A stretch of 61,780 nucleotides of DNA, taken from contig QUFP01000024.1 of the NCBI GenBank assembly GCA_003478935.1, positions 1 through 61,780 on the forward strand. Direction: 5' to 3'. The stretch comes from Firmicutes bacterium AF25-13AC. Lineage in GTDB: Bacteria > Bacillota > Clostridia > Lachnospirales > Lachnospiraceae. Below, piece after piece: positions 1 to 61,780 of the stretch (the first letter of the stretch is position 1; every line of letters starts with the position of its first letter). The notes below the pieces were generated by a model. That model was not told the DNA's origin and ran no database searches. It saw only the letters and a program-made list of their open reading frames with translations. The translations under genes and the position numbers were made by a program.

Positions 1-103
1 GATTTGAATAACCATACTTTTTAATAACAGTACGTATTCCGCCTTCACCATTCAGATAGGCAGTAACGAGTGCCTTCTTTTGTTCAAAACTATATTTAAT
101 CAT
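1..103 (-). CDS. IS3-family transposase OrfA-like, N-terminus only
   Basis: The minus strand reads an ATG at 103 preceded by a GGGAGGT ribosome binding site (111-117) and encodes 34 residues beginning MIKYSFEQKKALVTAYLNGE before the window edge cuts the gene. The helix-turn-helix-like start, with a KK-A-hydrophobic-x-AY-L-x-G pattern followed by IRTVIKKYGYS, resembles the OrfA (helper DNA-binding) protein of IS3-family elements, which acts with OrfB in transposition. Only the N-terminus is visible, so the exact group and whether the element is intact cannot be judged. Confidence 0.6.
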   Translation of the reverse strand, partial: MIKYSFEQKKALVTAYLNGEGGIRTVIKKYGYSN

Positions 104-114
104 AAAAGCAACCT

Positions 115-147
115 CCCAAGTGTTAGATTCTTGGTCTAACTCTTGGG
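115..147 (-). promoter_or_regulatory. Stem-loop in the transposase leader overlapping its ribosome binding site
   Basis: Positions 115-127 (CCCAAGTGTTAGA) pair with 135-147 (TCTAACTCTTGGG) with one mismatch around a 7-base loop. On the minus-strand transcript the 3' arm ends in GGG, which is also the first part of the GGGAGG ribosome binding site of the OrfA-like gene. Such a hairpin could limit translation of the transposase from read-through transcripts, as is known for several insertion sequences. That role is inference here. Confidence 0.4.
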
Positions 148-194
148 GGTCGGCTCATAAATCGGAATTTACTTCTACTTAGACATACAAACTG

Positions 195-223
195 TTGACA
201 GTAAAACTCCTATATAGTATTAT
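195..223 (+). promoter_or_regulatory. Promoter of the marR-radical SAM cassette
   Basis: TTGACA (195-200) and TATTAT (218-223) are separated by 17 bases, a near-consensus sigma-A promoter just upstream of the MarR gene at 253. The -10 lies inside the left arm and loop of the perfect inverted repeat 203-249, so a bound repressor would block it. Confidence 0.6.
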
Positions 224-249
224 TTAATAAAATACTATATAGGAGTTTT
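203..249. repeat. 19-bp perfect inverted repeat, probable MarR operator
   Basis: The arms 203-221 and 231-249 (AAAACTCCTATATAGTATT and its exact complement) flank a 9-base spacer. The repeat covers the -10 box of the cassette promoter and the AGGAG ribosome binding site of the MarR gene (241-245). A dyad of this kind directly before a marR-family gene is the usual autoregulatory site. It could also form an RNA hairpin that hides the ribosome binding site. Confidence 0.55.
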
Positions 250-252
250 TGT

Positions 253-689
253 ATGAAAATGAATGGCGGATTTCTTGTTACCAAAATAAAACAACTTGGA
301 GATCGAATCTTTGAGAAGATTCTCAGCGAAAAGAATATTGATGCGTTTAACGGAGCCCAAGGGCGTATTCTTTATGTACTGTGGCAGGAAGATGGAATCT
401 CAATCAGGTCACTCTCGATTAAATGTGGATTAGCGATAACTTCTCTTACTACGATGCTGGAAAGAATGGAAAATCAAGGCTGATAAGACGCGTTCAGTCT
501 GAAACGGACAAAAGGAAAACACTCCTGTTTCTGACTGAAAAAGCACATGCCTTAAAGGACGAATATGATTCTGTATCTGATAAAATGGGCAGTATTTACT
601 ACAAAGGTTTTTCGGAGGAAGAAATTACCCAGTTTGAGGAATGCCTCGACCGTATCAGAAAGAATCTTGAGGAGTGGCAGAAATCATGA
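253..689 (+). pseudogene. MarR-family regulator of the radical SAM mobile pair, single-base frameshift
   Basis: The first frame (253-483) carries the MarR winged-helix start, including GAQGRILYVLWQEDGISI, SIKCGLAITSLTTMLERM and ENQG. It then stops, and the continuation IRRVQSETDKRKTLLFLTEK (the typical wing and linker) runs in another frame to 689. Adding one base near 478-480 (GG to GGG, giving ENQGLIRRV) restores a 145-residue protein of normal MarR length. The start at 253 follows AGGAG (241-245). The stop overlaps the start of the next gene (ATGA at 686-689), which indicates translational coupling. The protein probably represses the cassette through the palindrome at 203-249. The break may be a sequencing error, since six other genes here show the same type of lesion. 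Confidence 0.75.
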
Positions 690-1375
690 GTATTTGTATC
701 AAAGATCAGATCCAAAACATGAATATCGTTATCGGATGTACAGTGGGGTGTGCATATTGCTATGCCCGCAATAATGTGAAACGCTGGCATATGATTGATG
801 ACTTTGCTGACCCTGAATTCTTTCCGGGTAAGCTCAAGATGATGGAAAAGAAACGTCCGCAGAACTTTCTTCTTACCGGCATGAGCGATCTTTCCGGCTG
901 GAAGTCAGAATGGAGAGACGAGGTATTTGAAAAAATCAGTGAAAATCCACAGCATCAGTTCCTGTTCCTTACAAAGCGACCAGATCTGCTGGATTTTGAT
1001 ACAGATTTGGAAAACGCATGGTTTGGTGTTACGGTGACGAGAAAAGCAGAACTGTGGCGTATTGACGCACTACGGGAAAATGTCAGAGCAAAACACTATC
1101 ATGTTACCTTTGAGCCGCTATTCGACAATCCAGGTTCAGTTGATCTTTCCGGGATCAACTGGATCGTTGTCGGCACCATGACTGGAGTTCAGAGCAGGAA
1201 GGTTCATACGGAGCCGGAGTGGGCATGGTCTCTGACAGATCAGGCGCATGTGCTTGACATTCCGGTATTTATGAAGGAAGATCTTGTCCCTATCATAGGG
1301 AATGAAAATATGATTCAGGAAATGCCGGATGAATTCAATAAAGTGTTGGAGGTACAGAGATCATGGCAGAAGTAA
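686..1375 (+). CDS. Radical SAM mobile pair protein A (DUF5131/Gp37-like)
   Basis: The 229-residue protein has a CX3CX2C radical SAM motif (C18, C22, C25 in GCTVGCAYCYARN), followed by LLTGMSDLSGW, FLFLTKRPDLL and VTFEPLF segments. The latter resemble the DUF5131 (phage Gp37/Gp68-like) family. It should bind a 4Fe-4S cluster and S-adenosylmethionine, but its substrate is unknown. ATG 686 is chosen over the in-frame GTG 674 because GAGGAG lies at 669-674 and ATGA overlaps the MarR stop. It overlaps the next radical SAM gene by 13 bases. A MarR regulator followed by two small radical SAM proteins matches the recognised but functionally unexplained mobile pair arrangement. Confidence 0.8.
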   Translation: MSICIKDQIQNMNIVIGCTVGCAYCYARNNVKRWHMIDDFADPEFFPGKLKMMEKKRPQNFLLTGMSDLSGWKSEWRDEVFEKISENPQHQFLFLTKRPDLLDFDTDLENAWFGVTVTRKAELWRIDALRENVRAKHYHVTFEPLFDNPGSVDLSGINWIVVGTMTGVQSRKVHTEPEWAWSLTDQAHVLDIPVFMKEDLVPIIGNENMIQEMPDEFNKVLEVQRSWQK

Positions 1376-2271
1376 TAAATGGAATCCTCATTAATGAGGC
1401 GGAAACAAAGAACATCATGACCAAGTCCAGTCTGCCTGTAGGCGGTTACTCGGTCAATCCATATGTAGGCTGTACACACGCCTGCAAGTATTGCTATGCT
1501 TCTTTTATGAAGCGCTTTACCGGACACAAGGAGGAATGGGGCACTTTCCTTGATGTGAAGCATTGGCCGGAAATTAAGAATCCGAAGAAATATGCCGGAC
1601 AGCGGGTGGTCATCGGTTCTGTGACAGATGGCTACAATCCACAGGAGGAGCAATTCGGGAATACCAGAAAACTTCTGGAGCAGCTGATCGGCAGTGACGC
1701 AGATATTCTGATCTGCACAAAGTCGGATCTTGTGGTACGGGATATTGATCTGCTGAAGAAGCTTGGACGAGTAACCGTTTCATGGTCGATCAACACACTA
1801 GATGAAAATTTCAAGAACGATATGGACTCTGCTTCTAGCATTGAGCGCCGTATCGCTGCTATGAAGCAGGTATATGAAGCAGGTATCCGTACAGTCTGTT
1901 TCGTATCCCCGGTATTCCCAGGTATCACGGATTTTGAAGCAATCTTTGAGCGGGTAAAGGATCAGTGCGATCTGTTCTGGCTCGAAAATCTCAATCTTCG
2001 AGGCGGTTTCAAAAAGACAATTATGGATTATATCGCCGGAAAATATCCTGATCTTGTACCACTTTACGACGAGATCTATAACAAGCATAACCGCAGCTAC
2101 TTTGAAGCACTTGAAGTAAAAGCTGAGGAAATGGCTAAGAAGTATGATTGTCCCTTTGTGGATAATGAAATGCCTTATGGCAGAGTCCCACAGGGACATC
2201 CGGTGATCGTAGATTATTTCTATCATGAGGAAATCCGAGGGACAGAGAATACAGGAAAAAGAAATCGTTAA
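1363..2271 (+). CDS. Radical SAM mobile pair protein B (SPL-like)
   Basis: The 302-residue radical SAM protein has C37, C41 and C44 in the GCTHACKYCYASF motif. The fold-typical segments RVVIGSVTDGYNPQEEQ, ADILICTKSDLVVRDIDLL and VTVSWSINTLDENF follow, resembling spore photoproduct lyase-type and other small Elp3-like radical SAM proteins. Translation starts at ATG 1363 after GGAGGT (1348-1353), inside the end of protein A, so the two are co-translated and probably work together. Its substrate is not known. The gene closes the cassette and a hairpin terminator (2371-2406) follows. Confidence 0.8.
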   Translation: MAEVINGILINEAETKNIMTKSSLPVGGYSVNPYVGCTHACKYCYASFMKRFTGHKEEWGTFLDVKHWPEIKNPKKYAGQRVVIGSVTDGYNPQEEQFGNTRKLLEQLIGSDADILICTKSDLVVRDIDLLKKLGRVTVSWSINTLDENFKNDMDSASSIERRIAAMKQVYEAGIRTVCFVSPVFPGITDFEAIFERVKDQCDLFWLENLNLRGGFKKTIMDYIAGKYPDLVPLYDEIYNKHNRSYFEALEVKAEEMAKKYDCPFVDNEMPYGRVPQGHPVIVDYFYHEEIRGTENTGKRNR

Positions 2272-2370
2272 TCTAAACGAAAATTAAACTGATGATGGTG
2301 GAGAGATTTATTTATCGCCATTTGAAATCGAGAAGTTCCAGTTTATCAGTATCAAAAATAGAATATGAAC

Positions 2371-2406
2371 AACAAAAAACATCGTAGCAATACGGTGTTT
2401 TTTGTT
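2371..2406. terminator. Hairpin terminator after the radical SAM cassette
   Basis: AACAAAAAACATCG (2371-2384) pairs with CGGTGTTTTTTGTT (2393-2406) around an 8-base loop, giving A- and T-rich flanks on both strands as in a bidirectional terminator. The remaining non-coding DNA in 2272-2580 shows only a short open stretch at about 2296-2367 (reading GGEIYLSPFEIEKFQF) that may be a gene remnant. It also holds the leader of the next small gene. Confidence 0.6.
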
Positions 2407-2580
2407 ACCCAAAACCCACAATTCAATATATAACCACAGGTTAGTACAAAATACCTTGCGTGATTTTTTGAAAGGTTTAGAACGGGAATTTCCCCTGATT
2501 TACGCCCCGATAAATGACATAAACAAGGCTTAATGTATCTTTCCTGTGGTTTTTATTTTCAGACGGAAAGGTGGATTGAT

Positions 2581-2766
2581 ATGCCGAGAATGAGCAATAA
2601 ACGGAAACAAGAGTGGGCGTTGTTTCTGAATGATCGAAACCGCATTACTTATAAAGAGCTTTGCAGAAAATGCGAAAATGACTGCAAGCAGAGCTTCCGC
2701 TGTGTTGTTGTGCATTGCCCAAAATATTTATCGAAAAGGAGAACAAAGAAATATGAAAATGATTGA
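2581..2766 (+). CDS. Small Cys-rich protein of a conjugative-element module
   Basis: This 61-residue basic protein (MPRMSNKRKQEWALFLNDRN) carries four cysteines (CRKC, NDC, FRC, and HC near the end) and resembles the small conserved proteins encoded just ahead of RepA-like ATPases in Firmicutes integrative conjugative elements. ATG 2581 is preferred over an upstream in-frame ATG at 2533 because AAAGGTGG lies at 2567-2574. Its end overlaps the start of the ATPase fragment by 14 bases, so the two were co-translated. Its function is unknown, and a DNA-associated role is only a guess. Confidence 0.55.
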   Translation: MPRMSNKRKQEWALFLNDRNRITYKELCRKCENDCKQSFRCVVVHCPKYLSKRRTKKYEND

Positions 2767-3196
2767 CAATGAAATGAATGTAACTGTACCTCTTGAAATT
2801 ATCAAGGCAAGTGAAATCGAGCCGAAAAAAGTAAAGTGGCTGTGGTATCCGTATATTCCCTTTGGTAAGGTTACGCTGTTGCAGGGAGATCCGGGCGATG
2901 GGAAAAGCAAGTTAATGCTTTCCATTGCTGCCCTGCTCTCAAAGGGAGAACCGCTACCCTTTACAGAAACGGAAAAATATGAGCCAATGACTATCATTTA
3001 TCAGACAACGGAAGATGATGCAGACGATACGGTAGTACCCCGTTTCAATTCTGCCGACGGAAACGGAGAAAATCTAATCTTCATCAAAGAAGATGAAAAG
3101 ACTTTGTCTTTCGGAGATAACCGCATTCGTGAAGCGATTGAAAAGTACAATGCAAAGCTCTTAATTCTTGACCCGTTGAGTTTTGTAGTGGTATAA
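2753..3196 (+). pseudogene. RepA-like AAA/RecA-fold ATPase, 3'-truncated
   Basis: ATG 2753 follows AAAGGAGA (2735-2742). The product keeps a Walker A motif GDPGDGKS (residues 45-52) in a P-loop start, IYQTTEDDADDTVVPRF, and a Walker B strand LLILDPLS at its end. It then reads four foreign residues (FVVV) and stops at 147 residues. Family members (AAA_25, RepA-like replication or mobilisation ATPases of mobile elements) are normally about 350-400 residues. The gene therefore ends at a deletion or recombination junction around 3180, immediately before the sensor kinase promoter. The fragment lacks the C-terminal half and is unlikely to function. Confidence 0.7.
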
Positions 3197-3197
3197 T
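3168..3197 (+). promoter_or_regulatory. Candidate promoter spanning the mobile-element junction
   Basis: TTGACC (3168-3173), which also encodes the LDP of the truncated ATPase, lies 18 bases before a perfect TATAAT (3192-3197). The -35 comes from the mobile remnant and the -10 from the flanking DNA, so the sensor kinase at 3291 may be driven by a hybrid promoter. This is prediction from sequence only. Confidence 0.45.
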
Positions 3198-3214
3198 AAA
3201 TTTGTAACACATTG

Positions 3215-3244
3215 TTCGAATAATATATTATAATATTATTCAAA
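3215..3244. repeat. AT-rich inverted repeat upstream of sensor kinase
   Basis: TTCGAATAATAT (3215-3226) pairs with ATATTATTCAAA (3233-3244) with one mismatch and a 6-base spacer. It lies between the candidate promoter and the kinase start at 3291 and could be an operator or a leader hairpin. Confidence 0.4.
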
Positions 3245-3290
3245 CAAGGAGATGTATAGAGAAATATATTTGACAGACAGGAGATTTAAT

Positions 3291-6113
3291 ATGATTTCGA
3301 GAGCAAAGAAATATGTGGCAGTGTTACTGGTTTTTGTATGCGTGTGTATGATATTTTCTCCCCGGACTGCATATGCAGCCGAGGACAGTTCGCAGCATGA
3401 AACTGTCAAAGTCGGTTTCTTTGCCATGGATGGTTATCATGTGATGGATGAAGAAGGCAACCGCAGTGGGTATGGCTATGATTTTCTTCGGCTGATGGCC
3501 CGTTATTGGGATGTAGATTACGAGTATGTCGGATACGGTAAGAGCTGGGAAGATATGCAGCAGATGCTCGAAGACGGCGAGATCGACATGGTAACATCTG
3601 CCCGCAAAACACCGGACAGAGAAGAAAAGTTTGATTTTTCACGTCCGATCGGAACGAATAATGGGATTCTGACCGTCCGCAGTGACAACAGCACGATTGT
3701 GGACGGCAATTACAGCACTTACAACGGTATGCGTGTGGCGCTTTTGAACGGAAACACCCGGAATGAAGAGTTTGCGGATTTTGCAGACAACAAAGGATTT
3801 ACATATGTTCCATCTTATTTTGATACGACCGCAGAAATGGAGGAAGCCCTTCAGAGCGGAAAAGTTGATGCGATTGTTACCAGTTCTCTGAGAAAAACAA
3901 ACAATGAGCGTATTGTGGATAAATTTGGCAGCAGCGATTTCTATGTCATTGTTAAAAAAGGCAATACAAAATTGCTGAATGAGATCAATTATGCAATCGA
4001 CCAGATGAATGCAGTTGAGGGTGACTGGAAAACGACACTTTATAAAAAAAATTATGAAAGCATAGAAACTAAGAATCTGGAATATACGGAGAAAGAAAAA
4101 AGCATTATTTCACAGTATTCCAAGGACAACCCGCTTCATGTTCTGTGTGATCCGACCCGTCAGCCATATTCTTATAATGAAAATGGTGAGATGAAGGGTA
4201 TTATCCCGGATTACTTTAGGAAAATTGCAGACTATGCGGGGATTTCCTATGAGTTTCTTACACCTGCCACCAGAGATGAGTATATTGCCTATCAGAAAAA
4301 TAGGGAAACCACAGATATAAGCATCGATGCGCGTCTGGAAACAGATAACTATGCTGAGACGAAAAAATGGGGGATTACTGCACCTTTCATTACGATGCAG
4401 CTGGCGAGGGTGACACGGCGTGACTTTGATGGAAAAATTAATGTTGTTACTACTGTTGACCAGACAGCATCAAATTCAATTGAAGATGCAATGGCACCCG
4501 GTGCAGAAAAACTGATGTGCAGTACCCGACAGGAAATGATGGAAGCTGTCCGTAAGGGTAAAGCAGATGCTGCCTTCGTCTACTATTACATGGCACAGGC
4601 GTTTGTGAACAGTGACACTACGGGCACCATGACATATACTCTGCTGGAACAGCCTACATTCACCTACCGCATGGTAATTTCCTCAACTGAGAACCATGCG
4701 CTGGCTGGTATTCTGACGAAAGCAATGTATGCCATGCCCAAAAATCTTGTTGAAGATCTTGCAGCACAGTATACTACATACAAAGCAACAGAGCTGACAT
4801 TTGTTGACTTGATACGTCTGCATCCTGTTGTTACTGTTTGGGTTCTACTTATTTTTGGATGGCTGCTGACTGCTATGGCTGTGATAATGGTGCGTCTCAG
4901 TGCAAGAAAAAAAGCTCAGAAGGCGGCCCAGGAGAAAGCTGAGGAAATGGCGGAACTGGCAGAGCATGCACAGGCTGCAAACAAGGCAAAAACAGCATTT
5001 CTGTCACACATGTCCCATGATATGAGGACACCGATGAATGCAATCATAGGATTTACCGGTATTGCAATGAAAAACAATCCGTCAGACGAAGTGAAAAATT
5101 GTCTGGAAAAGATTGACGAAAGCTCAGAGCATTTACTGTCGCTGATCAATGATGTATTAGATCTGACTCGCATCGAAAGTGGAAAAGTGAATTACAATCC
5201 GGTATCGGCGGATGTGAAAAACATTACAGATTCTGCATTGGATATTACAAAAGGCTTTCTTACGAACAGGGATATCAACTTTAAGATTCAGCGTGAAGAA
5301 GCAAAGATTCCCAATGTACTTGCGGATTCTGCACGCCTGCGTGATGTGCTGGTCAATATTCTGAGCAATGCCGTAAAATACACTCCGGATGGAGGGACGA
5401 TTACCTTTGAAGCCCGGTGTCAGGAAAAGGGCGGGGATGGATATATAAATATGCGTTACCGTATTTCGGATACTGGTATTGGCATGAGTGAGGAATTTAC
5501 AAAAGAAGTTTTTGAGGAATTTGCACAGGAAAATTCCGATGTGAGAACGCAGTACCATGGAGTTGGACTGGGGATGGCTATCGTAAAGAAGTATGTAGAT
5601 ATGATGGGTGGAACCATTTCCGTGCAGAGTAAAAAGCATGAGGGAACCACATTTACTGTGGATATTCCTTTGGAAATTACAGATAAGGAATGTAATAAGT
5701 CAGACACAGGTATTTCTGAAAAGGTGAATCTTACAGGTGTGAATGTCCTTCTTGCAGAGGATAATGAACTGAATGCAGAGATTGCTGCCGTGCAGTTGGA
5801 AGAGTTCGGGATGAATGTAGAAAGAGCTGTGGATGGAAAGAATGCTGTTGAGATTTTCAGAAATCATCCGGAAGGCACATTTGATGTAATCCTGATGGAT
5901 ATCATGATGCCTGAGATGAATGGTTATGAAGCGGCAAAAGCAATCAGGGCAATGAATGACAGACCGGATGGAAAAAACATTCCTATTATAGCAATGACAG
6001 CGAATTCATTTGCAGAAGATGTTCAGGCATCACTGGATGCAGGAATGAACGCACATTTGTCAAAGCCGATTGTGATTGATGAAGTTATAAAAACGATTTT
6101 AAAGTATGTATAG
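3291..6113 (+). CDS. Hybrid sensor histidine kinase with two substrate-binding-protein sensor domains
   Basis: The 940-residue membrane sensor has several parts in order. A signal peptide ending around TAYAAEDSS comes first. Two SBP_bac_3-type domains follow (about 40-265 and 275-500), like amino-acid binding proteins. A transmembrane helix (about 510-535) and a short coiled coil lead to HisKA with H576 in SHDMRTPMNAI. The ATPase has the N-box LSNAVKYTP, DTGIGM and GLGMAI. A receiver domain closes the protein, with D870 in ILMDIMMPEMNGYE. ATG 3291 is preferred because CAGGAG lies 8 bases upstream, whereas ATG 3252 abuts its own AAGGAG. No output regulator is adjacent, so the phosphoryl target is unknown. 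A paralogue of the same design lies at 14178-17149. Confidence 0.9.
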   Translation: MISRAKKYVAVLLVFVCVCMIFSPRTAYAAEDSSQHETVKVGFFAMDGYHVMDEEGNRSGYGYDFLRLMARYWDVDYEYVGYGKSWEDMQQMLEDGEIDMVTSARKTPDREEKFDFSRPIGTNNGILTVRSDNSTIVDGNYSTYNGMRVALLNGNTRNEEFADFADNKGFTYVPSYFDTTAEMEEALQSGKVDAIVTSSLRKTNNERIVDKFGSSDFYVIVKKGNTKLLNEINYAIDQMNAVEGDWKTTLYKKNYESIETKNLEYTEKEKSIISQYSKDNPLHVLCDPTRQPYSYNENGEMKGIIPDYFRKIADYAGISYEFLTPATRDEYIAYQKNRETTDISIDARLETDNYAETKKWGITAPFITMQLARVTRRDFDGKINVVTTVDQTASNSIEDAMAPGAEKLMCSTRQEMMEAVRKGKADAAFVYYYMAQAFVNSDTTGTMTYTLLEQPTFTYRMVISSTENHALAGILTKAMYAMPKNLVEDLAAQYTTYKATELTFVDLIRLHPVVTVWVLLIFGWLLTAMAVIMVRLSARKKAQKAAQEKAEEMAELAEHAQAANKAKTAFLSHMSHDMRTPMNAIIGFTGIAMKNNPSDEVKNCLEKIDESSEHLLSLINDVLDLTRIESGKVNYNPVSADVKNITDSALDITKGFLTNRDINFKIQREEAKIPNVLADSARLRDVLVNILSNAVKYTPDGGTITFEARCQEKGGDGYINMRYRISDTGIGMSEEFTKEVFEEFAQENSDVRTQYHGVGLGMAIVKKYVDMMGGTISVQSKKHEGTTFTVDIPLEITDKECNKSDTGISEKVNLTGVNVLLAEDNELNAEIAAVQLEEFGMNVERAVDGKNAVEIFRNHPEGTFDVILMDIMMPEMNGYEAAKAIRAMNDRPDGKNIPIIAMTANSFAEDVQASLDAGMNAHLSKPIVIDEVIKTILKYV

Positions 6114-6152
6114 AGAACCAGGGGGACATCATTACCTGTCCCCATTGGCTCT
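6114..6152. repeat. GGGACA/TGTCCC hairpin repeat, copy 1
   Basis: The segment reads AGAACCA-GGGGGACA, an 8-base loop, then TGTCCCC-ATTGGCTCT, giving a palindrome directly after the kinase stop. Related copies lie at 19155, 28684 and 45718, with a half copy at 14017. It may act as a terminator here, though there is no T-run. Confidence 0.6.
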
Positions 6153-6172
6153 AAAAACGGAGGGTATTGGGA

Positions 6173-7066
6173 ATGAGTGAATTGTGGGATGTATATACAA
6201 TAGATCGGAAGAAAAATGGAAAAATTTGCGCTCGTGGAGAACAGGAGAATCTTTTGAATGATGAATTTCATTTATGGGTTATGGTTTGGATTAAGAATCC
6301 TAAAACCGGGAAATATTTGGTGTCACAGCGCTCGGCAGATAAGGATACGGATCCATTAAAGTGGGAAACTGTTGCGGGACATTCCATAGCAGGAGATACC
6401 AGTTTAGATGCTGCTTTAAGAGAAGTATTTGAGGAAGTAGGAATCATGTTAGAACGTGAAAAAGCAACTGTTCTTGCTACAAAAGTGGCTCTTACTTATG
6501 ACGGATTTAGACATAATTGGATAAGAGATTCTTATTATTTTGAAACAACAGAAGAACCAGACCTACAAAGGGCAACAACAAATGAAGTGATTCAAACAAG
6601 ATGGCTCACAGTAGCGGAAATTAGGAAAATGTATGATCATGGTGATTGCTGTCTGAATATGAAAGATATTTTTGTATTTGAGGACAACCCTGTCCCATCA
6701 AACCGATATCAGGATATTATTGGTCAAGTAGTAAGAGGAAAGATAGATCGTCCTAAGGGAAGCTGCCACCCACGCCATAAAGAGATGATTTATCCAATCA
6801 ATTATGGGTATGTTACCGGGATAAAAGGTGGAGACGGAGCAGAGCAGGATATCTATCTTTTGGGAGAGAATTCGGCTGTTGCAGAATATACAGGAAAAGT
6901 TATTGCCGTATATCATCGATATGATGATAATGAAACGAAATGGATTGTGGTTCCTTGTGACGAAAAAGGAGTTATACATAGTGATGTAGAACTTCCGAGT
7001 GATGATGAAATATATGCACAGATTGCATTTCAAGAACAGTTTTTTAGTGGCGTTTTGATAAGATAG
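6173..7066 (+). CDS. NUDIX hydrolase fused to a pyrophosphatase-like domain
   Basis: The 297-residue protein has two parts. Residues about 30-165 form a NUDIX domain with Nudix box G69-x5-D-x7-REVFEEVGI, where the first glutamate of the consensus is replaced by aspartate. An internal WETVAGHS and YYFE segment agrees with isopentenyl-diphosphate isomerase-like NUDIX proteins. Residues about 185-270 (DRPKGSCHPRHKEMIYPINY, EQDIYLLG, GKVIAVYHRYDD) resemble the small inorganic-pyrophosphatase-like proteins of Clostridia. The start ATG 6173 follows CGGAGGG (6158-6164). A fused nucleotide-diphosphate hydrolase and pyrophosphatase is plausible, but no substrate can be named. Confidence 0.75.
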   Translation: MSELWDVYTIDRKKNGKICARGEQENLLNDEFHLWVMVWIKNPKTGKYLVSQRSADKDTDPLKWETVAGHSIAGDTSLDAALREVFEEVGIMLEREKATVLATKVALTYDGFRHNWIRDSYYFETTEEPDLQRATTNEVIQTRWLTVAEIRKMYDHGDCCLNMKDIFVFEDNPVPSNRYQDIIGQVVRGKIDRPKGSCHPRHKEMIYPINYGYVTGIKGGDGAEQDIYLLGENSAVAEYTGKVIAVYHRYDDNETKWIVVPCDEKGVIHSDVELPSDDEIYAQIAFQEQFFSGVLIR

Positions 7067-7068
7067 AT

Positions 7069-7447
7069 GTGTATACGATAGTAACTTGGAACCAGCGTAA
7101 TTGTGGGAAAAGTTATAGCAAAGAGCAGAACGATGTGGCTTTGACAAAAGACTTGCTTTTAACTGATGGGAAGGAAGTTACAGAGTAAGCGATGAATAAG
7201 GCTAAATACAGATATGAGTACATATTTGGATTTTTATTCTTCTGGTGAATTTGCGAGTTTCTCAATCAAGGATAAGGTTGAATATCAAGTTTCTTTCTAT
7301 AATATAAACGGTGACAGGGATTATCAAACTAATTACAAATTGGCGCAAGAGTATTTTGAAGAAGTAAGCGCACCATATAAACAGATGTTTATTATGGAAG
7401 ATATGACGCACGGATTACTAGAAAGAAAATCTGGTAACAACTCATAA
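7069..7447 (+). pseudogene. Decayed alpha/beta hydrolase (proline iminopeptidase-like)
   Basis: Two pieces in different frames belong to one family. Positions 7069-7188 encode VYTIVTWNQRNCGKSYSKEQ and onward, equivalent to the VVTWDQRGCG strand-2 region. Positions 7214-7447 encode YQVSFYNINGDRDYQTNYKL and end with EDMTHGLLE, equivalent to the C-terminal GDRDY acid loop and the catalytic His. The stretch in between, which should contain the lid and nucleophile Ser, is missing. The gene is therefore a deletion remnant rather than a single-base break. The 78-codon downstream piece has an ATG but no convincing ribosome binding site. Confidence 0.6.
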
Positions 7448-7680
7448 CAAATTATGAAAATTACAACATTTATCACAACAGTATTGATATATGCACTTAT
7501 GCCGGATATATTCTGCGGATTGACTGTTGGGAGGCAGAAAAGAATTTAAAAATAACTCCTGGTTCTGAATGTGCATTGAATGCGCTTGCCATAGACAACC
7601 CTTTGGAGTATGCACGACTTTACCTTGATGGGACTATGCAAATGTGGATTGATGCAGAGGATAGTTTTGAATTGTGGTAA
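7438..7680 (+). pseudogene. Start-less small conserved protein fragment (DUF6061-like)
   Basis: An open frame without an initiation codon reads NYENYNIYHNSIDICTYAGY, ILRIDCWEAEKNLKITPGSE and CALNALAIDNPLEYARLYLD, ending in DSFELW at 7680. The LAIDNPLEYARLYLDG pattern resembles small uncharacterised proteins of Clostridia (DUF6061-like, from memory). The lack of a start and the overlap with the decayed hydrolase upstream suggest a remnant in a decaying patch. No function can be assigned. Confidence 0.4.
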
Positions 7681-7709
7681 TTATACAGGATTGCTAAGAA
7701 AGGGGTTCT

Positions 7710-8152
7710 ATGCGATACACAATTAATAAGATTAATAAAGGCGAAGATGAGCTGATTTTAAATTATAAGGAGAAAAATCCTGAGGTTGAGGCGGTGTTGC
7801 TTTTTATGGACAAACGTCAAAGAAAACTAATTGGACGAAAAAACGACGAGACAATTGTTTTTACACCGGAGGAAATTCTGTATATAGAAAAGGTGGATAA
7901 TAAGACATTTGTCTACACAGATGATAATGAAATTCAAGTAGAGATGTCATTATATTCTATCGAATTATTTCTAGACGATGAGAGTTATTTCCGCTGTAGC
8001 AAGTCGATGATTATCAATGTAAACAAGGTGGAAATGCTAAAAGTATGCCGTCGAATAGGATTGATGCAACACTTGTCAGCGGTGAGCATATCATTATTTC
8101 CCGTACATACGCATCGGATTTTAGGAAGCTTCTGAAAGGAGAAATGGCATGA
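7710..8152 (+). pseudogene. LytTR DNA-binding regulator, single-base frameshift near the 3' end
   Basis: ATG 7710 follows AAAGGGG (7699-7705). The product is a stand-alone LytTR regulator with an N-terminal strand region and a LytTR domain containing ETIVFTPEEILYIEKVDNKT, SLYSIELFL and YFRCSKSMIINVNKVEML. The frame then slips at a four-A run (8039-8042). With one more A it continues as KSMPSNRIDATLVSGEHIII and SRTYASDFRKLLKG to the TGA at 8150-8152, giving 147 residues. That repaired stop overlaps the ATG of the DUF3021 gene (ATGA), which supports the repair. LytTR/DUF3021 pairs commonly control adjacent ABC-2 transporters. Here the transporter is cut off by an IS66 insertion. Confidence 0.8.
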
Positions 8153-8619
8153 AAAAAAGTGATAAGAAAAAAGTATCCCTCTGGGAAAGGTATCTTACAA
8201 AGGAAATTGGAATCGAGTTTAAGGCATGTCTTTATTTTTTCGGAGTTCTTTTTTACTACTGTACATATCGGCTCTGCATTGGGGTGACTGTGGCAGAAAT
8301 ACTGCATATGGCGGAAATGATTTTTTTGACATATGCAGTTGGGTATCTTCAGGTTTATGTACTTTGGAATTTTGATGAGTCAGATGAAATAAGCAAGAAG
8401 GAACTGCTTGGTATAATAATCTGCACAATAATATATACGGCAGTGTCATACATAGGAAAATGGTTTGATAGAAATCCTTATGTGACTTTGGGGTTCGCTG
8501 CCTATATTGTATTCGTATATATTTGTGTTTATCTGGTATATAAATGCAGGCGCAGAATTGATGACAAAATATTGAATTCTGATTTAAAATTATTTAAAAC
8601 AAGGACAGATAATAAATAG
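8149..8619 (+). CDS. DUF3021-family membrane protein
   Basis: The 156-residue protein has about four hydrophobic helices (YFFGVLFYYCTYRLCIGV, MIFLTYAVGYLQVYVLW, IICTIIYTAVSYIG, and VTLGFAAYIVFVYICVYLVY) and a basic tail. The length, topology and position after a LytTR gene match DUF3021, the usual membrane partner and likely inhibitor of LytTR regulators. Its start overlaps the repaired LytTR stop by four bases, so the two genes are translationally coupled. The system is probably a two-gene membrane-associated control unit; what it senses is not known. Confidence 0.8.
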   Translation: MKKSDKKKVSLWERYLTKEIGIEFKACLYFFGVLFYYCTYRLCIGVTVAEILHMAEMIFLTYAVGYLQVYVLWNFDESDEISKKELLGIIICTIIYTAVSYIGKWFDRNPYVTLGFAAYIVFVYICVYLVYKCRRRIDDKILNSDLKLFKTRTDNK

Positions 8620-8647
8620 TGCAACTTAGAGTTGAAAAAGTGTCACT

Positions 8648-8678
8648 GATGGGTACAGTTATTGTGCCCATCTTTTTT
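8648..8678 (+). terminator. Rho-independent terminator after LytTR-DUF3021
   Basis: GATGGGTACA (8648-8657) pairs with TGTGCCCATC (8663-8672) with one wobble. A T-run follows at 8673-8678, 29 bases after the DUF3021 stop. Confidence 0.75.
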
Positions 8679-8692
8679 ATGTACTATTCTAT

Positions 8693-8700
8693 CATCAAAC
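8693..8700. repeat. IS66 target-site duplication, left copy
   Basis: CATCAAAC directly abuts the left inverted repeat of the element and is repeated exactly at 11578-11585. Eight bases is the normal duplication length of IS66 elements. Confidence 0.9.
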
Positions 8701-8713
8701 GTAAGCGATGAAT
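8701..8713. repeat. IS66 terminal inverted repeat, left
   Basis: GTAAGCGATGAAT is the exact complement of 11565-11577 and begins with the GTAAGCG found at IS66 ends. Confidence 0.9.
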
Positions 8714-8742
8714 ATGACTACGTTCACGACCTACAGGGAACC

Positions 8743-10464
8743 TCAAATTGAGAGGTTCCCACGGCTTTCGGGTTTTTCAGCTGAAGTGTCAGTTACACCT
8801 GAACATTTCTCTTTTATGAAGTCACTCCATGGCATTAACTGTTCTATGCCTGCGGGCTCATCTTTGTAGTCCGGCATATACAGCAGCAGAGTGTACAGAT
8901 ATTGATAAACATTCAGGTTGTTTGCTTTGGCTGTCTCAATCAGGCTTAGGACAGTTGCACTTGCACGGGCTCCATCTAACGTGTTATGGAACAGGAAGTT
9001 CTTTCGTCCCATAACATAAGATTTCACTCGCCTTTCAGCGGCATTGTTGGAAATCTCACATCTTCCGTCCTGCAGATAGTTCATGAGCGTTTCCTTATGA
9101 TTGAAAGCATAGTTCACTGCCTTCTCCAGCTTGCTTCCGCCTGTTGGTGAAAGTGTTTCAAGCCAGCTCCAGAATTCTTCCCAGATCCGTGGCTGTGTTT
9201 CAAGGCGTTTTTGTTTGCGCTCATCTGCCGGAAGGTCTTTATAAAGTCGCTCTTCATAAAACAGTCGGTTACAGAACTCTACACCTTTTTGAGCCGCACT
9301 GAGCTTCTCGTTAGAAGCTGTCTTATCATCTGGTTTTTCTTGTGCCTGTTCAGAATTAATATCCAACAGCTTCTGCTTTTTTCGACGTTCCGCAGGAATC
9401 GCTTCAAAGAACTTTCGACGACAGTGTGCAAGACAACATACCAGAACAACGTCCTCGATTCTTCCATACGCAGAATAGCCGTCGCATTGAAGCATTCCGG
9501 TAAAGCCGGCTAAAAACTTGATTGGATGATCGCCTCCACGTCCTGAGCAATAATCATACAGAACGATTTTGGGTTCACCATCTGTCCCACTCAGATAAAC
9601 CCACATGTAGGACTTCGATGTTGCAGCCTTTCCTTCTTCATGAAGTACCTGGCATGGAACTTCATCTGCATGAATAACTGATCGGCTGATCAGCTCCACA
9701 TGCATCGCCTGATAAATCGGTAACAGGTATTCCAAAGCACATGTGTTATACCAGTTAGCGGCGGTCTCGCGCGGAAGTGGAACTCCTTTTTCTTTCCAGT
9801 CCTTTTCCTGTCGGTAGAAAGGCAGATGCAAAAAGCTTTTCTGGTACATAACCATAGCGACCATATCCGGTGATGCCGGACTATGCGGCATTAATGCGGT
9901 TGGGGTCTTTGCTTGTGTGATTGTGGTATCATCCTCTTCACGGCAGACCGGACAGATCAACTTTTCCTGCATGTAACGGACACGCACTACCTTAGCCGGA
10001 GTAATTCGCAGTTCTTCACGGATAAAGGTATATCCCATATGTTCCATTTCTGCACCACAGTCTGGACAAAGGCGCTCTTGCTGTGGAACATCGCATAAGA
10101 CTTCTTCTATCGGAAGGAGTGCATAAAGATCATCACGTTTAGCCTTTTTCTTTCTGGTACGTGTATGTTCTTTCACAGGGATACCGGATTCCTGCTCGGA
10201 GGCTTCTTCACAAACAGGTTCATCAGTTTGTTTTTTTTTACTTTTTTCGCTGGATATTCCAAAAAACTTTCTTTTGAATTCATTCAGTGTTTCGGTCAGA
10301 TTTGCGATTGTTGCCTTAAGATCAACTGCGTTTTCCTGAAGCATTTTTACTGTTGCCTCAAGATTTTTAATCGTTGCTTGAAGGGTAGCAATCGTTTCAT
10401 CTTTCTCATTCAGACGTTCTTTCAGCATCTGAATTAATTCCTGAGTCTGATCCAACTCCTGCAT
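8743..10464 (-). CDS. tnpC: IS66 transposase TnpC
   Basis: The 573-residue DDE transposase starts at 10464, where GGAGG lies close upstream on the minus strand. The longer reading from 10551 adds 29 residues without support. Parts in order are an N-terminal coiled coil (TQELIQMLKERLNEKDETIA), a zinc-binding region with CPDC and CPVC pairs, and the catalytic core. The core has HADEVPCQVL and LQCDGYSAYG for the two Asp and EISNNAAERRVKSYVMGRKN around the Glu. An IS66_C-type tail follows (SLIETAKANNLNVYQYLYTL). The protein catalyses transposition of the element. All key residues are present, so it should be active. Confidence 0.95.
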   Translation of the reverse strand: MQELDQTQELIQMLKERLNEKDETIATLQATIKNLEATVKMLQENAVDLKATIANLTETLNEFKRKFFGISSEKSKKKQTDEPVCEEASEQESGIPVKEHTRTRKKKAKRDDLYALLPIEEVLCDVPQQERLCPDCGAEMEHMGYTFIREELRITPAKVVRVRYMQEKLICPVCREEDDTTITQAKTPTALMPHSPASPDMVAMVMYQKSFLHLPFYRQEKDWKEKGVPLPRETAANWYNTCALEYLLPIYQAMHVELISRSVIHADEVPCQVLHEEGKAATSKSYMWVYLSGTDGEPKIVLYDYCSGRGGDHPIKFLAGFTGMLQCDGYSAYGRIEDVVLVCCLAHCRRKFFEAIPAERRKKQKLLDINSEQAQEKPDDKTASNEKLSAAQKGVEFCNRLFYEERLYKDLPADERKQKRLETQPRIWEEFWSWLETLSPTGGSKLEKAVNYAFNHKETLMNYLQDGRCEISNNAAERRVKSYVMGRKNFLFHNTLDGARASATVLSLIETAKANNLNVYQYLYTLLLYMPDYKDEPAGIEQLMPWSDFIKEKCSGVTDTSAEKPESRGNLSI

Positions 10465-10662
10465 TCGTGCCTTCCTCCTTCCTTTTTTCTGAGTGCTATT
10501 ATAAAGGAAAAACAGGCATGGTGCAACCAGACGCAAAAAGAGCTTCGTCATTCTGACGAATACTGTTTTGTGGATAACTCAGCGAAGACTTGGGGACAAG
10601 TCCCCCATACGGGGAAGAAACGATTTTAAAAATTTTTTGAGATTCTCTGTTTTTCATAAAAA
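10465..10662. other. Non-coding stretch inside IS66 between tnpB and tnpC
   Basis: No gene is supported in this spacer. It holds the tnpC ribosome binding site (about 10473-10478) and a short GC-rich hairpin, TGGGGAC (10591-10597) with GTCCCC (10600-10605). That hairpin may affect the level of tnpC expression. Confidence 0.5.
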
Positions 10663-11022
10663 CTAGAAGTCTTTTCGTTTGTCCCCGGCATGAATAGCTT
10701 TCGGTTGGTCAATGCTCAGTCCTTCAGTCAGCCAGCGAAACTGCTGACGGGTTAATTGACGGGCTTCACTGGCATTTGTAGGCCATTGAAAACGTCCGCT
10801 TCCATCAAGCCTTTTTTGCAGTAATACAAAGCCGTCTTTATCGAAGTGAAGTGCTTTGATTTTTCGTTTGTCTCTCCCACAGAACAGATACAGTGCATTC
10901 GCATATGGATCTAGTTCGTATTTATCACGAATAATCGCCATTAAGCCATCGAAGCTTTTTCTCATATCGGTCCTGCCGGTGATCAGGTAGATCTTCGATA
11001 CACCGGACAGATCACCTAACAC
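10663..11022 (-). CDS. tnpB: IS66 accessory protein TnpB (Orf2 family)
   Basis: The 119-residue protein carries the hallmark TnpB stretches: IYLITGRTDMRKSFDGLMAI, LFCGRDKRKIKALHFDKDGF and VLLQKRLDGSGRFQWP. It ends with RQLTRQQFRWLTEGLSID. TnpB is required with TnpA and TnpC for IS66 transposition, although its biochemical role is not clear. The gene overlaps the end of tnpA by 7 bases, so the two are probably translationally coupled. Confidence 0.95.
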   Translation of the reverse strand: MLGDLSGVSKIYLITGRTDMRKSFDGLMAIIRDKYELDPYANALYLFCGRDKRKIKALHFDKDGFVLLQKRLDGSGRFQWPTNASEARQLTRQQFRWLTEGLSIDQPKAIHAGDKRKDF

Positions 11023-11405
11023 AGGCGATGCAGCGCTGACAGAGTATGAAAGATTGCACTTTCGGACGCTGCATTTGTGATTCCGATCTGAAAGCCATTG
11101 ATCTGCACAAGAATTGCTGCATCTGCCTTTGCGTCCTTTGATAGACAGGACTGAGGATGTTCCGATACAGTCGGCTGTTCAAATGTAACTTGAACAACTT
11201 CCTGTTTTTGTGCAGTCAGAGTTGTTTTTGAATGAGACTCCGGTATTTCACAGGCTCTCTTGCGGAATTTCTGAATCTGGTAATAAAAGTTACTCGGACA
11301 GATTTGATGCGTCTCGCACCATTGCTTATCCGTAAGTCCACTCAAGCGGCACTCCTGAATCAGAGAAAGCCACTCCTCATCTGTACGATATTTTCTTTTT
11401 GTCAT
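11016..11405 (-). CDS. tnpA: IS66 accessory protein TnpA
   Basis: This 129-residue protein begins with a helix-turn-helix region (YRTDEEWLSLIQECRLSGLT and QWCETHQICPSNFYYQIQKF) typical of IS66 TnpA, the putative DNA-binding helper. A variable Ser/Thr/Gln-rich linker and a short conserved C-terminus (ILVQINGFQIGI) follow. It is the first gene of the element, 160 bases inside the right inverted repeat, and overlaps tnpB. Confidence 0.9.
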   Translation of the reverse strand: MTKRKYRTDEEWLSLIQECRLSGLTDKQWCETHQICPSNFYYQIQKFRKRACEIPESHSKTTLTAQKQEVVQVTFEQPTVSEHPQSCLSKDAKADAAILVQINGFQIGITNAASESAIFHTLSALHRLC

Positions 11406-11564
11406 AGGTGTCGTTTACTCCTAATTTTATTTAGAGTGGATATAGCACAGGCTCCAAATGATTTGAAGTAAAATGGTCCTAAGTGCAAAACTGAGAAACA
11501 GAAGACTTGCCACTCCATGCAATAATTATGACACGGTTTAGGCAGATATGGAATCCGGGGTGTT

Positions 11565-11577
11565 ATTCATCGCTTAC
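11565..11577. repeat. IS66 terminal inverted repeat, right
   Basis: ATTCATCGCTTAC is the exact complement of 8701-8713 and marks the tnpA-side end of the element. Confidence 0.9.
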
Positions 11578-11585
11578 CATCAAAC
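11578..11585. repeat. IS66 target-site duplication, right copy
   Basis: CATCAAAC repeats 8693-8700 exactly. It lies immediately before the GGAGGT ribosome binding site of the ABC ATPase gene. Confidence 0.9.
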
Positions 11586-11600
11586 GGAGGTACATAAGAA

Positions 11601-12434
11601 ATGAAAGATATGATAACGATTCAAAATTTAACAAAAACTTATGGAAAACACAGAGGTGTGGAGGATGTAACATTCTCGGTTCGGGAAGGCGAAATTTTTG
11701 GGTTCCTTGGACCGAACGGTGCCGGAAAATCAACAACTATTCGGTCAATGCTTGGATTGATAAAGTATGATCAGGGCGAAATAAGAATCAATGGTTTTGA
11801 CAGCGTAAAGGACAGAGAAAAAATCCTTGCAGACATTGGCTATATGCCAAGTGAAGCATGGTTTTATCCGGGCATGAAAATCAGGGAAATACTGAAGTAT
11901 TCGGCAGCAATCAGAAAGGTTGATTGCACCGATGAAGCAGAAAAACTTTGCGACAGACTTCAGGTGGACGTAAAAAGAAAAATCAATGAGCTCTCACTTG
12001 GGAACAGGAAAAAGGTCAGTATCATCTGTGCAATGCAGCACAGACCAAAGCTTTTTGTTTTTGATGAACCGACCAGCGGACTTGATCCTCTGATGCAAAA
12101 TGTTTTCTTTGAGTTGATTCAGGAGTATGTGAATGAGGGTGCGACCTGTATGCTTTCCACACACGTTTTATCGGAGGTGAGAAATCACTGTACTCGTGTG
12201 GCAATCATGAAGGAAGGAAAGTTGGTTGTCACAGATACCGTCGATAATCTTCTGAGCAGTCGGTCAAAGAGAATCAAAATGATACGGGATGGCGAAAAGC
12301 TTGACTATATCTATAAGGATGACCTAAACAATTTATACAAGGAACTGGAAGGACATCATATCGAGGATATTATCATCGAGGAACCGTCCATTGAAGAAGT
12401 ATTTATGCACTATTATTTGAAGGAGGAAAAATAA
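11601..12434 (+). CDS. ABC-2 type exporter ATP-binding protein
   Basis: The 277-residue ATPase has Walker A GPNGAGKST (37-45), signature LSLGNRKKV (a relaxed LSGGQ), Walker B KLFVFDEPTSGLDP and an H-loop in CMLSTHVLSE. The C-terminal extension (DIIIEEPSIEEVFMHYY) is typical of ABC-2 drug or peptide exporters such as BcrA-like proteins. ATG 11601 follows GGAGGT (11587-11592), and the permease gene begins at the next base after its stop. It would normally sit just downstream of the LytTR/DUF3021 pair. The IS66 insertion begins 15 bases before its start codon and probably separates it from its native promoter. The substrate is unknown. Confidence 0.9.
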   Translation: MKDMITIQNLTKTYGKHRGVEDVTFSVREGEIFGFLGPNGAGKSTTIRSMLGLIKYDQGEIRINGFDSVKDREKILADIGYMPSEAWFYPGMKIREILKYSAAIRKVDCTDEAEKLCDRLQVDVKRKINELSLGNRKKVSIICAMQHRPKLFVFDEPTSGLDPLMQNVFFELIQEYVNEGATCMLSTHVLSEVRNHCTRVAIMKEGKLVVTDTVDNLLSSRSKRIKMIRDGEKLDYIYKDDLNNLYKELEGHHIEDIIIEEPSIEEVFMHYYLKEEK

Positions 12435-13226
12435 ATGCCGGTAATATTAAAAAACGAATGGAAATCAGGTTGGAAAAGTCTTTTGATATGGGCGCTTTCC
12501 GTGGGTGGAATGGGGCTCATCTGCATCATTTTATATAAGGGCATGGAAGATAGCATGGCAGATATGGCAGAGAGTTTTGCAACAATGGGCACGTTTTCTG
12601 ATGCTTTTGGAATGAGTACACTCAGTATAGCAACATTAAAAGGATATTTTGCCACAGAAATCGGAACGATTCATGCACTTGGAAGCAGTATGTTTGCAGC
12701 TTCCATCGCCACAGTAATTCTTTCAAAAGAAGAGGATGGGCATACTGCGGAATATACGTTTACACTTCCGGTTTCACGGGGCAAGGTAATAGCAATGAAG
12801 TTTTTTGCAGTGCTACTAAACCTTATTTGTTTTACATTGATTTGTGGCATGCTTTATGAAGTCGGGTTTGTTTTTCTTGGAGAAACGGATTTTGGAAGCA
12901 TATTCACAGAGTATATGTTTTTTCAGTTAATTATGAATATCGAAATTGCGGCTATTTGCTTTGTGATCTCTGCGGTAAGCAAAAAGAACAGGTTAGGAAT
13001 TGGAATTTCAGTTGCCATGCTGCTGTATGTGTATGATTTGATGGCAAGAGTTGTTCCTGATTTAAAGGACGCTATCTTTATTTCTCCGTTTTCCTATTCA
13101 AATGCGACATCAATTTTTGCTGGAGAATCAAAGGATTGTGTTGCTTTGATTTTAGGGACGATAATGATTGTGATTATGACTGTGGGAGCTGGTATGATTT
13201 ACGCAAAAAGGGATCTCGCTTCATAA
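12435..13226 (+). CDS. ABC-2 type transporter permease
   Basis: The 263-residue integral membrane protein has about six hydrophobic segments, the first around LLIWALSVGGMGLICIILYK and the last around VALILGTIMIVIMTVGAGMI. The motif ILSKEEDGHTAEYTFTLPVS is characteristic of ABC-2 permeases with an EE-x-xx-TAEYLL-type loop. It starts immediately at the ATPase stop, so the two form one transporter. The pair likely exports a peptide, lipid or drug. LytTR-controlled exporters of this kind are often involved in bacteriocin or antimicrobial immunity, but nothing here identifies the cargo. Confidence 0.85.
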   Translation: MPVILKNEWKSGWKSLLIWALSVGGMGLICIILYKGMEDSMADMAESFATMGTFSDAFGMSTLSIATLKGYFATEIGTIHALGSSMFAASIATVILSKEEDGHTAEYTFTLPVSRGKVIAMKFFAVLLNLICFTLICGMLYEVGFVFLGETDFGSIFTEYMFFQLIMNIEIAAICFVISAVSKKNRLGIGISVAMLLYVYDLMARVVPDLKDAIFISPFSYSNATSIFAGESKDCVALILGTIMIVIMTVGAGMIYAKRDLAS

Positions 13227-13349
13227 TGATTAGATTTTAGGAATCTGGCGCGGGAATCCGAGGAGGGATTATGCCAAAGGCAAGAAAGAAAAAGAACAGT
13301 TCTTTCCAGACAACCATTACATAATACCGAACAGGCGGTTTCCCTTCTT

Positions 13350-13808
13350 ATGGACTTGCCAGTAGCTTCCAATTGCAATATTTTACTTGCGGATAAAAAA
13401 GGCAATATGGTGGTGGTTGAATGTACACCAATTCTCAAAAAAGTTCGGGCAGCAGAAGCCTTTGTGAATGGCAGTATTGTTTGTACTGTAAATAGTTTTA
13501 CATCTAATGAGATGAAAGCATATGATGATGCAAACGGGAATGATTATGACTCACACAAGCGTTACAGGACAGTAATAGACAGCTTTTCTTCGGAACGCAT
13601 AAAAGATGAATACATTGAAACTACCGAACATCTCTTAAAAGGTGATTATGGGTTTATGTGCCAATATGATGATGAGCCAGATTTTGAAACAGTTTGGAGT
13701 TCAATATTTGATTTAGACAGCTTAGTAATCTATCGTGCAGAGGGGGACCCCAGAAAAAAGAAATTTGTTACAGATAATCGGTTACATGACCTTATAAGGC
13801 GAGGGTAA
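13350..13808 (+). pseudogene. C45-type acyltransferase/peptidase, C-terminal fragment
   Basis: The frame resembles the C-terminal half of C45-family autoproteolytic acyl hydrolases. It reads HNTEQAVSLLMDLPVASNCN (from about 13320, before the first ATG), ILLADKKGNMVVVECTP and VNGSIVCTVNSFTS. The N-terminal half with the nucleophile Cys is absent. A tiny open frame upstream (13271-13324) with a GGAGGG site does not restore it. No ribosome binding site precedes 13350. The fragment lies between an ABC exporter and a KTR-type protein and is probably left from a mobile insertion or deletion. Confidence 0.5.
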
Positions 13809-13809
13809 T

Positions 13810-14040
13810 ATGCTGAGTATAAATTCCCAATGGATTTTATGTTCTGTTTGTGGCAATAAAACTCGTAACAGGATAAGAGAGGATACAATTTTAAAAAACT
13901 ATTCACTCTACTGTCCGAAATGCAAGCAGGAAACCTTGATTGAAGCAAAGAATTTGCAGATAACAGTCATTAAAGAGCCAGACGCAAAGACGCAGAGCCG
14001 TAAAAAAGCCATTTTACCTGTCCCCGCTGGCTTTTTTTGA
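13810..14040 (+). CDS. Cysteine-rich KTR-type small protein
   Basis: The 76-residue protein has two CxxC pairs (CSVCGNKTR and CPKCKQETL), a KTRNRIREDT segment and LIEAKNLQITVIKEPDAKTQ. This is the pattern of the cysteine-rich KTR family seen in Firmicutes mobile elements. It is a probable zinc-ribbon protein of unknown role. GAGGG lies just before ATG 13810, right after the upstream fragment's stop. The last codons run into the terminator-like hairpin 14002-14037, so the natural C-terminus may have been altered by the repeat. Confidence 0.6.
   Translation: MLSINSQWILCSVCGNKTRNRIREDTILKNYSLYCPKCKQETLIEAKNLQITVIKEPDAKTQSRKKAILPVPAGFF
14002..14037 (+). terminator. Terminator hairpin overlapping the KTR stop, with half a GGGACA repeat
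   Basis: AAAAAAGCC (14002-14010) pairs with GGCTTTTTT (14029-14037), giving a T-rich 3' arm. The loop contains ACCTGTCCCCGCTGGCT, the right half of the dispersed GGGACA/TGTCCC repeat. Confidence 0.6.
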
Positions 14041-14061
14041 CTACACATTCAAAAGAAAATA

Positions 14062-14070
14062 TGTTATAAT
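14062..14070 (+). promoter_or_regulatory. Extended -10 promoter element of second sensor kinase
   Basis: TG-T-TATAAT at 14062-14070 is a perfect extended -10. No good -35 is seen at the usual distance. It lies 108 bases before the kinase start at 14178. Confidence 0.4.
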
Positions 14071-14177
14071 TTGTTTGAGTCAGGAGTCGGATGATCATAA
14101 TGCATGAGAGTTTGTTTAATGTCTCGATAAAACGGGAAACTTAAAAATAAAGTTTTCGTAGTTGGGGGTAAATACAT

Positions 14178-17149
14178 ATGAAAACAAAAGCTGATCGAGA
14201 ACTAAAAGGTATATCTCAGAAGGCATTCAACAAGACGAATCATATCATAAAGATAATTAGCTGTTTATGTCTGAGCATGTTTATACTATGCCAGCCGTTA
14301 TCATTTTGTGTTCCAGTGAATGCAGAGACAATAGATGATGATATTGTTATGACAGATAACATATCAAATGATTCAACAAAACAGGAAACAAAAAAGTCAG
14401 GCACGCAGACGAATGAATGTAAGGTCATTCGTGTCGGTTCTTTTGAGGATACTTTCAATTATGTCGATGAAAATGGTGTCAGACGAGGATTTGGCTACGA
14501 ACTCATGCAGGCTCTTGCCGGCTATGCAGGATGGAAATTCGAGTACGTAAAATGTGACTGGTCCAACTGTTTTGATAAGCTTGAAAACGGTGAGATTGAT
14601 GTCATTGGTGACATCTCTTACACAGACGAGCGTGCACAAGAGATGCTTTTTCAGAGGAACCGATGGGTGAGGAAAAATATATTCTTTATGCAGATATGTC
14701 GAATACGGACATAGGGACGTCTGATTTTACGTCTATGGACGGGAAACGTGTAGGTGTGCTTCTAGGTACAGAGCCTGAAAGTATGCTGACAGAATGGGAG
14801 AAGAAGAATGGCATACATACAGAGCATGTAAATGTATATGATAATGACGATGTCAAAAAGAAATTAGCTGATAATGAGATAGACTGTTTTGTATCTCTGG
14901 AGGAAGCTATCTGGTCTGAACTGGGAATATCATCTGTTACAAGTATTGGTAAATCAGGTATATATTTTGCAATAAACAAAGAGCGCAGCGATATCAAAGA
15001 GGAGCTAGACTTTGCTATGCGCCAGTTGGACAAAGACAGTCCGTTTTTTAAGGCAGATCTGTATAAGAAATATTTTACTCTTGATTATAGTCAGATTCTT
15101 ACAGGTCAAGAAAAGTCATGGATGGAAGAAAAGGAAACTATCCGGATAGGTTTTTTGAATGATGATCCTGCTGTCTTTTTCATGGACGAAGAGACTGGAA
15201 AACTTACTGGTATGATGGCGGAGTATATCGCCTATGCAAAAGACTGTCTGGGAAATCAGATACTGAAATTCAATATTCAGTCATATGATGACTATGACGA
15301 AATGATTCAGGCGTTGCAGAATTGTGAAATTGACATGATTTTTTATGCCGGCAGAAATCCTAATTTTGCAGAAGAAAAAGGCTTCGCACTTACAAATACG
15401 GCTTGGACCTATAGTCTGATGGCGGTAACTGATGAGAAGTATTTTAATGAGAATGAAGTATATACAGTAGCTGTGCCAAAGGAAAAAGAAGCCTTAAAAC
15501 AGCATATTGCTTTCAATTATCCACAATGGAAGCTTGTAGATTATGACTCATTTAATGATGCAGAAGATATGGTCATTAAAGAAAATGCAGACTGTTTTAT
15601 CATGGGAACAAGTCAGGTGATAAAATATGATAATAATAAAGATTTCAAGAGTATTCCACTTACAAAAACAATGGAGGCGTGCTTTGCAGTAAGACGCGGA
15701 GAGGGAAATCTTTTGTCAATACTGAATAAAACTTTGAAGACCATGCCGTCTGATATGCTTACCAGCGCACTTGCTATTTATGACAGCACGGCAGATAAAG
15801 TGACTTTTTTGGACTTTATAAAAGATAATTTGCTTGCTGTTTTTGTCACGACAAGTCTTTTTGCACTTGGAATAATTGGCATTATTCTTGTACTTTTAAG
15901 AAAGGCAAGGAAAGCAGAGGCAGCTGCAAAGGTTGCAGCAAAAGATACACAAAAACTCAATGACAAGCTGGAAGTTGCTCTGAAAAAAGCAGAGGATGCA
16001 AGTCTTTCAAAGACAAGTTTCCTTCACAATATGTCGCATGACATCCGTACACCTATGAATGCAGTTCTAGGCTATGCACAGCTCATGAAGGATGAACTAA
16101 AAGGAAAAGGAATGCCTGAAACATTAGAACATCTGGAAAAACTGCAGCAATCTGGAAACCTTCTTTTGTCAATCATAAATAATGTACTTGATATGGCTCG
16201 GATTGAGAGTGGAAGGATGGAGATTGATGAGAGCTATACTCAGATTGAATATATTCTGCAAGATTTGTTTGAAATATTTGATGATGAAGCAAAGAAAAAG
16301 AATATTGCATTTAATTACAAGATGAATGTAGAGCATGATCATGTACTGATAGATATTACCAAGATAAAAGAAATCCTTGTAAATATCCTTAGTAATGCTA
16401 TAAAATATACTCCAGCCGGCGGTTCTGTTATGGTAAATGTAGATGAATTGCCATGCAATGAGCCTGGATATATGATGGTGAGGACTAGTGTTAGCGATAC
16501 GGGAATAGGCATGAGTCAGGAATATTTGACAAAAATTTTCGATGCATTCACACGTGAGCAGAACACCACAAAGAGCAAAATAGCAGGAACCGGACTTGGA
16601 ATGTCAATAGTAAAGAAATATGTTGATTTGCTTGGTGGAACAATAGATGTAGAAAGTGAGCTAGGAAAGGGCAGCACTTTTACAGTTACATTAAAGCATA
16701 GGATAGCGGATGAAAGCTGCTATGCAAAAAAGCATGTTGAAGAGCTAGGGACAGGTAGCGAAATTCTTAATGGCAAAAATATCCTTTTAGCAGAGGATAA
16801 TGATTTAAATGCTGAGATTGCAGAAACAATACTTGAGCGTGTTGGTCTAAAAATAGAACGTGTGGAGGATGGCATCCAGTGTGTAAACAAAGTAGAGAAA
16901 ATGCCAGTGGGCACATACGATATGATACTAATGGATATTCAGATGCCTAAAATGGATGGCTATAAAGCAACACAAGAAATTAGGCACCTGCCAGATAAGG
17001 GTAAGGCATGTATACCTATCATTGCAATGACAGCAAGTGCCTTTGAAGAAGATAAGAGAGAGGCTATTGCAGCTGGGATGAATGGTCATATAGCAAAGCC
17101 AATCGATGTGAATGAATTGATGGCGATATTAGTGAAAAACATCAGATAG
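14178..17149 (+). pseudogene. Hybrid sensor histidine kinase with two SBP domains, single-base frameshift
   Basis: Two overlapping frames form one 990-residue kinase if one T is added to the TTTTT run near 14647-14651. The sequence then passes from DERAQEMLF into SEEPMGEEKYILYADM. A signal-anchor-like helix (about 30-50) opens the protein, followed by two SBP_bac_3-like domains (about 80-315 and 325-540) and a transmembrane helix (about 550-575). HisKA has H621 in SHDIRTPMNAVLGY. The ATPase has ILSNAIKYTP, DTGIGM and GTGLGMSI. The receiver has D920 in MILMDIQMPKMDGY. It is a paralogue of the kinase at 3291-6113 with the same order of parts. No partner regulator is adjacent. The break lies in the first sensor domain. 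Confidence 0.85.
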
Positions 17150-17449
17150 TGAAAAAAGTAGAAAGATATACACTGGCAGTGAATGCAATAAATAGGCTTT
17201 AAGTCGTAACCAGAATCAATAGTTTCCTTATTTTGAATTTTTATATGTTTGACTATGAAGTATAATCAAAATGTCAAGCAAGAAAAATTCAGATAAGGAG
17301 ACTTTTTCTCTACCGAAGACAGTTTCGTTTTTTGGAACACAAAAAGCTTTACAAAAACTGGTGGACATGCGTGGTGAAAAACAGTATAATGAGGCAAATA
17401 AAGAGTGGCTTTTAACTCCAATAACCTTAGCAGAAGGGGGATTAAGGAA
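17150..17449 (+). other. Gap between sensor kinase and EamA transporter
   Basis: No confident gene is seen. An open frame at 17271-17471 (66 codons) has no ribosome binding site, runs into the EamA gene and is not recognised; it may be a remnant. The EamA ribosome binding site lies at the end of the stretch. Confidence 0.4.
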
Positions 17450-18319
17450 ATGTGGATATTTTATGCAATAGGATCTTCATTTTTTGCAGGAATAACAGCG
17501 ATCCTTGCAAAATGCGGAATTAAAAAGACAGATTCGAATGTGGCAACAGCAATACGAACTGTAGTTGTATTGTTGTTTTCATGGCTCATGGTATTGATTA
17601 CAGGAACATGGGGAGGAATAAGACAGATTGACGGCAGGACGCTTCTATTTCTGATTTTATCAGGATTAGCTACAGGTGCATCGTGGTTATGCTATTTTCA
17701 TGCCCTTCAAAAAGGGGATATCAACAAGGTTGTTCCCATTGATAAATCAAGTACCGTGTTGTCTATTCTTCTGGCATTCATTTTCCTTCATGAAGGTATT
17801 TCTGGGAAAAAGATAATATTTGTGCTGCTTATTGGAATAGGAACCATGATGATGATTACCAAAAAAGACATAAAAACAGATTCTGAAAAAAAGAGTGGAG
17901 GATGGCTGATCTATGCGGTGCTGTCAGCAGTATTTGCAAGTCTGACTTCTATTTTGGGGAAGATTGGAATTGAAGGTATTGATTCTAATCTCGGCACAGC
18001 AATCCGCACCACAGTAGTGCTGCTTATGGCATGGCTCATGGTGTTTGTTACACAAAAACAGAAAGAAATAAATAAGATAGAAAAGAAAGAATTATGCTTT
18101 ATTTGTTTGTCAGGGCTGGCAACTGGAGCGTCGTGGCTCTTTTATTATCGGGCGTTACAAGAAGGACCAGCAAGTGTAGTAGTGCCGATTGATAAGCTTA
18201 GTATGTTGGTAACGATTGCATTCTCATGGATTGTATTTCATGAAAAACTGACAAAGAAATCGGCAGTCGGTGTTTTACTTATTACGGCAGGAACGCTGCT
18301 TTTAGCAGTTACAGCTTAA
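17450..18319 (+). CDS. EamA-family (DMT) membrane transporter
   Basis: The 289-residue protein is made of two similar halves of five helices. Each begins with an (F/L)-x-S-I-LGK/AK-x-GI(K/E) pattern and contains SGLATGASWL and (Y/F)-ALQ-G segments (residues about 1-137 and 146-289). That is the EamA repeat of the drug/metabolite transporter superfamily. ATG 17450 is preferred over 17405 because AAGGGGG (17434-17440) precedes it and the sequence starts directly in the first helix. These transporters export small metabolites or take up nutrients; the substrate is not predictable. The downstream reductase begins 18 bases after the stop and may be co-transcribed. Confidence 0.85.
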   Translation: MWIFYAIGSSFFAGITAILAKCGIKKTDSNVATAIRTVVVLLFSWLMVLITGTWGGIRQIDGRTLLFLILSGLATGASWLCYFHALQKGDINKVVPIDKSSTVLSILLAFIFLHEGISGKKIIFVLLIGIGTMMMITKKDIKTDSEKKSGGWLIYAVLSAVFASLTSILGKIGIEGIDSNLGTAIRTTVVLLMAWLMVFVTQKQKEINKIEKKELCFICLSGLATGASWLFYYRALQEGPASVVVPIDKLSMLVTIAFSWIVFHEKLTKKSAVGVLLITAGTLLLAVTA

Positions 18320-18336
18320 ATATCAGGGAGGGGCAA

Positions 18337-19149
18337 ATGATTTTAATTACAGGGGCAAATGGATTTGTGGGGCATAAGCTCATGGAGCTATGCAAGGATA
18401 CAGCAGCGTCACCGTCTCTTCGGAACGTGACACAGGAAATTGTGAATCGTATGATTAAAGAAAGCAATGCAGATGTTGTTGTCCACACAGCAGCAATTTC
18501 TGATATAGGTACTTGCGAGGCAGATCCAGAAGCATCGTACTTTGCAAATGTGCAGATACCTATGTATCTTGCAAAAGCATGTAAAAAGAGCGATAGAAAG
18601 CTGATATGCTTTAGCTCAGATCAGGTATATAGTGCTTGTGAGGATGGTGGACCATATGCAGAAGAAAATGTGAAGCCTGGAAATATCTACGCTGCTCATA
18701 AGCTTGAGATGGAAAAACGTGTGCTTGATATTCTGCCATCGGCAGTCATGTTAAGAGCAGAGTGGATGTATGATTATTATGAAAAAAGATCCAACTATTT
18801 GATGATGATATTAAATGCAATTCATACACAAGATAGTGTTTCTTTCAGCTCAAAGCAATTTCGTGGCATTACTTACTTAAAGGAAGTTGCTGAAAATATG
18901 GACAAGGTAATTTTACTTCCAGGCGGTGCGTATAATTTTGGCAGCGAAACAACACAGTCAATATATGAGGTGACAAACAAGTTTGTTGATATGCTTGGAA
19001 AAAGGCTTATCGTCAAGGACGCACCCGCAAGACACAATTTGTGGATGGACTGCAGCAAAGCAAGAAAGTATGGCGTGGAATTTAGCAGCGTAATTGACGG
19101 ATTAGAAAGATGCGCAAGGGATTATGAATTAAATAAGAGAATAGTTTGA
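18337..19149 (+). CDS. RmlD-like NAD(P)-dependent sugar-nucleotide reductase
   Basis: The 270-residue extended SDR protein has the nucleotide-binding start MILITGANGFVGHKL, VVVHTAAISDIGTCE, CFSSDQVYS and the catalytic YAAHKLEMEK (YxxxK). The RmlD-type substrate-binding C-terminus is shorter than in true dTDP-4-dehydrorhamnose reductases. A bona fide rmlD lies at 26696-27637, so this is probably a paralogue acting on another nucleotide sugar or a different dehydro sugar. AGGGAGGGG lies just upstream of ATG 18337. It follows the EamA gene closely and ends before the hairpin repeat at 19155. Confidence 0.7.
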   Translation: MILITGANGFVGHKLMELCKDTAASPSLRNVTQEIVNRMIKESNADVVVHTAAISDIGTCEADPEASYFANVQIPMYLAKACKKSDRKLICFSSDQVYSACEDGGPYAEENVKPGNIYAAHKLEMEKRVLDILPSAVMLRAEWMYDYYEKRSNYLMMILNAIHTQDSVSFSSKQFRGITYLKEVAENMDKVILLPGGAYNFGSETTQSIYEVTNKFVDMLGKRLIVKDAPARHNLWMDCSKARKYGVEFSSVIDGLERCARDYELNKRIV

Positions 19150-19154
19150 AATAT

Positions 19155-19186
19155 TAGGGACAGGGAGAATGTTTACCCTGTCTCTA
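19155..19186. repeat. GGGACA/TGTCCC hairpin repeat, copy 2
   Basis: TAGGGACAGGG (19155-19165) pairs with CCCTGTCTCTA (19176-19186) with one wobble. It sits six bases after the reductase stop and before the leader of the mannoside operon. The 138 bases up to 19323 hold a GATATAGT -10-like box and the imperfect dyad CTACAGTGATATAGTGTAG (19256-19274), a possible operator. Confidence 0.55.
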
Positions 19187-19323
19187 TTACGTGTTGCATT
19201 AGAATTTTATAAGAAAACTTTGAAATTCAAGTAAAAAACACTTTTATTCAAGTAACTACAGTGATATAGTGTAGCTATCAAAAGAAATAATACAAAAAAA
19301 ACAGAAGGAAAAGGAGGAAATAA

Positions 19324-20286
19324 ATGTTAGAAATGGATAAAACAAAGAGTAATGTTCGAACATGCAAAGAGATGTTACTTGAATTTAAAAACTTGAAAAA
19401 TAGAGATATTTCAAGTAAATTGTTGTTTGATGGAATAGAAAATGAGGATGTTTATAATATTACTGCACCATTTCTATTTGAAGGAAAACGATATTTGGCG
19501 GGAAGAGTGGAGAAACGAACAGAGGAATGGTCTCGCGTTGTTTTCTTTATGGAGGAAAATGAAAAGTGGATTGCAGATAATTCAATTCCGTCATTACCAC
19601 TTCAAGATCCATTTGTAACACAAGTGAATGGTGAATTTATTGTTGGTGGTGTGGAAGTATTTGATGATGTTGAAAATCCAGGAATGTTAAACTACAGAAC
19701 GAACTTTTATCGAGGAAATTCTTTGCGAAGCTTGACGCTGTTTGCAAAGGGACCAGATCGAATGAAAGATATCAGACTGCTGCAATTAGAAAAAAATCAG
19801 ATTCTTGTCATGACAAGACCGCAAGGAAGTATTTTTGCAAATGGTAAATGTTATGAAGCTGGCCGCGGGAAAATAGGTTACATGATTATAAATTCTTTAG
19901 ATGAATTGACACCCGAAGCAATTCTTGATGCAACAATTTTTGATGATCAGTTCATTTCGGAAGAATGGGGTGGTTGCAATCAGCTATTTATGTTAGATGA
20001 TGGAAATGTTGGAATCCTATCTCATATTGCTAGATTTGATGAGGCAGGAAATAGACATTATTATTCATCAGCATTTTGTATGAATCCACAGACAGGTGAA
20101 CATACACCTATGAAACTAATTGCAGTAAGAGACAATTTTGCATTAGGAGATGCAAAAAGACCAGATTTGACAGATGTAATTTTTAGTGGAGGTTTAGAGC
20201 GAAATAAGAATAAAAAGGCAATGCTTTATTGTGGAGTAAGTGATGCACAAGGACATCGAATTGAAATTGATGATCCATTTGAATAG
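19324..20286 (+). CDS. DUF1861-family beta-propeller protein
   Basis: The 320-residue soluble protein is not secreted (no signal peptide) and shows repeated beta-propeller-like blades. Examples are PFLFEGKRYLAGRVEKR, VFFMEENEKW, LQDPFVTQVNGEFIVGGVE and EEWGGCNQLFMLDDGNVGIL. The pattern agrees with DUF1861, a family related in fold to GH43/GH130-type glycosidases and found beside mannoside phosphorylase genes. It is the first gene of the sugar importer operon, with AAAGGAGG before ATG 19324. It probably acts on the imported oligosaccharide, but no activity is established here. It could be a hydrolase, a phosphorylase or a binding protein. Confidence 0.7.
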   Translation: MLEMDKTKSNVRTCKEMLLEFKNLKNRDISSKLLFDGIENEDVYNITAPFLFEGKRYLAGRVEKRTEEWSRVVFFMEENEKWIADNSIPSLPLQDPFVTQVNGEFIVGGVEVFDDVENPGMLNYRTNFYRGNSLRSLTLFAKGPDRMKDIRLLQLEKNQILVMTRPQGSIFANGKCYEAGRGKIGYMIINSLDELTPEAILDATIFDDQFISEEWGGCNQLFMLDDGNVGILSHIARFDEAGNRHYYSSAFCMNPQTGEHTPMKLIAVRDNFALGDAKRPDLTDVIFSGGLERNKNKKAMLYCGVSDAQGHRIEIDDPFE

Positions 20287-20334
20287 TAAAAGTAATTACA
20301 AACAAACACATAAATTTTTAAGGAGGGTTTTATA

Positions 20335-21702
20335 ATGAAAAGAACACAGAAAAATGCATTGGCAATGGCAGGTTTAATGACTGCTGCAACATTGTTTTCC
20401 GCGGTACCAGCGATGGCAGATGATGTTATTACCGTCGATTTTTGGACAGCACCGCAGCAGGTGCAGTATAATTACTGGGAAGAAAAGGCTCAGGCATTTA
20501 ATGAAACCAAAACTGAGGTAAATGGAAAAATTGTAGAGGTGAAGGTACAGCAGATGCCAGAAACACCATCCTCAGAGGCTGGTATTCAAAATGCGATTGC
20601 TACAGGAACTGCGCCAGCAGTTTCAGAGAATATTAATAGAGGTTTTGCCGCAACTTTAGCAGCATCTGAAGTGGTATATGACTTATCTGAAGAAGATTGG
20701 TTCCAAGATGTTATCGAAGCCAGAGCAATGGGTGATGCAATGGAAAATTGGGCAATTGATGAAAAACAGTATGTATTGCCTGTTTATGTAAATCCAATGG
20801 TATGGCAATGGAATAAACCAGCTCTTGATGTTCTTGGATTTGAAAAAGCCCCTGAAACAGTAGATGAATTTAATGCTGTTATTGCCGCTTTTTCAGAGAA
20901 GAAGGATGAATTAAAAGAGATTGGAGTAACTCATACTTTTTATCGTCCATCATTAACTAGACCAGACCAGTATTGGGATCGTTGGTTTGACTTTATGATG
21001 ATTTATAATGGATTATCACAGGGAATGCCGATTTTGGAAAATGATGAATTGGTAATGGATAAAGAAAGTGCAATTGAAGCAATGGAAGTAATTGGAACAT
21101 TTGGAAATTCAATCCAACAAGGAGAGTTATCTAGTATATGGGTTGAGGAACAGCCATCAATTCTTGTATCAATTAATGCACCGTGGGAAATTTCATTATA
21201 TGAGGAAAATAATAAGGTCTATGGTGAGGATTATGTATATGGACCATCGCTTGTAAAAGAAGAGGGCGATATTCCTTATAATTATGCGGATTCAAAGGGA
21301 CTGACATTCTACAAAACAGATAATGTTTCTGAGGATCAGCATGAAGGTGCTGTTGAATTCGTAAAGTGGGTTTATAATGAGGACAATTCTGCACAGACCG
21401 ATTTAGATTGGTTGAATGCAACAACGATGCTTCCGGTAAGAGGAGATTTAAATGATAACGAAGTATTTGCGGACTCAATGAAAGAAAATCCAGCACTTGC
21501 AGCGCTTGCAGAATGGGTACCATATGCAATTCCAGGATTAGCAACAGATAAGGATGCTGATATTTGGACTGCATTTACAGAAGTTGGAATGGCACCATAC
21601 ATGAATGAAGTAACAGCAGCAGAGCCATGCAATGCGCCAGATGCAACGAGTTACATTGAAGATGCAATGGACGCAATGGAGGAAGCAGCAGGTCTTAAGT
21701 AA
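20335..21702 (+). CDS. ABC sugar-binding protein (family 1 extracellular SBP)
   Basis: The 455-residue solute-binding protein has a signal peptide (about 1-28) ending AVPAMA-DD. The mature start reads VITVDFWTAPQQVQYNYWEE, as in family 1 carbohydrate-binding proteins. There is no lipobox cysteine in the leader, so it is predicted to be cleaved by signal peptidase I, which is unusual for a Gram-positive binding protein. It follows the DUF1861 gene by 48 bases with AGGAGGG upstream. A strong hairpin after it (21713-21747) and two permease genes complete the importer. With GH130 and DUF1861 alongside, a beta-mannoside or similar oligosaccharide is the likely ligand. Confidence 0.85.
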   Translation: MKRTQKNALAMAGLMTAATLFSAVPAMADDVITVDFWTAPQQVQYNYWEEKAQAFNETKTEVNGKIVEVKVQQMPETPSSEAGIQNAIATGTAPAVSENINRGFAATLAASEVVYDLSEEDWFQDVIEARAMGDAMENWAIDEKQYVLPVYVNPMVWQWNKPALDVLGFEKAPETVDEFNAVIAAFSEKKDELKEIGVTHTFYRPSLTRPDQYWDRWFDFMMIYNGLSQGMPILENDELVMDKESAIEAMEVIGTFGNSIQQGELSSIWVEEQPSILVSINAPWEISLYEENNKVYGEDYVYGPSLVKEEGDIPYNYADSKGLTFYKTDNVSEDQHEGAVEFVKWVYNEDNSAQTDLDWLNATTMLPVRGDLNDNEVFADSMKENPALAALAEWVPYAIPGLATDKDADIWTAFTEVGMAPYMNEVTAAEPCNAPDATSYIEDAMDAMEEAAGLK

Positions 21703-21712
21703 TGAACTGTTA

Positions 21713-21747
21713 AGGCCACGTGACAAATAGGCACGTGGCCTGTTTTT
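21713..21747 (+). terminator. Intra-operon hairpin between the binding protein and permease genes
   Basis: AGGCCACGTG (21713-21722) pairs perfectly with CACGTGGCCT (21732-21741), followed by GTTTTT. Placed between the binding-protein and permease genes, it would partly stop transcription and favour a high level of the binding protein. Confidence 0.7.
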
Positions 21748-21801
21748 AGGAAGGTTATGAAAAAATAGTAGGGTAGAATGGAGAAAGGAGGGTATTGGGG
21801 T

Positions 21802-22701
21802 ATGAAGAAAAAATTAACTCCAGCAGCAAGAAAAAGAGGTGTTGTTGGGTGGCTTCTAAATGCACCATATCTCGTGTATTCACTTGTGTTTTTTTTAATT
21901 CCATTGATATGGGCGGCTTGGTTGTCAACAATGGAATGGAATTTGATGTCAAAACAAAAGAATTTTGTTGGAATTGATAATTTTGCTAAGCTACTTACTG
22001 ATCGCAAGGTAAAAGCAGCATTTATTAATTCATATCGTTATCTGGTTCCAATTGTTATCATTTGCTTCATATGTGGTTTAATTGTTGCGTTATTGGTATC
22101 ACAGTTGCCAGAAAAAATAAAAGGTTTTGTAGCAGTCCTTTTTTTTATACCCTATTTAACTTCTGGTGTTGCAACATCGGTTTTTGTAAAATATTTATTT
22201 AATTATAATTCCGTATTGAATGTTTTTCTAAGAGATCATTTTCAGTTAAATATAAATTGGTTGACAGATCAACGTTTTGCATTTTCTATTATGGTGGGAA
22301 TTGTAGTATGGAAGATGTCTGGTTATTATGCATTATTTATTCTCTCTGGAATTGAAAGCATTGGCGCTGATGTAAATGAGGCATGTGCGTTAGATGGATC
22401 TCATGGATTCCATAAGTTAATTCATGTGACACTCCCTATGATCATGCCTACGCTGTCGACAGTAATTGTGTTGGCAACCGGTCTTGCATTTGGAATATTT
22501 ACAGAGCCATTTTTGCTTACAGGAGGCGGACCTAATCTTTCGACAACATCATGGCAGCTTGAAATTTATAATACGTCATTTACACGATTCCAATCAGGTT
22601 ATGGTGCTGCAATGGCGATTGCTGCAGCAGTTCAGATATTTATAACTCTACGAGTGATTAATTTCGGTACTGATAAGTTGAATAAACGTTTTGGATTTTA
22701 G
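21802..22701 (+). CDS. Sugar ABC transporter permease (MalF/UgpA-type)
   Basis: The 299-residue membrane protein has about six helices and the cytoplasmic EAA loop VNEACALDGSHGFHKLIHVT that docks the ATPase. It is the first of two permeases. ATG 21802 is preferred over 21778 because GGAGGG (21785-21790) is correctly spaced for it and no site precedes 21778. It pairs with the next permease and the binding protein as one importer. No ATPase gene is present in the operon, so a shared MsmK-type ATPase elsewhere is expected. Confidence 0.9.
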   Translation: MKKKLTPAARKRGVVGWLLNAPYLVYSLVFFLIPLIWAAWLSTMEWNLMSKQKNFVGIDNFAKLLTDRKVKAAFINSYRYLVPIVIICFICGLIVALLVSQLPEKIKGFVAVLFFIPYLTSGVATSVFVKYLFNYNSVLNVFLRDHFQLNINWLTDQRFAFSIMVGIVVWKMSGYYALFILSGIESIGADVNEACALDGSHGFHKLIHVTLPMIMPTLSTVIVLATGLAFGIFTEPFLLTGGGPNLSTTSWQLEIYNTSFTRFQSGYGAAMAIAAAVQIFITLRVINFGTDKLNKRFGF

Positions 22702-22714
22702 AGGAGGAAGAACT

Positions 22715-23539
22715 ATGAAAAGGAAGTTACGGATAAAAACAAGAATATTAACCGTCATAACGTTGCTCCTTCTTGGTGTATCACTGTTTCCTTTCTATTA
22801 TATGGTGGTACAATCATTTACTCAGTGGGATATGGTGGATAAAGTGTTAATACCGCAGGGTTTTACACTACGTAGCTATGAATATTTGATTAGTAAAGGC
22901 GGAGCTTCTAATTCAATGATGTGGGTTAGGGCGTTGGTAAATTCTTTTATTGTATCATTACCAACAGCATTAATTTCTGTTGCAGTTGGATTAGGAATTG
23001 GATATTCGGTTACTAAGCTTAGATTTGGCGGTAAAAAATTTATTATGAATACATTGCTGTTTCAAATGTTTTTTCCAGCAATTATTTTACTGGTGCCTAG
23101 ATATATGATAGCAAAGCCTATGGCCAATAAGTATGTTGGAATGATTATTCCACTTAGTATTTCAGTATGGGCGATTTTTATGTACATTAATTATTTTAGA
23201 ACGCTTCCAGATGCAGTTTTTGAAGCAGCAAGAATTGATGGAGCTAGTAATTTGAGAATTATTGCGACGATTGCTTTCCCTATAACGAAATCTGTAACAA
23301 CAATTGTTTTTCTGTCAATATTTATGCAGCGATGGAGTGAATTAATGTGGGATATGTTAATATCACCAAGTATAGAAATGCAGACATTAAATGTATTGAT
23401 TTCTACTCAATTTAAACCAATGGGAGCATTTCCAGGTCCAATGTATGCCGCATCGGTAATTTTAACATTGCCAATTATAATTCTGTTTCTTTGTTTTTCA
23501 AAGTATTTTAAGGAAGGAATCAGCTTTATGCTGAAATAA
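22715..23539 (+). CDS. Sugar ABC transporter permease (MalG/UgpE-type)
   Basis: The 274-residue membrane protein has six helices and an EAA loop, FEAARIDGASNLRIIATIAF. ATG 22715 follows GAGGAGG (22701-22707). The in-frame TTG at 22691 lies inside the previous gene and lacks a site. It is translated 13 bases after the first permease and immediately precedes the GH130 gene. It forms the translocation pore with the preceding permease. Confidence 0.9.
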   Translation: MKRKLRIKTRILTVITLLLLGVSLFPFYYMVVQSFTQWDMVDKVLIPQGFTLRSYEYLISKGGASNSMMWVRALVNSFIVSLPTALISVAVGLGIGYSVTKLRFGGKKFIMNTLLFQMFFPAIILLVPRYMIAKPMANKYVGMIIPLSISVWAIFMYINYFRTLPDAVFEAARIDGASNLRIIATIAFPITKSVTTIVFLSIFMQRWSELMWDMLISPSIEMQTLNVLISTQFKPMGAFPGPMYAASVILTLPIIILFLCFSKYFKEGISFMLK

Positions 23540-23562
23540 AAATCAGTGAAGTGAGGTAACAT

Positions 23563-24648
23563 ATGAAGATAGAACGCTGTGTCTGTAATCCATTACTTAC
23601 ACCGGCAGATGTAAAACCAAGTCGTCAGGATTTTAAAATTGATGGTGTATTTAACTGTGGAGTAACAGAGTATAAGGGTGAAGTTATTCTGCTATGCAGA
23701 GTAGCAGAATCTGTAATTTGTAAAAATGAAGATGAGGTATGTATTCCGGTAGTGAAAAAAGTGGATGGTAAAGACGAAATTCAGGTAATTACGTATCGAA
23801 AATCAGAATGTCCGCAACTTGACTTTTCAGATACACGTCATGTATCTAAGCGAGGAGAAAAAAAATCTGATATTTTAAATTTGACATCTCTATCGCACTT
23901 GAGAATTGCAAGAAGTAAAGATGGAATTCATTTTGAAATAGATGAGCATCCAGCAATTTTTCCATTAGCAGAAGAGGAAAGTTGGGGGATGGAGGATCCT
24001 CGAATTACAAAAATTGATGATATATATTATATCAATTATACGTCTGTCACGGAGAATGGAGCAGGAACATCGCTGATCAGTACAAAAGATTTTTGTACGT
24101 TTGAACGCCACGGAATTATTTTTGCACCGGAAAATAAGGATGTAACAATTTTTCCACAGAAAATAAACGGAAAGTATGTTGCATTCAATAGACCAGTGCC
24201 AGGTGGAATTGGTAATCCTCAAATGTGGATAGCGAAATCACCAGATTTAATTCATTGGGGGGAGCAAAGACATTTTTGTGGAATTTCGTCTGATACAGAA
24301 AGCTGGGATGATGGCAGAATTGGAGGCGGAGCAGTACCGTTCTTAACAGATAAGGGCTGGGTGAAGATTTACCATGCAGCAGATCGAAATGACAGATATT
24401 GTTTAGGCGCATTTCTTCTTGATGAAAAAGATCCATCAATTGTGTTAGCAAAGACAAAAGATCCTATTCTTGAACCACAGGAGAAATATGAAACTAATGG
24501 ATTTTTTGGAAATGTTGTTTTTTCATGTGGTTGCTTAGTAAATGATAACAAGGTAATTATATATTATGGTGCAGCAGATGATAAGATCTGTAGAGCGGAT
24601 TTTGAGTTGGATGATCTGTTTGCAGCAATGGAATATTTTGATGTTTGA
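23563..24648 (+). CDS. GH130 glycosidase/phosphorylase (beta-mannoside)
   Basis: The 361-residue intracellular five-bladed propeller enzyme has CNPLLTPADVKPSRQDFKID, the catalytic-region motif SWGMEDPRITKIDDIYYINY, and ESWDDGRIGGGAVPFL. GH130 enzymes are either beta-mannoside phosphorylases, releasing mannose 1-phosphate with inorganic phosphate, or beta-1,2-mannosidases. The KPSRxDF start is like that of 1,2-beta-oligomannan phosphorylases, but the phosphate-binding residues were not checked. With no signal peptide and an importer ahead of it, it processes the imported oligosaccharide. GTGAGG is the probable ribosome binding site before ATG 23563. A terminator follows. Confidence 0.8.
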   Translation: MKIERCVCNPLLTPADVKPSRQDFKIDGVFNCGVTEYKGEVILLCRVAESVICKNEDEVCIPVVKKVDGKDEIQVITYRKSECPQLDFSDTRHVSKRGEKKSDILNLTSLSHLRIARSKDGIHFEIDEHPAIFPLAEEESWGMEDPRITKIDDIYYINYTSVTENGAGTSLISTKDFCTFERHGIIFAPENKDVTIFPQKINGKYVAFNRPVPGGIGNPQMWIAKSPDLIHWGEQRHFCGISSDTESWDDGRIGGGAVPFLTDKGWVKIYHAADRNDRYCLGAFLLDEKDPSIVLAKTKDPILEPQEKYETNGFFGNVVFSCGCLVNDNKVIIYYGAADDKICRADFELDDLFAAMEYFDV

Positions 24649-24655
24649 AAAAATA

Positions 24656-24687
24656 ATGCCCGGATCAAAAAATTTTGACCCGGGCAT
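24656..24687. terminator. Terminator of the mannoside operon
   Basis: ATGCCCGGATCAAAA (24656-24670) pairs with TTTTGACCCGGGCAT (24673-24687) with one mismatch, only eight bases after the GH130 stop. The right arm also supplies the -35 of the next promoter. Confidence 0.65.
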
Positions 24688-24703
24688 CTTGGTATGTTAT
24701 AAT
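24675..24703 (+). promoter_or_regulatory. Promoter of the lacI-type regulator inside the terminator
   Basis: TTGACC (24675-24680) and TATAAT (24698-24703) are 17 bases apart, with a TG one base before the -10. The -35 box lies within the terminator's right arm, so termination and initiation compete for the same DNA. Confidence 0.65.
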
Positions 24704-24742
24704 AAGAGCATTAAGAAATATGCATACAAGGCAGGTAAATAA

Positions 24743-25774
24743 ATGACAAGAAAACGCGTAACCATGAAAGATATTGCAGATAGGCTTAATCTTTCTATAA
24801 ATGCAGTATCGTTGGCTTTGAACGATAAAACGGGAGTTGGAGAAGAAACAAAACGTTTGATTTTAAATACTGCAGAAGAAATGGGATATCTGGATCAGTC
24901 TGTAAAGTATATGCAAAACTATTCTAATAAAAATATTTGTGTTCTCTTAAAAAATCGTTTTTTCAGAGATTTTAGATTTTACGGGAGAGTCTTGTTGGGA
25001 ATAGAAGAAGAAGCAAAGAAGGCGGGGTATGATGTCTTTTTCAGCTCGTTTGAAACGGAAGATATTCCGACATGCGTGGAAAGTCGGAAGGTTGCAGGAA
25101 TTATTGCAGTTGGAAAGATAGGAGATTCATTTCTTCGACGTTTAAAGGAATATGGTGTTCCGATTGTATTAGCAGATTATAACTCACTTGAGGAGACAGT
25201 AGATTGCTTAATGTCTGATAATAAATTAGGTAGTTATAGAATGGCGTCCTATCTATATAAAAAAGGGTTTAGAAAAATAGGGTACGTGGGAGATCTGTCA
25301 TATTCACCTAGTACGAGAGAACGTTTTTATGGATATCAGGAAGCAATTCAGAACTGCTTTGGTTTAGGAATAACCAGTGAAAGCATAGAGTATATTCAAA
25401 AATATTCAATTCTTACAGAAATAGAAGATATGGTAATTCACCAAAATAAAGAAAATCTATATAAAAAGTTTATGGAGATACCAGAAAAACCAGATGCGCT
25501 GATTTGTTCAAATGATGAATTGGCAATTTTATTGATGAAAGTACTGCAGGAACACGGATATATGGTTCCAGAAGACGTTGCAATTGCAGGATTTGATGAT
25601 ATAGAACCAGCAAAAATGGTGACACCGAGTTTAACAACTGTTCATGTTAAAAGAAAGTTAATGGGGCAGAATGTAACAAAGCGTCTTCTATATCGAATTG
25701 CAAATCCAAAGGCTCCAATTGAGAAGGTGATTATGGGAGTTGATATTGTCGAACGTGGTTCAACTGCGAAGTGA
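24743..25774 (+). CDS. LacI-family transcriptional regulator
   Basis: The 343-residue protein begins with a LacI helix-turn-helix (VTMKDIADRLNLSINAVSLA and LNDKTGVGEETKRLI, residues about 5-45). A periplasmic-binding-like effector domain follows, including VAIAGFDDIEPAKMVTPSLT and a C-terminal TVHVKRKLMG. It has its own promoter (24675-24703) just after the GH130 gene, so it probably represses the mannoside importer operon and is released by an imported sugar or sugar phosphate. AGGCAGG upstream of ATG 24743 is a weak ribosome binding site. The operator was not identified with certainty. Confidence 0.9.
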   Translation: MTRKRVTMKDIADRLNLSINAVSLALNDKTGVGEETKRLILNTAEEMGYLDQSVKYMQNYSNKNICVLLKNRFFRDFRFYGRVLLGIEEEAKKAGYDVFFSSFETEDIPTCVESRKVAGIIAVGKIGDSFLRRLKEYGVPIVLADYNSLEETVDCLMSDNKLGSYRMASYLYKKGFRKIGYVGDLSYSPSTRERFYGYQEAIQNCFGLGITSESIEYIQKYSILTEIEDMVIHQNKENLYKKFMEIPEKPDALICSNDELAILLMKVLQEHGYMVPEDVAIAGFDDIEPAKMVTPSLTTVHVKRKLMGQNVTKRLLYRIANPKAPIEKVIMGVDIVERGSTAK

Positions 25775-25853
25775 GTTGTGAATGTAGCGTGCCATTTAGT
25801 TTGCTTGAAATTTTTATAGCGAATTAAACTTTAATTACAAGTTGGAGGTATCT

Positions 25854-26633
25854 ATGATAAAAATTGCTTTTTTTGATGTTGACGGAACTTTGATCAAGTT
25901 GGGAACAAAAGAGTTATCTGATAAAACAGAGAAAGCGTTAACTAAGCTGCGTCAAAATAATGTTCTTTTGTGTATGGCTACGGGAAGAAGTTATCCAACG
26001 ATTCCTCATTTTCAAGGGATTGATTTCGATGTTCTGTTAACATTTAATGGTTCTTATGTGAAGTCTGGGGAAAAGATTATTTTTAAAAATCCATTACACA
26101 ATGAAGATAAGAACCAGATTATTCAGAATTTAAAAAATATGAAGAGAGCGATTGCCATTAGTAATGAAAACTTTATTGTCACAAATGGTACAGATGAAGA
26201 TTTGGCACAGTACTTTGCAATTGGGAATGAAACTATGATAATTTCGGATGATTTTGACAAGTTATCACAAAACGATATTTATCAGATTATGTGTGCTGGC
26301 AGGAAAGAAGAATATGAGAAAATATTGCAAGGTACAAAGAATGCTCAGGTCGCAGCATGGTGGGACAAGGCAGTTGATATTATTCCGGCGAATGGCGGAA
26401 AAGGTAATGCAGTAAATGCGGTACTTAAATATTATGGCTTTTCAAAAGAAGAAGCAATTGCTTTTGGTGATGGTCAAAATGATATTGAAATGCTGGAAGC
26501 TGTTGGTACTGGTGTAGCAATGGGAAATGCAAAATATGAAGTAAAGGAAAGAGCAGATGTCGTATGCAAGTCAGTGGAAGAGGACGGAGTGTATTATTAT
26601 TGTTTGGAAAATAAACTCATCACAGAGATTTGA
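25854..26633 (+). CDS. Cof-type HAD-IIB sugar phosphatase
   Basis: The 259-residue hydrolase has the HAD nucleophile motif FFDVDGTLI (D8, D10), the conserved LCMATGRSY, the lysine region ANGGKGNAV and the acidic FGDGQNDIEM. ATG 25854 follows GGAGGT (25844-25849); the TTG at 25842 is upstream of that site. HAD-IIB enzymes dephosphorylate sugar phosphates or nucleotides. Placed after the LacI gene, it may prevent accumulation of a phosphorylated intermediate of the mannoside pathway. A bidirectional terminator follows. Confidence 0.85.
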   Translation: MIKIAFFDVDGTLIKLGTKELSDKTEKALTKLRQNNVLLCMATGRSYPTIPHFQGIDFDVLLTFNGSYVKSGEKIIFKNPLHNEDKNQIIQNLKNMKRAIAISNENFIVTNGTDEDLAQYFAIGNETMIISDDFDKLSQNDIYQIMCAGRKEEYEKILQGTKNAQVAAWWDKAVDIIPANGGKGNAVNAVLKYYGFSKEEAIAFGDGQNDIEMLEAVGTGVAMGNAKYEVKERADVVCKSVEEDGVYYYCLENKLITEI

Positions 26634-26652
26634 TGAGCTTTGAATATGAAGT

Positions 26653-26682
26653 ATGGGATGGAGCCACAAAACTCCATCCCAT
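26653..26682. terminator. Bidirectional terminator between HAD and rmlD genes
   Basis: ATGGGATGGAG (26653-26663) pairs perfectly with CTCCATCCCAT (26672-26682) between two convergent genes. Confidence 0.7.
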
Positions 26683-26695
26683 TTCCTGTTCTTTA

Positions 26696-27637
26696 TTAAA
26701 ATTCAATTTCTTTTAAATATCTTGCAACTGCATCCTGCCATGTCGGAAGTGGAGTAAAACCATTTTCAACAAGCTTGGACTTATCCAGACGGCTGTTGAA
26801 TGGTCTTGCAGCCTTTGAAAGACCATACTCAGCAGTAGTAACAGGAAGAACAGTAACGTTATCCTCGCTGTACTCAGTGCGTCCAAGAAGGGTAGCCTGA
26901 CGGAAGATTTCCTTTGTGAAATCATACCAGCTGATGTAGCCGCCCTCATTTGTTACATGATAGTAGCCGTATTTGTCGGTCTCAATCATATCTACGAGCA
27001 GTCTTGCCAAATCAAAGGTGTATGTCGGTGTACCGATCTGGTCATTAACTACCTTTAAGGTACTGTGTGTCTTGGCAACGTTTAACATTGTCTTGATGAA
27101 GTTCTTTCCGTTCTTGCCAAATACCCATGCGATACGCACGATAAAGTAGTTGTCAAGAGTACTAGAAACAGCAAGCTCACCGTCAAGCTTAGACTGACCA
27201 TAAACATTAAGTGGCTTATAATCCTTGCAATCTGGTGTCCATGGAGTAGTACCCTGACCGTCAAATACATAGTCGGTGCTGATGTAAACCATCTTGCTGC
27301 CAGTCTTCTTGCAGGCCTTTGCGATGTTTGCAGTACCATCCGCATTGATTGCGTGCACCTTATCCTTTTTGTCCTCATCCTCAGCCAGATCAACAGCTGT
27401 CCATGCAGCGCAGTGAACGACAACATCCGGCTTCATCTCGCAGATAACACGATCAACAGCATCAGCATCAGTGATATCTAAAGAAACATATGGCATAAAA
27501 ACAACAGCAGTACCGTCAGCAGCGCCAGAATACTCTGGTGCAATATCAGTTCCGATTCCCTCATAGCCGCGCTTTGCAAGTTCATTCATCACATCATGTC
27601 CAAGCTGACCGGCAACTCCGGTAACAAATACTTTCAT
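26696..27637 (-). CDS. rmlD: dTDP-4-dehydrorhamnose reductase
   Basis: This 313-residue extended SDR protein has GVAGQLG (residues 7-13), VVHCAAWTAVDLAEDE, STDYVFDG and the catalytic YGQSKLDGE. The RmlD-type C-terminus includes ARPFNSRLDKSKL. It reduces dTDP-4-dehydrorhamnose to dTDP-L-rhamnose with NAD(P)H in cell-wall and exopolysaccharide precursor synthesis. The start at 27637 is preferred over 27649 because GGAGGT lies at 27642-27647. It is translated 11 bases after rmlB. Neither rmlA nor rmlC lies in the window. Confidence 0.9.
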   Translation of the reverse strand: MKVFVTGVAGQLGHDVMNELAKRGYEGIGTDIAPEYSGAADGTAVVFMPYVSLDITDADAVDRVICEMKPDVVVHCAAWTAVDLAEDEDKKDKVHAINADGTANIAKACKKTGSKMVYISTDYVFDGQGTTPWTPDCKDYKPLNVYGQSKLDGELAVSSTLDNYFIVRIAWVFGKNGKNFIKTMLNVAKTHSTLKVVNDQIGTPTYTFDLARLLVDMIETDKYGYYHVTNEGGYISWYDFTKEIFRQATLLGRTEYSEDNVTVLPVTTAEYGLSKAARPFNSRLDKSKLVENGFTPLPTWQDAVARYLKEIEF

Positions 27638-27648
27638 AACGACCTCCA

Positions 27649-28668
27649 TTAGCGGTTTGCGTACATCTTCTCGTAGTAGTTCTGATACTCACCAGAGATG
27701 ATGGTCTCCCACCACTCCTTATTGTCTAAGTACCACTGAATGGTCTTCTTGATACCGTCAGCAAACTTAGTCTCTGGCAGCCAGCCTAACTCATTGTGGA
27801 TCTTGGTCGGGTCGATTGCATAACGCATGTCATGTCCCTTACGGTCGCCTACGAAAGTGATCAAGCTCTCTGGCTTTCCAAGCTCCTTGCAGATGATCTT
27901 AACGATGTCGATGTTCTTCATCTCGTTGTGTCCACCAACGTTGTAAACCTCACCAACGCGTCCCTTGTGGATGATCAGATCGATTGCACGGCAGTGATCC
28001 TCAACATACAGCCAGTCACGAACATTCTCACCAGTACCATAAACTGGAAGCGGCTTGTCGTTTAATGCGTTAGCGATCATAAGCGGAATCAGCTTCTCCG
28101 GGAAGTGATATGGACCGTAGTTATTTGAGCAGCGGCTGATGGTAACAGGCAGACCATAGGTTCTGTGATAAGCAAGAACTAATAAGTCAGCGCCAGCCTT
28201 AGAAGAGCTGTACGGGCTGCTTGTGTGGATTGGAGTCTCCTCAGTGAAGAACAGGTCTGGGCGGTCAAGCGGCAGATCACCGTAAACCTCATCGGTGGAA
28301 ACCTGATGATAACGCTTAATGCCATACTTGCGGCAAGCATCCATTAAAACAGCAGTTCCGAGAATGTTGGTGTTTAAGAAAACTTCCGGATTCTCGATGG
28401 AACGGTCAACATGACTCTCAGCTGCGAAGTTAACAACGATGTCTGGGTGCTCCTCCTCAAACAGTTTGTAAACAGCCTCACGGTCAGTGATGCTTTCCTT
28501 AACAAAACGGAAATTCGGGTTGTCCATAACCGGTGCCAGAGTGGAAAGATTTCCAGCGTAGGTCAGGCAGTCTAAACATACAATGCGGTAATCCGGGTAA
28601 GTATTTAACATATGGAAAATAAAGTTGCTTCCGATAAATCCGGCTCCGCCGGTAACGATAATGGTCAT
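27649..28668 (-). CDS. rmlB: dTDP-glucose 4,6-dehydratase
   Basis: The 339-residue enzyme has the NAD-binding GGAGFIG (7-13), CLDCLTYAGN, FAAESHVDRSIENP, STDEVYGDL and the catalytic YSSSKAGADL. CSNNYGPYHFPEKLIPLMI is the family-specific stretch. It converts dTDP-glucose to dTDP-4-keto-6-deoxyglucose, the second step of dTDP-rhamnose synthesis. AAAGGAG lies upstream of its start on the minus strand. It is the first gene of the rmlB-rmlD pair, and a GGGACA hairpin repeat lies immediately upstream. Confidence 0.95.
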   Translation of the reverse strand: MTIIVTGGAGFIGSNFIFHMLNTYPDYRIVCLDCLTYAGNLSTLAPVMDNPNFRFVKESITDREAVYKLFEEEHPDIVVNFAAESHVDRSIENPEVFLNTNILGTAVLMDACRKYGIKRYHQVSTDEVYGDLPLDRPDLFFTEETPIHTSSPYSSSKAGADLLVLAYHRTYGLPVTISRCSNNYGPYHFPEKLIPLMIANALNDKPLPVYGTGENVRDWLYVEDHCRAIDLIIHKGRVGEVYNVGGHNEMKNIDIVKIICKELGKPESLITFVGDRKGHDMRYAIDPTKIHNELGWLPETKFADGIKKTIQWYLDNKEWWETIISGEYQNYYEKMYANR

Positions 28669-28683
28669 AATAATCTCCTTTCT

Positions 28684-28727
28684 AATGGGGACAGGGATGA
28701 TGGCTTTTTATCTGTCCCTAGTGGTTC
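28684..28727. repeat. GGGACA/TGTCCC hairpin repeat, copy 3
   Basis: AATGGGGACAGGGAT and ATCTGTCCCTAGTGGTTC form an imperfect palindrome directly upstream of the rmlB ribosome binding site. The right end TGTCCC-n3-TGGTTC matches copies at 6114 and 45718. Confidence 0.6.
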
Positions 28728-28888
28728 AAAAATAAAATCAAATTTCGTATATACATGATGTCGCGTGTCAAAACATTTTTTCTTTGACACGCACAGTATA
28801 TAAGGTGACGTAACGTCACCTTCAAGCACTTTTTTTGAGAAAATCAAAGTTTGTGAAAAGTGCACAAGAGCCAGTGGTTCCATGGCAA

Positions 28889-30121
28889 CTACTTCGTGCA
28901 GCAAAACACTCCAGCATCTTTTGTGACAGAGAATCCAGCATCTGTTTTTTTCTTGACGAAGCTTCGAAATTCTGCAAAGTGGTCAAGCAGATATTGATTT
29001 TGATTGCCATGGCAGGATAGGATGTAAAGAATAAGAGGTTCGGCATCTGGCACAAGAAGCGAGTCCTCATAGGAGAGCCATTTTACATCACTAAAATATG
29101 GCGCTAGAATCTCGGCTCCATTTTCACGCCCAAAGCGTTCATAAAGACAATCTGCCGACAGCACAATGCGTGAATCAAAATCAGACACGAGACGGCTGAT
29201 TTCTTTCATGTGGTCTGCACCATAGGTGCTGCATAAGAATCGTCCGCCGGGCTTTAATACTCTAGCGGCCTCGCGGCATGCCTGTGTCACATCACTGCAG
29301 TAAAAAAGAACATGGTTTGCCAAAACAAGGTCGAATGATTCATCTGCAAACGGAAGTGCTTCACAGAAGCATTCACGAAATGAAAATTCATCGCCATCGC
29401 CTATTGCACGTCTTGCATCACGAAGCATTCCCTCTGAGATATCAGTCAGCATAATTGAGCAGGTTTTAAGAAGATCTGGCTGCTGATCATGAGCTTTGGT
29501 GTGATCTTGACAATTATTCTGGGAAAACTGTTTCTTTGCCTCACACCAGAGTGTGCCATCACCGCAGCCAGTTTCTAAAATATTCATCCCTGACGCCAGA
29601 TGGCAGTTTTCCAGAATCCATGGAAACCAACCCTGTTTATTTTGGGAATAAAGGCGGTGAAGATTGATGCGGGCAGAGATATTCGAGGCATTTTGATACT
29701 GCTTTTTTAAGCTTTCCTCCATGCCCGTCAGATGGATCAAATTTAACATGCGGCTCCAGTCAATGCTGTGCTGCTTGTTTATGGCATCTGATGTTTCAAG
29801 GATCGCTTTTTCTACAAGCTGCATTTGCTCAATACGGTCGCGCACAAGATTTAATTGTATGTTGAGGGAATTTTGCATGTAGTGAAGATCTTTTGTGTCT
29901 ACGATCATTTCACGAATATCATCAAGTGAGAAGCCAAGATATTTTAATAATAAAATTTGCTGGAGACGCGCAAAATCTTCATCAGTGTAAAAGCGTGCAC
30001 CAGATTCATTTACAAAAGAGGGCTTTAAAATACCCTGCTTGTCATAATAGCGGATAGTCCGCAGGGTGACATGAGCCATCCCTGCGAACTGTCCAGAAGA
30101 ATAGTAGCCTTCTTTTTTCAT
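28889..30121 (-). CDS. MerR-family regulator fused to a SAM-dependent methyltransferase
   Basis: The 410-residue protein joins two domains. Residues 1-110 are a MerR DNA-binding domain (YYSSGQFAGMAHVTLRTIRY, DEDFARLQQILLLKYLGFSL and a long helix). Residues about 170-330 are a class I methyltransferase with motif I ILETGCGDGTLW and DISEGMLRDARR. SFDLVLANHVLFY and ARVLKPGGRFL follow. Fusions of this kind are known in Clostridia but their targets are not. The methyltransferase may use a small molecule as the effector of the MerR domain. It shares the strand with GH31 and rmlBD but has its own leader. Confidence 0.85.
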   Translation of the reverse strand: MKKEGYYSSGQFAGMAHVTLRTIRYYDKQGILKPSFVNESGARFYTDEDFARLQQILLLKYLGFSLDDIREMIVDTKDLHYMQNSLNIQLNLVRDRIEQMQLVEKAILETSDAINKQHSIDWSRMLNLIHLTGMEESLKKQYQNASNISARINLHRLYSQNKQGWFPWILENCHLASGMNILETGCGDGTLWCEAKKQFSQNNCQDHTKAHDQQPDLLKTCSIMLTDISEGMLRDARRAIGDGDEFSFRECFCEALPFADESFDLVLANHVLFYCSDVTQACREAARVLKPGGRFLCSTYGADHMKEISRLVSDFDSRIVLSADCLYERFGRENGAEILAPYFSDVKWLSYEDSLLVPDAEPLILYILSCHGNQNQYLLDHFAEFRSFVKKKTDAGFSVTKDAGVFCCTK

Positions 30122-30158
30122 AAATTAAAACCTTATATTTTTTTGCGGGTCCCAAGCT

Positions 30159-30190
30159 CAAAGCCTTTAGTGCAAGCACGAACGGCTTTT
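30159..30190. repeat. Nested hairpin between GH31 and the MerR fusion
   Basis: AAAGCC (30160-30165) pairs with GGCTTT (30184-30189), and an inner GTGC/GCAC pair sits at 30170-30179. It may terminate the GH31 transcript on the minus strand, but the following T-run is poor. Confidence 0.35.
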
Positions 30191-30209
30191 GGAGTTTTTG
30201 ACCCTGGTA

Positions 30210-32218
30210 TCATTTCACAAAAACTGTTTTGCCTTCTTTTACGAATAATGGAACGCGGTTAATCGGAGCATCTACAGTAATTGTGCAACCGCCATCATAA
30301 ACCTTACCTGTCTCATATTCACACCAGCGTCCCTCTGGCAGATACAAAGTACGTGTGCGCTCACCAGCATAAAGAACTGGAGCAACAAGAAGATCATGAC
30401 CAAAGAGAAATTCGTCTGCAATTTCCCAGCAAGTTTTGTCTGCCGGATAATCGTAGAACAGCGGCTTCATAACAGGAGTACCTTTTTCGTGAGCTTCCTT
30501 CATAACAGTTGTCATATAACCCTTCATTGATTCACGAAGCAGGATATAGTAACTCATCATATCCTGAATTTCAGGTGTATAGCTCCAGATTTCATTGTCT
30601 GCACCAGATGCAACCATGCCGCCGCCAGTGGATCCGAGTGGCTTATAGTGAGGATCACGATCACCGTGCAGACGCATAACAGGGCAAAAAGCACCGAACT
30701 GGAACCAGCGCATCAAAAGCTCCTGGAAGGCTGGATCGTGTACATTTCCTCCATGGAAGCCGCCGATATCTGCTGTCCACCAAGCAATTCCGGCAAGCCC
30801 CATGTTTAAGCCTGCTGTCAGCTGATAGCGAAGATAAGTAAAGGTCGATGGTACATCGCCAGACCATACAAGGGAGCCGTAGCGCTGGGAACCAGCCCAT
30901 GCGCAGCGCACCAGATTCAGAGGATTTTCAATGCCTTCTTTTTTCATGCCGTCAAAGAAAGTCTGAGAATAGCGAGCTGGATACTCATTTGCACATTCAT
31001 TTGCCGGACCATCGTAGTAACGGTAGATATCAAAATCCTGAACAGTGTATTCTGGCTCAGCCTCATCCAGCCAGAATAAATCAACACCAAGTGTGCGATA
31101 ATTTTCCATTGCCTTTTGCCATACAAATTCGCGTGTTTCTGGATTTGTTGGGTCAATAAAGCACTCCATGCCGAAACATTCCATAGTGACATTTAAGCCG
31201 CGGTCAGTACGGATTAAAAGATCGCGTTCCTTCATCTCTTCATAATTTACGCTTGCACGGTCGACAGTCGGCCAGATGGAAACCATCACGCGAACCCCCA
31301 TTTCATGAAGTTCATCGATCATTGCCTTTGGATCTGGGAAATACTCTGGGTCAAAACGCCAGTCACCCTGCTGTGTCCAGTGGAAGAAGTCGATAACGAT
31401 AACAGACAGCGGGATATTTAATTTTTTATATTTACGTGCAATAGTTAATACCTCATCCTGTGTCTGATAGCGAAGCTACACTGCCAAAAGCCCATAGCCC
31501 ATTTTGGCATCATCGGGACACGTCCGGTAAGCTCTGTGTATTGCTCTACAAGTGCTGCAGGTGTATCAGCTGCATTAATCCAGTAATCAATCTGGCGTGT
31601 AGATTCAGCAGTAAACTCTGTTACGTTAGCACCAAGCGTTGCGCGTCCAATTGCAGGATTATTCCACAAAAGACCATAGCCCTTGCTAGATACAAGATAA
31701 GGAACGCTTGCCTGAGTATTTTTCTGAGCAAGCTCAAGTGTACAGCCCTTTAAATCAAACTGTGGCTGCTGATATTGGCCCATACCAAAGAGTTTTTCGT
31801 TATCATCTGCCTCAAAACGTACACTTAATGCATAGTTGTCGCCTCCGACAGCACGGTAGGTTCTTGCAGCAGCACGCTGCATAATGATGGTATCAAGATC
31901 TTTCCAATCCTTTGTTCCATACTCCCAGCAGCGATAATATTCCTTTAGTAAAAGTTCATCCTTTTCATTATAGAAACTGATACGTCCAAAGTCTGTAACA
32001 ACAGCGTAGATACTGCCATTTCTCACGATTGCATGATCGTCAAAAAGCTCAATTTTTCCGTCTGCCTTTGCAGGAACATCGAGTGCCCAATCCTTATCAG
32101 AAAAGCTTCGATTTTGTGTAGCGCGAACACGAAGTCCGGCACCCCATGGACAAATTTCCATAATTTCCTGGCGGCGCTTAAAGAAAAGTGCACCATCCTT
32201 TATTTCAAAAAATTTCAT
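30210..32218 (-). pseudogene. GH31 alpha-glycosidase (alpha-xylosidase-like), single-base frameshift
   Basis: Two minus-strand frames, 32218-31445 and onward to 30210, form one 669-residue GH31 enzyme if one base is added in the AGCTTC stretch near 31475. GFWQCS then continues as LRYQTQDEVLTIARKYK, the conserved GH31 barrel start. The N-terminal beta domain (MKFFEIKDGALFFKRRQEIM) is followed by the barrel with FWLDEAEP, which contains the nucleophile Asp. SGDVPSTFTYLRYQLTAGLN and MRWFQFGAFCPVMRLHGDRD also match, and a C-terminal sheet closes the protein. No signal peptide is seen, so it acts inside the cell. The WLDxxEPE form and length point to alpha-xylosidase-like activity on xyloglucan-type oligosaccharides. 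Confidence 0.85.
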
Positions 32219-32318
32219 ATGCTATACCAACCTTCCTTTTCATTCTCGTCAAGTTTTTGAGATAGTTATATTTTACTATATTATGCAAAAAAAGCAATGT
32301 ACAAAACGAAAATGATGC

Positions 32319-32346
32319 TTGCTTTTTGTGGAATGTTTTGTACAAT
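32319..32346 (+). promoter_or_regulatory. Promoter of the PfkB-thrH-yitT group
   Basis: TTGCTT (32319-32324) and TACAAT (32341-32346) lie 16 bases apart, 64 bases upstream of the PfkB gene. The GH31 gene is divergent across this region. Confidence 0.5.
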
Positions 32347-32354
32347 AAAGAATA

Positions 32355-32381
32355 GGAGTCACCGTGGAAGTCGATGACTCC
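32355..32381 (+). promoter_or_regulatory. Leader hairpin of the PfkB kinase mRNA
   Basis: GGAGTCA (32355-32361) pairs perfectly with TGACTCC (32375-32381) just after the promoter. It has no T-run and may stabilise or regulate the transcript. Confidence 0.4.
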
Positions 32382-32409
32382 AAGATTGTAATATATTGGG
32401 GGACAAACC

Positions 32410-33342
32410 ATGGGAATTGTAGTAATCGGCGCCGTATTTGTAGATATCAAAGGCTTTCCTGAGGATATATATGTGCCGGAGGGCCGCAATGCGGGACGGA
32501 TTGAATACATACACGGAGGCGTAACGCGAAATGTCGTGGAGGACATTGCAAATGTTGAGCTTAGGCCTACATATGTAAGCATCGTAGATACATCTGCGCT
32601 GGGTGAAGATGTTGTACGCAAATTAAAAAGACATAAGGTAGATACAAGCTATGTGAAGAGTGTTCCAGGTGGAATGGGAACATGGCTAGCCGTATTTGAC
32701 AACAAAGGTGATCTGGCAGGGTCTATCTCACAAAGACCAAACTTGTATCCGATTTTGTATACTCTTGAGGAAAAGGGAGATGAGATCATTTCTAAGGCAG
32801 ATTCCATCGTACTGGAAATGGACATTGATAAGGAAATCATAAAAAAGACATTCCAGCTTGCACAAAAGTATAATAAGAGGGTGTATGGTGTTGTCACAAA
32901 TATGAGCATTGCCGTGGAACGGCGTGATTACTTAAAGCATTTTGACTGCTTTGTATGCAATCAGATTGAGGCAGGCATTTTCTTTGCAGAGGACTATGAG
33001 GGAAAGACACCGCAGGAACTTTGCGAGATTATTTCAGCAAATGTTGTGAGCGCTCAGATTCCATCAATTGTTGTTACGATGGGCGGTGAAGGCGCCGTGT
33101 ATGCAGACTGTAAGGGAAATAAAGGTATTTATCCGGCGCGCAAGGTAATAGTGCGCGATACAACAGGAGCAGGAGATGCCTTCTTTGCAGGTGTTGCCAT
33201 TGGCATGACATATGGCAAAGAATTAAAGGAAGCAGTTGAAATCGGTACACGTCTTGCTGCATCTGTTATCATTACAACAGACAATGTATGTCCGCGTTTT
33301 CTGCCGAAGGAGCTTGGACTTGACATTGATGTAGAGCAGTAG
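32410..33342 (+). CDS. PfkB-family carbohydrate kinase
   Basis: The 310-residue ribokinase-fold protein has the N-terminal GG pair region (YIHGGVTRNVVEDIANVELR) and the PfkB signature 2 DTTGAGDAFFAGVAIG containing the catalytic Asp. It phosphorylates a sugar or nucleoside; the GGVTRNV-x-x-DIA segment recalls nucleoside-type kinases of the family. GGGGGAC lies before ATG 32410. It is followed at short distances by thrH and a YitT-family gene, apparently as one transcript from the promoter at 32319. The substrate cannot be fixed from this sequence. Confidence 0.8.
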   Translation: MGIVVIGAVFVDIKGFPEDIYVPEGRNAGRIEYIHGGVTRNVVEDIANVELRPTYVSIVDTSALGEDVVRKLKRHKVDTSYVKSVPGGMGTWLAVFDNKGDLAGSISQRPNLYPILYTLEEKGDEIISKADSIVLEMDIDKEIIKKTFQLAQKYNKRVYGVVTNMSIAVERRDYLKHFDCFVCNQIEAGIFFAEDYEGKTPQELCEIISANVVSAQIPSIVVTMGGEGAVYADCKGNKGIYPARKVIVRDTTGAGDAFFAGVAIGMTYGKELKEAVEIGTRLAASVIITTDNVCPRFLPKELGLDIDVEQ

Positions 33343-33376
33343 CAAACAAATAAATTGAGAAAGGCAGTAGAAAACA

Positions 33377-33976
33377 ATGAATATTGTGTGTTTGGATTTA
33401 GAAGGTGTATTGGTACCGGAGATCTGGATTGCATTTGCTAAGGCAAGCAACATCCCAGAACTGAAAAGAACAACAAGGGATGAGCCGGATTATGATAAGC
33501 TGATGAAGTGGAGACTGGGCATCTTAAAAGAACATGGTCTTGGCTTAAAGGAGATTCAGCAGACTATAGCACAGATTGATCCAATGCCTGGTGCTAAGGA
33601 ATTTCTTGATGAGTTAAGAAGCATGACACAGGTAATCATTATCAGTGATACATTTACACAGTTTGCAGCACCGCTTATGAAAAAGCTTGGGTGGCCAACA
33701 ATCTTCTGCAACACTCTTGAGGTCGCAGAGGATGGAGAAATTACAGGCTTTAAGATGAGAATTGAGCAGTCTAAGCTGACAACAGTAAAGGCACTGCAGT
33801 CTATTGGCTTTGATACAATCGCAAGTGGCGACAGCTATAATGATCTTGGCATGATTCGTGCGAGCAAAGCGGGATTTTTATTTTGCAGTACTGATGCAAT
33901 CAAAAAGGAAAATCCTGATCTGCCGGCATTTGAGACATATGATGAATTGATGGCAGCGATCAAGAAGGCGCTTTAA
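33377..33976 (+). CDS. thrH: Bifunctional phosphoserine phosphatase/homoserine phosphotransferase
   Basis: The 199-residue HAD protein is very similar along its length to ThrH, starting MNIVCLDLEGVLVPEIWIAF (D7, E9 in place of the usual DxD). VIIISDTFTQFAAPLMKKLG and SGDSYNDLGMI follow. ThrH dephosphorylates phosphoserine and can transfer the phosphate to homoserine, linking serine and threonine synthesis. AAAGGCAG upstream is a weak site. It follows the PfkB gene by 34 bases and precedes a YitT-family gene by 28 bases. The neighbours do not explain a threonine role, so it may have been recruited to another phosphate ester. Confidence 0.85.
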   Translation: MNIVCLDLEGVLVPEIWIAFAKASNIPELKRTTRDEPDYDKLMKWRLGILKEHGLGLKEIQQTIAQIDPMPGAKEFLDELRSMTQVIIISDTFTQFAAPLMKKLGWPTIFCNTLEVAEDGEITGFKMRIEQSKLTTVKALQSIGFDTIASGDSYNDLGMIRASKAGFLFCSTDAIKKENPDLPAFETYDELMAAIKKAL

Positions 33977-34004
33977 GCAAAAAAATATAATCGGGGAGAA
34001 TATT

Positions 34005-34871
34005 ATGGAAAAGATTAATTCAAGGTGGTCAAAGCTCGCTGTTATTATTGCAGGTTCATTTTTATACACCTTTGGTATGAATTATTTTTTGATTCCGTAT
34101 GGTCTTTACAGTGGAGGCGGTATTGGAATTGCACAGGTTATTACATATTTGCTTGGAAAGGTTATAGATTTTGGCGGCAAAAATGTGTATGGTATTGTTT
34201 ACTTTTTGATTAATATTCCGCTTCTTGTTTTGGCGTGGAAGGGAATTGGAAAGAGCTTTCTTATTAAGACACTGATAGGCTCAGCAGCGATCAGTATATT
34301 TGCAAGCATTATTCCGATTCAGAAAACGCCAATCGTTGACTCTGTTGTTGCATCTGTTCTAATCGCAGGCATTATCAATGGTTTTGGTGTAGGTTTGCTG
34401 CTTGTTGCAGGCGGAAGTGGCGGCGGTGTAGATATCATTGGTGTGTGGGCAGCTAGAAAATTTAAGAATGCATCTGTTGGAAAGATTTCACTGTATGTTA
34501 ACGTGGTTGTATATGCAAGTCTTCTTTTGATGTTTGATATTGAAATTGTTATTTATTCTCTTATCTATATGGTATGCTTCACACTTATGATGGATAGGGT
34601 TCATTATCAAAATATCACTGTTCGACTGATGATTTTTACAAAGCAGGAAGGAATTGATCAGAAGATTTTAAAGCAGACAGGACGCGGTGTAACAGAATGG
34701 AATGGTGTGGGTGCCTACACAAAGGAAGAGACAAAAATCATGATTTGCTGTATCAATAAATTTGAGACAGCAGAGTTTGTCGAAATTATTCACAGTATTG
34801 ACCCGAAAGCGTTCGTAATTGCTGACGAAGGTGTTTCTGTCATGTCAGGTAACTTTGAAAAACGACTGTGA
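34005..34871 (+). CDS. YitT-family membrane protein (DUF161 plus DUF2179)
   Basis: The 288-residue protein has about five or six N-terminal helices with PYGLYSGGGIGIAQ and LLVAGGSGGGVDIIGVWAAR typical of the YitT family (residues 1-200). A soluble C-terminal DUF2179 domain (residues 205-288) reads RLMIFTKQEGIDQKILKQTG and ICCINKFETAEFVEIIHSID. Members are widespread in Firmicutes, and their transport role is not settled. A GGGGAGA site precedes ATG 34005. It is the last gene of the PfkB-thrH-yitT transcript. Confidence 0.85.
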   Translation: MEKINSRWSKLAVIIAGSFLYTFGMNYFLIPYGLYSGGGIGIAQVITYLLGKVIDFGGKNVYGIVYFLINIPLLVLAWKGIGKSFLIKTLIGSAAISIFASIIPIQKTPIVDSVVASVLIAGIINGFGVGLLLVAGGSGGGVDIIGVWAARKFKNASVGKISLYVNVVVYASLLLMFDIEIVIYSLIYMVCFTLMMDRVHYQNITVRLMIFTKQEGIDQKILKQTGRGVTEWNGVGAYTKEETKIMICCINKFETAEFVEIIHSIDPKAFVIADEGVSVMSGNFEKRL

Positions 34872-34948
34872 CAAAAATAAATCTCAACAAAAATCTGAGG
34901 CGTTTACTAATGTAAAGTTGGGCAAAACGCAGAAATATATGTCTACTA

Positions 34949-34977
34949 TTGGCGAATACGCAAAAAAATGGTAGTAT
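34949..34977 (+). promoter_or_regulatory. Promoter of the KDPG aldolase-kinase operon
   Basis: TTGGCG (34949-34954) and TAGTAT (34972-34977) are 17 bases apart, 91 bases before the aldolase start. A short GC-rich imperfect hairpin occupies the leader near 35029-35048. Confidence 0.5.
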
Positions 34978-35067
34978 AAAGATATGTAACATCACGTAGA
35001 ACGATGTACTGTAAACACGCCCATAGTATGCCCTTTTTAGGGATAGGGCAAAAGGAGGAATAAAGAA

Positions 35068-35703
35068 ATGACAATTAATGAGCAGTTTAAAGAGTATGGT
35101 GTTGTTCCAGTTGTAGTACTGAACGATGCAAAGGATGCACTGCCGTTAGCAAAGGCTTTAGTAGAGGGTGGTCTTGCTTGTGCAGAGGTTACATTCCGTA
35201 CTGATGCAGCAGAGGAGTCCATTCGTCTTATGAGCGAGGCTTATCCGGAGATGTTAGTTGGTGCAGGTACCGTTCTGACAATTGATCAGGTAAACCGTGC
35301 TGTTAAGGCAGGTGCTAAGTTCATCGTTAGCCCGGGATTTGATCCAGAGATCGTTGACTATTGTTTAGAGAACAACATTCCGGTACTGCCAGGCTGCATC
35401 ACTCCATCAGAGGTTGCACAGGCTGTTAAGCGTGGACTGAAGGTTGTTAAGTTCTTCCCGGCAGAGCAGGCTGGTGGAATTGCTATGATCAAGGCTATGG
35501 CAGCTCCGTACACCATGGTTAAGTTCATGCCGACTGGTGGAATCAATACAAAGAACCTGGCAGACTACTTAAGCTGTGATAAGATTCTTTGCTGTGGCGG
35601 AAGCTGGATGGTAAAGGGCGACATGATCAAGGCTGGTGAGTTCGATAAGATCACTGCTATGACCAAGGAAGCAGTTGCAAAGGTTAAGGAAATCCGCGGC
35701 TAA
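35068..35703 (+). CDS. eda: KDPG/KHG aldolase
   Basis: The 211-residue class I aldolase has VPVVVLNDAKDALPLAKALV, the conserved glutamate in CAEVTFRTDAAEE, VGAGTVLTIDQVNRAV and KFIVSPGFDPEIVDY. The Schiff-base lysine lies in VVKFFPAEQAGG. It splits 2-keto-3-deoxy-6-phosphogluconate into pyruvate and glyceraldehyde 3-phosphate at the end of the uronate branch of the Entner-Doudoroff route. AAAGGAGG precedes ATG 35068. The kinase that would make its substrate follows 89 bases later. Codon use is noticeably C-ending in both genes, unlike the neighbours, as expected for high expression. Confidence 0.95.
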   Translation: MTINEQFKEYGVVPVVVLNDAKDALPLAKALVEGGLACAEVTFRTDAAEESIRLMSEAYPEMLVGAGTVLTIDQVNRAVKAGAKFIVSPGFDPEIVDYCLENNIPVLPGCITPSEVAQAVKRGLKVVKFFPAEQAGGIAMIKAMAAPYTMVKFMPTGGINTKNLADYLSCDKILCCGGSWMVKGDMIKAGEFDKITAMTKEAVAKVKEIRG

Positions 35704-35792
35704 GTGTAATTCGAGGGTCGCAGAGCAACGGAGCAATTCGTAAGTATTAAATATACAGAATGTAGAAAAAAGAAAGGTATGGTTCACAGAAA

Positions 35793-36890
35793 ATGAATTT
35801 AAATTTAAGACCAGCAAGCGAGTGCAAGTTTGATGCAGTATCTTTGGGCGAGGTTATGCTTCGTCTTGATCCGGGCGAGGGCAGAATCCGTACTGCAAGA
35901 TCCTTCCGTGCATGGGAAGGCGGCGGAGAGTACAATGTTATCCGTGGTTTAAGAAAGTGCTTCAAGATGAATACCGCTGTTATCACTGCATTTGCTGATA
36001 ACGAAGTTGGTATGCTGATGGAAGATTTCATTTGCCAGGGTGGTGTAGATACTTCCCTTATCAAGTGGATGAAGACTGACGGTATTGGTCGTATCTGCCG
36101 TAACGGTTTAAACTTCACTGAGAGAGGATTTGGAATCCGTGGTGCTGTAGGTTGCTCTGACCGTGCAAACACTGCTATTTCTAAGGCTACTCCAGATGAT
36201 TTTGATTTTGAGTACATCTTCGGAACATTAGGTGTTCGTTGGCTGCATACCGGCGGTATCTACGCTGCACTGTCTGAGCAGTCTTGCGAGACTGTTTTAG
36301 CTGCAATCAAGACCGCTAAGAAGTATGGAACTATCGTATCCTACGACTTAAACTATCGTCCATCTATGTGGAGCGCTATCGGCGGACAGGCTAAGGCTCA
36401 GGAAGTAAACAAGGAGATCGCTAAGTACGTTGACGTTATGATCGGTAACGAGGAAGACTTCACCGCTTGCCTTGGCTTCGAGATCGAAGGAAACGATGCA
36501 AACTTAAAGACTCTGAATCTTGACGGATACAAGAAGATGATCAATGAGGCTGCTAAGACTTACCCGAACTTCAAGGCTGTAGCTACAACTCTTCGTCAGG
36601 TTAAGACTGCAACTGTTAACGATTGGAGCGCAATTTGCTGGGCAGATGGTGAGATCTACAAGGCTAAGGATTACAACGGCTTGGAGATCATGGACCGTGT
36701 AGGCGGCGGCGATTCCTTCGCATCTGGCCTGATCTACGGTTTAATGACTACTGAGAATGCTGAGATGGCTGTTAACTATGGTGCAGCTCACGGCGCACTG
36801 GCTATGACAACTCCTGGTGATACCACTATGGCAAGCAAGAAGGAAGTAGAGGCTATCATGGGCGGAGCTGGAGCTCGTGTACAGAGATAA
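35793..36890 (+). CDS. kdgK: 2-keto-3-deoxygluconate kinase-like PfkB kinase
   Basis: The 365-residue PfkB-fold kinase has SLGEVMLRLDPGEGRIRTAR, EGGGEYNVIRGL and the signature DRVGGGDSFASGLIYG, with the catalytic Asp. The form DRVGGGDSF (GGGD instead of GAGD) is found in the KDG kinase group. It would phosphorylate 2-keto-3-deoxygluconate for the preceding aldolase, giving a two-enzyme end of uronate degradation. AAAGAAAGG is the likely ribosome binding site. The gene is longer than typical KDG kinases (about 310-340), and it lacks its dehydratase and reductase partners in this window. A terminator follows. Confidence 0.85.
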   Translation: MNLNLRPASECKFDAVSLGEVMLRLDPGEGRIRTARSFRAWEGGGEYNVIRGLRKCFKMNTAVITAFADNEVGMLMEDFICQGGVDTSLIKWMKTDGIGRICRNGLNFTERGFGIRGAVGCSDRANTAISKATPDDFDFEYIFGTLGVRWLHTGGIYAALSEQSCETVLAAIKTAKKYGTIVSYDLNYRPSMWSAIGGQAKAQEVNKEIAKYVDVMIGNEEDFTACLGFEIEGNDANLKTLNLDGYKKMINEAAKTYPNFKAVATTLRQVKTATVNDWSAICWADGEIYKAKDYNGLEIMDRVGGGDSFASGLIYGLMTTENAEMAVNYGAAHGALAMTTPGDTTMASKKEVEAIMGGAGARVQR

Positions 36891-36960
36891 GTAATAATTC
36901 AATCCGGTAAGTAATGAGATCCTACTCGTGAATTTTACGAAAAATAATAGTAAAAATTTT

Positions 36961-37001
36961 CCCCTCGAAATGGTGTATAAACATCGTTTCGGGGGATTTT
37001 T
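36961..37001 (+). terminator. Terminator after the eda-kdgK pair
   Basis: CCCCTCGAAATGGTG (36961-36975) pairs with CATCGTTTCGGGGG (36982-36995) with a bulge and wobbles, followed by ATTTTTG. Confidence 0.65.
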
Positions 37002-37115
37002 GTATCTTAGGGATTGTGTATAAAATCTTGTTTCTTGATAGATACTGTGGAAGAGAGAAGCTTTTTAGCGAAGCTTTTTGAAACTATCCGTTATTTACAG
37101 GAGGAAAACAAACTG

Positions 37116-37547
37116 ATGGATGATCAGACAAAAAAGCTTTTAAAGGAGTGTAATGTAGGCTGCAAGATGGCGCTTCAAAGTATGACACAGGTAGAAGATT
37201 ATCTTGAGGACAGTGAGCTAGAGCGCGCCGTAGAAGATTATCGCAGAGAGCATGAGCGAGTAGAGAAGGAAACATCGCGTCTTTTAATGGAGGCGGGTGT
37301 ATCAGAGAAGGATCCAAGTCCTGTGGCATCTGCATCTTCATGGATTACAACAGAGATGCGGCTTATGATGAAGGGAGATTGTCATCAGGTAGCAAAGCTG
37401 ATGATGAATGGATGCAACATGGGGATTCAAAGCATTGCAAAGTGTCAGAATGAGTGTAGTGATGCAAGCCGGGAAGCCAGACAAATTGCAAAAGATTTGA
37501 TACACACTGAAGAAGATTTTATGGGAAGAATGAAGGAATTTCTGTAA
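37116..37547 (+). CDS. Uncharacterised four-helix protein with internal repeat
   Basis: The 143-residue helical protein is not recognised with confidence. ATG 37116 follows AGGAGG (37099-37104); the longer reading from 37014 lacks a site. Two halves share a pattern, CNVGCKMALQSM near residue 11 and CNMGIQSIAKC near residue 103. Each is followed by long charged helices, as in duplicated helical-hairpin ferritin-like bundles such as DUF2383. Cysteines are clustered (CNVGC, GDC, GC, KCQNEC). A metal- or redox-related role is possible but unproved. It has its own weak promoter-like region and lies alone between terminators. Confidence 0.6.
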   Translation: MDDQTKKLLKECNVGCKMALQSMTQVEDYLEDSELERAVEDYRREHERVEKETSRLLMEAGVSEKDPSPVASASSWITTEMRLMMKGDCHQVAKLMMNGCNMGIQSIAKCQNECSDASREARQIAKDLIHTEEDFMGRMKEFL

Positions 37548-37555
37548 CCTAGGCG

Positions 37556-37571
37556 GGGCGCTTATGCGCCC
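37556..37571. repeat. Small GC-rich hairpin after the four-helix gene
   Basis: GGGCGC (37556-37561) and GCGCCC (37566-37571) with a TTAT loop sit eight bases after the stop. There is no T-run, so terminator function is uncertain. Confidence 0.4.
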
Positions 37572-37629
37572 TCGCTAAAATTATGTGTCGCATCACATCA
37601 TCATAAATTACTAGGACAATATTTTCCAG

Positions 37630-37658
37630 TTGCATATCAACACCTAAATCGCTATAAT
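37630..37658 (+). promoter_or_regulatory. Promoter of the potassium transporter operon
   Basis: TTGCAT (37630-37635) and TATAAT (37653-37658) are 17 bases apart, 34 bases upstream of the transporter start. Confidence 0.7.
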
Positions 37659-37691
37659 GAGGGAAAATACATAAAGAAAGTAGAGGAAGAC

Positions 37692-39065
37692 ATGAGAAAG
37701 ATAGAGAAGTGGTCATTTACGCAGGTTATGGTATTTGGCTTTCTGGTGCTGATACTTGTAGGTGCATGCATTTTAATGCTGCCTATATGCAATGCCAATG
37801 GAAAGTGGCTCAATTTTCCAGATGCACTGTTTACATCATGCACCTGTGTCTGTGTGACAGGACTAGTAACTGTTGTCCCAGCATTTCAGTTTACATTTCT
37901 GGGAAAGCTGGTCATGTTGTTTTTAATTCAAGTCGGAGGATGGGGCGTTATTGTCTGTGTGACGTATGTGCTTGTTCTTATGAAAGTCAAACTCACCATT
38001 CAGGAACGCGTGATGCTGCAAAATTATTTTAACCGCGACAGTATGCGTGGTCTTGTCGGAATACTGCAGTATGTCGTAAAGGGATCACTTGTGGTAGAAG
38101 GCATTGGTGCGTTAGGATATGCATGCCGCTTTATTCCACAGTTTGGACTGCTTCGAGGCATATGGTATGCAGTGTTTCACTCAATATCAGCCTTTTGCAA
38201 TGCAGGAGTAGATTTACTAGGCGATTCTAGTTTTGCGATGTATGCAGATGATGTACTGATAAATACAGTTACAGCTTTTTTAATTATAGCAGGCGGAATT
38301 GGCTTTATGGTATGGAGGGAATTGGTTGCTTTTATAAAAAAGGCAGCTAAGAAGGAGACAGGAATCAGACAGGGTCTGAGAAAGCTATCTCTTCATACAA
38401 AGTTAGTGCTTTTAATGACAATCAGTTTGTTATTGGGCGGAACTTTATTTTTCTTCATTGTAGAATATAATAATCCAAATACATTAGGATCTATGGGCTT
38501 TTTCCAAAAGCTGATGGCATCATTCTTCCAGTCAGTGACAACAAGAACTGCAGGATTTTTTACTGTGCCGCAGGATCAGCTTAGAGAGGTTTCGAGGCTG
38601 TTTAGCTGTTTTTTGATGTATATTGGAGGCTCTCCTGTAGGAACAGCAGGAGGTGTGAAAACAGTTACAGTAGCTGTTGTGCTACTTAGCTGTGGTTCTA
38701 TTCTGGCAGGTCATGAAGATACAGAGTGCTTCAGGCGTTGTATTCCAATGAATATTGTTCGAACAGCATTGTCAGTTTGCATTGGAGGTTTATTGTTGGT
38801 ACTAGTAGGCACCCTTGCATTAATGGTTGCAGAGCCAGAGGCAACAATTATGCAGGCTACATATGAGGTGGTCTCTGCAACGGCGACAGTAGGTCTGACA
38901 GCAGGTCTTACGCCGAAACTTCACATTGCTGGAAAATTTATTATTATTGCGCTGATGTATATGGGTCGAATTGGACCTATTACAATTCCTCTTATGATTG
39001 CAGGAAGTATAAAGAGAAGAAATGAAAAGAGAAGACTGCCAGAGGAACATATCATGGTAGGATAA
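37692..39065 (+). CDS. TrkH/KtrB-type potassium transporter membrane subunit
   Basis: The 457-residue membrane protein has four M1-P-M2 repeats with pore loops. These are TSCTCVCVTGLVTV, SISAFCNAGVDLL, QSVTTRTAGFFTV and SATATVGLTAGL, each with the G of the selectivity filter. It transports potassium with sodium or proton coupling and is gated by the cytoplasmic RCK subunit encoded next. AGAGGAAG precedes ATG 37692. Length and single-unit form agree with KtrB rather than the larger TrkH. The operon has its own good promoter and no other genes. Confidence 0.9.
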   Translation: MRKIEKWSFTQVMVFGFLVLILVGACILMLPICNANGKWLNFPDALFTSCTCVCVTGLVTVVPAFQFTFLGKLVMLFLIQVGGWGVIVCVTYVLVLMKVKLTIQERVMLQNYFNRDSMRGLVGILQYVVKGSLVVEGIGALGYACRFIPQFGLLRGIWYAVFHSISAFCNAGVDLLGDSSFAMYADDVLINTVTAFLIIAGGIGFMVWRELVAFIKKAAKKETGIRQGLRKLSLHTKLVLLMTISLLLGGTLFFFIVEYNNPNTLGSMGFFQKLMASFFQSVTTRTAGFFTVPQDQLREVSRLFSCFLMYIGGSPVGTAGGVKTVTVAVVLLSCGSILAGHEDTECFRRCIPMNIVRTALSVCIGGLLLVLVGTLALMVAEPEATIMQATYEVVSATATVGLTAGLTPKLHIAGKFIIIALMYMGRIGPITIPLMIAGSIKRRNEKRRLPEEHIMVG

Positions 39066-39107
39066 GATTATTTTAAATGCGAGCTTTGAAAAGCAGAAGG
39101 GAAAGTC

Positions 39108-39758
39108 ATGAAAAAACAGCAGTATATTGTATTTGGTTTAAATCGTTTTGGCACAAGTGTAGCGAGAACACTTGCAGCAGCTGGAAATGAGGTAGTGGCA
39201 GTGGATCAGGATGCAGACCGCGTGGCACAGATCGCTGATGATGTCAGCTATGCAGTGCAGGTTGATGTGGCCGATGAGGATGCCATGAGCGGTCTTGGAA
39301 TGGAGCATATGGATGGTGCAGTCATTGCTGTTGCCAGCAACATGGAAGCAAGCATTGTGATTGCAATGAAATGTAAGGAGTATAACATTCCACAAATTAT
39401 TGCAACTGGAAAAAACGAAGTGCATGGAAAGGTCTTGAAAAAGCTTGGTGTCACAAGAGTCGTATTTCCAGAAGTGGAGATGGGTGCGCGAGTTGGAAAA
39501 TATCTTACGGCACGTGATTTTTCAGACTGGATTAATCTGTCAAATGATTACAGTATGGTCGAGATGGCAATTCCATCAGCGTGGGTAGGAAAGACTCTTC
39601 GTGAACTTGATCTTAGAAATAAATATGGAATGAACATTGCAGGTATTCGCATTAATAACCACATGAATTTGCAGTTTTCACCAGATGAAAAACTACAAAA
39701 AGATATGCAGATGTATGTCATTGGAAAGGACAAGGATCTGCAGCATTTCAATGGTTAA
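39108..39758 (+). CDS. TrkA/KtrA-type RCK regulatory subunit
   Basis: The 216-residue soluble protein has an RCK_N Rossmann domain (YIVFGLNRFGTSVARTLAAA, and VVAVDQDADRVAQIADDVSY with acidic ends) that binds nucleotides. An RCK_C domain from about residue 135 reads SMVEMAIPSAWVGKTLRELD. It forms the cytoplasmic gating ring of the potassium transporter encoded 42 bases upstream. AGGG lies shortly before ATG 39108. The single RCK unit and the pairing with a KtrB-type gene fit KtrAB. Confidence 0.9.
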   Translation: MKKQQYIVFGLNRFGTSVARTLAAAGNEVVAVDQDADRVAQIADDVSYAVQVDVADEDAMSGLGMEHMDGAVIAVASNMEASIVIAMKCKEYNIPQIIATGKNEVHGKVLKKLGVTRVVFPEVEMGARVGKYLTARDFSDWINLSNDYSMVEMAIPSAWVGKTLRELDLRNKYGMNIAGIRINNHMNLQFSPDEKLQKDMQMYVIGKDKDLQHFNG

Positions 39759-39827
39759 GGCATGACAGATTTGTCCTTTTGACAGATATTCCTATTTTTA
39801 CACGGAAAACTTCTATATATTACTCAA

Positions 39828-39856
39828 TTTACAGATTAGCCTGCGAATGATATACT
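39828..39856 (+). promoter_or_regulatory. Promoter of the xanthine/uracil permease
   Basis: TTTACA (39828-39833) and TATACT (39851-39856) are 17 bases apart, 32 bases upstream of the GTG start. No purine riboswitch fold was recognised in the short leader. Confidence 0.65.
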
Positions 39857-39888
39857 TTTCTTGAAAAAAGAAAAGGGAGGTATCTGTT

Positions 39889-41298
39889 GTGAAAACATCA
39901 TACAGATTATCAGAGGCAGCTTTCCGCCTTGATGGAAAAATGCCGCTGAAGCAGGCAATCCCGCTTGGCTTACAGCATGTGCTGGCTATGTTTGTGGGAA
40001 ACTTAACGCCGCTTTTGATTATCACCGGCGCATGTGGAATTGCAGGCGGTGAGTTTGCAGATTTACAGCTGCAGCTTTTACAGAATGCAATGCTGGTAGC
40101 AGGAATTGTTACTTTAGTTCAGCTGTTCGCTATCGGACCGGTCGGAGGAAAGGTTCCGATTATTATGGGTACATCTTCTGGTTTTATCGGAGTATTTAAC
40201 TCAGTTGCCGCAACTATGGGCGGAGGCGTTCTTGCCTATGGTGCCATTATGGGAGCATCCATAATCGGTGGTTTGTTTGAGACTGTTCTTGGTTTATTCT
40301 TAAAGCCACTTCGTAAATTCTTCCCATCCGTAGTGACAGGTACAGTTGTTATGTCCATCGGTCTTAGCTTGATTTCAGTCGGCATCAATTCTTTTGGCGG
40401 CGGAAATACAGCAAAAGACTTTGGTTCCATGGAAAATCTGCTTTTAGCATTGTTTGTTCTTGTAATGATTCTTGTTTTCAAGCATGCGACAAAGGGCTTT
40501 GCAAGCTTTTCTGCAATTTTACTTGGAATTATCTGTGGTTATGTAGCAGCATTTATCATGGGTTTTGTACTTCCGACAACAGGTGTTACGGCAGATGGTG
40601 TTGAGTATACAAAGGCATGGGTATTAAATTGGCAGAAGGTAGCAGACGCGTCTTGGTTTGCAATTCCGACATTGATGCCGGTAAAGCCAGTATTTGATCT
40701 GCGTGCGATCCTCCCAGTATTGATTATGTTTGTCGTAACGGCAGTTGAGACTGTTGGTGATATCTCTGGCGTTATGGAAGGTGGTCTTGGACGTGAAGCT
40801 ACCGATACAGAGCTTTCAGGCGGTGTTATGTGTGATGGTCTTGGATCTTCCTTTGCAGCACTGTTTGGTGTGCTTCCGAATACCTCCTTCTCACAGAACG
40901 TTGGTCTTGTAAGCATGACAAAGATTGTAAACCGTTTTGCATTGTCAACAGGTGCTATTTTCCTGATTCTTTGCGGACTCTGTCCAAAGCTTGGTGCAAT
41001 CGTTTCAATTATGCCGCAGTCAGTTTTAGGCGGTGCAGCAGTTATGATGTTCTCATCAATTGTAATTAGCGGTATTCAGCTGATCACAAAGGAGCCATTG
41101 ACAGCAAGAAATCTTTCTATCGTTTCTGTTGCTCTTGGTGTTGGCTATGGTATGGGTGCAAATGCAAGCATCTTAAATCAGGCACCACAGGCAGTTCAGC
41201 TGATCTTTGGCGGTTCAGGAATCGTTCCGGCAGCACTTGTTGCTATTGTATTAAATATTCTTCTTCCTAAGGAAAAGAAAGAGGATGCAGCAGCGTAA
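39889..41298 (+). CDS. Nucleobase:cation symporter-2 (uracil/xanthine permease)
   Basis: The 469-residue membrane protein has the NCS2 start LGLQHVLAMFVGNLTPLLII, VPIIMGTSSGFIG, VVTAVETVGDISGVMEGGLG and GVLPNTSFSQNVGLV. It starts at GTG 39889 after GGGAGG (39875-39880). It imports a purine or pyrimidine base with protons or sodium. The following molybdenum hydroxylase genes make xanthine or a related purine the likely substrate. It is transcribed from its own promoter, and the convergent MobA-like gene begins right after its stop. Confidence 0.9.
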   Translation: MKTSYRLSEAAFRLDGKMPLKQAIPLGLQHVLAMFVGNLTPLLIITGACGIAGGEFADLQLQLLQNAMLVAGIVTLVQLFAIGPVGGKVPIIMGTSSGFIGVFNSVAATMGGGVLAYGAIMGASIIGGLFETVLGLFLKPLRKFFPSVVTGTVVMSIGLSLISVGINSFGGGNTAKDFGSMENLLLALFVLVMILVFKHATKGFASFSAILLGIICGYVAAFIMGFVLPTTGVTADGVEYTKAWVLNWQKVADASWFAIPTLMPVKPVFDLRAILPVLIMFVVTAVETVGDISGVMEGGLGREATDTELSGGVMCDGLGSSFAALFGVLPNTSFSQNVGLVSMTKIVNRFALSTGAIFLILCGLCPKLGAIVSIMPQSVLGGAAVMMFSSIVISGIQLITKEPLTARNLSIVSVALGVGYGMGANASILNQAPQAVQLIFGGSGIVPAALVAIVLNILLPKEKKEDAAA

Positions 41299-41305
41299 GC
41301 AAAGA

Positions 41306-41920
41306 TCACATAAGCTGATATTTGAAGCGATTAAGAAGTATAAGCAAATCTTTTTGTGTATCAACATCTTTTAGTTCATATTCGTCCTGAACGGGTACTA
41401 ATTGTATCCGTTCAGGATATTTTTTTGCAACAAAACCGCCGCCCTTTCCCTCGGGCAGAAAAAAAAGTTCAGAAAATGCCCAGCTTGGAAAAAGAACAGG
41501 GGCACCAGGAGTGTTTTGAAAGGCAGGGCGAATAATTTTTTTGTTGTCAGCTAAAAAAGCATCAATAAGATTAATTATAGTTTCACGGCTAAGAAGCGGC
41601 TGATCGCCAGGACAAAACAGGCATCCGCTTATATCACCATTACGCGTAACCTCGTCCAAGCCCAGACGTATGGTATCATTTCTAAAGGGCTTATCATGCA
41701 AAATAACAGGAACATTTTGAGCATGGCACAGCGAAGCAACATCTGCATGGCGTGTCACAACAACGCGGTGTGAAAAAAGACCATCTGTAACAGTAAGTGC
41801 GCGACATATCAGGGGCTGCCCATCAAAATCAGCCATCAGCTTGTTGCCGCCAAAACGCTTTCCAAGCCCAGACGCCATAATGACACAGCCAAGATGTGGG
41901 GTAGTAGGGGTAATCTGCAT
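41306..41920 (-). CDS. mocA: MobA-like NTP transferase (molybdenum cofactor cytidylyltransferase)
   Basis: The 204-residue protein has CVIMASGLGKRFGGNKLMAD, where the GLGKRFGxxK loop binds the nucleotide. VVVTRHADVA, CLFCPGDQPLLSRETI and APVLFPSWAFSELF complete the MobA/MocA pattern. MocA-type enzymes attach CMP to molybdopterin for the hydroxylase family, which fits the divergent three-subunit hydroxylase next to it. Its start at 41920 is 161 bases from the divergent gene and shares its regulatory region. A GDP-type MobA activity cannot be excluded. Confidence 0.8.
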   Translation of the reverse strand: MQITPTTPHLGCVIMASGLGKRFGGNKLMADFDGQPLICRALTVTDGLFSHRVVVTRHADVASLCHAQNVPVILHDKPFRNDTIRLGLDEVTRNGDISGCLFCPGDQPLLSRETIINLIDAFLADNKKIIRPAFQNTPGAPVLFPSWAFSELFFLPEGKGGGFVAKKYPERIQLVPVQDEYELKDVDTQKDLLILLNRFKYQLM

Positions 41921-41970
41921 AGTATATTCTCCGTTTTAGTTATGTTATATGAAAAGTATATCAAAACTGC

Positions 41971-41999
41971 TTTTCAAAATCAAATTGGATTGGTATAAT
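41971..41999 (+). promoter_or_regulatory. Promoter of the molybdenum hydroxylase operon
   Basis: TTTTCA (41971-41976) and TATAAT (41994-41999) lie 17 bases apart in the divergent region shared with the MobA-like gene. Confidence 0.6.
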
Positions 42000-42081
42000 G
42001 AAAGTGATGCTTACAGCATAGGAAAAATGCTGTGACAAATGATAATGGCAGTTTGTTAAAACGACGTAAGGAGATGAGAGG

Positions 42082-42873
42082 ATGGTAACGATACAAAAAT
42101 ATGTTAAGGCGCAGAGTCTTGAGGAAGCATGGAAGCTTAATCAAGGCAAAAAGAATAGGATTCTTGGCGGTATGCTGTGGATGCGTCTTGGAAATGGTAC
42201 TATAAGTACAGCGATTGATTTGTGTGATCTTGGACTTGACACAATTGAAGAGACAGATGAGGAATTTTCCATTGGCGCACGCGTGACGCTTCGTGAGTTA
42301 GAGCAGCATGTAGGATTGAATACATATACGCATGACGCTGTGAAAAATGCAGTAAAGGATATTGTCGGTGTCCAGTTTAGAAATATGGCGACAATCGGCG
42401 GAAGCATCTGGGGACGCTTTGGATTTTCAGATGTGCTGACTGTTTTTCTGGCTATGGACAGCTATGTGGAGCTTTATAAGGGCGGAATTGTTTCAATGGC
42501 AGATTTTGTTTCAATGAAAATGGATAATGATATTTTGATTCGCGTGATTGTAAAAAAGCGTGCCTGTCAGATCGCATATATGGCTGTTAGAAACCAGAGC
42601 ACCGATTTTCCAGTTCTGACCTGTTGTGTATCAAAACTGGATGGAACGTATCGCGCTGTAATTGGCGCTCGTCCGAAAAGAGCAAAACTTGTTAGTGATG
42701 AGAATGGCATAATGGCAAATGGTGTCACGAAGGAAGTTGCCGCTGCATTTGCTTCATATGTCGCAGAACAGGTGCCAACTGACAGCAATTTGCGCGGCAG
42801 CAGTAATTACCGTACACATTTGATTCATGTATTGACAGAACGCTGTGTGGCACAGATTTACAATCAGCAATAA
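42082..42873 (+). CDS. Molybdenum hydroxylase FAD-binding subunit
   Basis: The 263-residue protein has the FAD-binding dehydrogenase fold: KNRILGGMLWMRLGNGTIST, FSIGARVTLRELEQHV, and the FAD motif NMATIGGSIWGRFGFSDVLT with a CO_deh_flav_C-like tail. It carries electrons between the 2Fe-2S subunit and the final acceptor. GGAGATGAGAGG precedes ATG 42082. The order FAD, iron-sulfur, molybdenum subunit is the normal XDH arrangement in Clostridia. The subunit is somewhat shorter than typical (about 280-295 residues). Confidence 0.9.
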   Translation: MVTIQKYVKAQSLEEAWKLNQGKKNRILGGMLWMRLGNGTISTAIDLCDLGLDTIEETDEEFSIGARVTLRELEQHVGLNTYTHDAVKNAVKDIVGVQFRNMATIGGSIWGRFGFSDVLTVFLAMDSYVELYKGGIVSMADFVSMKMDNDILIRVIVKKRACQIAYMAVRNQSTDFPVLTCCVSKLDGTYRAVIGARPKRAKLVSDENGIMANGVTKEVAAAFASYVAEQVPTDSNLRGSSNYRTHLIHVLTERCVAQIYNQQ

Positions 42874-42903
42874 ATAAACGGCCCAAAATAGAAAGGGAAA
42901 TGA

Positions 42904-43383
42904 ATGGAAATCAAGGTTAAATTAAATGGAAAAAATGTAATCGGCAATGTGGAAGCAGATACAGTGCTGTTAGACTGGCTTCGTGAAAAGGGATGCCTTA
43001 GCGTTAAGCGCGGATGTGACACATCAAACTGCGGTCTGTGCACGGTATTTATGGATAATAAGCCGATTTTATCATGTTCAAAGCTTGCTGTGCAGGCAGA
43101 TGGTCATGAGATTAAGACACTTGAAGGTCTTCAGGAAGAAGCATTAGAATTTGTAGGATTTATCGCAGATCAGGGAGCAGACCAGTGTGGTTTTTGCAAT
43201 CCAGGTTTTGTTATGAATACAATTGCACTTCTTCGCGAAAATCAAGATCCAACGGATGATGAAATCCGCGCATTTCTTGCCGGAAATCTTTGCCGCTGTT
43301 CTGGCTACGAAGGCCAGCTTCGCGGAATCCGTAACTTTCTTGACAGCCGCAAAGCTTGTGCAGACGAGAAAAATAGCAACTGA
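42904..43383 (+). CDS. Molybdenum hydroxylase 2Fe-2S subunit
   Basis: The 159-residue protein has the plant-type cluster motif GCDTSNCGLCTV with a fourth Cys in ILSCSKLA (C38, C43, C46, C58). The alpha-helical second cluster motif QCGFCNPGFV and LCRCSGYE follows. It transfers electrons from the molybdenum site to the FAD subunit. A GAAAGGG site precedes ATG 42904. It is encoded 31 bases after the FAD subunit and 45 bases before the molybdenum subunit. Confidence 0.95.
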   Translation: MEIKVKLNGKNVIGNVEADTVLLDWLREKGCLSVKRGCDTSNCGLCTVFMDNKPILSCSKLAVQADGHEIKTLEGLQEEALEFVGFIADQGADQCGFCNPGFVMNTIALLRENQDPTDDEIRAFLAGNLCRCSGYEGQLRGIRNFLDSRKACADEKNSN

Positions 43384-43427
43384 CAAAGTAGAGCTAAAAG
43401 CTCATATAAATAGAAAAGGACTATTTT

Positions 43428-45716
43428 ATGCAGAAAGAATATAAATCAATAAATAAATCTGTCCGGAAAAAGGATGCGATGCAGCTGCTTACCGGAAAGC
43501 CTGTTTATACAGATGATGTAACACCAAGCGATGCACTTGTGGTTAAGATTCTTCGCTCTCCTCATGCAAATGCCATTGTGCAGGAGATCAATACAAAGGC
43601 AGCAAAGTTAGTTCCAGGCGTTGTCGATATATATACTTGGGAAGATGTGCCGAAGAATCGTTTTGCGATTGCAGGTCAGACCTTTCCTGAGCCATCGCCA
43701 TATGACCGTTTAATTCTGGATCGTCATGTGCGCTTTTCAGGAGATGCGGTGGCGCTTATCGCAGCTGAAAATGAGAAGGCAGCCATTAAGGCAATGAAGT
43801 TAATCAAGGTAAAATATGAGGTGCTTGAACCTGTTCTTGATTTCCATACAGCAAAGGACAATTCTGTGCTTGTTCATCCAGAAGAGGACTGGTTTCCACC
43901 GTGTCCTGTCGGAGGTGATAACAAGAGAAATCTTGTCGCAAGCGGATGTGACTTTGATGGTGATGTAGAAGGCATTATGGCAGACTGTGATATCACCATT
44001 GATCATACTTATCATATGAAGGCATATAATCAGGCAATGATGGAGCCATTTATCTGCTATACAAGTCTTGACCGTTATGGCAGACTTCACGTTATATCCT
44101 CAACGCAGATTGTATTCCATACACGACGTATTCTTTCCAATGCGCTCGGCATTCCAAAGAGTCGTATTCGTGTGGAGAAGCCTCGTATTGGCGGAGGTTT
44201 TGGTGCAAAGCAGACAGCAGTTTGTGATGTGTATCCAGCTTTTGTCACTATGAAGACAGGTCGTCCGGCAAAGATCAATTACACAAGAACAGAAGCACAG
44301 ATCGCTGGTTCTCCGCGCCATGAGATGGAAGTGCGCGTGCGCCTTGGTGCAAACAAGGATGGAAAGATTCGTGTGTTAGATCTGTACACCTTATCAAACT
44401 CAGGAGCCTATGGTGAGCATGGTCCGACAACAGTTGGTCTGTCCGGCCACAAATCCATTCCGCTTTATACAGGATCACTTGAAGCATTTCGTTTTTCATA
44501 TGATGTTGTGTACACAAATCATCAGGCAGCAGGTGCATATCGTGGTTATGGAGCAACGCAGGGAATCTTTGCACTGGAATCTGCTGTCAATGAGTTAGCT
44601 GATAAGCTTGGCATGGATCCAACTGTTCTTCGTGATAGAAATATGGTAAGAGAAGGCATGGTTATGCCGGCTTACTACGGAGAGACAGCAAATGCATGTG
44701 CGCTTGACCGCTGTATGGAGCACTGCAAGAAGATGTTTAACTGGGATGAAAAGTATCCTGTTCGCGACATGGGCAATGGCAAAGTGCGTGCAGCAGGTGT
44801 TGGTATGGCAATGCAGGGAAGCTGTATTTCAAACTTAGACGTTGGCTCTGCAACATTAAAGCTAAATGAGGACGGCGGCTACAATTTGCTTATAGGCGCT
44901 GCCGATATGGGTACTGGATGTGATACTATTCTTGCACAGATGGCAGCAGAATGCATGGACTGCAGCGTAGATGATATTGCAGTATTTGGAGCAGATACAG
45001 ATGCTTCACCGTATGATTCTGGTTCATATGCATCATCAACTACTTATATCACAGGAAAGGCAGTAGAAAAGGCATGTGCTGACTTAAAGAAAAAGATCTG
45101 CGAGATTGCAGCACAGATGATGAACTGCGAGAAGGAAGATGTTGCATTTGAGAGCAGTCGCGTGCGCTGTATTTCAACTGGACAGACAGTGTCATTGTCA
45201 GAGATTGCATATAAGACACAGCTGGCAAGCAACAGCAATGCAGAGGCAACAGCGTCTCATTTTTCACCTGTATCACCGCCGCCGTATATGGTTGGAATGG
45301 CAGAGATAGAACTTGATAAGCTGACAGGTGAGGTTAAGGTGCTTGACTTTATGGCTGTTGTGGACTGTGGTATTCCGATCAATCCGGCACTGGCAAGAAT
45401 CCAGGCAGAGGGCGGAATTGTGCAGGGTATCGGTCATACTTTAATGGAGAATGTCACCTACGATAAGTCTGGCCGTCCAATTGAGTCTACCTTTATGCAG
45501 TACAAGATTCCGACACGTCTTGATATGGGCAAGCTGAAGGTAGAATTTGAACACAGCTATGAACCGACGGGACCGTTTGGTGCGAAGTCAATAGGCGAGA
45601 TTGTAATCAATACGCCGGCACCGGCCATCGCTCATGCGATTTACCGTGCAACAGGCGTATGGCACAGAGAATTGCCTATTACACCAGAAGATATCGCAAT
45701 GTCGATTGTGAATTGA
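43428..45716 (+). CDS. Molybdenum hydroxylase catalytic subunit (xanthine dehydrogenase-like)
   Basis: The 762-residue subunit has the Ald_Xan_dh_C fold (VYTDDVTPSDALVVKILRSP), the molybdopterin-binding region GGGFGAKQ and QAAGAYRGYGATQG. GAADMGTGCDTI and the catalytic glutamate in GAKSIGEIV follow. These features support oxidation of a purine or other N-heterocycle. The nearby permease and MobA-like genes suggest a purine pathway, but substrate residues were not resolved. A weak AAAAGGAC site precedes ATG 43428. It ends before the GGGACA hairpin repeat at 45718. Confidence 0.9.
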   Translation: MQKEYKSINKSVRKKDAMQLLTGKPVYTDDVTPSDALVVKILRSPHANAIVQEINTKAAKLVPGVVDIYTWEDVPKNRFAIAGQTFPEPSPYDRLILDRHVRFSGDAVALIAAENEKAAIKAMKLIKVKYEVLEPVLDFHTAKDNSVLVHPEEDWFPPCPVGGDNKRNLVASGCDFDGDVEGIMADCDITIDHTYHMKAYNQAMMEPFICYTSLDRYGRLHVISSTQIVFHTRRILSNALGIPKSRIRVEKPRIGGGFGAKQTAVCDVYPAFVTMKTGRPAKINYTRTEAQIAGSPRHEMEVRVRLGANKDGKIRVLDLYTLSNSGAYGEHGPTTVGLSGHKSIPLYTGSLEAFRFSYDVVYTNHQAAGAYRGYGATQGIFALESAVNELADKLGMDPTVLRDRNMVREGMVMPAYYGETANACALDRCMEHCKKMFNWDEKYPVRDMGNGKVRAAGVGMAMQGSCISNLDVGSATLKLNEDGGYNLLIGAADMGTGCDTILAQMAAECMDCSVDDIAVFGADTDASPYDSGSYASSTTYITGKAVEKACADLKKKICEIAAQMMNCEKEDVAFESSRVRCISTGQTVSLSEIAYKTQLASNSNAEATASHFSPVSPPPYMVGMAEIELDKLTGEVKVLDFMAVVDCGIPINPALARIQAEGGIVQGIGHTLMENVTYDKSGRPIESTFMQYKIPTRLDMGKLKVEFEHSYEPTGPFGAKSIGEIVINTPAPAIAHAIYRATGVWHRELPITPEDIAMSIVN

Positions 45717-45717
45717 G

Positions 45718-45766
45718 CCATAGGGACAGGTACGGTGGCACCGTACCTGTCCCACAATGGTTCTTG
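45718..45766. repeat. GGGACA/TGTCCC hairpin repeat, copy 4 (best formed)
   Basis: GGGACAGGTACGGT (45723-45736) pairs perfectly with ACCGTACCTGTCCC (45740-45753) around a 3-base loop, flanked by CCA and by TGGTTCT. It sits immediately after the hydroxylase stop and before the radical SAM gene. Confidence 0.75.
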
Positions 45767-45780
45767 GAGAAATAGTTACG

Positions 45781-46908
45781 ATGAGAAATATAAGTTTGCT
45801 GATAAAACCGGTTTCAGGAATATGCAACATGATGTGTGATTATTGCTTTTATTGTGATGAAGCAAAAAAGAGAACACAGCATGTATATGGGATGATGAAT
45901 GAAAAAACACTTGAAACCATTATAGAAAAAACAATAAGTGAGGCAGATGCTGTAGCAAGCTTTACTTGGCAGGGGGGAGAACCTACACTTCGGGGTATAG
46001 ATTTTTTTGAAAAAGCAGTAGCACTTCAAAAGAAATATAAACAGCAGTATCAGCGAAACAATCTTCATATAATGAATTCCTTCCAGACTAACGGGTATGA
46101 GCTAGACAGACAGTGGGCCAAATTTTTCAAAAGAAATCAATTTCTGGTCGGGTTATCAATAGATGGCTTACCAGAAATTCATGATTCCTTTAGAAAAGGG
46201 AAAGATGGATCAGAAAGCTTTTTTAGAGTAAAGCAGGCGGCAGAGCTTCTTGACAAATATCAGGTTGATTATAATATACTCACTGTTGTAACATCACAGG
46301 TTGCAGAGCGTATTAAAGAAATATATCCGTTTTATAAAAAATGCGGATGGAATTATCAGCAATATATTGCCTGCCTGGAGCCGTTTGGGGAAAAATCGGG
46401 AACAAAGCCGTACTCTCTTTCGCCAAAACAGTACGGAAACTTTCTTTCAAATTTGTTTGAATTGTGGTATCATGATTTACAAGGCGCAAGTCAGCCATAT
46501 ATTAGACAGTTTGAAAACTATGTGGGATTGGCCGCAGGATATATGGCAGAATCTTGTGAGCAAAGGGGATGCTGCGGAGTACAGTATGCAGTGGAAGCAG
46601 ATGGAAGCGTCTATCCGTGTGATTTTTACGTGATGGATGAGTACCAAATTGGCAATTTTAATACAGATTCGTTTGATCAGATGGATCAAAAACGAAGTGA
46701 AATTCGATTTATCGAGCAGTCTTCTCAGGTTGAGGAAGCGTGCATAAGCTGTCCTTATTTTTTATTATGCAGAGGTGGATGCCGGCGAAACAGGGGAAAT
46801 GGGATACAGACAGAACCAACAAGGAACAATTTTTGTGAAGGATACAAAATTTTCTTTGAAAAATGGTATGATACGCTGATGCAGCTGGGAAAATTGGTGC
46901 AAAGATAA
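45781..46908 (+). CDS. Anaerobic sulfatase-maturating enzyme (radical SAM, SPASM)
   Basis: The 375-residue radical SAM protein has C15, C19 and C22 in GICNMMCDYCFYCDEA and FTWQGGEPTL. The C-terminal SPASM region with several cysteines includes CEQRGCCGVQYAVEADGSVY, CDFYV, CISCPYFLLCRGGC and FCEGY. It oxidises the active-site cysteine of sulfatases to formylglycine without oxygen. ATG 45781 is preferred because GGAG lies at 45766-45769 and the family starts near there; 45757 is further upstream. The sulfatase with a matching cysteine motif begins 41 bases downstream. Confidence 0.9.
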   Translation: MRNISLLIKPVSGICNMMCDYCFYCDEAKKRTQHVYGMMNEKTLETIIEKTISEADAVASFTWQGGEPTLRGIDFFEKAVALQKKYKQQYQRNNLHIMNSFQTNGYELDRQWAKFFKRNQFLVGLSIDGLPEIHDSFRKGKDGSESFFRVKQAAELLDKYQVDYNILTVVTSQVAERIKEIYPFYKKCGWNYQQYIACLEPFGEKSGTKPYSLSPKQYGNFLSNLFELWYHDLQGASQPYIRQFENYVGLAAGYMAESCEQRGCCGVQYAVEADGSVYPCDFYVMDEYQIGNFNTDSFDQMDQKRSEIRFIEQSSQVEEACISCPYFLLCRGGCRRNRGNGIQTEPTRNNFCEGYKIFFEKWYDTLMQLGKLVQR

Positions 46909-46948
46909 ATAAGAAACATTATCCATGGGAATGGAAAGGAGAACATGA

Positions 46949-48441
46949 ATGAAAAAGCAGATTGTAGTATTGATGACAGACACAACAAGAAAAGATATGG
47001 TTGGCTGTTATGGAAATGAAAAGATGAAGACACCTAATCTTGACCGATTGGCGCAGGAGGGAATCCGTTATGAGAATGCCTATACTTGTCAGCCTGTATG
47101 CGGCCCAGCACGAGGTGCAATTTTTACTGGAGCATTTCCACACACCAATGGAGTTGTCACAAACAGTATCGGAATGGGAGATAATGTAAAAACAATCGGA
47201 CAGCGCTTGCACGATAACAAGATCGAATGCGGCTATATCGGAAAATGGCACCTTGATGGATCTGATTATTTTGGAAATGGTATATGCCCAGATGGATGGA
47301 ACCCCAAATATTGGTATGATATGAGAACTTATCTTAGTGAGTTGAGCGATGAGGATAAACTTCGCTCTAGAGATTCACAGACATCATACACAGAGGGCTT
47401 TTCAGAAGAATTTACATATGCGCATCGCTGCTCCGACAGGGCAATTGCATACTTGAATGAATTTAAGGATCAGGATTTCTTTTTGACTGTTTCATATGAT
47501 GAGCCGCATGGACCATCTCTTTGCCCAGCTCCATTTAATCATATGTATGATGACTTCTGTTTTGAAAGTTCACCTAGCTTTCAGGACGATCTGTCAAAGA
47601 AACCAATGCTGCAGCAGCTTTGGGCAGGAAAGAATTTACATGCACCAGAATCAGAGATAAATAAGGCGTCAAAAAAACTGTCATTGTTCTTAGGCTGTAA
47701 TTCATTTGCAGATTATGAAATGGGAAGAGTATTGGATGCAATTTACAAGCTTGCACCAGAGGCAATGGTAATTTATACATCAGACCATGGTGATATGCTT
47801 GGCGCTCATCGTCTGGCATCAAAGAATGCAGCAGCATACAAGGAAGTAGCTAATATTCCTTTAATTATTAAGGGCGGTGCAAAGGGTCAGGTAGTACATG
47901 AGATGGCATCTCACATTGATATTGCACCAACAATTATGGATTATTTTGAACTGCCAGTTCCAAAAACAATGGAAGGAAAGAGTATGCTAGCACAGATTTA
48001 TGATCCAAGTGTGAAGATAAATGATGCGGTATTTACAGAGTTTACAAGGTATGAAGTTGATCATGATGGTTTTGGTGGTCTGCAGATGATGCGTGCAATC
48101 ACCACAAAACGCTACAAGTTAGTTATTCATTTGCTTGATACAGATGAGTTTTATGATCTTGAAACAGATCCATATGAGGTAGAAAATAGAATCAACGATG
48201 AAGCATATGAAGCTGTCCGTAACGAGCTGCATGATAAGCTTTTGGCGCATATGATGATACAAGAGATCTGTACCGAGGCTATCAGTGGAAAATGAGACCA
48301 TGGAGAAAAAATGTCACACCAGATTGGAATAATGGTGGCTATACAAGACAGAGAGAAAACGAAGAATATGAGCCAAGACAGCTTGACTATGACACTGGAC
48401 TTCCTATGGAAAAAGCAGTGAGAAATAAAAATTTGTATTAA
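46949..48441 (+). pseudogene. Type I sulfatase, single-base frameshift near the 3' end
   Basis: The protein has the sulfatase start KKQIVVLMTDTTRKDMVGCY and the formylglycine motif C51-G-P-A-R in CQPVCGPARGAIFTGAF. Metal ligands lie in SDHGDMLGAHRLASKN. The frame breaks at 48253-48254, where one A is missing (HMN instead of HMM). When repaired, the C-terminus reads NDTRDLYRGYQWKMRPWR and continues through TRQRENEEYEPRQLDYDTGL to 48441, giving 497 residues. This C-terminus matches YidJ-type sulfatases. The cysteine-type motif needs the maturase encoded upstream. GGAAAGGAG precedes ATG 46949. The substrate is probably a sulfated glycan. Confidence 0.9.
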
Positions 48442-48452
48442 TGTACGAAATG

Positions 48453-48483
48453 GGCGCTGCGCATATTGACGCAGCGCCTTTTT
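48453..48483. terminator. Terminator between sulfatase and peptidase genes
   Basis: GGCGCTGCG (48453-48461) pairs perfectly with CGCAGCGCC (48470-48478), followed by TTTTT. The genes on the two sides are convergent. Confidence 0.85.
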
Positions 48484-48491
48484 AAGTGTTT

Positions 48492-49745
48492 TTATTTTTC
48501 AGTGGAAAATGACGCATCTAGTTGTGCTAAAAATTCCTGCGGAATTTGTCGACAAAGTGGAAATACTTCTTCATTTGCCAAATAATCTGCTATAGTGCAA
48601 AGAAGCAGTGCACTGCGGCGAAGTGACCAGGCAGAGATTAGATCAATAGTGTCATACTCTGTATGCATGCCGTATCCATCACGGTTTAAGGTCATAGAAG
48701 GAACTCGTTTCCATGCAAATGTGTTAGAATCACTGCTCCAGACAGATGATCTTGTCGTCATTCCAATACCGCATTTTTCAGCGAGAGCTTCAAACTGGCG
48801 GCAGATTGAAGAATCGCCCGTAATACCTATTACAGTGCCGCCAAGTGATTGTCCGGCAAGGTCAATATTCATGTTAAAGAGGTGATGTGACAATTCAGAC
48901 TCATGTGCCTTAACATAGGCGCGGCTTCCTAAAAGACCTTTTTCTTCTGCACCAAAAAATACAAAATCAATAGTGCGGCGTGGCTTATGTTCACAAAAAT
49001 ATAAAAACAGCTCCATAACAATTGCACAGCCTGCCATGTTATCGTAGGCGCCAGGTCCTTGTGGAACAGAGTCATAATGAGCAGTCACAGTTAAAATATC
49101 ATCGCTTTTATCGCTTCCTTCAATGCGGGCACAAATATTTTGTGATGTTTTTTCAACAAGTGTCTGCTCACAGATCATGCGCACGCGTAAAGCACCTTTT
49201 TCAACAATCTCTGCTGCGTCCACAAAATGAATGCAAGTGCCAGGAATTTCAGCCAGCGTTTTAGATTGACTAAGATTTTTGGCTGCAGGCAGTCTTTTCT
49301 TTCCAGTATCAATTGGAGTACCAGAGAAAGATACAAAGCCAAGCGCACCAGCCTTTACAAGTTTTTCAAGCATTGTACGGCTCATATAATTATTCACCAT
49401 AACAATCTTTCCATTTGCCTGCTTCATATTAATATCATCAGCATTTTCCAGATAAACAAAATCAGCTTCAAGTCCATTTTCATCTGTGTTGGAACAAAAA
49501 CCAAAAGTGCAAGCCTCATATACCTTATGATAAGGTGCTGTCACCTCAAAGAAAGAGCGCTTAATCTGCGGTGCAAAAAAAGAAAACTCCTCCGTGCGAA
49601 TCTGTGCATCGCTGTTTTCTTTTTTTAATTCCTGTAAAATCGTTTCAGCAGCTCTTTGCTCACCACTTGTACCAGCTTCACGCACATAATTGAATTTAGA
49701 GACAAAGTCATACTGACGTTCTCCACTAATAAACGTATTCATCAT
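48492..49745 (-). CDS. M28-family zinc aminopeptidase
   Basis: The 417-residue protein has the M28 metal ligands in TAHYDSVPQGPGAYDNMAG (His, Asp), FFGAEEKGLLGS (Glu pair), FNMNIDLAGQ (Asp) and GYGMHTEYDT (His). A protease-associated (PA)-like insert lies around residues 90-210. There is no signal peptide, so it is probably cytoplasmic. AAGGAA lies before the start on the minus strand. It is convergent to the sulfatase and divergent to the GH3 gene. Released amino acids or dipeptides are the likely products. Confidence 0.85.
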   Translation of the reverse strand: MMNTFISGERQYDFVSKFNYVREAGTSGEQRAAETILQELKKENSDAQIRTEEFSFFAPQIKRSFFEVTAPYHKVYEACTFGFCSNTDENGLEADFVYLENADDINMKQANGKIVMVNNYMSRTMLEKLVKAGALGFVSFSGTPIDTGKKRLPAAKNLSQSKTLAEIPGTCIHFVDAAEIVEKGALRVRMICEQTLVEKTSQNICARIEGSDKSDDILTVTAHYDSVPQGPGAYDNMAGCAIVMELFLYFCEHKPRRTIDFVFFGAEEKGLLGSRAYVKAHESELSHHLFNMNIDLAGQSLGGTVIGITGDSSICRQFEALAEKCGIGMTTRSSVWSSDSNTFAWKRVPSMTLNRDGYGMHTEYDTIDLISAWSLRRSALLLCTIADYLANEEVFPLCRQIPQEFLAQLDASFSTEK

Positions 49746-49938
49746 ATCTTTTTATTCCTTTCCTTTTTATAAAGGCATCATAGAATATATCAATATCTTT
49801 GTCAAGCAGTTGAAGAGGCTGCAGTTCACGGATAAGCTAATATTTATAGTAAAGCCCGAAGGTGAATGGCTTTTGTAACATAGTCCAGTGAATTGTAACA
49901 GGGCTATGCTGCAAGTATAAGAAAAAACAAAACTAGAG

Positions 49939-49968
49939 TTGTTTTGTCGAAGCATTGTGTGGTAGAAT
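49939..49968 (+). promoter_or_regulatory. Candidate promoter of the GH3-GH43 group
   Basis: TTGTTT (49939-49944) and TAGAAT (49963-49968) are 18 bases apart, 60 bases upstream of the GH3 gene. The rest of the 282-base region between the divergent genes shows no further feature. Confidence 0.5.
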
Positions 49969-50027
49969 AAAAGCACAAAATTCAGATTTAGCAACCTGAA
50001 AATACAAGATGTGAAAGGATTAAAAAA

Positions 50028-52435
50028 ATGAAGTGGCAAAGAGTTAAATACCAGCCGAACACACCACTTGGTGCAAACGGCCAGAAGGTAACAGCAAGCA
50101 AGGCACATACTGAGCTTTCCAAGCAGGCAGCAAAGGAAGGTATGGTATTATTAAAAAATGAGAACAGTCTTCTTCCATTTGAGAAGGGCACAAGACTTGC
50201 CGTATTTGGAAAGGCAAGTGCAGATTATGTAAAGGGCGGCGGTGGAAGCGGCGATGTTACCGTTTCATATACAGTAAGCCTTGATGCAGGTTTAAAGGCA
50301 CTTAGCGATTATGTAAGTGTATATGAGGGCTTATCGTCATTTTATAATAAGAACGTGCGTGACCAGTATGAAAGAGGCGTGGCTCCGGGCATGACTGTTG
50401 AGCCAGAAGTTCCGGCTGAGCTTTTAAAGAAGGCAAGAGCTTATACCGATACAGCACTTATTACGATTTGCCGTTTCTCAGGCGAGGGATGGGATAGAAC
50501 AAGCAGCTATGATAATGGCATCGAGTCAGGTGAACCCATGTGGAAGGAGTCTCAGAAGGTATTTGAACGAGGAGATTTCTATCTGTCTGATGCAGAACAG
50601 CGCATGGTAGAGACAGTAAAGGCTGCATTCCCGAGGTTGTTGTTATATTAAATGTAGGCGGTGTTGTAGATTCCATGTGGTTTGCAGAGGATCCTAAGAT
50701 TCAGTCTGTTTTAATGGCATGGCAGGGCGGTATCGAAGGCGGTGCAGCAGCAGCCGAACTTCTTTGCGGTATTGGAAGTCCGTCAGGAAAATTAGCAGAT
50801 ACATTTGCAAAGACGCTTGAGGATTATCCATCATCCTATAACTTCCATGAATCACAGGATTACGTGGATTATACTGATGATATTTATGTAGGATATCGTT
50901 ATTTCGAGACTATTCCAGGCGCAGACAAAAAGGTTGTATATCCATTTGGATATGGACTTTCCTATACGACATTTAAGTGGGAGCTTGAGCGCGTAGATGA
51001 GGCAGAGGATGGCACACTTATAGTTCGCGCAGAGGTAACAAATACTGGAAATCATGAAGGAAAAGAAGTACTTCAGCTTTACGGCAGTGCACCAGCAGGA
51101 GTCATTGATAAACCGGCAAAAATTTTGCTTTCATATGCAAAGACAAAGCTGCTGCAGCCTGGAGAAAATCAGCTTGTAACTTTAGTTGGAAACGTAAATG
51201 ATCTGGCTTCATATGATGATCTTGGCGTTCTGCATAAATCTGCATATGTGATGGAGCAGGGAGAGTACCACTTCTATCTTGGAAATTCAGTTAGAAATAT
51301 AGAGGAGCTTGGATTTATACATACAGAAGAGTCTACAAGAGTGGCAGAGCAGCTGACAGAGTGCTTAGCACCGACATCACTTCCAAAGCGCATGCGTGCA
51401 GATGGAAGCTTTGAAGAACTTCCTGTAAGACCGGCACACGATCCAGACAGCGAAGGACTTCTTACAAAGAAGGAAAAGGAAGCAATCGATGGTGTTGCAC
51501 CAGATGTACGTTTTTCAAAGGGCGAGCATCTTTGGAACAATAACGAGCGCCGCATGCAGTTTGAGCAAGTTGCAGAAGGCAGCGTAACGCTTGATGAATT
51601 TGTGGCACAGTTAAGTGACGAGGAGTTAGCTCATCTTTTAGGCGGTCAGCCAAATACAGGTGTTGCAAATACATTTGGCTTTGGTAATCTGCCAGAGTGT
51701 GGTATTCCAAACTTTATGACAGCTGATGGACCGGCAGGACTTCGTATTTTGCCAGAGTGCGGTGTTTGCACAACAGCATGGCCATGTGCAACACTTCTTG
51801 CATGCACCTGGAATCCAGAGATTGTCTATGAGGTAGGTGCAGCTGGTGCAAAGGAAGTAAAGGAAAATAATATCGCAGTATGGCTTACACCGGCAATCAA
51901 TATTCATCGTACACCGATGTGCGGAAGAAACTTTGAGTATTACTCAGAGGATCCGTATCTTGTTGCAAAGCAGGCAGGCGCAATGGTACGCGGTATTCAG
52001 TCTCAGCACATTGCTGCAACAGTAAAGCATTTTGCACTGAATAATAAGGAGACAAATAGAAAAGATTCCAACTCCAGAGTATCAGAGCGTGCAGCAAGAC
52101 AGATTTATTTAAAGACCTTTGAGCGTATTGTAAAGGAAGCAAAGCCATGGTGTATCATGTCTTCCTATAACATTGTAAATGATTATAGAGCTTCCGAAAA
52201 TCATGATCTGTTAGAGAAGATTCTGCGCGATGAGTGGGGATTTGAAGGAATTGTAATGACAGACTGGTGGACGTATGGTGAGCACTGCAAGGAAGTAAAT
52301 GCCGGCAATGATATTAAGATGGCAGCTAGAAATCCTGACAACTTGCTGAAAGCACTTGAAAAAGGTCTGTTAAAGAGAGAGACTATGGAGTGCAGCGTAA
52401 AGAGACTTCTTGGAGTTCTCTTAAAGATTGATTAA
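50028..52435 (+). pseudogene. GH3 beta-glycosidase with permuted domains, single-base frameshift
   Basis: Repairing one missing G at about 50632 (CCGAGG to CCGGAGG) joins TVKAAFP to EVVVILNVGGVVDSM and gives an 802-residue enzyme. The order is unusual: the GH3 C-terminal alpha/beta domain comes first (EGMVLLKNENSLLPF). A fibronectin-III-like domain follows (EVTNTGNHEGKEVLQLY). The N-type TIM barrel comes last, with TADGPAGLR, KHFALNNKETNR and the nucleophile in GIVMTDWW. Permuted GH3 beta-glucosidases or xylosidases are known from Ruminococcus and Butyrivibrio. No signal peptide is seen, so it acts on imported oligosaccharides. Confidence 0.9.
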
Positions 52436-52447
52436 ACATGTAAATTT

Positions 52448-52475
52448 GAGGATGCCTGTATAATCAGGCATCCTC
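52448..52475 (+). terminator. Hairpin between GH3 and GH43 genes
   Basis: GAGGATGCCTG (52448-52458) pairs perfectly with CAGGCATCCTC (52465-52475) around TATAAT, starting 13 bases after the GH3 stop. The T-run is weak (ATTCT). Confidence 0.6.
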
Positions 52476-52511
52476 ATTCTGAGAAAAAAGATACAGGGAA
52501 GGACTATTTTT

Positions 52512-54142
52512 ATGAAGACAACTATGTGGAACGCAGATTTAGGAAATGGAATGTATAAAAATCCAATACTGTATGCAGATTATTCAGATCCTGATGCCTG
52601 CCGTGTGGGCGAGGATTACTTTATGATCGCGTCAAGCTTTTGCAATGCACCAGGTTTGCCAGTGCTTCACTCAAAGGATTTGGTAAATTGGAAGGTAGTT
52701 AATTATATTCTGCCAAAGGTGCCAGAAGAGCGCTATGATAAGCCAGTGCATGGATGTGGTGTATGGGCACCGGCAATCCGTTATCATGACGGAACATTTT
52801 TTGCTTGCTTTCCAATGCCAGACGAAGGTATTTACATGAGTACGACAAAGGATCCGTTTGGCATATGGTCAGAGCCAGTCAATATTCGTCCGGGTGCAGG
52901 TTGGATTGATCCGTGTCCATTTTGGGATGAAGATGGCAGAGCATATCTTGTGGCAGGTGTTGCAAAGAGCCGCATCGGATATAAGAGTGTGCTTCATATG
53001 ATTGAAATGCAGCCAGATGGAATGGGTCTGATAGGAGAAGCAAAAGTTGTCTTTGATGGAAATTTAAATGAGCAGGAAACAATTGAGGGACCAAAGCTGT
53101 ATAAGAGAAATGGATGGTACTACATCTTTGCACCGGCAGGTGGTGTAAAAACAGGATGGCAGACTGTGCTTCGCTCAAGAAATATTTTTGGACCTTATGA
53201 ATATCGCGTTGTTATGCGTCAGGGAGATACTCCTATAAACGGCCCTCACCAGGGTGCATGGGTAGATACCGTGACAGGTGAAGACTGGTTTTTACATTTT
53301 CAGGATGTGTATGCAGCTGGAAGAATTATTCATTTGCAGCCGATGAGTTGGAAAGAGGACTGGCCGATTATTGGTATCGCAAAGGATGGAAATGATTATG
53401 GGGAGCCAGTGCTTACTTATCGCAAGCCAAATGTCGGTGAGGCTGCGAAAGAGGCTGAAATCTTTGAGCCAGATGCCTCTGATGATTTTAGTAAAAAAAC
53501 ACTCGGTCTTCAGTGGCAGTGGAATGCAAATCCAAAAGAAGACTGGTATAAACTTACATCAGAAGGTCTTTGCCTGAAAGCGGTGAAGCAAGAGGAAAAA
53601 ATCAAACATGGTGATTATCCAAATCTTCTTCTTCAGAAGTGGCCAGCACCAGAATTTATCTGTGACACAACACTTTCCCTTGCAGGATTAAAAGCAAACG
53701 AAGAGGCTGGTGTGATTTCTATGGGTGTAGAATATACGCTTCTTTCATTTGCAAGAAATGAGGAAGGTGTGGTTGAAGCTTCATTTATCAATGGAAAGCA
53801 AAAATATGGAAAGATTCTTGTGGAGAGTACCGAGGAGACAAGTACACAGCTTGGAACACTAGTGTTTGCAGATGATAGTGAAACTGTAACAGTCCGCATG
53901 AGTGTACACCGTGTTGGAACGCAGGATTTAAGCGAGAAGGAAAAGAATTTCCCACTTGAAGAGGTCGTTTTTGAGTACAGCACAAACGGCACAGATTACA
54001 AGAGGCCGGAAGCTATATGGCAGCTGCCGGACGCTGGGTTGGTGTAAAGAGTGGTGTTTATTGTGCAGCCAATCATAGTGAGGCTGTTGGAAGCTGCCTT
54101 GTAAAAAAGACAGTTTATAAAAATGTTACTGTTCATGGATAA
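52512..54142 (+). pseudogene. GH43 glycosidase with C-terminal beta-sandwich, single-base frameshift
   Basis: The GH43 propeller has YADYSDPDACRVGEDYFMIA (base Asp), WIDPCPFWDEDGRAYLVAGV (pKa-modulating Asp) and ETIEGPKLYKRNGWYYIFAP (acid Glu). A C-terminal GH43_C2-like domain follows. The frame breaks near 54000, where one G is missing in AAGGAGG. Repaired, it reads YKEAGSYMAAAGRWVGVKSG and ends VYKNVTVHG at 54142 (543 residues). It should release xylose or arabinose from hemicellulose oligosaccharides inside the cell. AGGGAAGG lies before ATG 52512. It follows GH3 and precedes a second GH43. Confidence 0.85.
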
Positions 54143-54186
54143 GCCAACATTGCGGCTTTCGTAGCATGACGCATGAACAGTAACAT
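54123..54186. repeat. 15-bp perfect inverted repeat with nested hairpin
   Basis: ATGTTACTGTTCATG (54123-54137) and its exact complement (54172-54186) enclose an inner AAGCC/GGCTT pair (54141-54158). The left arm is the repaired 3' end of the first GH43 gene. A terminator or processing site is likely. Confidence 0.6.
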
Positions 54187-54231
54187 AAAAATCTGTAAAG
54201 CCAATATTAAAAAGACACAAGGAGATTTTCA

Positions 54232-55839
54232 ATGACAAGAACATACAAAAATCCCGTACAGCGCGGCTTTTTTCCAGATCCATCAGTTGTTCGCGTGGGC
54301 GATGATTATTACATGGTCAATTCAACCTTTCAGTACTTTCCGGCAATTGCAATAAGTCACTCAAAGGATATGGTGCACTGGGAGTTAATCGGACATGCCA
54401 TTACAGATCCTGATGAATTAGATCTAAGTGATATACGTGATTCACATGGAATTTGGGCACCTGATATTTCCTACAGCAATGGTCGTTTTATCATAATGGC
54501 AACTCTTCGTTTAAATGCAGATGGAAAACGTGATAATAATGTTATGCGCCGTCAGGTAGTTGTCTCATCAGACAGACCAGAAGGTCCTTATAGCAAGCCA
54601 TCATGGTTGGAGGTAGACAGCATTGATCCGTCTCATTTTGTAGATGACGATGGAAAGCACTACATGGTTATAAGTCCTGGAATAAATCTTGTCCCAATTT
54701 CTGATGACTGTACGCGAGTGATAGGCGATCTAATTTCTGTCTGGCCGGGAACGGGTGAGCGCTGTCCGGAAGGACCTCATATCTTGCGCCACGGTGATTA
54801 TTATTATGCAATTCTTGCAGAGGGCGGAACTGGATATGGTCATGGCATAAATGTGGGACGCTCAAAAAATTTATTTGGCCCGTATGAAGCATCGCCATAT
54901 AATCCTTTAATGAGACAGCTTGATCAAAACGCACCTATTCAGAGAACAGGTCATGGAAAGCTAATCGAGGATGCAAATGGAGACTGGTGGGTTTACTATT
55001 TGATGGGACGACCAAACCGCGGCATCGAAGTCGCAAATGGCAAAGCACCAAAGCCGGGAGAGATACGAGTGCCGGGCGCTTATACGACAGTGGGCAGAGA
55101 GACAGGTCTTGATCCAGTAAGATGGTTAGACGATGGCTGGTTTGTTATTAATGAGGGCAAAGGTCCAAGCAATGAGCAGACTGCGCCAGATCTGCCAGAG
55201 GTAGTTTATCCAAAGTGGCAAAGAGATGACTTTGACAGCGACACACTAGATGTTCACTGGCAGTTCGTTAGAAGACCAGCACCGGGAAATTATTCACTGA
55301 CAGAACGTCCAGGTCATATGCGAATCTGGACTTTGGATGGGCAGCTCTTTGAGATCCGCGCAAAAAATACGCTGCTTCGAAGAGAAGAAGAGTTATCATA
55401 CACTGCAGTCACAAAGCTTTCATTTGACCCGACAAGAGATGGTGAACAGGCCGGACTTACATGTTATTATAGTACAGCGACATATGCACGCTTCTCACTT
55501 TGCTTTGAAGGCGAAAGAAAATTGCAGCTTGTAATAAACAGAAACCACGGCGAAGAGCTGATTGCAGAGGTAAATCAGGTAAAAGATGGACCGATTTGGC
55601 TAAAAGTAGAGGTAGATCGTCTGACAAGACGCTTTTTATACAGCTACGACGGAGAAGATTGGAGCGAGGCAGGTGTATTAAATGATTGCATTTACCTGTG
55701 CGATGAGGGTGTGCCAGACGATCCAAAGCGCCACACCGGAACACTAGTCGGCATCTACGCCAACAACGGTGGCTGCGGAAGCCGCATTCCGGCAGATTTT
55801 GACTTCTTTGAATTTCAGGGAAGAGACGTAAATATATAG
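54232..55839 (+). CDS. GH43 beta-xylosidase/arabinofuranosidase
   Basis: The 535-residue GH43 enzyme has FFPDPSVVRVGDDYYMVNST (base Asp), DSIDPSHFVDDDGKHYMVIS (Asp) and ERCPEGPHILRHGDYYYAIL (acid Glu). A C-terminal beta-sandwich from about residue 320 (WQRDDFDSDTLDVHWQFVRR) is of the GH43_C2/DUF1349 type found in beta-xylosidases. No signal peptide is seen. CAAGGAGA precedes ATG 54232. It is the third glycosidase of the block. Exact specificity (xylosidase, arabinofuranosidase or both) is not evident. Confidence 0.9.
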   Translation: MTRTYKNPVQRGFFPDPSVVRVGDDYYMVNSTFQYFPAIAISHSKDMVHWELIGHAITDPDELDLSDIRDSHGIWAPDISYSNGRFIIMATLRLNADGKRDNNVMRRQVVVSSDRPEGPYSKPSWLEVDSIDPSHFVDDDGKHYMVISPGINLVPISDDCTRVIGDLISVWPGTGERCPEGPHILRHGDYYYAILAEGGTGYGHGINVGRSKNLFGPYEASPYNPLMRQLDQNAPIQRTGHGKLIEDANGDWWVYYLMGRPNRGIEVANGKAPKPGEIRVPGAYTTVGRETGLDPVRWLDDGWFVINEGKGPSNEQTAPDLPEVVYPKWQRDDFDSDTLDVHWQFVRRPAPGNYSLTERPGHMRIWTLDGQLFEIRAKNTLLRREEELSYTAVTKLSFDPTRDGEQAGLTCYYSTATYARFSLCFEGERKLQLVINRNHGEELIAEVNQVKDGPIWLKVEVDRLTRRFLYSYDGEDWSEAGVLNDCIYLCDEGVPDDPKRHTGTLVGIYANNGGCGSRIPADFDFFEFQGRDVNI

Positions 55840-55857
55840 AAGAAAGAGTAGTAATTT

Positions 55858-57207
55858 ATGGAAAACCGTGATCTGAAAATGGCAGAAAAAATTGCCGCAT
55901 GCGTAGCAGATAAGGGAGGACGAACATTTCTTGTCGGCGGCTACGTGCGTGATCTTTTAATGGGAAAGCATAGTAAGGATATTGATATTGAAATCCATGG
56001 TGTACAGCCAAAAGAGCTAGAGAATATTCTTGATGCGCTTGGCTCTAGAACTGAGATGGGTGCAAGCTTTGGCGTGTATGGTCTTAGAGGATACGATATC
56101 GACATTGCCATGCCGCGTCAGGAGGAGGCGACAGGACGAGGACATAAAGATTTTAAAATATATGTAGATCCATTTCTTGGAACATATAAAGCCGCAATGC
56201 GCCGCGATTTTACAATCAATGCCATGATGCAGGACGTGCTGACTGGAGAAATCATTGATCACTTCGGCGGTCAGGAGGATCTAAAAAAAGGAGTGCTTCG
56301 TCATGTAAACCCTCATACATTTGCAGAAGATCCGCTTCGTGTGCTTAGAGCTGCGCAGTTTGCCGCACGCTTTTCATTTTCTATTGCGCCAGAGACAATT
56401 GAATTATCTCAAACAATGGATTTGACAACATTAGCCCATGAGCGTGTGATGAGTGAGCTTGAAAAAGCTTTATTAAAAGCTGCGCATCCATCCATTTTCT
56501 TTGAACAGATGCACAAAATGAATCAGCTTGACGACTGGTTTTTACATTTGACACAGCTTATTGGAGTAAAGCAGCCTAAAAAGTATCACCCTGAGGGAGA
56601 TGTGTGGAATCACACTATGCAGGTACTTGACAGTGCTGCCTTACTTCGAAGCAAGGCAGAAAATCCTCTTGGATTTATGCTGACAGCAGTAGTACATGAT
56701 TTTGGAAAAATCATATCAACAACAGAAGAGAATGGAGAAATTCATTCTTATGATCATGCAAAAAAGGGCGATCCTCTTGTAAAAGAATTTTTAGAGCGCA
56801 TTACAAATGAGACAAAGCTGATCCGTTATGTGAGAAATCTTGCATCACTTCATATGAAACCTTACGAGCTTGCCAGAGAGCAAGCTGGGAAAAAGGCAAC
56901 AAATCAGATGTTTGACAGTGCAACAGTGCCATCTGATCTGATTCTTTTTTCAACGGCCGATCAGATGGGAAAGGGAAAAGGGCAAGTTATTCCAGAATAT
57001 GAAGACTTTTTAAAGGAGCGTCTTGACTGGTATCAGTACACGATGGCGCAGCCATGTGTGATGGGAGCTGATTTAATTAAGGCTGGATTAAAGCCGGGAC
57101 CAAAATTTAGTGAAATTCTCGCATACTCACATGATCTTCATCTTTCAAACGTGCCAAAAGAGGAAGCGTTGGCCCAAACGCTTGCATTTGCGCGAAAACT
57201 CGTATAA
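55858..57207 (+). CDS. CCA tRNA nucleotidyltransferase-like protein
   Basis: The 449-residue protein has the class II nucleotidyltransferase start RTFLVGGYVRDLLMG and HSKDIDIEIHG (catalytic DxD). MRRDFTINAMMQDVLTGEII, DPLRVLRAAQFAARF and an HD domain (TAVVHDFGKIISTTEENGEI) around residues 255-380 follow. It adds or repairs the CCA end of tRNA. AGAAAGAG before ATG 55858 is a weak site. It lies 18 bases after the GH43 gene and is an unexpected housekeeping gene inside a sugar-degradation block. A poly(A) polymerase-type activity is an alternative. Confidence 0.85.
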   Translation: MENRDLKMAEKIAACVADKGGRTFLVGGYVRDLLMGKHSKDIDIEIHGVQPKELENILDALGSRTEMGASFGVYGLRGYDIDIAMPRQEEATGRGHKDFKIYVDPFLGTYKAAMRRDFTINAMMQDVLTGEIIDHFGGQEDLKKGVLRHVNPHTFAEDPLRVLRAAQFAARFSFSIAPETIELSQTMDLTTLAHERVMSELEKALLKAAHPSIFFEQMHKMNQLDDWFLHLTQLIGVKQPKKYHPEGDVWNHTMQVLDSAALLRSKAENPLGFMLTAVVHDFGKIISTTEENGEIHSYDHAKKGDPLVKEFLERITNETKLIRYVRNLASLHMKPYELAREQAGKKATNQMFDSATVPSDLILFSTADQMGKGKGQVIPEYEDFLKERLDWYQYTMAQPCVMGADLIKAGLKPGPKFSEILAYSHDLHLSNVPKEEALAQTLAFARKLV

Positions 57208-57293
57208 ATGTTAAAAATGACACAACAACTTGTGCAATATGCACAAAATATAAAGGGTGTTGTACTGCAAAAAGACAGAAAATAAGAAGAAAC

Positions 57294-57322
57294 TTTACAT
57301 TTTTACAAAAGTCAGATATACT
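57294..57322 (+). promoter_or_regulatory. Promoter of the alpha-galactosidase gene
   Basis: TTTACA (57294-57299) and TATACT (57317-57322) are 17 bases apart, 44 bases upstream of the TTG start. Confidence 0.7.
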
Positions 57323-57366
57323 AACGATAGTGCAAGTTTTATAGCGCGGAAAGGAGGAATAGTAAG

Positions 57367-59550
57367 TTGATACGATATTGTGAAGAGAAAAAGCTGTTTC
57401 AGCTGGACACAATAAACACAACTTATGTAATCGGTTTAACACAAGAAGGATATGTAGGTCATGTATATTATGGAGACAGACTTTTTGGTGAAGCAGTCAG
57501 CACACTGCTTCGCACAGAGGAGCCGCCATTTACCCCATCGAAAAATTTGAGAGAAAAGTCTGCTTTTCTTGATTTCTTTCCAATGGAATATCCGACTGGC
57601 GGGATCGGTGATTACAGAGAGAGCTGTCTTGATGTGCGAAATGAAGCAGGAAGCAAGGCAGCAGAAATTCTTTATTTCTCCCACGTCATCACAAATGGTA
57701 AGCCTCGCTTAGAAGGTCTTCCAGCATCATTTGGAAATGACGACGAAGTACAGACACTTGTGATTACTTGTAAGGATTTGGTACTTGGTCTGTCCGTTGA
57801 TCTAATGTATTCTGTTTTTGAGAAGGAAGATGTAATTGTCCGCAGTACACATGTCACCAATGAAGGTTCACAGACGCTTCGTTTGGAGAAGGTTTACAGC
57901 GCTTGTCTGGATATGGACAATGAAAACTTCGAACTTTTAAATCTGCATGGCTCATGGGCAAGAGAGCGCCACATTCAAAGACGTGAGCTCGCTTACGGAA
58001 AGCAGCTGATGTCCTCATTAAAGGGAGAATCCAGTCATCAGGAGCATCCGTTCCAGGCACTTGTCACAAAGGGGTGCGATCAGGAACACGGTAAGGTTTA
58101 CGCAATGCATTTTGTGTATTCTGGAAACTTTATCGCGCAGACAGAACGTACACAGTTTGACATGGTGCGTATGGTCATGGGAATTTCAGCTGAGGAATTT
58201 TGCTGGCAGCTTACGCCTGGTTCATCATTCCAGGCACCAGAGGTAGTTTGTGTTTACTCCTCAGAGGGTCTTGGAAAGATGTCCAGAAGTTATCACGATT
58301 TTTATCGAAGCCACATGATTCGCAGTCCGTATAACCATAGCAAGCGTCCGATCCTGATCAATAACTGGGAGGCGACATATTTTAATTTCGACACACAAAA
58401 GCTTCTTGCAATTGCAAAGGAAGCAAAGGCGTGCGGAATTGAAATGCTCGTCATGGATGATGGATGGTTTGGTCATCGAAATAATGATGACAGTTCACTT
58501 GGCGACTGGAAGGTAAACACAGATAAGATCAAGGGCGGCCTGAAATATCTTGTTGATGAGGTTAACAATATTGGTCTGGAGTTTGGTATCTGGTTTGAGC
58601 CGGAGATGATTTCTCCTGATTCAGATCTGTACCGTGCGCATCCGGATTGGGCAATCCATATCGACGGCAGAGCTGCAACACAGAGCCGCTGCCAGTATGT
58701 GCTAGACTTATCACGAAAGGAAGTAAGAGACTATGTTTACGATCAGGTTTCTGCTATCCTTCACAGTGCAAATATCCGCTACGTTAAGTGGGACATGAAT
58801 CGTCAGTTAAGCGACCTTGGAAGCAGCTATCTGTCAGCAGATCATAAAGAAGAACTGTTCCACCGCTATGTTTTGGGCGTTTACGAGCTGCAGGAGCGTC
58901 TTGTCACAGAGTTTCCAAATCTGCTTTTAGAAAATTGCTCTGGAGGCGGTGCAAGATTTGATCCGGGTATGCTGTATTACTCGCCGCAGATCTGGTGCTC
59001 AGATGATACAGATGCAATCGAGCGTCTGCTGATTCAGGAGGGAACTTCACTGATTTATCCGCTTTGCTCAATGGGTGCACATGTAAGCGACTGCCCGAAC
59101 CATACAGTCGGAAGAGTTACCCCATTTGAGACAAGAGGTCACGTGGCACTTGCCGGAACCTTTGGATACGAGCTTGATGTAACAAAGATTCCGAAAGAAG
59201 ACCGGGAACAGATTCCACAGCAAATTGCGATGTACCATAAATATCATGAGCTTGTTCGTGAGGGTGATTATTATCGCATCGCATCCTATAGTGAGAATCA
59301 TCTGTACGATTGTTGGGCTGTATCGGCAAAGGATAAGAGCGAAGTGCTTGTCACCTATGTTCAAGTTCTTTCAACGCCAAATGCACACAGCAGAAAACTT
59401 TATTTAAAAGGCTTTGAGCCACAGGCCGTATATCGTCTCGAAGAGACAGGAGAAACCTTTACAGGAGAAATTCTGGAAAAATACGGCTATCTGATTCGTC
59501 CATTATGGGGCGATTTTCGCAGCAAACTGCTGCACTTTACAAAGATTTAA
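57367..59550 (+). CDS. GH36 alpha-galactosidase
   Basis: The 727-residue enzyme has an N-terminal beta-sandwich and a TIM barrel containing RPILINNWEATYFNFDTQKL and MLVMDDGWFGHRNNDDSSLG. YVKWDMNRQLSDLG holds the nucleophile Asp, CSGGGARFDPGMLYY lies nearby, and CSDDTDAIERL holds the acid Asp. It releases alpha-linked galactose from raffinose-type or galactomannan side chains, and it is cytoplasmic, with no signal peptide. It starts at TTG 57367, well placed after AGGAGG (57352-57357). It has its own promoter. Confidence 0.95.
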   Translation: MIRYCEEKKLFQLDTINTTYVIGLTQEGYVGHVYYGDRLFGEAVSTLLRTEEPPFTPSKNLREKSAFLDFFPMEYPTGGIGDYRESCLDVRNEAGSKAAEILYFSHVITNGKPRLEGLPASFGNDDEVQTLVITCKDLVLGLSVDLMYSVFEKEDVIVRSTHVTNEGSQTLRLEKVYSACLDMDNENFELLNLHGSWARERHIQRRELAYGKQLMSSLKGESSHQEHPFQALVTKGCDQEHGKVYAMHFVYSGNFIAQTERTQFDMVRMVMGISAEEFCWQLTPGSSFQAPEVVCVYSSEGLGKMSRSYHDFYRSHMIRSPYNHSKRPILINNWEATYFNFDTQKLLAIAKEAKACGIEMLVMDDGWFGHRNNDDSSLGDWKVNTDKIKGGLKYLVDEVNNIGLEFGIWFEPEMISPDSDLYRAHPDWAIHIDGRAATQSRCQYVLDLSRKEVRDYVYDQVSAILHSANIRYVKWDMNRQLSDLGSSYLSADHKEELFHRYVLGVYELQERLVTEFPNLLLENCSGGGARFDPGMLYYSPQIWCSDDTDAIERLLIQEGTSLIYPLCSMGAHVSDCPNHTVGRVTPFETRGHVALAGTFGYELDVTKIPKEDREQIPQQIAMYHKYHELVREGDYYRIASYSENHLYDCWAVSAKDKSEVLVTYVQVLSTPNAHSRKLYLKGFEPQAVYRLEETGETFTGEILEKYGYLIRPLWGDFRSKLLHFTKI

Positions 59551-59623
59551 ACGTAAAACAGAAACTAAAAATATTGCGAATGCGTACTATGATACAAAAA
59601 GTATCAAGTGGTAAATGTGACAC

Positions 59624-59652
59624 TTGTCTTTTTATTACTGGTGTAGTAAATT
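59624..59652 (+). promoter_or_regulatory. Promoter and operator of the BlaI/M56 pair
   Basis: TTGTCT (59624-59629) and TAAATT (59647-59652) are 17 bases apart. The dyad TTACT-GGTGT-AGTAA (59635-59649) covers the spacer and -10 and is a good candidate for the BlaI-type repressor. A second dyad GATAC-AAAAA-GTATC lies at 59591-59605. Confidence 0.5.
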
Positions 59653-59716
59653 CTAGGTGTGAAATTCCTATTGGAGGAGACAGGTATCTGGTACGCGTAG
59701 AAAGGTGTGTCAGAAT

Positions 59717-60097
59717 ATGGAGAGAGAACCATTAAGTGCTTGTGAAGCTATGATTATGAAAGTAATCTGGGATCAAAAAGGAGATATTTCAGTTCCGGAG
59801 CTGATTGATTTGATCCAGGAGCGTTACAAGAGAGATTACAAGAGAACAACAGTAGTAACCTTCCTTACCCGCTTAAACGGAAAGGGTTTCATTAGCTCTC
59901 GCCGTGCAGGCAGAATTTCTTATATTCACGCAGAAAAGAGCGAGGAAGAATACAAGGCAAAGCTCTCAGCGCGCGAGGTTAATTTCTGGTTCGACGGCAA
60001 GCCGGCCGAGTTCATCGCAGCACTTTCAAACAACCAGTCTCTTTCTAAAGAAGATATCAAACAGATAAGAGGCTTGTTGGATGAAATGGATCAATGA
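59717..60097 (+). CDS. BlaI/MecI/CopY-family repressor
   Basis: The 126-residue winged-helix protein has PLSACEAMIMKVIWDQKGDI, VPELIDLIQERYKRDYKRTT and VVTFLTRLNGKGFISSRRAG. The C-terminal dimerisation helix region is rich in charged residues. ATG 59717 is used because AAAGG lies at 59701-59705 and the family starts just before this region; the GTG at 59705 overlaps that site. It overlaps the membrane peptidase gene by 17 bases. In the family the repressor is cut or released after the M56 peptidase senses a cell-wall signal. Confidence 0.85.
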   Translation: MEREPLSACEAMIMKVIWDQKGDISVPELIDLIQERYKRDYKRTTVVTFLTRLNGKGFISSRRAGRISYIHAEKSEEEYKAKLSAREVNFWFDGKPAEFIAALSNNQSLSKEDIKQIRGLLDEMDQ

Positions 60098-61529
60098 TGT
60101 AGTATTTGCAATTTTGGCAGCACATGTCTGGGGCAGCCTGATGCTATTTGTTTGGCTGCGGGTAGTAAAAAAGCTTAGTAAAAGAGGATATTCGCGAGCA
60201 CTTTTTTGGTTATTACGATGTGTTGTAGTCGCGTATCTTTTACCATTTGGATTTTGTTTGCTTATAGCAGTTGATGGCTATTTTAGAGGTTGGGATGGAC
60301 GCTTATTTGAGTGGACGCCGATTATTACAGTGGTCAATCATGCACTTTTTATTGCATGGCTGATAGGTCTTTTCTTTAACTTTGGAAAGATCTGGAAAGA
60401 ATGGCGTGTAACAAGAGCTTATTTAAGAGATGCATTTCCAGCGGATCTAAAAAGTCGGGCGCGTTTTCGAGAGGTTTGTAATGAAATCAAAAAACGTCCG
60501 GGTCGAGTAAAGCTGTATCAGAAGTTTGGACTTAGGTGTGGTATTGCTACAGGAATACTAAGGCCAAGAATTGTGTTGCCAGATGACAAATTGAATCCGA
60601 TTGTGGAGAAAGTAACTATGATCCACGAGCTGATTCACTACAAACGCCGAGATCTTTGGTTTTTATATGCATCAAAAATCATTGAGACAATTCACTGGTT
60701 TAATCCGTTGTCACGTTCACTTTCTGAGTACATGAATCAATGGAATGAATATGCATGCGATTACGAATCATGCATCGCGCTTGGCAATTCCAAGATGTAT
60801 GCAATTGTTTTGTGTAATGTCGCAGAGCAGAATCAGCAAGGTCTGTTTTCTTCAATAGGAACTGAACCTATGACATTAAGCAGGAGGATTGAGATGATGG
60901 TAAATATGCAGAAGGCAAGAAAGAAATCAAAGTTTTTGGGCACGATCGCAGCAATCGCAGTTTCGTTTGCTTCCGTAACTTCAACATTTGCAGCAACAGG
61001 TGTAATGGCAGAAGGATATAAAAGATTATATGATCTTACAATGGTCGAAGATGTTGAAAAAGGAGTCTCAGCTGTTGTAGGAGATATGGATCTGGTCAAT
61101 GAGAGCACAGAGACACCAGAATACCCTGACAACAGTAATATTAATCCTGCTGATTACGTCAATACAGGCATTGTGTTTAACGATGTTCTCCCAATTGATG
61201 GGTATACAGTAGTAGAAGGCGAAGTGGATAATTTAGCAAGGGGAACAGGTGCTAATTTTAACTGGACACTTACATATGATTATCTGCAGACAAGTGGATA
61301 TTTTAGAATAAAAAAAGGTCAGGTAGTCACTATTAGTGGAGATATTACTCCTGCTGGAAAAGTTATCCGTGTAGGTATAATCGAGCCAAATGGAGCGAGA
61401 AGATGCGTCTATGCAACTGGAAGGTTTGCACAGAATTTTGAGGTTAACCATACTGGAGATCATAAGGTCTATGCTATTAGTGACAACAGCGAAGTAGTAA
61501 ACCTGACAGGCGTTTATGCTACATATTAA
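60081..61529 (+). CDS. M56 BlaR1-type membrane metallopeptidase with a novel C-terminal domain
   Basis: The 482-residue protein has three N-terminal helices and the cytoplasmic M56 zinc peptidase domain. Its HExxH motif lies at 182-186 (MIHELIHYKRRD), with NEYACDYESCIALG further on. A fourth helix (about 287-306) leads to a 175-residue extracellular region of predicted beta-sandwich (YFRIKKGQVVTISGDITPAG and IRVGIIEPNGARRCVYATGR). No penicillin-binding SxxK, SxN or KTG motifs are seen there, so it is not a beta-lactam sensor of the standard type. It overlaps the repressor gene and probably inactivates it when activated. Confidence 0.85.
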   Translation: MKWINDVVFAILAAHVWGSLMLFVWLRVVKKLSKRGYSRALFWLLRCVVVAYLLPFGFCLLIAVDGYFRGWDGRLFEWTPIITVVNHALFIAWLIGLFFNFGKIWKEWRVTRAYLRDAFPADLKSRARFREVCNEIKKRPGRVKLYQKFGLRCGIATGILRPRIVLPDDKLNPIVEKVTMIHELIHYKRRDLWFLYASKIIETIHWFNPLSRSLSEYMNQWNEYACDYESCIALGNSKMYAIVLCNVAEQNQQGLFSSIGTEPMTLSRRIEMMVNMQKARKKSKFLGTIAAIAVSFASVTSTFAATGVMAEGYKRLYDLTMVEDVEKGVSAVVGDMDLVNESTETPEYPDNSNINPADYVNTGIVFNDVLPIDGYTVVEGEVDNLARGTGANFNWTLTYDYLQTSGYFRIKKGQVVTISGDITPAGKVIRVGIIEPNGARRCVYATGRFAQNFEVNHTGDHKVYAISDNSEVVNLTGVYATY

Positions 61530-61780
61530 CTTAACCTTCGCAGAGTCAAAAGAGCATACAAGCAGGGGGGAGCGCAGCAAATAGGGCAAAGTTTAGACAT
61601 AGGGCAACGTGACAGCAAAAAAGCTGCGGGATAAAATATAATAAAGCAAAACAGCCATCTGGTATCAAAAATGATATGCCCCCTGTCAAGTAGACAAGTT
61701 AAATATCTAAAATGAGGTGCTGATGAACGACCGTACAAAATGTGCGGTCGTTTTTCTATGCACACCATCTTTTTTTGTAT
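61530..61780. other. 3' end region with possible insertion-sequence remnant
   Basis: No gene is supported. The stretch near 61670-61710 (GATATGCCCCCTGTCAAGTAG and neighbours) resembles the terminal leader of IS3-type elements, but no transposase is visible. The terminator at 61726-61755 closes the window. Confidence 0.3.
61726..61755 (+). terminator. Hairpin terminator near the window end
   Basis: AACGACCGTACA (61726-61737) pairs with TGTGCGGTCGTT (61741-61752) with one wobble around an AAA loop, followed by a T-run. Confidence 0.75.

Follow-up and report, generated by a model that had tools for sequence, protein, structure and literature searches.

The window (the whole stretch of DNA that we analysed, 61,780 nucleotides from the Lachnospiraceae strain Firmicutes bacterium AF25-13AC) carries near its start a marR regulator gene followed by two overlapping radical SAM genes (Table 1). 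All three genes are already named in NCBIfam, as TIGR04472 (MarR), TIGR04471 (pair A) and TIGR04470 (pair B). The two radical SAM genes are adjacent, both score above the curated cut-offs of their families (A with 425.2 bits against 355 and B with 608.8 bits against 410), and the pair is a member of the radical SAM mobile pair system on that basis. The trio is a known family, in agreement with an earlier note on this DNA, made from the letters alone, which had called it a recognised mobile combination with no known substrate. Relatives in this system keep the gene order marR-A-B, whereas the marR of the present copy is, unlike theirs, frame-broken. No mention of "radical SAM mobile pair" was found in the literature searched by that phrase, and the literature searched on this pair system gave no description of the cassette edges, the arrays or the operator presented below.

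The overlap of the genes was confirmed, with an ATGA at 686-689 common to the end of marR and the start of A, and with 13 bp shared by A and B; that both proteins act in a fixed ratio, which the earlier note read from this coupling, is no more than a suggestion. Each radical SAM protein has a CX3CX2C motif (CTVGCAYC in A, encoded at 737-760, and CTHACKYC in B, encoded at 1471-1494). These had been taken for different motifs, which holds for the residues in between, but the spacing is identical in A and B.

Table 1. Features at the start of the window, with positions, strand and the basis of each assignment
Feature	Position	Strand	Basis
Insertion-sequence end, start of a two-ORF transposase in relatives	1..153	-	Plasmid matches
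Mobile cassette, left edge CGGAATTT to right edge ...TTCCAG	163..2341	+	Similarity loss among relatives
Promoter: TTGACA 195-200, TATTAT 218-223	195..223	+	Sequence
Operator: two 19-bp perfect inverted arms, second arm over the ribosome-binding site	203..249	+	Sequence
marR regulator TIGR04472, frame broken near 480	253..689 (pieces 253-483, 423-689)	+	NCBIfam
Radical SAM mobile pair protein A, TIGR04471, DUF5131	686..1375	+	NCBIfam and Pfam
Radical SAM mobile pair protein B, TIGR04470	1363..2271	+	NCBIfam, Pfam, radical SAM barrel matches
Cassette 3' end: TAAACTG 2285-2291 and CAGTTTA 2339-2345, a 7-bp inverted repeat round the right junction	2285..2345	+	
Flank abutting other cassettes elsewhere	2342..2590	+	L002 (134 nt, 85%), L124/L142 (window 2337-2590, 84%)
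Small gene of a mobile element (MPRMSNKRK...)	2581..2766	+	Relatives
Truncated AAA_25 ATPase	2753..3196	+	Pfam

The trio had been placed between an insertion sequence and the remnant of a conjugative element. The insertion-sequence end on the left is real: 774 plasmid records match window positions 1-165 (37/38-153 being covered among the six matches listed), and in the one plasmid record that was opened a two-ORF transposase with HTH_28/HTH_Tnp_1 and an rve integrase core starts at this place. The window's own 34-residue fragment in this stretch gave no Pfam match. To the right lies a piece of a mobile element, with positions 2337-2760 matched in 24 of 43 genomes, mostly through the small gene. 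Within the window itself, no gene for transfer was seen next to the cassette. A tRNA scan of the window returned none.

Operator, regulators and survey of relatives

The operator-like palindrome is perfect over 19 bp, as the earlier note had it: its arms (203-221 and 231-249) are 100% complementary, are spaced by 9 nt and each contain CTATATAG, an 8-bp palindrome in its own right. The arms overlap the promoter, the first one lying between the hexamers TTGACA and TATTAT and over the second of them, and the stretch 195-260 folds with a z of -7.8, with none of 200 shuffles equally good. The exact operator core was found in both arms at 40 of the 66 marR loci (the window included) and a near-exact one, with at most two mismatches per arm, at 12. 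It was scored absent at 14 loci, one of which (L033) was miscounted because its marR is broken, the operator being present there; the other 13 are more distant relatives, with a B identity of 87-91%. The half-site centres are 24-27 bp apart, and 25-26 bp apart in 38 of the 40 exact-core loci. In 35 of these 40 the two arms also pair at the base adjacent to the core, with three pair types, and all 40 have a TTGACA-like hexamer no more than 20 nt upstream. Since the arms cover both the promoter and the ribosome-binding site, bound MarR should block transcription as well as translation. MarR dimers would occupy both CTATATAG half-sites, and a ligand, which may be an electrophile, a phenolic compound or a redox stressor, would release them.

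The regulator of the present copy is itself broken, which corrects the earlier note, where a MarR gene was put before the pair and the frame break was missed. Its two pieces each match half of TIGR04472 (253-483 over model positions 1-73 with 158.7 bits, and 423-689 over positions 71-141 with 123.2 bits), so that with its broken frame the window's marR does not reach the 240-bit cut-off of the full-length family. The relatives L001 and L015 (97-100% identity) have a single frame of 145 residues. As marR is broken here, the pair is probably expressed constitutively in this copy.

A scan of species genomes gave 377 relatives of B, of which the closest 80 were kept, and recent spread is therefore over-represented among these loci. 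They are mostly from Firmicutes (Lachnospiraceae and Faecalibacterium among them), and also from Treponema, Collinsella, Fibrobacter and others. A is present in 76 of the 80, with two truncated copies (L016, L031); of the four loci without it, three (L046, L065 and L075) start at the end of a contig, and the fourth, L074, carries only B. Even between distant genera, the proteins of the trio can be as much as 97-99% identical, and hardly any other gene is shared. When the neighbouring ORFs of 81 loci (the 80 and the window) were clustered, MarR was found in 65, A in 76 and B in 74, and the next largest cluster was in just 8 loci, which indicates that it is the block itself that recurs. The survey of shared neighbours that had been proposed earlier thus leaves the trio as nearly the sole common gene content of the 80 closest relatives.

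Among 116 Lachnospirales genomes sampled separately, six had a B above its cut-off. A full A was adjacent to it in two of them and a truncated A in one, and the other three genomes had no A at E <= 1e-40, one of these (G108) offering only ~1.1 kb upstream of B before the contig end. B genes without a neighbouring A, three out of six, count against a strict pair. The earlier note had allowed that the two radical SAM genes might usually be separate; they are together in nearly all of the closest relatives, and B stands without A in half of these six genomes. One of the A-less genomes has the order MarR-DUF1848-nitroreductase-B, in which the DUF1848 protein ends in a CX3CX2C of its own, and in another a macro-domain ADP-ribose hydrolase is encoded close to B.

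Other regulators are also found next to the pair. marR is missing in four Collinsella/Coriobacteriia loci (L047, L048, L049 and L063), and an Rrf2-type gene lies upstream in its place in L072 and L078. In the two Bacteroidales plasmids that were opened, the pair follows a gene for an MBL-fold hydrolase that overlaps A by 4 bp, and an AraC gene is divergent. A gene of 176 residues, forming one neighbour cluster, lies directly upstream of the trio in seven loci, and the member that was scanned (from L066) is flavin-reductase-like. Redox-type neighbours include a flavin reductase upstream in one clade and an annotated flavodoxin, a nitroreductase and a cupin. The MarR, AraC and Rrf2 regulators and the redox neighbours together suggest chemical or redox stress, and induction through a MarR ligand, as proposed before, is plausible given that some loci without MarR have AraC or Rrf2 beside the pair.

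Relatives and possible function of the two proteins

B belongs to the radical SAM superfamily by its CX3CX2C motif, by PF04055 (68.6 bits, cut-off 29.5) and by matches of its structural model to radical SAM barrels (best E 2e-5), spore photoproduct lyase among them; this model has a mean pLDDT of 73, with the motif region poorly modelled. The next NCBIfam families for B are PA0069 (131.9 bits, cut-off 360) and Rv2578c (101.2 bits, cut-off 430), and it scores 20.2 bits with spore photoproduct lyase TIGR04070, far from the cut-off of 400. B shares the CX3CX2C motif and the barrel with these three families, but lies far under their cut-offs, and its substrate is not necessarily DNA. A sequence search against solved structures gave 0.13 as its best E.

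A carries the CX3CX2C motif and scores 15.6 bits with PF04055, under the cut-off of 29.5, which one Bacteroidales A exceeds with 33.2 bits; the model of A had no structural match at E <= 0.001. A matches PF07505 (DUF5131) with 106 bits against a cut-off of 28.9, and in a PADLOC scan of A and B it resembles two candidate models, PDC-M30B (5.4e-29) and PDC-M41B (9.3e-29). DUF5131 proteins can pair with TcmP; the partner of A seen here is B. These two matches, to models that are themselves only candidates, are the sole link to defence, and with the mobile setting of the trio they would be in keeping with an anti-phage module, defence being one of the roles that the earlier note had suggested. However, the cargo of the arrays described below resembles detoxification and metabolism (eight proteins scanned), and a MarR, AraC or Rrf2 regulator beside the pair indicates chemicals over phage, so that we consider a role in anti-phage defence very unlikely.

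Selection on the trio is purifying: of 18 comparisons, 12 were computable, and these gave dN/dS values of 0.017-0.140. The distances of the three proteins co-vary, with correlations of 0.89-0.95 over the 64 loci that passed the length filters for all three genes. The protein clusters are large, that of B with 23,795 members and that of A with 26,758. Natural A-B fusions were considered as evidence of a complex and rejected: P0001 contains a partial second copy of B, and P0011 and P0021 are frame-shift-like joins.

By inference, the pair would be a ligand-induced radical SAM enzyme, probably of two subunits, that is related to the PA0069/spore-photoproduct-lyase branch and acts in redox or xenobiotic stress. 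Upon release of MarR, A and B would be translated together and act as the two subunits. An enzyme near the PA0069/Rv2578c/spore-photoproduct-lyase branch would most likely repair or remove a lesion or adduct, which may be in nucleic acid or in a small molecule and would come from the inducing chemical. Repair or removal of an adduct is our best guess, tentatively held; close behind come a nucleic-acid modification that might give drug tolerance and a possible role in small-molecule processing.

Cassette edges, arrays and proposed mode of movement

The edges of the cassette were mapped at the loss of similarity among relatives, and 43 left and 33 main-group right edges were profiled. The left edge reads CGGAATTTACC and the main-group right edge ...CTAACTTC(C/A)AG^TT (^ marks the cut), immediately 3' of the B stop. 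The other groups, the window's included, have a longer 3' end ahead of the same TTCCAG, and the 3' end of the window is the same as in L001, L015 and L024. Over the 33 main-group right edges, 11 of the last 14 bases ahead of the cut have a pairwise identity above 0.8 (0.46-0.72 for the other three), and from the third base past it the identity is only 0.23-0.56. TT follows the cut in 33 of 33 edges, a result that is partly built in, as the pattern demanded it; two main-group loci, L019 (CAG^CT) and L036 (CAA^TT), were left out of the profile. The inverted repeat round the right junction of the window is no more stable than shuffles.

At 23 left junctions, an AA(A/C)TTC(C/A)AG-like core is followed by a spacer, TTTGGAGAATTGAAAAAA, and then by CGGAATTT, and at those of them that were read further, a small gene was seen to end directly before the core. 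The marR-A-B block, with its conserved edges, often lies beside unrelated small genes that close in the same core site, AA(A/C)TTC(C/A)AG^TT. Outside the trio's own edges, the pattern [AC]A[ACT]TT[CT][CA]AG[TC]TT was found 31 times on the same strand and 4 times on the opposite strand in 80 loci, with 5.3 +/- 2.1 sites per strand expected from block shuffles; since the pattern was derived from these very loci, the count lacks independence, but its strand bias does not follow from that choice. A strict 33-base site (at most three mismatches) was present in 11 of 24 carrier genomes. A scan of 392 genomes from one order found it in 10, including three that were known as carriers before, and the reversed control pattern gave 0. 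The exact site was found in no viral contig, and the search of E. coli genomes gave none.

The core varies from site to site, and in the L142 array there are several boundaries between genes with no visible core. A 49-kb stretch of E. eligens holds only 3 same-strand cores, one being the left junction of the trio itself. The repeats that follow the junction differ by lineage (~190 nt in L036 and >200 nt in L010, L032 and L035). A known RNA element was considered as the site and rejected, there being no Rfam match over a site in six array loci and none in the window.

The trio is often co-oriented, head to tail, with small unrelated genes closing in this core. We found 68 site-terminated ORFs in 39 families, with seven families (that of B included) in at least two loci; the count covers 89 selected loci, nine of which were additions, and five of these nine (L103, L104, L105, L108 and L109) had been found through the site; its singletons include chance cases. 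Neighbours recur in varied order, among them a gene that is presumably of HxlR type (5 loci) and a GNAT gene (4 loci). Eight cargo proteins were scanned: GNAT, GyrI-like, CPT-like, RibD_C, ferredoxin-type and DUF1706 matches were above cut-off, a SnoaL-like match was under it, and one protein had no match. The neighbour proteins that we take to be sirtuin-like gave no Pfam family when scanned.

A single flank can have different cassettes directly next to it. The window's right flank is also found 3' of a T. socranskii copy of the trio with a different 3' end and 3' of a different cassette in genome G354, within a run of eleven small same-strand ORFs, which makes three different cassette ends at this flank. 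A second flank lies 3' of the trio in three genomes and of other cassettes in two; in five other matches that were opened, the likeness starts 20 bases later and the upstream sequence differs. Of 47 genomes searched, 23 had this second flank. The genes after it in L045 resemble, by eye, those for phosphate transport, so it is not always in a mobile element. In G426 it stands side by side with a relative of the window's small gene, in one element with DUF3847, a MobA/MobL relaxase and a large serine recombinase. Two flanks this common in gut genomes, and an element of this kind around the second one, are what one would expect from plain hitch-hiking, that is, transfer of elements and homologous recombination at hot spots with no dedicated mechanism. 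The edges, however, are sharp to a few bases, the neighbours differ almost everywhere and unrelated genes carry the same site behind them, all of which makes hitch-hiking a rather unlikely explanation.

The two ends of the cassette, CGGAATTTACC on the left and CTAACTTCCAG on the right, are imperfect inverted repeats. Mobile insertion cassettes carry their cargo between short inverted ends and have no transposase of their own. The trio resembles them in its inverted ends and in its cargo without a transposase, and it might be a non-autonomous transposon on whose GGAATTT / AAATTCC ends a transposase acts in trans. A fixed orientation and head-to-tail arrays are, however, features of the present system only, no target duplication was seen by eye at the listed junctions, and the strand bias of 31 to 4 and the reuse of flanks better fit site-specific insertion. 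Movement by such a transposase is, in our view, doubtful.

The arrays are most reminiscent of integron cassettes, or CALIN, in that small co-oriented genes share a short site, occur in shuffled order and form units of one to a few genes; the 31 against 4 sites and the 39 ORF families give a co-oriented array with a common site. If the trio were an ordinary attC cassette moved by an IntI elsewhere in the cell, the G^TT junction and the inverted repeats at the ends would also be accounted for, and by eye a TATAAT lies ~20-30 nt before the left-most junction in L004, L053 and L142 and a CATAAT in L041, where a Pc promoter at the array head might lie. Three trio-carrying Treponema have strong IntI matches, two of them above cut-off and the third in two pieces. 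By contrast, IntI was above cut-off in none of the 21 non-Treponema genomes tested. A place of the trio inside the Treponema integron array was considered and rejected, since the array repeats of T. putidum differ from the trio edges, and the trio 3' ends had no match in four 20-kb stretches around the integrases of the three Treponema genomes. The sites alone fold no better than shuffles (z from -1.11 to +0.47 over 8 strands of 5 sites), which is not the unusual folding of attC, and the inner site spacer varies here between lineages for the same gene. According to PMC9024848, integrons are found only very occasionally in Firmicutes, with one complete integron and a few CALIN reported. We therefore regard an ordinary integron as quite unlikely.

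Large serine recombinases, or fragments of them, lie close upstream of the trio in only some loci and are candidates only. One with DUF4368 is intact in L053, ~38 nt from the cassette edge, those in L060, L067 and L079 end ~0.7 kb before marR, and L001 and L041 hold pieces; DUF4368 was tested by Pfam in L053 and L060. We rejected the idea that the L142 array starts with a serine-recombinase remnant, as tblastn with two such recombinases gave no match in that place.

We think it probable, on the whole, that we have here one copy of a mobile cassette of three genes, spanning 163-2341, that takes part in integron-like arrays. Its blocks would move by site-specific recombination at the core, with a cut near the G^TT of the right edge. 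A fuller and more tentative reading is that of a previously undescribed, integron-like cassette system without IntI in gut anaerobes. Under this reading, cores of the form AA(A/C)TTC(C/A)AG^TT ... CGGAATTT would bound small stress and detoxification cassettes, and these would be inserted at fixed positions of mobile elements, always in the same orientation, through a recombinase other than IntI. The radical SAM trio would then be the most widely spread cassette among those seen. What is new here is the sharp cassette edges and the arrays, which the earlier note had missed, and the arrays are the part worth following; no published description of them was found in the literature searched on the pair, cassettes and arrays. 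If true, the gene-by-gene exchange of small stress and detoxification genes between gut species would be explained by a different cassette-shuffling system in Clostridia and their neighbours. Such a system would also offer a handle on the function of a very abundant enzyme pair, for which the recurring redox and ligand-sensing neighbours make the search for a substrate testable.

Exchange of the regulator and a possible stand-in for A

The regulator of the radical SAM pair A-B is swappable, since in two Bacteroidales plasmids (L148 and L149, with the same gene order) an AraC gene lies divergent from an A-B operon devoid of MarR. This operon begins with an MBL-fold hydrolase gene, and the hydrolase may therefore be part of the A-B pathway. 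At another locus (L152), B is found without A; there the DUF1848 protein carries a CX3CX2C motif at its C-terminus and looks like a permuted stand-in for A. A single strain of Clostridium fessum holds two differing versions of the trio (MarR, A and B) on separate contigs (L015 and L019).

Small-gene arrays and mobile elements

The core site found at cassette ends terminates some of the small ORFs in L142, and is present on few of the small genes in L150, which include those for GNAT, arsenate reductase, flavodoxin, NUDIX, RNA 2'-phosphotransferase and TtcA. The integron array repeats of Treponema putidum (L110) differ from the trio's sites. The small gene of the window has a relative in the L157 element, which also contains the second shared flank (found 3' of the trio or of other cassettes), together with DUF3847, MobA/MobL, a CHC2 zinc finger, a VapE-like protein and a large serine recombinase. 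In the window, the sensor kinase comprises two solute-binding stretches, HisKA, HATPase and a receiver.

Coordinates of features in the window and in compared loci
Locus	Positions	Feature	Source or location
L142	1377-6028	Eleven small ORFs in a run, all same strand	Lachnospirales genome
L150	19801-34563	Long same-strand small-gene run containing the trio	E. eligens megaplasmid
L110	4401-19843	Integron array adjoining its own IntI	Treponema putidum
L152	2943-5884	MarR - DUF1848 - nitroreductase - B operon	Minus strand
L147	7284-7934	Annotated chloramphenicol acetyltransferase gene	Selenomonas plasmid pSRC6; directly 3' of trio
L157	8493-15294	Mobilisable element	
L148	4566-6879	MBL-fold hydrolase - A - B operon	Bacteroidales plasmid
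Window	8743-11022	Element of the IS66 family, encoding a transposase and Orf2	
Window	3252-6113	Hybrid sensor kinase	Immediately 3' of truncated mobile-element gene

Companion genes

Proteins that we take, by motif, to be sirtuin-like are encoded near the trio or B at four loci (L010, L035, L153 and L155), and those of them that were scanned gave no Pfam match. Macro-domain hydrolases are also found close to the trio or B in L153 and L155. The proximity of these two protein types is a hint that the companions include genes for ADP-ribosylation and redox stress.
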